Positions 1 through 39,708 of a DNA stretch of 39,708 bases are shown here, piece after piece; the first letter of the stretch is position 1, and each line of letters starts with the position of its first letter. The position numbers and the translations under genes were made by a program. Origin of the DNA: Pseudomonadales bacterium (GTDB taxonomy: Bacteria > Pseudomonadota > Gammaproteobacteria > Pseudomonadales > Pseudohongiellaceae); the NCBI GenBank assembly GCA_028279115.1, contig JANQSV010000159.1, positions 1 through 39,708 on the forward strand, written 5' to 3'. The notes beneath the pieces are model-generated. The model was not told the origin of the DNA and did not search any database. It saw nothing but the letters and a program-made list of their open reading frames with translations.

Positions 1-152
1 CCCACCGCCTCGGAGCCGAGAATTTTCCAATTCATCGCGTGTCCCCGCCATTTCCGTTTCGGGCGCATTATCCACGACATCCGTCCCGCTGTCGCTAGAA
101 TCCGGCTCGTGCTTCCATTATCCTTCCCGGTCGACACACAGGAGGAAAACCG

Positions 153-614
153 GTGGCGACGATCAGATTGAACGGAGAGCTTCGGGAACTCGACATAGAA
201 CCCGAAATGCCCCTGCTTTGGGTATTGCGCGACGAACTCGGCATGACCGGAACCAATTTCGGCTGCGGCATCGGCAATTGCGGCGCCTGCACGGTGCATG
301 TCGACGGCAATGCGTTGCGCAGTTGCGTCACGCCGGTAAGCGCGGTCGAAGGGCGTGGCATTACGACCATCGAAGGACTTGCTCAAGTTGCCGGCGGCGC
401 CAATGACCTGAGCCCGGTGCAACAGGCGTGGATCGATCACCAGGTGCCCCAATGCGGCTATTGCCAGTCGGGCATGATCATGGCGGCTACCGCCTTGCTC
501 GCGCGCAATCCCTCGCCCACCGACGAGGAAATCGACGCCGGCATCACCAATATCTGCCGTTGCGGCTCCTACCCGCGGGTGCGCAAGGCCATTCGCGCCC
601 TGGCGAGCGCATAG
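153..614 (+). CDS. (2Fe-2S)-binding protein, isoquinoline 1-oxidoreductase alpha-subunit-like
   Basis: GTG start preceded by GGAGG (141); motifs [15 protein letters not shown] and [10 protein letters not shown]...[14 protein letters not shown], typical of the xanthine oxidase family small subunit. Confidence 0.93.
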
Positions 615-728
615 GGCGAGGGCAAGCGATTACGAAGCGACAGCTTCGTGCGCAGCCTGAGCGCCGCCGAGCTGTGCTCGGCGCCCGGACCGGCGTAAGG
701 GTGCCCACAAGCATTCGATAAGGAGACT

Positions 729-2969
729 ATGATGAAACAACCGAAACTGAGCCGGCGCAAGTTCCTCCTCGTCTCCGCCGTCGCCGGCGGCGGCGTGCTG
801 ATCGGCTACGCGGCCACCCGTCCGAGCCGCCACCGGCGCGCCAACGACACGCTCGCCTCGGGCGGCGACCGCTTCGTCACCTCCTGGATCAGGCTGCAGC
901 CCGATAACCGGGTAACGATTTACGTGCCCCATGCGGAAATGGGCCAGGGCGTGCACACTTCCCTGGCGATGATGGCCGCCGACGAACTCGACGCGGCCTG
1001 GGAACTCGTCGATGTCGAACAGGCCCCCGCCACCGACCTGTTCGCCAACGAAGCCGTGGTCGCCGGTTTCGGCGAGGAGTTGCTGCCGGAATTCCTCATG
1101 GGACTGGTCAATTTCGCCGCGCTTCCCGCGGCGCAGATCGTCAACATACAAATCACCGGCGGCAGTTCCTCGGTGCGCTATACCGGCGAGAACAGCATGC
1201 GCGCGGCCGGCGCGGCGGCGCGGCGGATGCTGCTCGAATGCGCGGCCGAACGCTGGAGCGTTGCGGCGGAGGAATGCGCAACCGAATCGAGCCACGTGAT
1301 TCACTCCGCCAGCGGCCGCTCGATCGCCTATGGCGAATTGGCCGATGGCGCCGCCCGGCTAGAGCCGCCGGCAAATCCCGTGCTCAAGGACCGCTCGCAG
1401 TTCAACATCATGGGCAGGGCGATTTCGCGGCGCGACATTCCGGCCAAGGTCGACGGCAGCGCGCCCTACGGCATCGACGCCCATAGCGGGGACATGTTGT
1501 ACGCCGCCTTGCGGCTGGCGCCGGTGTTCGGCGCCAGACTGGCCTCGGTGAACGCCGAAGAGGCGCTCGCTCAACGCGGCGTGCGCAAGGTGGTCGAACT
1601 CGAAGATGGCTATGCCGTGGTCGCCGACAATTACTGGCGCGCGAAACAGGCGCTCGAACTGGTCGAGGCCGAATTCGCGCCGACCGAAAACGACAGCGTC
1701 TCAAGCGCGGTGCTCGCGGAAAGATTCGACCGGGCGCTGGCGGAGAGCAACGGATCGCGGGATTTCGAGAGCGGCGACGCCGATGCCGCGCTGGAAGACG
1801 CGCAAGACGTGTTCGAGGCGAGCTACCGGGTGCCCTATCTCGCCCACGCCGCCATGGAGCCCATGAATTGCACGGTGCATATCCAGGGCGACCGGGCCGA
1901 TCTCTGGACGAGCACCCAGGACGCCCTTGGCATCAAGAGCCGGGTTGCCCGAGTTGCGGGTCTGAGCGAGGACAATGTCACATTCCACCACAGCTATCTC
2001 GGCGGCGGCTTCGGCCGGCGCCTGCCTTTCACCTGGAACGTGATCGATCACGCCACGCTGATTGCCCAGGAAGTCGCGAAGCAATTTGACGCGCCGGTGA
2101 AAACGATCCTCACTCGCGAGGAAGACATGCGCCAGGATTACTACCGGCCCGCCGTACACAGCAACTTCAAGGCGGCGTTCGACGCCGAAGGACGCGTGAC
2201 GGCCTGGCATAACCGATTCACGGGCCCGATCCAGGTTCCTGGCGCAGCGCATATTCCGTACGGCATTCCCAACCAGTCGATTCGCGTAGTCGATGTGGAG
2301 ACCCATGTGCCGATCGCCTCCTGGCGCAGCGTCGATCATTCGCAGCAGACTTTCTTCATCGAGTCCTTCATCGACGAGATCGCCCATCGCGGGGGAACCA
2401 ATCCCTACCAGTTGCGAATGGAACTCCTGCAGGATCACCCGCGCCATCGCAACGTGCTGCAAGTCGCGGCCGAGTCGGCGGGATACGGCAGCGGGTTGCC
2501 CGAGGGCCGCGCCCTCGGCATCGCCGTCCAGGAAAGTTTCGGCAGCATCGCCGCCCAGGTCGCCGAAGTCTCGATCGGCGGCGACGGCCGGCCGGTTGTG
2601 CACAAGGTAACCTGCGCGATGGACTGCGGCTGGGTGGTAAATCCCGACACCGCCGAGGCCCAGATCGAAAGCGGCATCATCTTCGGATTGACCGCGGCGC
2701 TGTATGGCGCGATCACCATCGAGGACGGCCGCGTCGTGCAAGGCAATTTCCCGGATTACGAGATGTTGCGCATGGCCGACTCGCCGGAAATCGTCGTACA
2801 CCTGGTCGAGTCCGGCAACGCGTTGGGAGGCCTCGGCGAACCGGCAACGCCGCCCGTGGCCGCCGCAGTCGCCAACGCGATCTACATCCTCACCGGCCAG
2901 CGAGTCCGCGAACTCCCCATCGGCGACCGTGATTTCTCTATCGACCAGTCGCTTGCGGGCAATGTTTGA
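729..2969 (+). CDS. xanthine dehydrogenase family protein molybdopterin-binding subunit (isoquinoline 1-oxidoreductase beta-like)
   Basis: 746 aa; Tat-like N-terminus SRRKFLLVSAVAGGG; GGGFGRR and ALGGLGEPATPP motifs; directly downstream of the 2Fe-2S subunit. Confidence 0.93.
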   Translation: MMKQPKLSRRKFLLVSAVAGGGVLIGYAATRPSRHRRANDTLASGGDRFVTSWIRLQPDNRVTIYVPHAEMGQGVHTSLAMMAADELDAAWELVDVEQAPATDLFANEAVVAGFGEELLPEFLMGLVNFAALPAAQIVNIQITGGSSSVRYTGENSMRAAGAAARRMLLECAAERWSVAAEECATESSHVIHSASGRSIAYGELADGAARLEPPANPVLKDRSQFNIMGRAISRRDIPAKVDGSAPYGIDAHSGDMLYAALRLAPVFGARLASVNAEEALAQRGVRKVVELEDGYAVVADNYWRAKQALELVEAEFAPTENDSVSSAVLAERFDRALAESNGSRDFESGDADAALEDAQDVFEASYRVPYLAHAAMEPMNCTVHIQGDRADLWTSTQDALGIKSRVARVAGLSEDNVTFHHSYLGGGFGRRLPFTWNVIDHATLIAQEVAKQFDAPVKTILTREEDMRQDYYRPAVHSNFKAAFDAEGRVTAWHNRFTGPIQVPGAAHIPYGIPNQSIRVVDVETHVPIASWRSVDHSQQTFFIESFIDEIAHRGGTNPYQLRMELLQDHPRHRNVLQVAAESAGYGSGLPEGRALGIAVQESFGSIAAQVAEVSIGGDGRPVVHKVTCAMDCGWVVNPDTAEAQIESGIIFGLTAALYGAITIEDGRVVQGNFPDYEMLRMADSPEIVVHLVESGNALGGLGEPATPPVAAAVANAIYILTGQRVRELPIGDRDFSIDQSLAGNV

Positions 2970-3010
2970 CCATTGAATGCGGCTTGAGCCATGCTTGAGC
3001 CACATTGATT

Positions 3011-3030
3011 CAGCCGCTTGCTGAAGCGGA
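3011..3030. repeat. left copy of 20-bp direct repeat CAGCCGCTTGCTGAAGCGGA (candidate attL)
   Basis: Exact match to 15756-15775; contains inverted repeat CCGCTT-GCTG-AAGCGG. Confidence 0.6.
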
Positions 3031-3218
3031 ACGTGGCGCTCAGAGAATCCCAACTCTATTCCTCGCTCCGGCGAAGCTGCGACGAATTGCGCGATTCGGT
3101 GAGCCGACACGGCGATTTTGAACAATTCGCGAGTCGAATCGGGTCTGCATTCGAAAGATGGGTATCGCGACAGGAGGATTTCATGCGTATGACGTGGAAC
3201 GTGGAGGAATCGCAATGA
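3018..3218 (+). pseudogene. hsdM remnant: start region fused to a C-terminal-region segment, internal part missing
   Basis: From GTG 3033, VALRESQLYSSLRRSCDELR matches MALKKSQLYSSLWQSCDELR of the intact HsdM; downstream HGDFEQFASRIGSAFERW matches HEEFRKFSKRVAEVFNNW of the same HsdM; stop overlaps the next start (ATGA). Confidence 0.7.
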
Positions 3219-4351
3219 AAGGCGCGCTTGATAAACTCAGTGTCCAAGGATTCAAATCGATTCGCGAACTGAAAGACTTTCAGTTTAATGACTTGAACGT
3301 AATTGTGGGAGCAAATGGTGCGGGAAAAAGCAATCTAATCGAGTTGTTTCGAATGCTTGCGGCAATGGCTGAAAAGAATTTCAGCAAGTTTGTTCTTGCG
3401 CACAATGGAGCGGACGGATTCCTTTTCAACGGTCCGAAAGTCACTTCCGTCATCAGCGCGGAATTCGTTTTTACTTCCCATAGCGATTTTCCCATAGGCT
3501 CGAACATATATAGATTCGAGGCCACTCCGACTGCCGATGGCCGGAAATTTCTTCTATCCGAAGAGCGTGAATATGTGACTACGAGTCCTAGATCTTATGG
3601 TCCAGCCGCAGAGGAAAGCCGCCTTCGGGATGAGAAGGATGAAAAATCGGCAGATGGGAATTGGAATGGAGTTGGGTATTTTGTATATGAGTCAATCTCA
3701 AATTGGATGATCTATCATTTTCACGATACAAGCGCGAATACTCCAATGCGTCGTTATGAAATCATCGAGGATTGCCAGCGCCTTCGATCTGACGCGTCAA
3801 ATATCGCCCCTTTTCTTTTTCACTTAAAACAAGATCACTGGGACTCGAACTGCTACAAAGAGATATTGAACTCAGTTCGGTTGGTCATACCATTCTTTGA
3901 TGACTTCCGACTCGATGTGCATAAACTTGGAGAAGCCAACAAAGTAGCTTTGAGTTGGCAACAAAAGGGGTCCGACTTTCCCATGCAGCCCTTCCACCTC
4001 TCGGACGGTTCAATCCGCTTTATCTGCTTGGCCACCGCGCTACTTCAACCGTCGCCACCGTCGATGATCATTATCGACGAACCTGAGTTGGGACTCCACC
4101 CGGAAGCCATCGGGATTTTGAGCGAACTCATCCAGGATGCGGCGAAACGGACGCAAATCGTTGTTGCGACACAATCGCCGCTCCTGCTGGACCAGTTCGC
4201 AATCGAAGACGTCATAGTGGTCAACCGCAGGAACGGGCAATCCACGTTCGAGCGGCTCGAACGCGCTGATTACGATCAATGGCTGAAAGAATATTCCGTC
4301 GGCCAACTCTGGACCAAGAATGTCATCCAGGGAGGCACGACGAATGAGTAG
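3215..4351 (+). CDS. AAA family ATPase (AAA_21/COG4637-like)
   Basis: FKSIRELKDFQFNDLNVIVGANGAGKSN Walker A; IIIDEPELGLHPEAIGIL Walker B/signature; VVATQSPLLLDQF; ATG 3215 with GGAGGAA upstream. Confidence 0.9.
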   Translation: MKGALDKLSVQGFKSIRELKDFQFNDLNVIVGANGAGKSNLIELFRMLAAMAEKNFSKFVLAHNGADGFLFNGPKVTSVISAEFVFTSHSDFPIGSNIYRFEATPTADGRKFLLSEEREYVTTSPRSYGPAAEESRLRDEKDEKSADGNWNGVGYFVYESISNWMIYHFHDTSANTPMRRYEIIEDCQRLRSDASNIAPFLFHLKQDHWDSNCYKEILNSVRLVIPFFDDFRLDVHKLGEANKVALSWQQKGSDFPMQPFHLSDGSIRFICLATALLQPSPPSMIIIDEPELGLHPEAIGILSELIQDAAKRTQIVVATQSPLLLDQFAIEDVIVVNRRNGQSTFERLERADYDQWLKEYSVGQLWTKNVIQGGTTNE

Positions 4352-5024
4352 TTATGCGGAAGTCGTCGTTTTGACCGAAGGCCGGACGGAACAGCTTTTC
4401 ATCAAACGACTTCTTGCGCCCCACATGGGATTGCGGGGTGTCTACCTGACACCCGTCCAATTGGACAAGCCGGGCCAGAAAGGCGGCGACGTGCGCTTCG
4501 TGCGGGCAAAGAATGACATTGCCCGGCACTTGAAGCAGCGAAACGACACCTATGTGTCGCTAATGGTTGACTACTACGGCATTGGCGGCGATTGGCCGGG
4601 ACTCGATGCCGCGCAAGCGCACACAAAGCCGAGCGATATTGCTTCCGTAATTGGCGCGGCGACTCAGGAAGCCATCGACGCCGAGTTGGCGGACTACCGC
4701 TCAAACGCCCGTTTCGTGCCGCATGTTTCGGTCCACGAGTTTGAAGCGCTGCTTTTCAGTAAACCCGACAGTTTGGCGAACGCTCTCGAAGTAGACCGTA
4801 AACGCATAGACGCGATCATTGAAGAATGCGGCGAACCCGAGGCGATCGACAATTCCCCACATACGGCGCCATCCACGCGCATCGCACGGCTTTACGACCG
4901 TTTCAAGAAAACGAGCACGGGCATCGCCATCGCACGGTCGATCGGGATTGAACAGATGCGTTCGATGTGTCCCGTGTTCAACGGCTGGCTGGGCCGCCTG
5001 GAATCGCTTGCGGTTGGCGCCTGA
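4344..5024 (+). CDS. DUF4276 family protein (TOPRIM-like/RloB-like)
   Basis: VVVLTEGRTEQLFIKRLL, MVDYYGIGGDWPGL, HVSVHEFEALLFSKP motifs; start overlaps AAA gene stop by 8 bp. Confidence 0.85.
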   Translation: MSSYAEVVVLTEGRTEQLFIKRLLAPHMGLRGVYLTPVQLDKPGQKGGDVRFVRAKNDIARHLKQRNDTYVSLMVDYYGIGGDWPGLDAAQAHTKPSDIASVIGAATQEAIDAELADYRSNARFVPHVSVHEFEALLFSKPDSLANALEVDRKRIDAIIEECGEPEAIDNSPHTAPSTRIARLYDRFKKTSTGIAIARSIGIEQMRSMCPVFNGWLGRLESLAVGA

Positions 5025-5055
5025 CACTAATTGCGTGTAGCACAAAGGTTGCGCC

Positions 5056-5208
5056 ATGATGCGGAGCCACAAGGACGTATTTACTGAATCGGTTGCGAAT
5101 CGGGAAGCGCAAATGCGAAGTGCGAGAACATACATGAGCACGAAAGACGGAAACGGCAGGCTGCCGGCCATCCATCCGAGTGAAATTCTCAACGCGGTCA
5201 CCGGCTGA
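5056..5208 (+). pseudogene. small ORF ending in a HigA-type antitoxin N-terminal fragment
   Basis: 50-aa ORF MMRSHKDVFTESVANREAQMRSARTYMSTKDGNGRLPAIHPSEILNAVTG; RLPAIHPSEIL resembles HigA IHPGEIL start; stops before any HTH. Confidence 0.45.
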
Positions 5209-5216
5209 AACAGAAC

Positions 5217-7658
5217 ATGGCGCTCAAGAAATCTCAGCTTTATTCTTCGCTCTGGCAGAGTTGCGACGAACTGCGCGGCGGCATGGACGCTTCGCAGTAC
5301 AAGGATTACGTGCTGACGCTGCTGTTCATGAAGTACGTCACGGACAAGCACGAAAGCGACCGCGACGCGCTGATCGAAGTGCCGGAAGGCGGCGGCTTCG
5401 TCGATATGGTCGAACTCAAAGGTCACAAGGAAATTGGCGACAGGATCAACAAGATCATCGGCAGGCTCGCGGAAGCCAACGATCTCAAAGGCGTAATCGA
5501 TCAAGCCGACTTCAACGACGAAAGCAAACTGGGCTCGGGCAAGGCGATGCAGGATCGCTTGTCCAAGCTCGTCGGCATCTTCGAAGATCTCGATTTCAGC
5601 GCCAACCGCGCCGGTGGCGACGACCTGCTCGGCGACGCCTATGAATACCTGATGATGCATTTCGCCACCGAATCGGGCAAAAGCAAGGGGCAGTTCTACA
5701 CCCCCGCCGAAGTCTCCCGGATCATCGCGAAGGTTGTTGGCATCGGTCCTGAAACGCGCCAGGACCAAACGATTTACGATCCCACCTGCGGTTCGGGCTC
5801 CCTTTTGTTGAAGGCCGTTGACGAAGCGCCGAACGGAATCTCGGTCTACGGACAGGAAATGGACAACGCCACCTGGTCCCTGGCCCGAATGAATCTCATC
5901 CTGCATGGTCAGGAGACCGCCGAGATTTGGCGCGACAATACGCTTTCCGACCCCTACTTCAGAAATGAGAACGGCAGCCTCAAGACTCATGATTTCGCCG
6001 TCGCAAATCCGCCGTTTTCCTTCAAGTCCTGGTCCACTGGTTTTGACCCGGACCACGACGAGTTCAATCGCTTCGAATACGGCGCGCCACCCGCCAAGAA
6101 TGGCGACTACGCCTTCCTGCTCCACCTCATAACATCGCTCAAAAGCCGCGGCAAAGGCGCGATAATCCTGCCCCACGGCGTACTGTTTCGCGGCAACCGC
6201 GAAGCTGAAATCCGTCGCAATCTCATCCAGCGCGGCTTGATCAAAGGCATCATCGGCCTTCCCGCCAACCTGTTCTATGGCACCGGCATCCCTGCCTGCA
6301 TCATCGTCATCGACAAGGAAGGCGCCTCGCTTCGCGGCGGCGTTTTCATGATCGACGCGAGCCGCGGATTCATCAAGGACGGCAACAAGAACCGCCTACG
6401 CGAACAGGACATCCACCGCATCGTCGATGTGTTCACCGAACAAATAGAAGTTCCCCGTTACTCGCGCATGGTTCCGGTGGCGGAAATCACAAGCGAGGCC
6501 AACGACTGCAACTTGAACATCCCGCGCTACATCGATTCGAGCGAACCCGAAGACTTGCACGACCTCGAAGCCCACCTGCGCGGCGGCATCCCGAACCGGG
6601 ACATCGAAGCGCTCGGAGAATACTGGTCAGTATTACCGTCGATTCGCGAAGCGCTGTTCGAGGATTTCGGGCGGGAAGGCTACAGCAAAGCGCGAATCGG
6701 CATTCAGGAAGTGAAAACGGCGATTCCCGGCCACGAAGAATTCCGCAAATTTTCCAAGCGTGTCGCAGAAGTGTTCAATAACTGGCGCGAAATTTATCGG
6801 GGCCGGCTGAGCGGAATCCATTCCGGGACCGTGCCAAAGTTCCTCATCGCCGAGTTGTCCGAAGAAATACTGAGCGAATTCGCGGATTCGCCGCTTATAG
6901 ACCCTTACGATGTCTACCAGCGCCTGATGGACTATTGGCAGGAAACCATGCAGGACGATGTGTATCTGATCGTGGGCGAAGGCTGGCGCGACGCCGCCAA
7001 GCCGCGCGGCATCGTCGAAGACAAGCGGCGCAAGCTCAAGGAAACGCCCGACCTCATCGTCAAGCGCCGTAAGTACAAGCTCGACCTGATCCCGCCCGAA
7101 CTCGTCGTCAACCGCTATTACGCGGAGGAAAGTACCGAAATCGAATCATTGCGAACGAAATGCGACGCGGCATCAAGGGAGTTGGAAGAGTTCGCAGAGG
7201 AGCACACCGGTGAAGATGGGCTGCTCGAAGAAGCCCTCAACGACAAGGGCAAACTGACCAAGGCCAGCGCAACTGCCAGATTGCGGGCGATCCGCGCCGA
7301 ACCGGACGGCGAAGAAGAACAGAAGCTACTCGACAAATGCCTGACGCTGCTTACCGCGGAAGCCGACGCGGCCAAGGCGGCAAAGGACGCGCAAGCAGTT
7401 CTCGATGCCCTCGTGCTCGAACGCTACGCCTATCTTTCGGATGCGGAAATCAAGAGTCTGGTGGTAGAAGACAAATGGCTCGCCACCATCCAAGCCGCAA
7501 TCGAGTTCGAACTGCGGAACGTCGCTCAACGCCTTGCGGCCCGCATTGCCCAAATTGAAGAACGCTACGCCAAACCGCTCCCAGACCTGGAACGGGACGT
7601 TGAGATTTACAGCCGCAAGGTCGAAAGGCATCTGGAAAAGATGGGGATCGCATTGTGA
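5217..7658 (+). CDS. hsdM: type I restriction-modification system methyltransferase subunit M (long, ~813 aa form)
   Basis: FMKYVTDKHES, GQFYTPAEVSRIIAK, YDPTCGSGSLLLKA (SAM motif I), VANPPFSFKSW (NPPF catalytic motif). Confidence 0.97.
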   Translation: MALKKSQLYSSLWQSCDELRGGMDASQYKDYVLTLLFMKYVTDKHESDRDALIEVPEGGGFVDMVELKGHKEIGDRINKIIGRLAEANDLKGVIDQADFNDESKLGSGKAMQDRLSKLVGIFEDLDFSANRAGGDDLLGDAYEYLMMHFATESGKSKGQFYTPAEVSRIIAKVVGIGPETRQDQTIYDPTCGSGSLLLKAVDEAPNGISVYGQEMDNATWSLARMNLILHGQETAEIWRDNTLSDPYFRNENGSLKTHDFAVANPPFSFKSWSTGFDPDHDEFNRFEYGAPPAKNGDYAFLLHLITSLKSRGKGAIILPHGVLFRGNREAEIRRNLIQRGLIKGIIGLPANLFYGTGIPACIIVIDKEGASLRGGVFMIDASRGFIKDGNKNRLREQDIHRIVDVFTEQIEVPRYSRMVPVAEITSEANDCNLNIPRYIDSSEPEDLHDLEAHLRGGIPNRDIEALGEYWSVLPSIREALFEDFGREGYSKARIGIQEVKTAIPGHEEFRKFSKRVAEVFNNWREIYRGRLSGIHSGTVPKFLIAELSEEILSEFADSPLIDPYDVYQRLMDYWQETMQDDVYLIVGEGWRDAAKPRGIVEDKRRKLKETPDLIVKRRKYKLDLIPPELVVNRYYAEESTEIESLRTKCDAASRELEEFAEEHTGEDGLLEEALNDKGKLTKASATARLRAIRAEPDGEEEQKLLDKCLTLLTAEADAAKAAKDAQAVLDALVLERYAYLSDAEIKSLVVEDKWLATIQAAIEFELRNVAQRLAARIAQIEERYAKPLPDLERDVEIYSRKVERHLEKMGIAL

Positions 7659-7729
7659 ATTCTCCTTCCCACACCTGCAATGCAGAGTTATCGCTTTCGC
7701 TAAATGCACCAAATATGGTACGTTAGGCC

Positions 7730-8080
7730 GTGGATGAAGGTAAGCGCTTACCGGCGCGGTTTTTCGCGACCGAAAGTGGCCGGATGCCCGTTCGCATGTG
7801 GCTGCTTGGTCTTTCCGACGCGGATAGGAAACGCATTGGCGACGACATTCGAACGGCTGAGTTTGGGTGGCCTATCGGAATGCCTTTATGCCGCAGGATG
7901 ACGGGTCACGAAGGACTGTGGGAAGTTCGGACGGACTTGCCGGACCAGAGGACCGCACGAGTCTTGTTCTGCGTCTTCTCGGGTCACATGGTTTTGCTTC
8001 ATGGCTTTATCAAGAAGTCCCGGAAAACGCCCAAGTCCGATCTCCATTTGGCAACGAAAAGAATGAGGAGCTTGACATGA
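7730..8080 (+). CDS. type II toxin-antitoxin toxin, RelE/HigB (phage Gp49-like)
   Basis: GTG start; LWEVRTDLPDQRTARVLFCVFSGHMVLLHGFIKKSRKTPKSDL matches the Gp49/HigB-like pattern; ATGA overlap with downstream XRE gene. Confidence 0.85.
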   Translation: MDEGKRLPARFFATESGRMPVRMWLLGLSDADRKRIGDDIRTAEFGWPIGMPLCRRMTGHEGLWEVRTDLPDQRTARVLFCVFSGHMVLLHGFIKKSRKTPKSDLHLATKRMRSLT

Positions 8081-8370
8081 CCGAAGACATCGAAAAAGGC
8101 CATCTTGGGCAGTATTTTGAAGAGTTTCTGAAGGAACAGGGCACGTATGAGAGTACTACCGCGCAAGCCGTAAAGCGCGTGCTTGCCTTCCAGATATCAG
8201 AAGCCATGAAGACGCAAGGTCTCTCGAAAGTGGAAATGGCGCGCCGCCTGCACACGAGCCGGTCACAGCTTGACCGATTGCTTGACCCTGAGAATGAGGG
8301 GGTGACCGTCGGCATGCTTGCGCGCGCCGCCAAAGCGGTTGGCCGCGAACTCCGGATCGAGCTCGCGTGA
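8077..8370 (+). CDS. XRE-family antitoxin (HTH)
   Basis: ISEAMKTQGLSKVEMARRLHTSRSQLDRLLDPENEGVTVGMLARAAKAVGRELRIELA helix-turn-helix; overlapping toxin stop. Confidence 0.88.
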   Translation: MTEDIEKGHLGQYFEEFLKEQGTYESTTAQAVKRVLAFQISEAMKTQGLSKVEMARRLHTSRSQLDRLLDPENEGVTVGMLARAAKAVGRELRIELA

Positions 8371-8517
8371 CGGGATGGAATTTCGTTGTGAGCAGAGCCT
8401 TCGATTTTGATCAGCTCGTCGGTCTGTTCCAGCGAACCCACGAAGTAACCCGGCGCTTCCATCGAACGAACCGACAAATTGTTCAGACACTATCTGCAAT
8501 ATCCGAGCGGCCAAAAA

Positions 8518-8546
8518 AGATTCCACAGACAGTGTCTGTGGAATCT
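8518..8546. repeat. 29-bp palindrome, 14-bp arms, 1-nt centre
   Basis: AGATTCCACAGACA-G-TGTCTGTGGAATCT; on the minus strand followed by TTTTT(T), i.e. intrinsic-terminator-like reading leftward. Confidence 0.8.
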
Positions 8547-8581
8547 CCTGCGCCGGAAACGCCTAATTTGCTGCGGCTGCT

Positions 8582-9874
8582 ATGATTGAGGCTCCAACAG
8601 GCAACATTGGCTACTCCAAAGTAGCCGGCCATAGAGAGGAAGACACGCCTGTGGGGTACAAGCGCACCGAAGTGGGATTAGTACCGGAAGATTGGAGCAT
8701 TTCGACCGTCGGCGCCGAGTTCAGAGTACAACTCGGCAAGATGCTCGACGCAGCGAAAAATCAGGGAGTATCGAAACCGTACGTTGGTAATCGTTCAATC
8801 CAGTGGGGACATGTGAATGTAGACGCCATTGAAACAGTTTCGCTGACTCCGGTCGAATTAAATCGATTTCTTCTCCGACGTGGTGACCTGCTTGTATGCG
8901 AAGGTGGCGAGATAGGCCGCGCTGCAATTTGGAACGATCCGATCCCAGAGTGCTACTACCAAAAAGCTCTACACCGACTTCGGCCAATTCGCGGCTACAA
9001 CTCGTTATTGATGATGTTCTTGCTTCGACTCTGGGCAACTACTGGTTTTCTGACGAACTTCGCAACTCGGACAAGCATTGCTCATCTTCCAAAAGAAAAC
9101 TTTGAAACAATCCCTCTACCTGTTCCGCTGGATCATGAACAACGCGCCATCGTTGAGGCGTTGTCGGATGTGGACAAGTCGCTCGAATCGCTGGACGCAC
9201 TGATCGCAAAGAAGCGAGCGATCAAGAAGGCCGCCATGCAGCAACTCCTCACTGGCAGGACTCGCCTACCGGGATTCAGTGGGAAATGGGAGAGAAGGCA
9301 GCTTAAGCACGTTTTGGATTGTCTCGATCATGTCCGAATACCTTTGAATGAATCTCAGCGAGCAAAAATGCCGGGTTCCTATCCATATTGTGGCGCAAAC
9401 GGAGTCCTTGATTACGTTAATGACTTTGTTCTTGACGATGACGTGATTCTGATTGCCGAGGATGGTGGATACTTCGACGAATACACCCACCGGCCAATTG
9501 CGTATCGTATGTCAGGAAAGATTTGGGTAAATAATCACGCACATATCCTTAAAGCAAAGTCTGGCTATAGTCAGGGATTCCTATACTTGTCTTTGGTTCA
9601 TAAAAACATTCTCCCTTACTTGGCTAGCGGAACTCGCGCAAAACTCAATAAGTCTGAGATGAACAAAATTGAAATTTACCTTCCGCTTCAGGTTGCTGAA
9701 CAAACGATAATCGCCGAATTCCTTTTGAACATGGATTCCGAGATTACCGCTCTGGAGCAGCGCCGCGAAAAGACCCACGCCATCAAGGAAGGTATGATGC
9801 AGGAGCTTCTTACTGGACGGGTGCGTTTAATCGAGCCAAGCGACCAACTCGTCAAAGCGGGGGTTGCGCCATGA
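8582..9874 (+). CDS. hsdS: type I restriction-modification specificity subunit S
   Basis: GYKRTEVGLVPEDWSIS start; two TRD/spacer repeats: EQRAIVEALSDVDKSLESLDALIAKKRAIKKAAMQQLLTGRTRLPGF and EQTIIAEFLLNMDSEITALEQRREKTHAIKEGMMQELLTGRVRL. Confidence 0.96.
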   Translation: MIEAPTGNIGYSKVAGHREEDTPVGYKRTEVGLVPEDWSISTVGAEFRVQLGKMLDAAKNQGVSKPYVGNRSIQWGHVNVDAIETVSLTPVELNRFLLRRGDLLVCEGGEIGRAAIWNDPIPECYYQKALHRLRPIRGYNSLLMMFLLRLWATTGFLTNFATRTSIAHLPKENFETIPLPVPLDHEQRAIVEALSDVDKSLESLDALIAKKRAIKKAAMQQLLTGRTRLPGFSGKWERRQLKHVLDCLDHVRIPLNESQRAKMPGSYPYCGANGVLDYVNDFVLDDDVILIAEDGGYFDEYTHRPIAYRMSGKIWVNNHAHILKAKSGYSQGFLYLSLVHKNILPYLASGTRAKLNKSEMNKIEIYLPLQVAEQTIIAEFLLNMDSEITALEQRREKTHAIKEGMMQELLTGRVRLIEPSDQLVKAGVAP

Positions 9875-11460
9875 AACCCCTCCGCATCTTCATCAGCAGC
9901 GTACAGCGGGAGTTTGGCGATGAACGAAAGGCGCTCGCCGACTATCTGCGCAACGACCCGATTATGCGGCGCTTCTTCCAAGGTTTCCTGTTCGAGGAAC
10001 TTCCAGCTTCGGATAGGGCGCCAGATAAAGCCTATCTGGATGAAGTGGGTCGCTGCGACATCTATGTGGGTCTGTTCGGGAAGGACTACGGCGCAGACGA
10101 CGGGACCGGAACGTCGCCTACGGAGCGCGAGTTCGACCATGCCACGGCGCTCGGCAAGTATCGCCTGATCTTCCTGAAAAATGCGCCTTCCGACGTTCGG
10201 CATCCGAAAATGCAAGCGTTGATCGGCAAGGCCGAAGCCGGACTGATTCGCAAGCGATTCAATACGCAAGAAGAACTCGTGCCTAGTCTCTACGCTGCAT
10301 TGGTGGAGTACCTGGAGGACAAGGAACTGCTGCGTTTCGAACCGTTCGACGCTGCGCCTTGCACAGGAGCCACGCTGGACGACCTGGATTCCACGCGGAT
10401 GATCCGGCTCATACGCACAGCCCGTGGGACCAGACAGTTTCCACTGGATGAAAACACGTCTCCCGAGGACTTGCTCCGGCATCTGAACCTTTTGAACAAG
10501 GGTCGATTGACCAACGCCGCTATGTTGCTGTTCGGGAAAGCGCCGCAACGGTTCTTGATTTCGTCCGAAATCAAGTGCGCCCATTTTCACGGCACGCAGG
10601 TCGCAAAACCCATCCCTTCCTATCAGGTTTACAAGGGCACGGTGTTCGATCTGGTGGATCAGGCCGTGGATTTTGTGTTGAGCAAGATCGCGTTGTCCAT
10701 CGGTACGCGGGCGGAAAGCACCGAAGTACCCATCGCCTATGAGATCCCCAAGGAAGTGATAACCGAGGCCATCGTGAACGCTGTGGCCCATCGCGACTAT
10801 ACGGACAACAGCAGTGTGCAGGTTATGCTCTTTGCTGATCGGCTGGATGTGATGAATACCGGCCGATTACCGCCGCCGCTAACGGTGGAGAAACTTCGTG
10901 TCGCGCACGAGTCCCTGCCCCGCAATCCCTTGCTCGCGGAGCCCATGTATCTGGCCGGATACATAGAACGCATGGGTACCGGTACGGTGGACATGATTCA
11001 GCGCTGTGCAGCGGCCAATCTGCGGGAACCGGAGTTCGCGGCCGGTGAAGACTTCGTCACAACGATTTGGCGACCCAACGACGCGACTCGACCGGCTGGA
11101 GTGCACGATGCAGACAAAACCGGAGTCCAAATTGAGCCAGAGTCGAGGCCCGAGTCGGGATCACAGCCAGAGTCGCGGCCAGAGTCACAGCCAGAGTCAG
11201 AACCACAGCCAGAGTCGCGGTTGTTGACAGAGAGAGTGCTCGGCCTGCTGATAAATGGATCGATGTCCAAGGCGAAGCTATCGAAGAATTTGGGTCAGAA
11301 AGAAGTATCCGGGCAACTCAACAAAGTAGTTCGGTCGCTTATGTCGGAACAATTGATCGAGTACACCCTGCCGGAAAATCCCCGCAGCCGATTGCAACAA
11401 TATCGACTTACGCCTAAGGGGCGCGCTGCCATCGAAAACCTCGGAACTGACGGCACATAA
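9871..11460 (+). CDS. DUF4062 domain protein with HATPase_c_4/RecG-like (AlbA_2-type) region and C-terminal winged helix
   Basis: N-term MKPLRIFISSVQREFGDERKALADYLR and GLFGKDYG (DUF4062); EIPKEVITEAIVNAVAHRDYTDNSSVQVMLFADRLDVMNTGRLPPPL and ERMGTGTVDMI (HATPase_c_4); ATGA overlap with hsdS. Confidence 0.9.
   Translation: MKPLRIFISSVQREFGDERKALADYLRNDPIMRRFFQGFLFEELPASDRAPDKAYLDEVGRCDIYVGLFGKDYGADDGTGTSPTEREFDHATALGKYRLIFLKNAPSDVRHPKMQALIGKAEAGLIRKRFNTQEELVPSLYAALVEYLEDKELLRFEPFDAAPCTGATLDDLDSTRMIRLIRTARGTRQFPLDENTSPEDLLRHLNLLNKGRLTNAAMLLFGKAPQRFLISSEIKCAHFHGTQVAKPIPSYQVYKGTVFDLVDQAVDFVLSKIALSIGTRAESTEVPIAYEIPKEVITEAIVNAVAHRDYTDNSSVQVMLFADRLDVMNTGRLPPPLTVEKLRVAHESLPRNPLLAEPMYLAGYIERMGTGTVDMIQRCAAANLREPEFAAGEDFVTTIWRPNDATRPAGVHDADKTGVQIEPESRPESGSQPESRPESQPESEPQPESRLLTERVLGLLINGSMSKAKLSKNLGQKEVSGQLNKVVRSLMSEQLIEYTLPENPRSRLQQYRLTPKGRAAIENLGTDGT
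11135..11220 (+). repeat. degenerate tandem repeat (CAGCCAGAGTCR), encodes P-E-S repeats
   Basis: Repeated ccagagtc units encoding ESRPESGSQPESRPESQPESEPQPESR interdomain linker. Confidence 0.85.
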
Positions 11461-11462
11461 TC

Positions 11463-14400
11463 ATGACCACCGTCGGCGAGCGCGAAATCGAGACCCAGCG
11501 ACGGGTCGTGCGATTCTTCCAGGACGCGCTCGGTTACGGTTATCTCGGCAACTGGGAGGACCGCCTCGGCAACGCCAACATCGAACAGGACATCCTTGCA
11601 AGTTGGCTGCGCCTGCAAGGTCACAACGACAAGATCACAAGCCGAGCGGTCGAATTGCTCCGCAAAGCTGCATCAGTTGGCGGCGTTACAAACCTCTATG
11701 ACGCCAACCGTGAAGTCTACGGTCTGCTGCGTTACGGAGTGAAGGTGCAACCGAAGCCCGGCGAGCACGCCCGCACGACCTGGCTGATCGACTGGGACAA
11801 TCCCCACAACAACGATTTCGCTATCGCCGAAGAAGTCACCGTCGAAGGCGCGGGCGACAAGCGACCCGACGTGGTTATCTATGTCAACGGCATCGCCCTC
11901 GGCGTGCTGGAACTCAAACGTTCCATAGTTTCGCTGGCCGAGGGCATCCGCCAAAATCTCGACAATCAGAAACCGGAATTCATCCGGCCGTTTTTCGCCA
12001 CGGCGCAACTTCTCATGGCGGGCAACGAAACCGAGGGGCTACGCTACGGCGTCATCGAAACGCCGGAGAAATACTGGCTGCGATGGAAGGAAAGCGAAGC
12101 GCATCCCGATGCCGGCGACAACCTGTTGCTGAAAGAACTCGGCCAGCTTTGCGGCAAGGAACGACTGCTTGAGATCGTTCATGACTTCATGGTTTTCGAC
12201 GCCGGCATCAAGAAAACCTGCCGTCACAATCAGTATTTCGGCGTAAGGGCGGCCCAGGAACACGTCGCGAACCGCGAAGGCGGGATTGTCTGGCACACCC
12301 AGGGCAGCGGGAAGAGCCTGCTGATGGTCTGGCTCGCCAAGTGGATTAACGAGAACGTGAACGGTGGACGGGTATTGATCGTTACCGACCGCAAGGAACT
12401 CGACGAACAAATCGAGAAAGTCTTCAAGGGAGTCAACGAGGATATTTACCGCACGGGCAGCGGCGCCGATCTGGTCAGCGTGCTCCAATCCGCCGAACAA
12501 TGGCTGATTGCGTCGCTGATTCACAAATTCGGCTCCCGCGATGAAGCGAGCGAGCGCGACATTGACGGTTACATCGCGGAAATCAAAAAACATCTGCCAA
12601 AGGGGTTTCGAGCCAAAGGCGAAATCTTCGTTTTCGTCGATGAATGCCACCGTACGCAGTCCGGCAAACTGCACAAAGCCATGAAGGCCTTGTTGCCCGA
12701 AGCGACGCTGATCGGCTTCACCGGCACTCCGCTGCTGAAATCCGACAAAGCCCGCAGCATCGAGATCTTCGGCCCGTATATTCACACCTACAAGTACGAC
12801 GAAGCGGTGCGCGACAAGGTCGTGCTCGACTTGCGCTACGAAGCGCGGGACATCGATCAGGATCTGACCTCCGAGGCGAAGGTCGATCAATGGTTCGACG
12901 CCAAAACCGCCGGCCTGACGGATCTCGCCAAAGCGCAACTCAAGCAGCGCTGGGGCACCATGCGGGCCGTCATGAGCGCCGAGGACCGGCTGCGCAAGAT
13001 CGTCGCCGACATCGCGCTCGACATGGAAACGCGCGATCGCCTCAAGAGCGGACACGGCAACGCCTTGCTCATTTCCGACAGCATCCATTCGGCCTGCCGG
13101 CTTTACGAAATGTTCAACGGGAACGCGCTCGCCGGAAAATGCGCCATCGTCACTTCGTATCAGCCGTCCAAGTCGAAAATCAAGGGCGAGGAAACCGGCG
13201 AAGGCCTCACCGAGAAACTGCGCAAGTTCAACATCTACCGGAAAATGCTCGCGGAACATTTCGACGAGCCCGAAGACAAGGCGATGCGCAAAATCGAGCA
13301 ATTCGAAAAGGACGTAAAGAAGCGGTTCATCGAGGAACCGGGACAGATGAAACTCCTGATCGTGGTCGACAAATTGCTCACCGGCTTCGACGCGCCTTCC
13401 GCCACCGTTCTCTACATCGACAAGAAAATGCAGGACCACGGCCTGTTTCAGGCGATCTGCCGGGTGAATCGACTTGACAGGGAAGACAAAGAGTATGGAT
13501 ACATCGTCGATTACAAGGATTTGTTCCGCTCGCTGGAAAAATCGATCTCCGACTATACCGGCGAAGCCTTCGAGGCTTTCGACCGGGAAGACGTGGCCGG
13601 GCTGCTGAAAAACCGGCTTGAGCAGGCGCGGGAACAGCTCGAAGAAGCGCGGGAGGCGGTCAAAGCGTTGTGCGAACCGGTCGAGCCGCCGAAGGACTCC
13701 CCTGCGTACTTCCATTACTTCTGCGCGACCGACAGCGGCGATGCCGAGCAACTAAAGGCAAACGAGCCTAAACGCCTCGCCCTGTACAAGATGGCGGCGG
13801 CATACTTGCGCACTTACTCCGACCTCGCCAATGAAATGGAGGCCGCCGGCTACTCCGCAGCCGAGGCGCGTACAATCCGCGATGAAGTTGACCACTATGA
13901 GAAAGTCCGCTCCGAAGTGAAACTCGCAAGCGGCGACTACATCGATCTCAAGGTTTACGAACCGGCGATGCGGCACCTGCTCGACACCTATATAAGGGCC
14001 GGCGAAAGCGAAAAGATTTCTGCCTTTGACGATTTGCCGCTAGTGGAACTGATTATTGAGCGCGGATCCGGCGCCCTCGACTCGCTGCCGGACGGCATTC
14101 GCGGCAATAGGGAAGCGATGGCCGAGACGATCGAGAACAACGTGCGGCGACTCATCATCGACGAAATGGCGGTCAATCCCAGATACTACGAGCACATGTC
14201 CACATTGCTTGAGGAATTGATCGCCGAGCGCAAGCGGCAGGCGCTGGACTATCAGGCGTATCTGGCGAAAATCGTCGCGCTCGCCGGGAAGGTCCGCGAC
14301 CCGGATCAGGCCCGTTATCCGCAGGCGATCAATAGTCCCGCGCGCCAGGCAATTTTCGATTTGCTACAAGACTTGCCGGAATTGGGGGCGATTTTGGCCA

Positions 14401-14606
14401 AGCGGCAGGTGGCCGACCCTAGTGATACAACCGTCGAGATCGTCACGCTGCGCGTCGACGATGCGATCCGCAAATCGAAAATGGCGGACTTTCACGGTCA
14501 TCCCATGAAGGAGAAAAAGATACGCAATGCCATCAAGAAAATCCTTCCAGATGTCGATCTCGTCGATAAACTTTTCGAAATAGTAAAGGCTCAGCGTGAA
14601 TACTGA
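11463..14606 (+). CDS. hsdR: type I restriction endonuclease subunit R
   Basis: PDVVIYVNGIALGVLELKR nuclease region, GGIVWHTQGSGKSLLMVWLA Walker A, VFVDECHRTQ, GFTGTPLL, TGFDAPSATVLYIDKKMQDHGLFQAICRVNR. Confidence 0.97.
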   Translation: MTTVGEREIETQRRVVRFFQDALGYGYLGNWEDRLGNANIEQDILASWLRLQGHNDKITSRAVELLRKAASVGGVTNLYDANREVYGLLRYGVKVQPKPGEHARTTWLIDWDNPHNNDFAIAEEVTVEGAGDKRPDVVIYVNGIALGVLELKRSIVSLAEGIRQNLDNQKPEFIRPFFATAQLLMAGNETEGLRYGVIETPEKYWLRWKESEAHPDAGDNLLLKELGQLCGKERLLEIVHDFMVFDAGIKKTCRHNQYFGVRAAQEHVANREGGIVWHTQGSGKSLLMVWLAKWINENVNGGRVLIVTDRKELDEQIEKVFKGVNEDIYRTGSGADLVSVLQSAEQWLIASLIHKFGSRDEASERDIDGYIAEIKKHLPKGFRAKGEIFVFVDECHRTQSGKLHKAMKALLPEATLIGFTGTPLLKSDKARSIEIFGPYIHTYKYDEAVRDKVVLDLRYEARDIDQDLTSEAKVDQWFDAKTAGLTDLAKAQLKQRWGTMRAVMSAEDRLRKIVADIALDMETRDRLKSGHGNALLISDSIHSACRLYEMFNGNALAGKCAIVTSYQPSKSKIKGEETGEGLTEKLRKFNIYRKMLAEHFDEPEDKAMRKIEQFEKDVKKRFIEEPGQMKLLIVVDKLLTGFDAPSATVLYIDKKMQDHGLFQAICRVNRLDREDKEYGYIVDYKDLFRSLEKSISDYTGEAFEAFDREDVAGLLKNRLEQAREQLEEAREAVKALCEPVEPPKDSPAYFHYFCATDSGDAEQLKANEPKRLALYKMAAAYLRTYSDLANEMEAAGYSAAEARTIRDEVDHYEKVRSEVKLASGDYIDLKVYEPAMRHLLDTYIRAGESEKISAFDDLPLVELIIERGSGALDSLPDGIRGNREAMAETIENNVRRLIIDEMAVNPRYYEHMSTLLEELIAERKRQALDYQAYLAKIVALAGKVRDPDQARYPQAINSPARQAIFDLLQDLPELGAILAKRQVADPSDTTVEIVTLRVDDAIRKSKMADFHGHPMKEKKIRNAIKKILPDVDLVDKLFEIVKAQREY

Positions 14607-15324
14607 GAGCTACCAGTTGCAAGTTGCCGACGTTGCGGTCGAAGTCGTCCGCAAGAACATCAAGAACCTGCACATTGGAGTATATCCCCCGGAGGGGCGC
14701 GTTCGAGTGGCGGCGCCAATTCGGCTCGACGAAGAAGCGATTCGGCTCGCGGTGGTTTCAAAGCTGTCATGGATTCACAAGCGACAAGCCCGGTTCGCTG
14801 CCCAGCCCCGCCAGTCCGAACGTGAATTCGTCACCGGCGAGAGCCATTACTTCGAAGGCCGCCGCTACCGGCTCGATGTTATCGAAGGTGCAAAGCGTTC
14901 GAGCGCCCGACTGCGCAATCGCGCTTTCATTGAATTGCGCGTGCCGCAAGGCGCTGACCGCAGGGCTAGGGAGGCAGCGATATATCGCTGGTATCGCCGG
15001 GAGCTTCAAGCGCGATTGCCGGTGCTGTGCAAGGAATGGGAGCCAAAGGTCGGCGTCGAGGTTCGCGAATTGCGCGTCAAGCGGATGAAGACACTATGGG
15101 GTTCGTGCAATTCTCAAGCCAGGCGCATCTGGCTCAATCTCGAACTCGCCAAAAAACCACCCGCCTGCCTTGCATTCGTGCTCGTCCACGAAATGGTCCA
15201 CTTCCACGAACGGCGTCATAACGAACGATTCTATGCACTGATGGATGCAGCCATGCCACAGTGGCGAACATATCGGGATGATCTCAATAGCGCACCTCTG
15301 GCTCATGAGGATTGGAGATATTAG
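14596..15324 (+). CDS. M48/YgjP-like (DUF45) metallopeptidase
   Basis: VLVHEMVHFHERRHNERFYALMDAAMPQWR (HExxH); TLWGSCNSQARRIWLNLELAKKP; overlaps hsdR end by 11 bp. Confidence 0.92.
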   Translation: MNTESYQLQVADVAVEVVRKNIKNLHIGVYPPEGRVRVAAPIRLDEEAIRLAVVSKLSWIHKRQARFAAQPRQSEREFVTGESHYFEGRRYRLDVIEGAKRSSARLRNRAFIELRVPQGADRRAREAAIYRWYRRELQARLPVLCKEWEPKVGVEVRELRVKRMKTLWGSCNSQARRIWLNLELAKKPPACLAFVLVHEMVHFHERRHNERFYALMDAAMPQWRTYRDDLNSAPLAHEDWRY

Positions 15325-15389
15325 GCACCTTGAAAAAACTGGTTACCTCCCCAAATAGGGACTTTCGGCAAGCAACTCGGAGCGGACCA

Positions 15390-15647
15390 ATGTCAAAGAA
15401 GTCACGTACCACCTTGACGTATGACCTCAAGAAAGGGCGGAAAATCGTATACAGGGGAACCACAAACAACCCAGATAGACGCGAAGACGAACATCGAAAT
15501 GCTGGATTGGACTTTGATCGTTTAGTCCCGACTTCCCGTCGAATGACACCTAAGGGTGCGAAGGAAAAGGAAGCACAAGACCTCGAAACGTTTCGCCGCG
15601 GACACAAAGGTCGTAATCCCAAATACAACAAAGATTCCGACGGGTAA
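15390..15647 (+). CDS. GIY-YIG nuclease-like small protein
   Basis: ATG 15390 with GGAG upstream; LTYDLKKGRKIVYRGTTNNPDRREDEHRNAG resembles a GIY-YIG core; ORF is open upstream to 15312. Confidence 0.6.
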   Translation: MSKKSRTTLTYDLKKGRKIVYRGTTNNPDRREDEHRNAGLDFDRLVPTSRRMTPKGAKEKEAQDLETFRRGHKGRNPKYNKDSDG

Positions 15648-15749
15648 TAGTCCCAAAGTGAATTCGTTTCGGGATCAGGCCGTAGCCCTACGTCGAGTTA
15701 TTCCGCAACATTTCAGGTATTTGTCAATTGAGGTTCGGCTTTTCCGCGT

Positions 15750-16850
15750 TCAATCCAGCCGCTTGCTGAAGCGGAGCACCGCGAGCGTCAGGGCGACCGC
15801 CGTGAAAATGGCGAGGGCGGCGAGTTCCTGCATCATCAATGAGACATCGGCGCCGCGCAGGATGATGCCGCGGATGAGCCTGTTGAAATGTGTCAGCGGC
15901 AGGACCTCGGCGATGTACTGGGCGATCTCGGGCATGCCTTCGAAGGGAAACATGAAACCCGAAAGCAGGATCGAAGGCAGGAAGAAAAAGAAGGTCATCT
16001 GCATGGCCTGAAACTGGGTCGCGGCGACCGTGGAAATCAGCAGGCCCAACGACAGATTGGCGGAAATGAATACCAGCGACACGGCCAGCACCTGCCATTC
16101 GCTGCCCATGATCGGCACCGAGAAAATCGTGCGGCCCAGCGCGAGAATGATGACGAGCTGGATCAGCCCGATGACGATGTAGGGAACGATCTTCCCGAGC
16201 ATCAGTTCCACCGTCCGCACCGGCGTGTTGATCAGCAATTCGAGATTGCCGCGTTCGCGCTCGCGCACGATGGCGATCCCGGTGAACAGCACCATGGTCA
16301 TGGTCAATACGACGCCGACGAGGCTGGGCACGATATTCACGGCCGAACGCCGCTCGGGATTGTAGTAATTGCGCACTTCGATCATGCGCTGCCGCTCCTG
16401 CAGGCCCGTCTGGGAATCGAAGCGCACCGGAATCGTGGCGAGCTGTTCCGCCACGCCGAGAATGATCGGATCCGTGCCGTCGACGAGCAGTTGCAGCGCC
16501 GGGCGGTCGCGGGCTATCACCCGGCGGTCGAAATCGTCTGGAATGGCGATGCCTACCGAGACCGCCCCCGAATCGAGCAGCCGGGTCAGTTCCTCCGCGC
16601 TCGCGAGACGCTGACGCAGCACGACCACCTGGGTTGCGCTCATGTCGGCGAGTAGCTGGCGGGAGAGATGGCTGTCGGCTTCGTCGACGTATGCCGCGCT
16701 CAGATTGCGCACATCGGTATTGATGGCGTAGCCGAACAGCAGCAACTGGATCAGCGGGATGCCGACGATCATGCCGAAGGTGAGCCGGTCCCTCGACAGT
16801 TGCAGCAACTCCTTGTGCATGATGGCGAAGATGCGGACCAACGATCTCAT
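15750..16850 (-). CDS. ABC-2 type transporter permease (YhhJ-like)
   Basis: 366 aa; MRSLVRIFAIMHKELLQLSRDRLTFGMIVGIPLIQLLLFGYAINTDVRNL; RERERGNLELLINTPVRTVELMLGKIVPY. Confidence 0.93.
   Translation of the reverse strand: MRSLVRIFAIMHKELLQLSRDRLTFGMIVGIPLIQLLLFGYAINTDVRNLSAAYVDEADSHLSRQLLADMSATQVVVLRQRLASAEELTRLLDSGAVSVGIAIPDDFDRRVIARDRPALQLLVDGTDPIILGVAEQLATIPVRFDSQTGLQERQRMIEVRNYYNPERRSAVNIVPSLVGVVLTMTMVLFTGIAIVRERERGNLELLINTPVRTVELMLGKIVPYIVIGLIQLVIILALGRTIFSVPIMGSEWQVLAVSLVFISANLSLGLLISTVAATQFQAMQMTFFFFLPSILLSGFMFPFEGMPEIAQYIAEVLPLTHFNRLIRGIILRGADVSLMMQELAALAIFTAVALTLAVLRFSKRLD
15756..15775. repeat. right copy of 20-bp direct repeat (candidate attR) in 3' end of ABC permease gene
   Basis: CAGCCGCTTGCTGAAGCGGA, exact match to 3011-3030. 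Confidence 0.6.
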
Positions 16851-16860
16851 GAAAGGAATC

Positions 16861-17829
16861 TCATGAATCCGCCTCTACAACTTTCGCGGACCGGGCTTCG
16901 CGCAACTCGGTCACGGCAACGAAGATGTCCTCGATATCGGGAAACACCTGGTCGACCTGGGCCGCGATGCCCGCGCGGCGCAGGGCCTGGTCGACGATTG
17001 CGGCCGGCTGGGGAATCTGTTTCGGAATCTGCGCCCGCAGCTTCGAGCCGAGCCGGGTCAGGCTGACGATTTGCGCAACGTCGTGCAAGGCCAGATGCGC
17101 CGCGTCCGCATCGGGCGCACGCGCTTCTATCACATGGGTGTCGATATTCTCGCCCAGCCGGCGCGGCGAACCGTCGGCCACTTTCACGCCCCGGTCGAGT
17201 ATCGCCAGATTGTGGCAGCGCACGGCTTCGTCCATGTAATGCGTGGAGACGAGAATCGTCGTGCCCTGCTCGGCGAGTTCGAACAGAGCTTCCCAGAAAT
17301 CGCGGCGATTGCTCGGATCCACCGCGCTGGTCGGCTCGTCGAGCAGCAACAGGTGCGGCCGATGCATGGTCGCCGCGGCAAGCGCGAGGCGTTGCTTCTG
17401 CCCGCCGCTCAAGGTGCCCGCGCGTTGCCGCTCCCGGCCCTTGAGATTGAAGCGGCCGAGGAGTTCGTCCATGCGCCGGCGGCGTTCCCGCCGGGGAATG
17501 GCGTAGACCTCGCCGATGAATTGCAGGTTTTCCCGCACGCCCAGGTCTTCGTAGAGCGAGAAACGCTGGGTCATGTAGCCGATTCGCTGTTTGAGCGCTT
17601 CCGAATCGCGGCCGGCGTCGAGCCCGAGTACGTTGGCCTGGCCGGAACTCGGCGTCAGCAGTCCGCAAAGCATGCGTATGGTGGTCGATTTGCCCGAGCC
17701 GTTGGGGCCGAGAAAGCCGTAGATCTTGCCGGAGGGAACGTCGAGATCGACTTCATTGACCGCGACGAGGGCCCCAAAGCGCCGGGTCAGCCCGCGCGCC
17801 TGGATAGCGAATTCGCCGTTACCCTGCAT
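16861..17829 (-). CDS. ABC transporter ATP-binding protein
   Basis: GPNGSGKST Walker A, LSGGQKQRLALAAATMHRPHLLLLDEPTSAVDP. Confidence 0.95.
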   Translation of the reverse strand: MQGNGEFAIQARGLTRRFGALVAVNEVDLDVPSGKIYGFLGPNGSGKSTTIRMLCGLLTPSSGQANVLGLDAGRDSEALKQRIGYMTQRFSLYEDLGVRENLQFIGEVYAIPRRERRRRMDELLGRFNLKGRERQRAGTLSGGQKQRLALAAATMHRPHLLLLDEPTSAVDPSNRRDFWEALFELAEQGTTILVSTHYMDEAVRCHNLAILDRGVKVADGSPRRLGENIDTHVIEARAPDADAAHLALHDVAQIVSLTRLGSKLRAQIPKQIPQPAAIVDQALRRAGIAAQVDQVFPDIEDIFVAVTELREARSAKVVEADS

Positions 17830-17849
17830 CTTTCAATGGATGAAATTGT

Positions 17850-18800
17850 TCAATCATTGGTAAAAAGCGCTTGGACCGGAAGACCTTCCGGCAAGCGCTC
17901 GGGCAGGTCGGGCATGCGCACTTCTGCGAGAAAGGACAGCCGTCCGCGATCCCGCTCGGTGAGCGCGAAATACGGCGTGAAACTCGCCTCGGCGGCAATG
18001 CGGCGAATCGTCCCGGTCAACGGCTGTTCGATGCCGTCGACGGCGATGCGCATGGTGCTGCCTACCCGCAATCCCGCACGCAACGGTTCGGGAATGTAAA
18101 CCCGGGCGTATGGCTGGTCGCCGGTCAACAGCACGGCGACCACGTCGCCCGGACGCGGACGTTCGCCGACTTCAAAGGGCAGTGTGTCGACCACTCCGTC
18201 CACCGGCGCCGCCACATGCAGGCGTTCGCGGTCGAGCTTGAGCGAATCGAGTTGGGCTCCGGCCTGGCCGAGCAGGCCTCGGGTCTGTTCGATCTGCTCC
18301 GGCCGCGTGCCCGCTTCGAGCTCCGCCAGCCGCGCCGAGACGATTTCGATTCTGGCGCCGGCGGACTCGAGCAGGTTGCGCGCCTGGTCGACGCTTTCCT
18401 CCGAAGTCAGGTTGCGTTCGCGCAAGCCCGTCAGCCGGTTCAGTTCGCGCTCGCGGAAATCGCGCTCGATCTCGGCTTCGAGCAGACTGGCGCGGGTGGC
18501 TTCGATGGTCTCTATCCGCGGACCGTTGACCTGCTCTTCGAGCTGCGCTTCGATACGGGCGATATTTGCCTGGCCCTCGCGAATGCGGATGTCGAGCCGC
18601 GCGGTGTCCTGCCGCAGGATCAGCGCGCCGGCGGCAAGCGCATCGCCTTCGAGCGATGCGATTTCGACGATGGGTTCATTCGATTCGGCGACGACCTCGA
18701 CCCGGTCGGATTCGAGCTGCCCGTACGCCTGTAACGGCGGCTCCTCGCAGCCGGCCAGCGCGAGCAGGGGTACAAGGAAGAAGCCCTGCCAAATCTTCAT
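17850..18800 (-). CDS. HlyD-family membrane fusion lipoprotein (YhiI-like)
   Basis: MKIWQGFFLVPLLALAGCEE lipobox; coiled coil; RLHVAAPVDGVVDTLPFEVGERPRPGDVVAVLL; same operon as ABC genes. Confidence 0.9.
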   Translation of the reverse strand: MKIWQGFFLVPLLALAGCEEPPLQAYGQLESDRVEVVAESNEPIVEIASLEGDALAAGALILRQDTARLDIRIREGQANIARIEAQLEEQVNGPRIETIEATRASLLEAEIERDFRERELNRLTGLRERNLTSEESVDQARNLLESAGARIEIVSARLAELEAGTRPEQIEQTRGLLGQAGAQLDSLKLDRERLHVAAPVDGVVDTLPFEVGERPRPGDVVAVLLTGDQPYARVYIPEPLRAGLRVGSTMRIAVDGIEQPLTGTIRRIAAEASFTPYFALTERDRGRLSFLAEVRMPDLPERLPEGLPVQALFTND

Positions 18801-18832
18801 CCCCCACATTTAATGTGAGGCGGTGCGGGATG

Positions 18833-19765
18833 TCAAAAGCTGAAGCGAATGCCCGCGACCAGGGAAACTCCGCCGATGTCGTCCAGCTTATCCGGCGTGG
18901 ACGTGATAACGGGCAGAAGCGACAGCGACGGGATGGGTCCGAGTTGACCGGGCCCCAGGTTCGACACTTCGGAAGCCTCGAACCGGCTCCAGCGCAGGCT
19001 GGCGAACGCGGTGGTCCGATCCGAAAGTTCGCGGTCGATTCCCGCCATGAATTGATAACCCAGCACATTGTCGCTCGCTTCGGCGTCGAGAACCGTCCGG
19101 TTCGCGAAAGAAAAAATTTCCGGAATGAACGGCACGCCCGGGCCTTCGCCCGGGTCGATCGGCAGTGGGCGGAATATCAACTCGCTGCCTTCCAATCTGT
19201 ACCGGTACCGGATTCGAGCCATTCCGACTCCGAGCCCGAGAAAGGGTCTCCAGGCGACGCCGGTGCGGAAACTGTAGAAGGCGTTGACAAAAAGCTGTTG
19301 CGAGTTGAGCCGGGAAATTTCATGTTTCGGGTTTTCCCGCGGAAAGCCGAGGGGAAATCCGAAAATGCCTCCCGGCGCGCCAAAGTCCACGCCGCTGAAC
19401 TGCTCCACCAATGGCAACACCGGTTGCGGCAGCGGCCGCCCGCCGTGTTCGCGGCCCGAATACTCCAGTTCCAGCCGCCAGTTTTCCCATTCGAACCCAA
19501 CGCTGGCCGAACCCGCGAGCGAATTTTCCAGATCGAATTCGGCGCTTCGGAGATCGCCCCAGGATCGGCCGCTGCAGAAATCGACGGAGCCGACAAAGCC
19601 GGCGGCATTCGAGCAAGTCGAAGCTCCCGGCACCAAAGAGTTCATTTCAACCTGCTCTTCCGCAATCCCCAACCCGAGCGAGACATATGTCTCGGCGGCA
19701 TTGGCGCCGCTCATCAGGAATGCGGAACTCACGGCGGCAAGTGTCGTCAATCGTAGCTTCTTCAT
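18833..19765 (-). CDS. outer-membrane beta-barrel protein
   Basis: signal peptide MKKLRLTTLAAVSSAFLMSGANAAET; alternating strands; C-terminal ...LVAGIRFSF. Confidence 0.75.
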   Translation of the reverse strand: MKKLRLTTLAAVSSAFLMSGANAAETYVSLGLGIAEEQVEMNSLVPGASTCSNAAGFVGSVDFCSGRSWGDLRSAEFDLENSLAGSASVGFEWENWRLELEYSGREHGGRPLPQPVLPLVEQFSGVDFGAPGGIFGFPLGFPRENPKHEISRLNSQQLFVNAFYSFRTGVAWRPFLGLGVGMARIRYRYRLEGSELIFRPLPIDPGEGPGVPFIPEIFSFANRTVLDAEASDNVLGYQFMAGIDRELSDRTTAFASLRWSRFEASEVSNLGPGQLGPIPSLSLLPVITSTPDKLDDIGGVSLVAGIRFSF

Positions 19766-19895
19766 GAAAACCCCCCTTTTCTACAAAGGACGATCAGCAC
19801 GATGTCCTTGATAAATCGGCATTGCTGAACAAGAGCTTAAGAAGCCGGATTCCGCCCGCGTGCTACAATGCCTGTCCCCGTAAGGAGGCGGCCGC

Positions 19896-20456
19896 ATGAC
19901 TGTTCTCGTCCTCGGATTGATCCTTTTTCTCCTACCCCACATGTTACGGGAATTCGGCCTGCGCGAGGCGCTCGCCGGCCGCTTTCCCTCGCCCGGTGCG
20001 TACAAGGGCGCCTACAGCCTGACCGCCCTGCTCGGATTCGCGCTGATAATCTGGGGCAAGTCCATCGCGCCGTTCGTCATGATCTGGGAGCCGCCTTTCG
20101 GCCTGCGCAATATCTCGTATTACCTGATGTTGCCGGTTTTCTGGCTGTTGCTGGCGAGCTTCCTGCCGATGTCCGGGATTCGGCGCAGTGCGCGCAACCC
20201 CATGGTGCTCGGCGTGACTCTCTGGGGCGCGGCGCACCTTTGGACCAACGGCGACCTCGCCTCGATGCTGCTGTTCGGCGGCTTCACCTTGTGGGGCGCC
20301 GTAAAGTTCGTGACGCTGTGGGGACGCACCGCGGTTCCCGAATACAAGTTCCGCATCGTCATCTGGGACATCGTCAGCGGTGTGCTCGGCATGGCGGTAT
20401 ATTGGGCCGTGTTCATCTTCCATGGCGACCTGTTCGGAGTGGGCCTCGTCCTGTGA
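19896..20456 (+). CDS. NnrU family membrane protein
   Basis: MTVLVLGLILFLLPHMLREFGLREAL...NPMVLGVTLWGAAHLWTNGDLASMLLFGGFTLWG; AAGGAGG upstream. Confidence 0.85.
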   Translation: MTVLVLGLILFLLPHMLREFGLREALAGRFPSPGAYKGAYSLTALLGFALIIWGKSIAPFVMIWEPPFGLRNISYYLMLPVFWLLLASFLPMSGIRRSARNPMVLGVTLWGAAHLWTNGDLASMLLFGGFTLWGAVKFVTLWGRTAVPEYKFRIVIWDIVSGVLGMAVYWAVFIFHGDLFGVGLVL

Positions 20457-20830
20457 GAGTTCTGACGCTCGCGCTACTGTTGGCTCTGGGCTCGCAGGCG
20501 CGGGCCGCCGAAGACTACGCGCATTACTGGAATGGCGTCTGGAACGCCGAGGGTACGCTGTTTTCGGTGGAAGTGACGGTTACGGACGGCCGCGTCGAAT
20601 TGCGCCAGCTCGAATCCCTCGGCTTTCAGTGGTCGAGTTCCGCGGGCAGGGTGGCGGGGTCGATAATGGAGTTCGAAGTCGACTACGCCGGCGTGTCGGG
20701 CGTGATCCGCGCCCGGCTCGAAGACGCGAGCACGGCCATCGTATTCGCCCGCACCTGCGTGCCCGACTTCATGGTCGTCTGCGTCCTCGCGCGGGACCGC
20801 CAGGCGAGATTCCGCAAGATCAGCGACTGA
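20453..20830 (+). CDS. secreted hypothetical protein
   Basis: GTG start overlapping NnrU stop (GTGA); signal peptide VRVLTLALLLALGSQARA; ~125 aa. Confidence 0.7.
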   Translation: MRVLTLALLLALGSQARAAEDYAHYWNGVWNAEGTLFSVEVTVTDGRVELRQLESLGFQWSSSAGRVAGSIMEFEVDYAGVSGVIRARLEDASTAIVFARTCVPDFMVVCVLARDRQARFRKISD

Positions 20831-21419
20831 CTTCCCCGCAATTGTCCTGGCTTTGGCGGATATAGGCGATGATCTTCCAGACGTCGCTGTCGCCCTCGGG
20901 AAAATTCTCGCCGAAACCGACCATGCGCGTATCCGGTACGCCTTCCTTGATGATGCGGAAGATTTCCGCGTTGTCCTGCGCGTGGGTCCATTGGCAATCG
21001 AACAGGAACAGCGCATCGGCCTGGTCTGGCTCCTCCTTGATCAGGTTGTGGCAGAAGCTGACGCAGGAGCCGAGAAACAGGTCCTGGCCTCTCCGCAAGG
21101 CGGCGGGGTCGTTCATGTAGCCGGCGACAATGAACTCCGGGGTCGACAGCGGCGGGGGCGATTGTGACTGGGGCGCCGGCGTCGTTTCGCTTTCCCCGCA
21201 GGAAACCAAAACGGAAAACGCCAGGACCAGTAACAACAGACCGCCGGTTCTCGCTTTGCCAACGAGATTCTGCGACTTCGCTTCGCTTCGCGCAGAATGA
21301 CGGGGTGGGGGCGCTTCGCTTCGCGCAGAATGACGGGGTGAGAAACGGTCATCCTGCGCGCAGTCGCAGGATCTCGTCGCCAATCCGGGAATTACCGGCA
21401 AGGGGCGGGATTTGTTCAT
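20820..21419 (-). CDS. c-type cytochrome-like lipoprotein with CX3CH haem motif
   Basis: LLLLVLAFSVLVSCGESE lipobox; LFLGSCVSFCHNL; VWKIIAYIRQ C-terminal cytochrome pattern; true start uncertain because the 5' end lies in a repeat. Confidence 0.75.
   Translation of the reverse strand: MNKSRPLPVIPGLATRSCDCAQDDRFSPRHSARSEAPPPRHSARSEAKSQNLVGKARTGGLLLLVLAFSVLVSCGESETTPAPQSQSPPPLSTPEFIVAGYMNDPAALRRGQDLFLGSCVSFCHNLIKEEPDQADALFLFDCQWTHAQDNAEIFRIIKEGVPDTRMVGFGENFPEGDSDVWKIIAYIRQSQDNCGEVSR
21267..21372. repeat. REP-like hairpin repeat cluster incl. 29-bp direct repeat (21279-21307 = 21312-21340)
   Basis: ATTCTGCG...CGCAGAAT (21267-21298), partial copy to 21340, ATCCTGCG-CGCAGT-CGCAGGAT (21351-21372). 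Confidence 0.8.
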
Positions 21420-23890
21420 CAGGCGGTTTCCGGTCCCAGCGGCTTGAAAGTCGCGAGCAATTGCGGCAACAGGGTCAGCGATCCCGTGAGGGCGACCAGC
21501 ATGGCCAGGCTCGTCAGGAGGCCGAATATGCCGGTTGGAATGAAATTCGACAAGACCAGAATCGAAAATCCGGCGACGATCGTCATCGAAGTGAAATACA
21601 TCGCGCGGCCGATGCTGTCGTGGCAGTAATACATGGTCTTGCGATAGTTCCCGAACCGCGGGAATACGCGCCGGAACCGATACATGTAGTGAATCGTGTT
21701 ATCGACGCCGATGCCCACCGACACCGCCGCAATGGTAATCGTCATGATGTCGAGCGGAATATCGAGCCAGCCCATGATGCCGAGCACAAGCGAGGCGGCG
21801 ATGGCGTTTGGAACGATGCAAAGCACCGCTATCAGCAGCGAGCGGAACAGCACCAGGAACATCAGCATGATGGCGAACATGACCACGCCGAGCGTGAGAA
21901 TCTGGGACTGGAACAGGCTTTGCAGCACGTTGTTGTACATCACCAGCAAACCGGTCAGGCGCACCTGGTCGGGCTCGAAGCCGAACTCCTCTTCGAGCCC
22001 CGCCTCGACCCGTTGCAATAGTTCATTGCGATTCAGATCCGGCGCCGATTCGCGCACGCGCACGTTGAAGCGCAATTCGCTGTCGTCGATTCGCACGAAG
22101 GGGTCGAGCACCGCTTCGCGCAAGGTTTGCGGAATGCGGTTGTACATCACCGCCCAGAGCAGGCCGTCCACCGGTTCGTAGTCATTCAGTTGCTCGGCGA
22201 GTTGCACGACGGCGCCCAGCGACAGCACCTTGCCGGTATAGGGGTCGGCGTCGAGATATTCGTGAATCGCCTTGACTTCGGCCATGCGCGGGGCGGTGAA
22301 CCAATAAGCGTCGTCGGATTCGCCACCGAAATCGCCGCTGCCGAAGTCGTCGGCAAATTCGTCTTCGAATACGGCTTCCTCCTCCGGCAATCTGACGATG
22401 GCGTCGAAGGACAAGGTGCCGCCAAGTTGTTCGTCGATCAGGCTCATGCCCTGGTTGATCTCGGTCGATTCTCGGAAGTAGTCGATGAAACTGTTCTCGA
22501 CCCGCAGCCGGGTCAGGCCGGTGACGCCGACGATCAGGATCAGCGCGTAAATCACGAACACCCAGCCGCGCAACTTGTCGGTCAGCCGGGCCAGGGCCGA
22601 AGTCAGGTTCAGACGCAGATCGGAGGATAGCCGGGAGCGTTCCGCCGGCAGCGTCGACATGATCGACGGAAACAGCGTGAAGGCGACGATCAGCGCCGTG
22701 GCGACTCCCATCATCATCATCCAGCCGAAGGTAATGATCGGCAGAATGCCGCTGACGATGAGCGAGCCGAAGGCGACTATCGTCGTCAATGCCGTATACA
22801 GGCAGGGCCGGAACATGCTCAACACGGCATGACGCAACATCTTGCCGTGCCGGCTGAAATGGCGGGTCGCTCGCAATTCGCGGTAACGCACGGTCAGATG
22901 CACAGTGAGCGAGATCGTGATGATCAGCAGCAGCGAGATGAAATTCGAGGAGACCACGGTTACGCGCCAGTCCATCAGCCCGAGCGTGCCCACCATGATC
23001 GTTCCCGCCGCGGCGCAGCAGATCAGCGGAATGGCGATGAATCGGACCTTGCGGAAGATCAGGCCGAGGGCGACGACGATGAGAATCAGCACGGCGATGC
23101 TGAAACTGCTCAGATCGCCCCGCACGAAGGAGATCAGATCGTCGGCGATCATCGGCGCGCCGCTGAGATGGATGCGGGCGCCGTCGCGATAGCGGTCGAG
23201 GGTTTCGCGCACGGCGGTAATCAGTTCGTGCTGTCTTTCGTTGACCGCGATGCTGTAATCCGCCCAAGCGGCTTCGACCTCGCTCAATTCCGCGAGACTC
23301 CCTGTGTCGATTTCCCCGTCGATCCGCAACTGGCGCAAGGCGCTGCGGCGGTCGAGCAATTCCCGCGCCCGCTGGTCGATTTCGATGTTGACCTGCATCC
23401 CGGCGCCGCGGCCGTCGGGGCTGATCAGCGCATCGACATAGATCGGGTTTGCCATCATTTCAACGCGCGCCGCCGCGAGATCGACGCCATCGTCGAGCAA
23501 GGTCAGATAGTCTTCGGATATCCCCGTCAGCGGCGTGTCGGCGAATACCGGCACGTTGAGGATGCTGTCCACCCGCTCGACGCGGTCGATCGCGAGCAGA
23601 TCGTTGTGCAGGCGATCCAGTTTTTCGAGTTCGATCCGGGTGAACAACTCGCCTTCGGGGATATAGGCGACGACGACGAACTCGCGGATGCCATAGCGGT
23701 TTTCCACCTGGCGGAAGAACTCCCAATCGGGATCGTTTTCCAGCAACAGGGAATCCGCCGAGGCGTCCAGCCTGAAGTACTGGGTGAACCAGGCGAAGAA
23801 GGCAACGACGAGCGCGGTGATCCCGATGACCAGCCAGGGTCTGCCAAACACCAGTTCGCCGTAGAGTCTGACAGCCCTCGAAGTCATCAA
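21419..23890 (-). CDS. MMPL/RND family transporter
   Basis: 823 aa, two sets of membrane segments; MTITIAAVSVGIGVDNTIHYMYRFRR. Confidence 0.92.
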   Translation of the reverse strand: MMTSRAVRLYGELVFGRPWLVIGITALVVAFFAWFTQYFRLDASADSLLLENDPDWEFFRQVENRYGIREFVVVAYIPEGELFTRIELEKLDRLHNDLLAIDRVERVDSILNVPVFADTPLTGISEDYLTLLDDGVDLAAARVEMMANPIYVDALISPDGRGAGMQVNIEIDQRARELLDRRSALRQLRIDGEIDTGSLAELSEVEAAWADYSIAVNERQHELITAVRETLDRYRDGARIHLSGAPMIADDLISFVRGDLSSFSIAVLILIVVALGLIFRKVRFIAIPLICCAAAGTIMVGTLGLMDWRVTVVSSNFISLLLIITISLTVHLTVRYRELRATRHFSRHGKMLRHAVLSMFRPCLYTALTTIVAFGSLIVSGILPIITFGWMMMMGVATALIVAFTLFPSIMSTLPAERSRLSSDLRLNLTSALARLTDKLRGWVFVIYALILIVGVTGLTRLRVENSFIDYFRESTEINQGMSLIDEQLGGTLSFDAIVRLPEEEAVFEDEFADDFGSGDFGGESDDAYWFTAPRMAEVKAIHEYLDADPYTGKVLSLGAVVQLAEQLNDYEPVDGLLWAVMYNRIPQTLREAVLDPFVRIDDSELRFNVRVRESAPDLNRNELLQRVEAGLEEEFGFEPDQVRLTGLLVMYNNVLQSLFQSQILTLGVVMFAIMLMFLVLFRSLLIAVLCIVPNAIAASLVLGIMGWLDIPLDIMTITIAAVSVGIGVDNTIHYMYRFRRVFPRFGNYRKTMYYCHDSIGRAMYFTSMTIVAGFSILVLSNFIPTGIFGLLTSLAMLVALTGSLTLLPQLLATFKPLGPETA

Positions 23891-24374
23891 TGCTCAGCTT
23901 GCGCCGCTACCGGGGCTGCAGCTCGGCCTCCAGTTCCGGGGTGCGCGGCGTCTCCCAGTTCTGCCGCGCCGCCGCTGCCGCCGGCAGAGCCAGACAGGGC
24001 GCGGCGCCGAACATCTTGCGCATCAGGTTCATGACTTTCTCCGGGAGCGGTCGTCGCCGAGAGGCAATGAGCATACTCCGAAGCCGATGGCGCCTCAATA
24101 GCAGGGCGGCGGGCGGCGGCAACATTCGCCCGAAACCGGACACTCGCTCCTTGAGGGGATGGGGACAAGCGCGGCGCCGCCGGGCACCGGCGAGAATGCC
24201 CGCGAATCGGAACGGAAATTTCGCGGCGAATTCTTCGCCTGGCCGCGCGCTTCGCCTATACTTTGTCCGCAAATGCCGGAGAACGTTTCGGCGCGAACCC
24301 GGGAGAGGTCTGCGCGGGCCTCCGGTCGGGACTTGTCGGGCCATGTTCGCCGATATTCGGCCAGAGGGAGAACC

Positions 24375-24788
24375 ATGAACGAGCGTGAACAATCCAAACG
24401 AACCCGACGCACGCGCCCGGACGGGAAGCCCGCTTCCATACACCTTGTCTTGAACTGGACGCACATGAGCGTTTTCGTCGCGGTGGCGGCGATCGGCCTG
24501 ATCACGCTGAATCAGGGATTCGCCGGCGTCGATCAGCGCATCGACGATATGAACCTGCGCTTTGACGATATGAATCTGCGCATGGACGAACGCTTTGATG
24601 GCGTCGAACGGAGAATCGACCGGGTCGAAACCCGGCTCGACCGCGTCGAAACACGCCTCGACGGCGTCGAAAGCGAGCTCTCCGGCATCAATGCGAGACT
24701 GGCGGTTGTCGAACACATCGTCGGTGCGCAAGCCAACTCGGCAGCCGAACTCCCGTCCGCCGCGGAAACTCCCGATTCCGACCTGTAG
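24375..24788 (+). CDS. membrane-anchored coiled-coil protein of unknown function
   Basis: ATG 24375 with GGGAG upstream; one TM (HMSVFVAVAAIGLITL); heptad repeats DDMNLRFDDMNLRMDERFDGVERRIDRVETRLDRVETRLDGVE. Confidence 0.7.
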   Translation: MNEREQSKRTRRTRPDGKPASIHLVLNWTHMSVFVAVAAIGLITLNQGFAGVDQRIDDMNLRFDDMNLRMDERFDGVERRIDRVETRLDRVETRLDGVESELSGINARLAVVEHIVGAQANSAAELPSAAETPDSDL

Positions 24789-25244
24789 GTTTCGGCGACG
24801 CGTTTCTTACCTCTCATCGCACGAAAGACGGCCAGAAAAGATCCGGCGTGGTTTTCTTGCTCAAAGCGAATGTCGCCCCGATAATTGCGCCAACATGATC
24901 AATGGCTGGAGGAAACTCCGGCTTTCTTCCCGACTCGGGAGCTTATGTCGATCTACCCGAATTTCGTCAGCATTTACGGGACGATGGAGAGGCTTGAGAT
25001 AGAGAGTCCATGGAGGGATACCCGCCTCTTGCCTGGAGCGCTTGAAACGTTCCCTGGAGAGTCTCTTGAACCTCACTTGGCGTTTACCATTGCGAAGTCA
25101 GTCAGCAAGTTGACTGCAACAATCTGTTACCGCGACAATTTGCCACTGGGAAGCGATTTTTGGAATTGGTAGGATCACGCCTCGCAATCGGGCCCGCATC
25201 CGGTTGTTGTGGATTACTTGGATAGTAAACATCTGGAGCCGACA

Positions 25245-25835
25245 GTGAAGCGATCGATTGGCCTTTTCATTTCCTGCGCATTTGCTCTTGCCGCCGGTGC
25301 GGCTTTCGCCGACGGCTGGCTGCGATCGATACCGGAGTTTGAACTCACCGATCACCTCGGTGAGGTGCATACCCTCGAAACCTACAAGGATTATGACTAC
25401 GCGGTGTTTTACGTCCAGGGCGTAGGCTGTCCCATCGCGCGTCTGGCCCTGCCGAATTATCGCGCGGTTCGCGACGAGTTCGGCCCGAAGAACATCGCCT
25501 TCGCCATGTTCAATTCCAACATCCAGGACGATCTGCCGCGCATCGCCAGGGAAGCCGAGGAATTCGGCATCGATTTCCCGATCATGAAGGACCAAGATCA
25601 GGCGCTGGCCAAGGCGCTCGGCGTGGAGCGCACCGCTGAAGTATTTATCGTCGATCCCCGCACCCGCGACGTATTGTATCGCGGCCCTATCAACGACCAG
25701 TTGGGCTATGAGACCCAGCGCAACGAAGCGCGGGAGCATTACCTGACGGACGCCTTGAACACCGTGCTTGCCGGCGGCGTGGTCGATATGGACGACGTTC
25801 CCGATTCGAAAGGTTGCCTGGTCGCCATATTCTGA
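25245..25835 (+). CDS. secreted redoxin (AhpC/TSA-like) domain protein
   Basis: MKRSIGLFISCAFALAAGAAFADG signal; YDYAVFYVQGVGCPIARLALPNYRAV; ALGVERTAEVFIVDPRTRDVLYRGPIND. Confidence 0.82.
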   Translation: MKRSIGLFISCAFALAAGAAFADGWLRSIPEFELTDHLGEVHTLETYKDYDYAVFYVQGVGCPIARLALPNYRAVRDEFGPKNIAFAMFNSNIQDDLPRIAREAEEFGIDFPIMKDQDQALAKALGVERTAEVFIVDPRTRDVLYRGPINDQLGYETQRNEAREHYLTDALNTVLAGGVVDMDDVPDSKGCLVAIF

Positions 25836-25893
25836 TGCGGCCGCAGGCAGGCGCCGCCACATTGCCTGTGCGGCGCCGGCCGAGCGATACGAA

Positions 25894-26322
25894 ATGAACG
25901 TCACTCGTCGCGATTTCGCGATTCGCCTTGCCTCACTGGTTGCCGCGGGAGTGGCGCATCCGGCCCTGGGGCAGGATGAACTCCAATCTTTCCGTTCGCT
26001 TTCCGCACGGCTGACGGGATTTTCCGAAGACGAGATCGATCCCGAACTGGCGCTCGACATGATGGAGGGTTTGAGAGCCGCGGGAGAAGGCGCAGATCTC
26101 GGCGAGTTGCTGCTGAACGCGGCGGTGGAAACGGATAACGAACTGGCCCGGCGAATTGCGGTCGCCTGGTATTCGGGCATGCATCCGATTGCTGCGGGAA
26201 CGTCCTTGCGCGCTTACTACGACGCGCTCGTCTGGCGCGCTCTCGAATACACCAGGCCTCCGGGGCAATGCAGCGCGGCGCCGGGAGACTGGAGCGAACC
26301 GCCCGGCGGGGCTGGTCAATGA
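25894..26322 (+). CDS. Tat-exported small subunit of FAD-dependent sugar/sorbitol-type dehydrogenase
   Basis: MNVTRRDFAIRLASLVAAGVAHPALGQ; AWYSGMHP...YYDALVWRALEYTRPPGQCSAAPGDWSEPP; ATGA overlap with GMC gene. Confidence 0.75.
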   Translation: MNVTRRDFAIRLASLVAAGVAHPALGQDELQSFRSLSARLTGFSEDEIDPELALDMMEGLRAAGEGADLGELLLNAAVETDNELARRIAVAWYSGMHPIAAGTSLRAYYDALVWRALEYTRPPGQCSAAPGDWSEPPGGAGQ

Positions 26323-27935
26323 CCGCGATCGAAGCCGACGTCATCATCGTCGGCGCGGGTTTTGCCGGCGCGCTGCTCGCGGACCGGCTCGCCGCAAGGG
26401 GGATCCGCACGGCGGTGCTCGAAGCCGGCCCCCGGGTCAATCGCGGCGCGGCATTCCGGACTTTTCTCGATACCGCCATAAAGACTCCCGAAAGCCCTTA
26501 CGAACGGCTGCCCGAAGCCGAATTTCCCGACACCCTCGACAGCGGCCACTGGTACCGGCAAGCCGGCCCCGAAGTCTTCAAAAGCACCTATCTGAAAGCC
26601 GTAGGCGGCACATCCTGGCATTGGCTCGGCACCTGTGTGCGCTACGTGCCGAGCGATTTCCGCATGCGCTTGGATTTCGGCCGCGCGGTCGACTGGCCCA
26701 TCGACTATGCCGAACTCGAGCCCTGGTATGTCGAAGCCGAACGCGAACTCGGCGTAGCCGGAGATTCGGACGAAGACCTCGGCTCGCCGCGGTCCAGCCC
26801 GTTTCCGCAACCGCCGATACCAGGCACATGGCTCGACCGCGTCATCGCACGCGCGCTGGAAGGCACGCAATACCAGGTGCGATTGACGCCCCAGGCGCGC
26901 AATTCCGTGGCCCGGGAAGGCCGGCCCGCCTGTTGCGGCAGCGGCACCTGCATTCCCATCTGCCCGGTAGCGGCGAAATACGACGCCACGGTCCATCTCG
27001 ACCGGGCGGAAACCGCCGGCGCCGTGATTCACGACCGCACGACGGCCACGTTTGTCGAAGCCGGTGCGGACGGCCGCGTCTCGGCGGTCCGTTTTCGCCG
27101 GCCCGACGGAACCGGCGACCTTGCCCGCGGGCGCGTCTTCATTCTCGCGGGCAACGCGGTCGAGACGCCGCGCCTGCTGTTGCATTCGCGCTCGGAAGCG
27201 GCGCCCGGCGGAATTGCCAATGCGTCTGACCAGGTCGGCCGCAACCTGATGGATCATCCGATCCAGTTGAGTTGGGCGCTGGCCGGCGAGCCCGTATGGC
27301 CTTACCGGGGACCCATGGCGACTTCGGGCATCGAGAATCTGCGTGACGGTGCATTCCGTTCGCAAAGATCGGCCCTGCGCATCCAGATCAGCAACGATGG
27401 CTGGAACTGGCCCACAGGTGGGCCGGCAACCCTCGCCGATTCGCTTTCGCGCCGGGGTTTGCTCGGCACGGACTTGCGGCGCGCAATCACGGACCACGCA
27501 TCGCGCGAGGTGCAACTCGCGGCGCTGACCGAACAACTGCCCGATCCGGAAAACCGGATAACGCTTGACCCGCGGGACTCCGATCCCTACGGCGCGCCAT
27601 TGCCTAGAATGCACTATCGCGTGGGCGATTATTCCCGGGCCGGGCTCGATTACGCCAGAGACGTCCATGATGAAATCTTCGCGCGCCTGAACGCCAGCGA
27701 AATCCAACATGCGGACGAATTCCAGGGCTCGGGCCACGTCATCGGCACGACGCGGATGGGTAACGACCCGCGGGAATCCGTTGTGGACCGCAACTTGCGC
27801 AGTCACGCTCATGAAAATCTCTTCCTCGTCGGCGCCGGCGTATTCCCGACCGCGTCGACCGCCAATCCGACGTTGACTATCGCCGCACTCGCATTGCGGG
27901 CCGCCGAACAGGTCACGGCGGCGCTTGGCGCGTAG
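26319..27935 (+). CDS. GMC family oxidoreductase (gluconate/fructose dehydrogenase large-subunit-like)
   Basis: ADVIIVGAGFAGALLADRLAARG; GTSWHWLGTCVRYVPSDF; CCGSGTCIPICPVAAKYDATVHL Cys cluster; GTTRMGNDP; GVFPTASTANPTLTIAALALRAAE. Confidence 0.93.
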   Translation: MTAIEADVIIVGAGFAGALLADRLAARGIRTAVLEAGPRVNRGAAFRTFLDTAIKTPESPYERLPEAEFPDTLDSGHWYRQAGPEVFKSTYLKAVGGTSWHWLGTCVRYVPSDFRMRLDFGRAVDWPIDYAELEPWYVEAERELGVAGDSDEDLGSPRSSPFPQPPIPGTWLDRVIARALEGTQYQVRLTPQARNSVAREGRPACCGSGTCIPICPVAAKYDATVHLDRAETAGAVIHDRTTATFVEAGADGRVSAVRFRRPDGTGDLARGRVFILAGNAVETPRLLLHSRSEAAPGGIANASDQVGRNLMDHPIQLSWALAGEPVWPYRGPMATSGIENLRDGAFRSQRSALRIQISNDGWNWPTGGPATLADSLSRRGLLGTDLRRAITDHASREVQLAALTEQLPDPENRITLDPRDSDPYGAPLPRMHYRVGDYSRAGLDYARDVHDEIFARLNASEIQHADEFQGSGHVIGTTRMGNDPRESVVDRNLRSHAHENLFLVGAGVFPTASTANPTLTIAALALRAAEQVTAALGA

Positions 27936-28032
27936 GCGCGTCGGGCGCAAGCAGGCAATCCGCCTGGGTTCGCTTGACCGATGTCTCGGTTGAGACCATC
28001 ATTAGCCCACTTTTCTCAGAGTTGGATTAAAC

Positions 28033-28353
28033 ATGGCCAAGTATCTGTTTCGAACGAGTTATACCCAGGCGGGAGTCGAGGGCCTTATTCGGGAAGGCGG
28101 AACCGGGCGCCGGGACGCGCTACGGCAGACGGTGGAAGGGCTCGGCGGCGCGCTCGAAAGTTTCTATTACGCTTTCGGCGACGACGACCTGCTGTTGATC
28201 GTGGATCTGCCCACCGACGAAGCCGCCACGGCATTTTCGATGTTCGTCAGCGCCGCGGGCGCACTGACGGTTTCGTGCACCGTTTTGATTACGCCGGAAT
28301 CCGTCGACGGAGCGATCAGCAAGAACGTGGCTTACCGCAAGCCCGGCGACTGA
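28033..28353 (+). CDS. GYD domain-containing protein
   Basis: MAKYLFRTSYTQAGVEGLIREGGTGRRDALRQTVEGLGGALESFYYAFGDDDLLLIVDLP. Confidence 0.88.
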   Translation: MAKYLFRTSYTQAGVEGLIREGGTGRRDALRQTVEGLGGALESFYYAFGDDDLLLIVDLPTDEAATAFSMFVSAAGALTVSCTVLITPESVDGAISKNVAYRKPGD

Positions 28354-28408
28354 AACAAACATTCTGCGGCCGCTGGCCGTAGCCTGACGCTTCAGGCATG
28401 CTACGGAC

Positions 28409-29830
28409 ATGTTTTCAGCAGATGTGTCCGTTCCGCTCTGGCTGTACCTCATCCTGCTCGGGCTGGCGGCTTACGCCATGGTCATGAGCATTCTTTTTCC
28501 CGGCGTGCGCTGGTTTCTGCGCCGCCGGCTCAACATCGCCGTCGATCGCATCAACACCAGCTTGCAGATCAAGATCAGGCCGCTGCAGCAAACCCGGCGC
28601 CAGGTGCTGATCGACCAGTTGATCTTCGATCAGGACGTGCTGGCGATGCTGGAGAAAACCTCCCGCGAGCAGGACATCCCGCGTCAGGTGCTGCAGCAAC
28701 GCGTACGCACCTTCGCCAGGGAGATCGTGCCGGCGTTCAACGCCTACATCTACTATCGGGTGTTCTACTGGCTCGCCAAGAGCGTTTCGCGCTTCGTCTA
28801 CCGCATCCGTGTCGGCGCTTCGCATCCCGAGCGATTGCAGCAACTCGACCCGGAATCTACGGTGGTTTTCGTCATGAACCATCGCAGCAACATGGACTAC
28901 GTACTGGTGAGCTATCTCGCCGCGGAACGCGCGGCGCTGTCTTATGCGGTAGGCGAATGGGCGCGGATCTTTCCGCTGGAAACGCTGATCCGGGCCATGG
29001 GCGCTTTCTTCGTGCGCCGGGACTCTCGCGATCCGCTTTATCGCAAGGTGCTCGAACGGTACATCCACCTGGCCACGGGCAACGGCGTCTGCCAGGCGGT
29101 CTTTCCGGAAGGAAAGCTCAGCCGCGACGGGCGGCTCGGCGAAGCCAGGCTCGGCTTCCTCGATTACATTCTGCGCCATTACGACTGGCAGCGCGCCCGC
29201 AGTGTGGTTTTCATCCCCGTCGCCATCAATTACGACCACGTCCTCGAAGACGGCAATCTGCTCGATTGGGACGACCGGACGAAACATCCGTCCGCGGCTG
29301 AACATCTCAGGCGTCTCTGGCGCTTCCTGCGCCTCAACCTGTTCGCCAGTCCACGGGCGCGATTCGCCCGCTACGGCTATGCCAGCGTCAACTTCGGCGA
29401 GCCGCTGGACATGCGCGAATTCTGCAGGGAGCACGGACTCAATCTGAATCATCTCGAAAAAGAGCAGCGCATCCAGCATGTGGAGCAGATCGCCCGATTG
29501 CTCATGCAGCGCCTGCATCATGTCATGCCGGTATTGCCCGCCCCGCTGGCAGCCCTTGCCCTGCTGCGGCGCCCGGATGAGTCGATGACCTCGCTGGAAA
29601 TCGCCGGCGCCTGCGACGACATCATCGACGAGTTGATGGCGCAAGGCTCGCCGATGAAGAAATCCGAGAAGCCGCGCCCGCGCACGGTGCAGAACGCCTT
29701 GCAACTGATGCGGGAACATGGGCTCGTGCTGGAGGAGGACGATCATTTCCGCATCAATCCGGACAACGTAAGGTTGCTGGAGTTTTATGCCAACTCGATC
29801 CGGCCCCCTGAACCGGCCGCGGCAGCCTGA
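28409..29830 (+). CDS. glycerol-3-phosphate/1-acylglycerol acyltransferase (PlsB-like)
   Basis: FVMNHRSNMDYVLVSYL (HX4D), MGAFFVRRDSRDPLYRKVLERYI, QAVFPEGKLSRDG. Confidence 0.9.
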   Translation: MFSADVSVPLWLYLILLGLAAYAMVMSILFPGVRWFLRRRLNIAVDRINTSLQIKIRPLQQTRRQVLIDQLIFDQDVLAMLEKTSREQDIPRQVLQQRVRTFAREIVPAFNAYIYYRVFYWLAKSVSRFVYRIRVGASHPERLQQLDPESTVVFVMNHRSNMDYVLVSYLAAERAALSYAVGEWARIFPLETLIRAMGAFFVRRDSRDPLYRKVLERYIHLATGNGVCQAVFPEGKLSRDGRLGEARLGFLDYILRHYDWQRARSVVFIPVAINYDHVLEDGNLLDWDDRTKHPSAAEHLRRLWRFLRLNLFASPRARFARYGYASVNFGEPLDMREFCREHGLNLNHLEKEQRIQHVEQIARLLMQRLHHVMPVLPAPLAALALLRRPDESMTSLEIAGACDDIIDELMAQGSPMKKSEKPRPRTVQNALQLMREHGLVLEEDDHFRINPDNVRLLEFYANSIRPPEPAAAA

Positions 29831-32177
29831 ACACGACCCGGACTCGATGACCGGGCGCATCGCGAGTTTCTGCCTGTCCCGCCGGCGTGCGCTCTTTTGG
29901 GCCGGCGTCATCGCCAGCCTGCTGCTCGCCGCAGGCGTGTTCAGACTGGGTTTCGACAGTTCGCTCGATTCATTGCTGACGCGCAGCGATCCTTATCTCG
30001 ACGAGCTTGACTTGCTCGAAGCCGAGTTTCCGCAGTCCACCGAAATCGTCTTCGCCTTCCTGGCTCCGGAAGGCGAAAGCGTTTTTTCCCAAGACCGATT
30101 GCAGGCGATCAACGCCTTGCGCGAGCGTTACCTTGAGATTCCCCTGGCCGGGCGTCATTCTTCCTTGCTCGACTACTATTCGCCGCGCAATCTGCGGCGC
30201 CTGTTCGCCCGGGATTTCCGGGAATACGGCGAGGCCGAGCTGGCCGGCCTGATGCAAACCGCGCAAGCGGACGAATTGCTTACCGGCAATTTGCTATCAA
30301 ACGACGCCAGTCTCGCTTTCACGCGCATTCGACTGAACGCCGAATTCGCGGACGAAGCAGAGCGGCTTGACGCCGCCCGCGAAGCCTTGCGCTTGCGCGA
30401 TGCGTTGCGGGAAGAGTTTCCGGAACTGGATATCCATGTCAGCGGCGAAGTTCTGATCGAATTCTCAAGCCGCCAGTCCATGCTCGACGATCTCGGCGGG
30501 CTGCTGCCATTCGTGATCCTCGCCTGTATTCTCGCGATCTGCGGCTTTTTCCGCTCGGTGCGGGCGGGCTTCGCCATACTCGCCCACACGCTGCTGACAC
30601 TGCTTTGCGCGCTGGGGACGCTCGGCCTGAGCGGATTTTCGTTCAATACCGTAACGGCGATCGCTCCGGTCATCATCGTCGTCGTTTGCGTGGCGAGCAG
30701 CGTCCACGTGATTTCGATCTACCGGCAAGGCCTGCTGCGCGGAATGCCGGAGGCGGAAGCGATGAGGTTCAGTCTCATGCATAACATCCGCCCGGTAACG
30801 CTGGCCGCATTGACCACGGCCATCGGATTCGCGTCGCTGAATCTGAGTTCCTCGCCGGCGATCTCCGACTTCGGCAGCACCGTCGCAGTCGGCATCGTGT
30901 TTTCCTGGCTGCTGACGGCGGCCTTGCTGCCGAGCCTGCTCATGGGGCTGATCAAGACCGGAAACGGTTCAAATGACGGTGATTTTCTGCACGGGGCAAT
31001 GAACCAGGTCATCGCCATCGGCCGGCGCCGGGACCGGCAACTGTTCTGGTTCTGCTCGGCATTCGCGGCGATGGGCATCAGCATGCTGCCGCTCAATGAG
31101 ACCGACTTCAACCGGCTCGATTTCATCAGCGACGCCGCCGGGCTGCGCGAATACTTCGACGCCGTCGGCGAGCGCCTCGACCGCGGTCCGTCGATCAGCT
31201 ATGCCGTCGACGCGGGCGCCCGGGACGGCGCCATCGATCCCGCGTTTCTGGCCCGGATGGAAGCATTGCTCGACTGGCTGGGAGAGCGGGACGAGATCGA
31301 ATCTACCGCCAGCGTGGTGGAATTGCTGAAAACCGTAAACGAGATGCGCTACGACGACCCGGACGCCTATCTGTTGCCCGACGATTCCGAAACCATCGAG
31401 AATTATCTGCGGGCCTACCGCTTTGTGCAGAATCTCGATTTCCCGCTGTCGAATTTCCTCAGCGTGGACCGTTCGATCGCGGCCCTCACGGTCAATGCGC
31501 GGCCGATGTCCAATCAGGAACTGCTCGACCTGAACGCCCTGATCGACGCCCGTTTCGAGGCGACTTTCCCCGGCGCTACCCTGGTCCACGGCAGCGGCCT
31601 GCTGGTATTCGCGCGCATGGACGAGCGCGTCACCGTGGAATTGCTGCAAGGCTATTCGCTCAGCCTTGCATTGATCACGCTTACTCTGGTTTTCGGCCTG
31701 GGAAGTGTGTATTTCGGCATCCTCAGCATCATTCCCAATTTGCTGCCCGCGGCCATCGTGTTCGGTTTCTGGGGATTGCTCGTCGGCACACTCGACCCGT
31801 TCGTGATGATGCTGTTCAGTATCAGTATCGGCCTGGTGGTCGACGATACCGTCCACGTGCTGACCCACTACCTGGCGAAGCGGCGCGAAGGCGAAGACAT
31901 CCAGACCGCTGTCGCACATGCGATCCGCACCGCGGGACCCGCATTGACGATCACGACACTCGTGCTGACCCTGGGCACGACCTTCCTGATGGCGGCGAGC
32001 ACTTTCTACTTCCAGCAAGCCGCCCGGCTGCTGGTGCCCATCGTGGTGCTGGCATTGTTGCTGGACGTGTTTTATCTTCCGGCGATATTGCGGCGATTCG
32101 ACAGATTCGCAGCTTTGACGATTCGCTCCCGGTCTCCGTCCGCAAGCCGATCCGCACGGTCCCATTCCGCAACTTGA
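29787..32177 (+). CDS. MMPL/RND family transporter
   Basis: 796 aa (start 29787 or 29847); FAFLAPEGESVFSQDRLQAINAL; FVMMLFSISIGLVVDDTVHVLTHYLAKRR. Confidence 0.92.
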   Translation: MPTRSGPLNRPRQPEHDPDSMTGRIASFCLSRRRALFWAGVIASLLLAAGVFRLGFDSSLDSLLTRSDPYLDELDLLEAEFPQSTEIVFAFLAPEGESVFSQDRLQAINALRERYLEIPLAGRHSSLLDYYSPRNLRRLFARDFREYGEAELAGLMQTAQADELLTGNLLSNDASLAFTRIRLNAEFADEAERLDAAREALRLRDALREEFPELDIHVSGEVLIEFSSRQSMLDDLGGLLPFVILACILAICGFFRSVRAGFAILAHTLLTLLCALGTLGLSGFSFNTVTAIAPVIIVVVCVASSVHVISIYRQGLLRGMPEAEAMRFSLMHNIRPVTLAALTTAIGFASLNLSSSPAISDFGSTVAVGIVFSWLLTAALLPSLLMGLIKTGNGSNDGDFLHGAMNQVIAIGRRRDRQLFWFCSAFAAMGISMLPLNETDFNRLDFISDAAGLREYFDAVGERLDRGPSISYAVDAGARDGAIDPAFLARMEALLDWLGERDEIESTASVVELLKTVNEMRYDDPDAYLLPDDSETIENYLRAYRFVQNLDFPLSNFLSVDRSIAALTVNARPMSNQELLDLNALIDARFEATFPGATLVHGSGLLVFARMDERVTVELLQGYSLSLALITLTLVFGLGSVYFGILSIIPNLLPAAIVFGFWGLLVGTLDPFVMMLFSISIGLVVDDTVHVLTHYLAKRREGEDIQTAVAHAIRTAGPALTITTLVLTLGTTFLMAASTFYFQQAARLLVPIVVLALLLDVFYLPAILRRFDRFAALTIRSRSPSASRSARSHSAT

Positions 32178-32299
32178 TCGTCGCTGTAGTAGTCGACTTC
32201 AACTTCGAAATCCGATTTCAATTCATCCTTGCCGTCATTCTCTTCAGGCATCAGGTGGTCCACCATGGGGGCGCGGCTCGAATGACGCCGCCCTTCGTC

Positions 32300-32321
32300 A
32301 TTCCGCGCGAAGTCGCGGAAT
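32300..32321. repeat. REP-like hairpin, dispersed copy
   Basis: ATTCCGCG-CGAAGT-CGCGGAAT, same architecture as 21351-21372. Confidence 0.75.
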
Positions 32322-32391
32322 CTCGCTGGAATTCTGACAGGTTTTACTTGCCATCCCTGGCGCGAATCTTTCGCCTTCGATTAGCCCCAGT

Positions 32392-32453
32392 CTCGACATC
32401 CTGTCGAGCCGTTCGACCCTCGAAAAGCGATGCTTTTCGTCGGCTTCGCCGAC
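32392..32453. repeat. three consecutive perfect hairpins in a convergent intergenic region
   Basis: CTCGACA-TCC-TGTCGAG (32392-32408), CGAAAAGC-GAT-GCTTTTCG (32421-32439), GTCGGC-TTC-GCCGAC (32439-32453). Confidence 0.7.
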
Positions 32454-32459
32454 CGGGCC

Positions 32460-34160
32460 TCACCCACCCTGATTCTCGAACTTCCAGCTAACGGCGCCGA
32501 AGAACATTTCGTCCCAGCTTTCGTTGCCCCAGTCCACGGCGCGGTCGGGGTTGGGATTGGCCGGATTCCTGGCCGAGTTGTCCCAGGCGGCCACGGCGGT
32601 GATCTTCGTCCCGGCGGGAACGAACTTGGGTTCCTCGTAGGTATAGCTCAACTGCCAGTTGTAGTTGTACTTGGCGATGTTGATCAGTTCCTCGCTGCTG
32701 CCGTCGGGGTAGTCCGCGTAGAAACGCATGTACTTGCCGCGGAAGTGCATGTGCGGCAGGTAGCTGTGAATTTTCGCGTCGCGCTCTATCACGATGCTGG
32801 CGGTCTGCTCGAAGGCCGGCTCATGTGGAGGAATCGTGGTCCATGTGTTGGGAAAAACACAGGCGCAGCGTCCGCTCATTCTTTCCTCGGGCACCTCTCC
32901 TTCCGGATAGAACCACAGGCCAAGCTCGCTGCGGTCCACGGTCTCGCGGCCGTTCGGCGTGTAATGCATGTTCAGATGCAGCACCGAACCCGCTTTCAGC
33001 AGACCTCCCGTGTTGGGCGGCGCCAGATCGGGCGTGTCGCCGGGAATGTAGGCGGTTATGTTGGCCTTGTCCGGATGGTCCGCCGCCAGGAATCCGCCGC
33101 CGCGGCCGATTTCCTCGGGATAATCGAGCCGGTTCACGGTATGGTGCAATACGGTGCGGTCGCCGGCGATGATCTCGCTGCCCCGCAGCCAACGGTCTTC
33201 TTCCATGTCGATCTCGACCGAGACGTCGACGAAGACGCCATTGCCCGTCGCCGGCACAGTGGTTGCCGGGATATCGAGCACCATGTCGGGCTCGCCGAAA
33301 GCCCACTTGGACTTGGGCCAGGTGAGTTTGGCCAGCGGATCGCTGTCGCCGTCCACCGGAGCGCCGGCTTCCACCCAGGCGATGATGTTGCGCTTGTCTT
33401 CACGGTCGATCAGGCGGTCGTTGATGAACTCGCCGATATGCCCGTCGATCTGGCCGGGAGGCATGCGGCGGGTCATCAGCACCTCGCGGATCATCGGCGA
33501 CCAGCCGCGGACCATGGTGTGGCTGTCCATGGCGAAAGGCGCGACGCCGCCGGCGCGATGGCAGCTTGCGCAATTCTCGGCCAGCACCGGCGCGATGTCC
33601 CCGCTATAGGAAGGAACGCCCTGATCCGGGTATTCGACCACCGAACCCGAACTCGCGATCAGCGGCGCACTGATTTTCTCGCCGGCGAGAAATTCGCCGA
33701 TGGCGGCCGCGGCGCCTTCCGCCGTGCCGCGATACTCGACGGCAAAGGAGCCGGGATCGTATAGCAGCACTTCACCGGTGCGTTCGATGCCCATGGCTTC
33801 GGAGACGATCTGCGCGTCATCCATCAGCACGGGAATTTCGACGCCCCATTGATCGAGCTTTGCCTGCACGGCTTCGCGATTGAATCGGGCCATGGGGTTG
33901 ATCATCATGAACTCGACGCCTTGCCCGCCGTATTGTTCATGCAGTTCCAGGAATCGCGGCAGGGCGGCTTCGGTCGCCGCGCTGTCGTTCGCCTGCACGA
34001 GGAAGGCGATCAGTTCGTGGTCGCCGTACCAGCTCATGCCATGGTGGTAACCCGCCTGGTCGAGCAGCGAAAAATCACCGACCCGGTCCTGCGCCGCGGC
34101 GCCTGCCGCCAAGGGCAGCGCCAGCAGGGCCGCCAATCGGAACATGCCTGATCTGATCAT
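32460..34160 (-). CDS. secreted redoxin / cytochrome c (CASCH) / copper type II monooxygenase (PHM-like) fusion protein
   Basis: N-term signal and redoxin (MGIERTGEVLLYDP...EYRG); APVLAENCASCHRAGGVAPF; LHHTVNRL, VLHLNMHYTPNG, SYLPHMHFRGKYMRFYADYPDG. Confidence 0.88.
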   Translation of the reverse strand: MIRSGMFRLAALLALPLAAGAAAQDRVGDFSLLDQAGYHHGMSWYGDHELIAFLVQANDSAATEAALPRFLELHEQYGGQGVEFMMINPMARFNREAVQAKLDQWGVEIPVLMDDAQIVSEAMGIERTGEVLLYDPGSFAVEYRGTAEGAAAAIGEFLAGEKISAPLIASSGSVVEYPDQGVPSYSGDIAPVLAENCASCHRAGGVAPFAMDSHTMVRGWSPMIREVLMTRRMPPGQIDGHIGEFINDRLIDREDKRNIIAWVEAGAPVDGDSDPLAKLTWPKSKWAFGEPDMVLDIPATTVPATGNGVFVDVSVEIDMEEDRWLRGSEIIAGDRTVLHHTVNRLDYPEEIGRGGGFLAADHPDKANITAYIPGDTPDLAPPNTGGLLKAGSVLHLNMHYTPNGRETVDRSELGLWFYPEGEVPEERMSGRCACVFPNTWTTIPPHEPAFEQTASIVIERDAKIHSYLPHMHFRGKYMRFYADYPDGSSEELINIAKYNYNWQLSYTYEEPKFVPAGTKITAVAAWDNSARNPANPNPDRAVDWGNESWDEMFFGAVSWKFENQGG

Positions 34161-34323
34161 CGAGTAGTCCTCTATGATTTTGTTATGCGCGGCAGACACC
34201 CGCCACGAAGTCCAGCCTTTGATTCTACGAACTCCCTCAATAAACCGGCAAGCACAAAATCCCGCCCAATTGTGACAATGAGTTACTTGAACGCGCCAAT
34301 CTCACCTACTCCAGAAAACTTGC

Positions 34324-34348
34324 AATTTTGCATTTGAAATGCAAAATT
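34324..34348. promoter_or_regulatory. 25-bp palindrome upstream of DUF4143 ATPase
   Basis: AATTTTGCATTT-G-AAATGCAAAATT, 12-bp arms, 8 bp before ATG 34356. Confidence 0.7.
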
Positions 34349-34355
34349 TCGCGTT

Positions 34356-35636
34356 ATGGACATTGATTCCACATTCATAGAGCGTTCGGCAGGGGCCGCC
34401 GTCGAACGCGCTTTCCGGGAATTCCCCGTAGTGGTTGTGACCGGCCCCAGGCAGTCAGGCAAAACCACGTTATTGCGCCGGATGTATCCGGAACTGCGCT
34501 ACGCCTCCATGGATGCGCCTGATTTGCGCGCTGCGGCGCTGGAGGATCCGAGAGGGTTTCTCGCGCAATTTCCCGCGCCTGCGATTCTCGACGAAATCCA
34601 GCAGGCGCCGGAGATGCTTTCCTATGTGAAAGAGCAGGTCGACAACAACCGGAGCGAGGCCGGGCAGTATCTGCTTACCGGCTCTCAGAATCTGTTGCTG
34701 ATGCAACAAGTTTCGGAAACGCTCGCCGGGAGAGCCGCCGTGTTGCGGCTGCTGCCATTGACGTTTCGGGAAATCATGCGCAGTCCCAGCGCCAAACTTC
34801 CTTGGAACAGGGATGATCCCCAGCCGGAGACCAGCTCCGGCCCGATTTCGACGGACAATTCCACGGTCATGCCCGCTTTGGCGAGGGAACAACTCTGGAA
34901 GCTGATCCTTCGGGGAAGTTATCCTGAAATCGCGCTGCAAACAGAACGCGACTCAACGCTTTGGCATCAAAGTTACATGCAAACGTATCTCGAACGGGAC
35001 GTTCGAACGTTGCGGCAAATCGGCGACCTCGGCAGTTTTCAGGATTTCCTCCGGGCGCTGGCCGCGCGCAACGCGCAACTGCTCAATCTGAGCGAGTTGT
35101 CGCGCGACCTCGGCATCGCGGTCAACACCGCCAAGAGCTGGTTGTCGGTGCTGGAAGCGAGTTTTCAGATAGTGATCGTGCGCCCCTGGTTCTCAAATAT
35201 TGGCAAGCGGCTGGTGAAGACACCAAAGGTCTACTTCACGGATACGGGAACGCTTTGTTACCTGACCGGACTGAAAGAGCCGGATCACGCGGCCCAGGGC
35301 CCACTCGGAGGCGCCCTGTTCGAGACCGCCGTGCTCGCTGAAATCGCACGTTCCATCTGGCACCGGGGAGAGGAACCGAGGATTCACTTCTGGCGCACGA
35401 CTTCAGGCGTGGAAGTGGATTTTCTGGTGGAGTCCGGCGATGAAATCGTACCGGTCGAGGTCAAGCTGTCCGCGACGCCCCGCCCGCGCATGGCGGATGG
35501 CATCGCAAAATTGCGAAACCTGCTGGCGGACTCCCGCTTCCGACTGCGCCAAGGTTATGTGATCCATCCCGGCGAAGCGGAATGGCCGCTCGGACCACAT
35601 GCAAAGGCCTTGCCTTTCAGCAAATTGTGGGGCTGA
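34356..35636 (+). CDS. ATP-binding protein, AAA_14 + DUF4143 (COG1373)
   Basis: VVVTGPRQSGKTTLLRRMYPELRYASMDAPDLR; PAILDEIQQAPEMLSYVKEQVDNN; YLLTGSQNLLLMQQVSETLAGRAAVLRLLPLTFRE; C-terminal EVDFLVESGDEIVPVEVKLS. Confidence 0.95.
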   Translation: MDIDSTFIERSAGAAVERAFREFPVVVVTGPRQSGKTTLLRRMYPELRYASMDAPDLRAAALEDPRGFLAQFPAPAILDEIQQAPEMLSYVKEQVDNNRSEAGQYLLTGSQNLLLMQQVSETLAGRAAVLRLLPLTFREIMRSPSAKLPWNRDDPQPETSSGPISTDNSTVMPALAREQLWKLILRGSYPEIALQTERDSTLWHQSYMQTYLERDVRTLRQIGDLGSFQDFLRALAARNAQLLNLSELSRDLGIAVNTAKSWLSVLEASFQIVIVRPWFSNIGKRLVKTPKVYFTDTGTLCYLTGLKEPDHAAQGPLGGALFETAVLAEIARSIWHRGEEPRIHFWRTTSGVEVDFLVESGDEIVPVEVKLSATPRPRMADGIAKLRNLLADSRFRLRQGYVIHPGEAEWPLGPHAKALPFSKLWG

Positions 35637-35677
35637 TTAACCCTGTATATCCGGCGCCGTTTGCCGGACTTGCAAGG

Positions 35678-36556
35678 TTATAGCGTTTTCAGCCAATCCG
35701 AAATGGCCTGGCCGATCTCGTCGGGAGAGTCTTCCTGCAGAAAATGGTTGCCGGAGACGGTGACTTCCCGCTGGGCGGGCCAAGAGCGGCAGAACTCGCG
35801 CTGGGCGCCGATCAGGATGGCGCCGGGTTCGGCGTTGACGAAGAGCTTCGGCACGTCGGATTCGCTCAGCCAGTCGGCGTAGTCCTGCACTAACTGCACG
35901 ACTTCGGCGGGTTCGCCGGCTATGGGGATCTGCCGCGGCCAGGTCAGGGTCGGGCGGCGGTCCTCGCCGGCTTGCAGGAAGGGACGGCGATAGACGTCCA
36001 TTTCCTCCTCGCCGAGTTGGCGCAGGACCGAGCCGGGCAGCACGCGTTCGACGAATACGTTCTTCTCCAGCACCATGTCTTCGCCTGCGGGCGAGCGAAA
36101 GCCCTGGAATACGCGGCGGGCGGCTTCGGGCCAGTTGTCCCAGCTTGCCACCGGCTGGACGATGGCTTCCATGTAGGCGATGCCCCTGACGCTTTCGGGA
36201 CGACGGCGGGCCCAGTCGAAGCCGAGCGCCGAGCCCCAGTCGTGGATGACGAAGGTGACGTTGTTCCCGACGCCCAGTCGCTCAAGCGCGGCATCGAAAT
36301 ACTCGCGGTGCTCCAGCAAGGTATAGCGGTCGGGGCCGGAATCCTCGAGCTTGTCGGAATCGCCCATGCCGATCAGGTCGAGAGCGATGCAGCGGCCCTG
36401 GTCCGCAAGATGTGGCATGATGTTGCGCCAGAGGTAGGACGAGGTCGGATTGCCGTGCTGGAATACGATGGGGTCGCCCTCGCCCATTTCGACATAGGCC
36501 ATGGTCTTGCCCATGACGGCGACTTTCTTCTTCGGATGTTCCCTGGCGCTGATCAT
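35678..36556 (-). CDS. haloalkane dehalogenase (LinB/DhaA-like)
   Basis: [50 protein letters not shown] (nucleophile D-W), [32 protein letters not shown]. Confidence 0.93.
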
Positions 36557-36644
36557 CGATTCTTTCCGGCTGGGCGAAGCTGGCCAGCATAAAGACGAAC
36601 ACCTGCGATTTCAACAGCAGCGCACACCGCAAAGCCATGCACAT

Positions 36645-37247
36645 TTACCCGGCGCTGTCCCGGGCATCGATTTCGATGCCGTTGTACACGAGTCGCGTTG
36701 ACCACGGAATGGGGTTGCGCAGCGCATGGTGGGCCATGCAGGAACTCTCGGCTTCTTCCAACAGGGCCTGGATTCTTTCCCGCGGTTCGGGGCTGTCGAT
36801 GATCACGTGCGTTTCGACCATTTCACACTCGCCCGCGGTGCGGTGCCCGAGTTCGCGCATGGTCCCCAAGGTGGTCATGAACCGGACGCGCTGCTCCAGG
36901 CGCATCGAAGTGACTTCGATCTTGCGGGTGTTGAGGATGTCGGTCATGTGCGTCATCAGGCAGAAACCGATGCCGGCGGTGAAGAACGCCAGCGGCGGCG
37001 GGGCCTGGTCGTCGCCTACCGGCGGCTGCTCGTCGCAATACAGCGTGACCGGGCTGAAACCCGGGATGTTGACCTGCACGGCGCCGGTTTTCTGCTGTTT
37101 GTTGTGCGCTTGCGCAACCATGTTGACCTCGAAACGCAGTGGTTCGGGCGGTCGGGATTTCCTGAACGGTCCGGCCTCGAACTGCTCGGGAACGGGCGTC
37201 TGGTCGGCCTGTTCGCCGACAAAGTAGTCGCGGGAGTGAAATTTCAT
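36645..37247 (-). CDS. OsmC family protein
   Basis: PPPLAFFTAGIGFCLMTHMTDILNTRKIEVTSMRLEQRVRF; AEESSCMAHHALRNPIPWSTRLVYNG. Confidence 0.8.
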   Translation of the reverse strand: MKFHSRDYFVGEQADQTPVPEQFEAGPFRKSRPPEPLRFEVNMVAQAHNKQQKTGAVQVNIPGFSPVTLYCDEQPPVGDDQAPPPLAFFTAGIGFCLMTHMTDILNTRKIEVTSMRLEQRVRFMTTLGTMRELGHRTAGECEMVETHVIIDSPEPRERIQALLEEAESSCMAHHALRNPIPWSTRLVYNGIEIDARDSAG

Positions 37248-37387
37248 TGTAGTTGCCTCAGGTATTGTGGTGCGGGAATCGGCCCGGAAACACCCGGCGC
37301 GCGCTTTCGTACGACGGGCTGTAGCATTTCAGGATGACGTCGTCACGCAAGGCGCACCCGCCCGTCACACCCGTATTCGCGCGCGTT

Positions 37388-38200
37388 TCAACCGTCAAGG
37401 TGCTTGCCGAGAAAGTCCGCGATGAGGCTGTTGAACCGGTCCGGGAACTCCCAGAACATCATATGTCCGCCAAACGCATGCAGTTCAACGCCCGCAGTAT
37501 TAGCGTCCACCCACTTCGCGGCGGCCTGAGCGTCCCGCTGATTCACGATTTGCAGCACCGGCAACCCGGCCGCCACTTCTCTTGCGATTTCCGAATAATC
37601 GCAAAGGTTGCCGTCGCCCAGCAACAGCGCGGCGATGTGCGCCGGCGTCTGCGCGGACCCGGCCACGATTTCCTCGACAAATGCTTCATCGGCGCCCTGG
37701 GTCAGGTACATGGTTTGCGCGGCTCTTCTCGCCATCGCGGTTTGATCCGGCGCGGTAACGCTCGCTTGCATTGCCCGAACCTGCGCCCGGGGAGCGATTC
37801 CCCAGTCCGATTCGTCGTCCTTGACCGGTTTGGGCGCCATATCGACGCTGACGAAGGCGCTCACGTTGTCGCATCCGAACTGCTCGAAATACGCATAGCA
37901 AGCCAACGCTCCGGTGGACCAGCCCAGCAACACCACGTCCTCGAGGTCCAGCGCACCGATGAACTCCTTCAGATCCTTGCCGTGCTGGGTGTAATGATTG
38001 CCGGATTCCACGCGCGATGATTTGCCCTGGCTGCGGGGGTCGTAAGCGACGGCCCGGAATCGCTCGGCGAGAGGCTCGAGATTCCTGCGAAAAACCCGGG
38101 TAGTCATGGTCCAGCCCGGAATGAAGACAAGCGGCCGGCCCCGGCCTTTCGACACATAGTGGATGGCCAGTTCCTCGGATAGTTGCGCGTGGGCGTACAT
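37388..38200 (-). CDS. alpha/beta hydrolase
   Basis: LAIHYVSKGRGRPLVFIPGWTMTTRVFRRNLEPLAERFRAVAYDPRSQGKSS; VVLLGWSTGALACYAYFEQFG; FGGHMMFWEFPDRFN; internal ATG at 38200 preferred. Confidence 0.9.
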   Translation of the reverse strand: MYAHAQLSEELAIHYVSKGRGRPLVFIPGWTMTTRVFRRNLEPLAERFRAVAYDPRSQGKSSRVESGNHYTQHGKDLKEFIGALDLEDVVLLGWSTGALACYAYFEQFGCDNVSAFVSVDMAPKPVKDDESDWGIAPRAQVRAMQASVTAPDQTAMARRAAQTMYLTQGADEAFVEEIVAGSAQTPAHIAALLLGDGNLCDYSEIAREVAAGLPVLQIVNQRDAQAAAKWVDANTAGVELHAFGGHMMFWEFPDRFNSLIADFLGKHLDG

Positions 38201-38241
38201 AAGCTTCTTTGCGGTTCCCGGATCGGGCGAGAGACGGTTCG

Positions 38242-39708
38242 CTACTGGAACCGGAACCCTACCCGAACCCCCCAGGTTCGCGGCGCCGCATACGCCCGTT
38301 CGCACTGCTGGACCGGCACGCCCATCTGCCGAAAATCGAAGCACTCCATGTAAGTGGCCACGTCTTCATCCTCGACATTGCGCACATAAGCTTCGACATA
38401 CCAGTTGCGGGCAGCGGATTCGTAATAGAGGCTGAGGTCGGTTTTGGTGAACGAGTCGCGCTTCTCGAAGTCCCGGTTCAGCACCGCCAGCCAGGCTTCG
38501 GACTCGGCGTGGAACTGCACCCGCGGCGCCAGGGTTCCGCCGTTGAATCGCCAGACCACCGGCTCCAGCATGATCGAGGCGGTGAATTCCGGCGCCCGGG
38601 TCAACTCGTTGCCGCTGGCGCTCAATGACTGGGACCCCACCATCAGCGGGTCGTCAACGCCGGTGAAGTCGTCGAATTCGGTGCTCAGGTAGCCGAAGGA
38701 GAACACGCCGCGCCCCGATGCTCCCAACAGCGCTTCGGCCTCCGCCTCAAGACCCCATACAGACGCATCCGATGCATTGACGGTCTGATTGGTAATGGTG
38801 CCCGCTTCGTTGGTAAAGGTCTGACCTAGCTGCAGATCCCTGTAGTCGTAAGCGAAGGCGGCGATGTTGATCCGGGCCCGACCGTTCCCGGCGGTCATTT
38901 TCCAGCCGCCCTCGACGGCCGTCACCGTTTCCGGGTTGTACACCAGGAGCGGCGCGCCGGGCCGCGCCTGGCTGCCGCGGTTGTAACCGCCGGCCTTGAA
39001 GCCGGTGCTTGCATGGGCGTAAAGCATGGAATTCGCGGACAGGTCGTAGTCAAATCCGAGTTTCCAGGTCGTCTCGCTCCACTCGGGATTGGCGATCTGC
39101 GGGGCCAGGAAGAACGTGGGCCCATTGGCGAGTCCCACGGTCTGGAAACTGCCGGTTGCCGTATCGGCGGTCATCCCCAGATCGCCCGCATGACCGCCCT
39201 TGTCCTTCTCGTCGCTGGTATGGCGCAGCCCCGCGGTCAACCTCAGCCGCTCGCCAACCTCGTATGTGGTGTGGAGAAAGGCCGCGACGCTCTCGTTGGA
39301 AAGGCCCTGATCGACAAAGCGCACCCGGAAGCTCGGGCCAAAGCGGAAATGCGTCAAACCGACCGTGAAATCGCCGTCGATCTCCTCGTCAAGCAGGTAA
39401 ACTCCGGCGATGTACTGGAGCGCCCCATCGCCCGTGGACGTCAAACGCGCCTCGTGCGTCCACGCAGTCGATTCGGTGGTTTCCCGCACGAAGGACTGAA
39501 TACGGGATTCGGCCGTAAAGTCCGCATCGGCGAGAAAGTCCCGCTGGTGGTTCCGGTAAGCGGCCAGATAAGTGAAATCCACGGTCGTGAAGCTGTGATT
39601 GAGTTCGAAACGGAAGTTGCTGTCGCTGCTGTCGCGGTATCCCTGCGTATCGATGGGGTTCGCTCCCGCCGGATCGGGCGAAAGCAGCCCGGTGCTGTCG
39701 TTTGGAAA
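38242..39708 (-). CDS. TonB-dependent receptor, C-terminal part (N-terminus beyond window)
   Basis: LRLTAGLRHTSDEKDKGG; MLYAHASTGFKAGGYNRGSQARPGAPLLVYNPETVTAVEGGWK; C-terminal RTWGVRVGFRFQ; frame remains open to the window edge. Confidence 0.93.
   Translation of the reverse strand, partial: FPNDSTGLLSPDPAGANPIDTQGYRDSSDSNFRFELNHSFTTVDFTYLAAYRNHQRDFLADADFTAESRIQSFVRETTESTAWTHEARLTSTGDGALQYIAGVYLLDEEIDGDFTVGLTHFRFGPSFRVRFVDQGLSNESVAAFLHTTYEVGERLRLTAGLRHTSDEKDKGGHAGDLGMTADTATGSFQTVGLANGPTFFLAPQIANPEWSETTWKLGFDYDLSANSMLYAHASTGFKAGGYNRGSQARPGAPLLVYNPETVTAVEGGWKMTAGNGRARINIAAFAYDYRDLQLGQTFTNEAGTITNQTVNASDASVWGLEAEAEALLGASGRGVFSFGYLSTEFDDFTGVDDPLMVGSQSLSASGNELTRAPEFTASIMLEPVVWRFNGGTLAPRVQFHAESEAWLAVLNRDFEKRDSFTKTDLSLYYESAARNWYVEAYVRNVEDEDVATYMECFDFRQMGVPVQQCERAYAAPRTWGVRVGFRFQ

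Follow-up and report, generated by a model that had tools for sequence, protein, structure and literature searches.

An open reading frame preceding a HEC-01 ATPase gene is very probably a chance-open chimera of hsdM and mod relics

In the PADLOC naming, HEC denotes an Hma-embedded candidate (PMC12988326), and Hma itself has been described separately (PMC8565338). Homologues of the HEC-01 genes also lie in Type III-like restriction-modification (RM) operons: on the Aeromonas plasmids NZ_CP067418 and NZ_CP040718 they are located between mod and a DEAD/DEAH helicase gene (the helicase gene being 3′ of the DUF4276 gene), and at locus L055 an intact Type III-like Mod of 1087 aa (MTase_III 3.3e-197, N6_N4_Mtase 1e-28) is encoded directly upstream of the ATPase gene, its end (EEEFMKRMWNTEGMS-stop) overlapping the ATPase start. 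Here we analysed a 39,708-nt stretch of DNA (contig JANQSV010000159.1 of a Pseudomonadales bacterium of the Pseudohongiellaceae; hereafter the window), in which such a pair is preceded by a mini-ORF carrying hsdM sequence and followed by hsdM, gp49, HTH, hsdS, DUF4062/HATPase and hsdR, a Type I set that looks complete. The features considered are as follows.

2970–3032, forward strand: xdhB-hsdM intergenic segment in the ancestral arrangement, the hsdM upstream region common to the sister genomes
3009–3030, forward strand: left copy of a 22-bp direct repeat, a copy of the 3′ end of the downstream ABC permease gene
3018–3218, forward strand: mini-ORF, from TTG 3018 to TGA 3216–3218, 66 aa from the TTG and 61 aa from GTG 3033
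3033–3092, forward strand: hsdM 5′ remnant, residues 1–20, with GTG replacing ATG
3086–3159, forward strand: hsdM interior remnant, about residues 498–521, in frame with the 5′ piece and joined to it at a TGCGCG repeat
3153–3168, forward strand: probable hsdM 3′-tail remnant; the hsdM tail codes for LEKMGIAL, the frame here is another one, and the joint is at AAGAT
3169–3214, forward strand: putative 3′ tip of a Type III-like mod (EDFMRMTWNVEE), holding the ATPase Shine-Dalgarno GGAGGA at 3203–3208
3215–4351, forward strand: HEC-01A, AAA_21 ATPase (Pfam AAA_21 6.7e-36; PADLOC HEC-01A 6.3e-129), its start overlapping the mini-ORF stop (ATGA)
4344–5024, forward strand: HEC-01B, DUF4276 protein (Pfam DUF4276 1.5e-51; PADLOC HEC-01B 9.8e-69), overlapping the end of the ATPase gene
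5025–5216, forward strand: orphan linker; its short frame ends in LPAIHPSEILNAVTG-stop, 12 nt ahead of the intact hsdM
5217–7658, forward strand: intact Type I hsdM, 813 aa (N6_Mtase 6.6e-97, HsdM_N 6.2e-17), 92% identical to the hsdM of genome G081
15754–15775: right copy of the 22-bp direct repeat, at the 3′ coding end of the ABC permease gene (15750–16850, reverse strand)

Judged by these profile matches, the ATPase gene is HEC-01A and the DUF4276 gene HEC-01B, together a candidate defence pair. Among 137 genomes of the family, only that of the window was found to carry a close version, and homologues at 41–42% identity occur in two others; viral contigs yielded no close HEC-01A relative. 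A sub-threshold Pfam match (0.023) toward an OLD-like TOPRIM partner suggests that HEC-01 may be an ATP-driven sensor with such a partner; the AlphaFold model of the DUF4276 protein, built from three sequences, had a mean pLDDT of 42.

The open frame reported in the initial annotation is present, as is the overlap of its stop with the ATPase start (ATG 3215), its length being slightly below the 67 aa given there. The hsdM-equivalent start is GTG 3033, at the place of the ATG in hsdM, and the hsdM homology begins 12 nt upstream of it. The ungapped match of 3021–3092 to 5205–5276, previously counted by hand as about 15 differences over 72 positions, all transitions, was confirmed exactly (57 of 72 positions identical, 15 transitions, 0 transversions); an all-transition divergence of this size is somewhat unusual, with a chance of roughly 0.02 given the 77% share of transitions in the comparison of the intact hsdM with that of G081. 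The coding part (3033–3092) holds 13 of the differences, distributed over codon positions 1, 2 and 3 as 4, 2 and 7, so that the remark that many fall at third positions was fair. At the protein level, the 20 N-terminal residues scored 75–79 against HsdM, which none of 2000 and none of 1000 shuffles reached. Pfam and NCBIfam profile searches of the 66-aa product gave no match; the N6_Mtase domain is absent, having been deleted (Pfam search, 66 aa), and the mini-ORF is therefore a relic, not a working hsdM.

The alignment check likewise bore out the proposed HsdM similarity in the middle of the frame, which scored 63 against residues 500–522 of the HsdM of genome G096 (0/1000 shuffles, best shuffle 43) and 48 against residues 501–523 of the intact window HsdM (1/1000 shuffles). 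A Mod origin for this middle part was rejected, 980 of 1000 shuffles scoring as high. Comparison of the first joint in G096, where the codons ahead of the retained interior read AAACTGCGCGAC, with the relic (GAATTGCGCG) and the intact 5′ end (GAACTGCGCG) places the first deletion at the TGCGCG repeat, in frame. Further downstream, the relic sequence AAAGATGGGTATCGCG resembles the hsdM 3′ tail (GAAGATGGGAATCGCG in genome G134 and AAAGATGGGGATCGC in the window hsdM); this 16-bp piece is not significant on its own (25/300 shuffles), and 3153–3168 is probably the hsdM 3′ tail by its collinearity with G134. The meeting of interior and tail at AAGAT, where the tail is out of frame, would be consistent with a second short-repeat deletion, short direct repeats being present at both hsdM deletion joints. 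Thus, where a single large internal deletion had been proposed, a large internal deletion is indeed seen, but the segment records at least two deletions and a third junction.

The source of the hsdM pieces is indicated by related genomes. In G081 and G096, both of the same genus as the window, an intact hsdM lies within about 65 bp of xdhB, with no ATPase or DUF4276 gene between them. Window positions 739–3093 align continuously with G081 at 94.5% nucleotide identity and positions 732–3093 with G096 at 81.5%, in both cases through the first 60 coding bases of the relic. Because the alignment runs without a break from xdhB across the intergenic segment into the start of the relic, the relic is located at the site of the resident hsdM; the majority of the 30 genus loci examined have no hsdM beside xdhB. 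G134, another relative within the genus, has a second decayed hsdM at this locus beside xdhB, in the order residues 393–477, a 45-bp stretch and tail residues 802–813, followed by the same gp49 and HTH genes as hsdM in the window. The 45-bp stretch is 96% identical to window 3115–3159. This fragment order identifies the stretch as hsdM interior and puts the relic and the G134 copy in one allele class, distinct from the intact hsdM of the window. The relic interior also resembles the alleles of G096 and G134 more closely than it does the intact copy. Consequently, the hsdM part of the mini-ORF is well supported, by sequence comparison, as the remains of a divergent hsdM allele resident at this site, in agreement with the initial view of a divergent second allele and not a fresh duplication. 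As a separate observation, the DNA of the intact window hsdM is 86% identical to that of the G096 hsdM up to about residue 474 and diverges sharply beyond it, a pattern that suggests a recombination boundary inside hsdM.

The 3′ end of the mini-ORF has a different affinity. The close relatives of the ATPase are those at L016 (80% identity), L017 (77%) and L055, L056 and L057 (66–67%). The tail of the mini-ORF product, QEDFMRMTWNVE, matches residues 1072–1084 of the L055 Mod (protein score 42, 2/1000 shuffles), and the last 46 nt of the mini-ORF segment match the corresponding DNA of L016 (global nucleotide score 10, 3/2000 shuffles) and L017 (5/2000 shuffles); at the nucleotide level, the comparisons with L055 and L057 were not significant (about 20–25% of shuffles). 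Although short, the match argues with moderate strength that the last ~46 nt, ATGA overlap included, derive from the 3′ end of a Type III-like mod and are foreign to hsdM. If so, the overlap was inherited from a mod-ATPase pair and not created by hsdM. At four loci (the window, L016, L017 and L057) the mod tip has been kept though mod itself is gone, the remnants at the last three being independent: L016 has a 102-aa frame composed of Mod 1–62, Mod 247–270 and the tip, ending at the ATPase start; L057 retains only the mod 3′ end, within a 56-aa open frame ending at the ATPase start; and L017 retains a mod 3′ end with in-frame stops and a frameshift, upstream of an intact ATPase gene.

What the tip contributes is suggested by the initiation signals. 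The GGAGGA lies about six bases upstream of the ATPase start, and the anti-Shine-Dalgarno pairing of that start ranges from −9.3 to −10.0 kcal/mol over the window (−9.3), L016, L017, L055 and L057. In comparison, GTG 3033 has a weak and badly spaced Shine-Dalgarno (−3.5 kcal/mol, spacing 1) and TTG 3018 has none; a promoter scan of 2900–5300 found no promoter. Since it holds the ATPase ribosome-binding site, the mod tip is most likely the functional part of the segment, and we infer that this site gives the simplest reason for its retention. Retention on these grounds requires no translation of the relic, which the in-frame stops at L017 support.

The mini-ORF had also been proposed to act as a leader, and selection for a translated leader, with ribosomes re-initiating at the ATGA and so coupling HEC-01 expression to upstream translation, is one alternative. 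The frame is open across all joints and runs into the overlap, and the open mod-remnant frames of L016 and L057 reach the ATPase start as well. However, the ATPase stays intact behind the disrupted frame of L017, and the strong Shine-Dalgarno is the ATPase's own and not that of GTG 3033 or TTG 3018. In the window, moreover, the tip can be entered in three frames: the first reaches the overlap by default, the second meets a stop 25 nt before it, and the third would continue into the ATPase as a fusion, so that an open, overlapping relic is approximately a one-in-three event and no evidence of selection. We therefore find the leader role unsupported as originally stated and selection for it unlikely; translational coupling of the mini-ORF to the ATPase is possible but not required.

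Taken together, these comparisons make it very probable that the mini-ORF is a chimera of gene relics, open by chance, in which a collapsed hsdM is followed by a block of mod tip and HEC-01 genes, and that a coded product is unlikely. From the homologies and gene order we infer the following course of events. A divergent hsdM resident beside xdhB would have collapsed through deletions between short direct repeats, the first (TGCGCG) joining residue 20 to about residue 500 and the second (AAGAT) joining about residue 521 to the hsdM 3′ tail. Afterwards, a block of the HEC-01 ATPase and DUF4276 genes, bringing the last ~46 nt of mod, would have been joined to the collapsed hsdM, with an intact hsdM of another allele class then following the HEC-01 block. 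The relic segments are short, as is the mod-tip match, and the chimera occurs in one genome only, a draft assembly of 424 contigs, so that a mis-joined assembly is a slight possibility.

The 72-bp repeat formed by the relic and the start of the intact hsdM could alternatively be a recombination site that permits clean loss of the HEC-01 block, with G081 as the product. Such an event would fit the G081 locus, where xdhB directly precedes an intact-type hsdM and relic-like DNA lies upstream of a gene identical to the intact copy at the 13 informative coding sites. G081 may equally well represent the older state, however; inside the repeat, a single informative site upstream of the start agrees with the relic, and sequences of 72 bp with 79% identity make a poor substrate for homologous recombination, which leaves this improbable.

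We consider it very improbable that the whole 67-aa frame is HsdM, as the initial annotation had it, the product of one large internal deletion in a single pseudogene. Residues 1–20 and about 500–523 are HsdM and in frame, but the C-terminal ~15 aa that match Mod find no match in HsdM (886/1000 and 550/1000 shuffles scoring as high), and the DNA to which the tail corresponds in L016 and L017 is that preceding the ATPase. That the frame represents a conserved family of small stand-alone proteins unrelated to HsdM, for example a third HEC-01 component, is highly improbable: small frames do precede the ATPase in L016 and L057, but a check for the same mini-ORF there found different remnants, pieces of Mod sharing the 3′ tip alone, the profile searches revealed no family, and the more distant HEC-01A loci have assorted upstream frames with no evident common one.

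The two copies of the 22-bp repeat differ by one mismatch and bracket a 12.7-kb restriction island; a dispersed genomic repeat was rejected, as the whole genome contains only these two copies (up to 3 mismatches). The repeat also occurs near xdhB in the G134, G135 and G097 loci, flanking inserts in G134 and G097 and lying at the permease end in G135, and the gap between xdhB and the permease gene accordingly resembles a hotspot of insertion, the repeats being att-like. The linker at 5025–5216 has no match elsewhere in the 137 family genomes; the end of its short frame (MSTKDGNGRLPAIHPSEILNAVTG-stop) may resemble the start of a HigA-type antitoxin, and the linker is possibly another gene relic. 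Elsewhere in the island, a Gp49-like toxin and HTH antitoxin pair lies between hsdM and hsdS (7730–8370), and a gene for a DUF4062 + HATPase_c_4 protein lies between hsdS and hsdR (9871–11460), overlapping hsdS by 4 nt and ending 2 nt before hsdR; the latter gene adjoins hsdS in G081 too.

Decay has usually made the gene relics of defence islands illegible, whereas here the joints, the source genes and, in a sister genome, a second stage of decay are visible. These features suggest that Type III-like and Type I restriction loci have exchanged the candidate defence pair HEC-01, which retained the ribosome-binding site of its former neighbour. A broader generalisation is offered tentatively: the HEC-01 pair may travel from one methyltransferase locus to another, carrying the terminal ~45 nt of its former upstream mod as a portable translation-initiation segment and repeatedly leaving or meeting collapsed methyltransferase genes at its left edge (the window, L016, L017 and L057). 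Small ORFs annotated next to defence genes call for caution, as they can be chimeric scars.

Compared with HEC-01 as defined in PADLOC, the genes of the window are likewise adjacent, in the same order and overlapping, with strong profile matches, but they lie in a Type I RM island behind a chimeric relic, with no Hma locus recognised alongside. With the Type III-like RM operons of L055 and the Aeromonas plasmids the window shares an ATPase start that follows or overlaps the mod end, while differing in that the mod tip alone is kept, neither mod nor res being present at the ATPase. Finally, as in hsdM pseudogenes of Type I RM systems, N-terminal and interior HsdM pieces lie beside a seemingly intact hsdM-hsdS-hsdR; here, in contrast, the relic has shrunk to about 135 bp and is fused to a foreign mod tip. 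The relic is a fresh instance of a known phenomenon, the decay of genes and exchange of modules within a restriction island, and the mini-ORF a readable record of defence-island rebuilding and not a new kind of gene.
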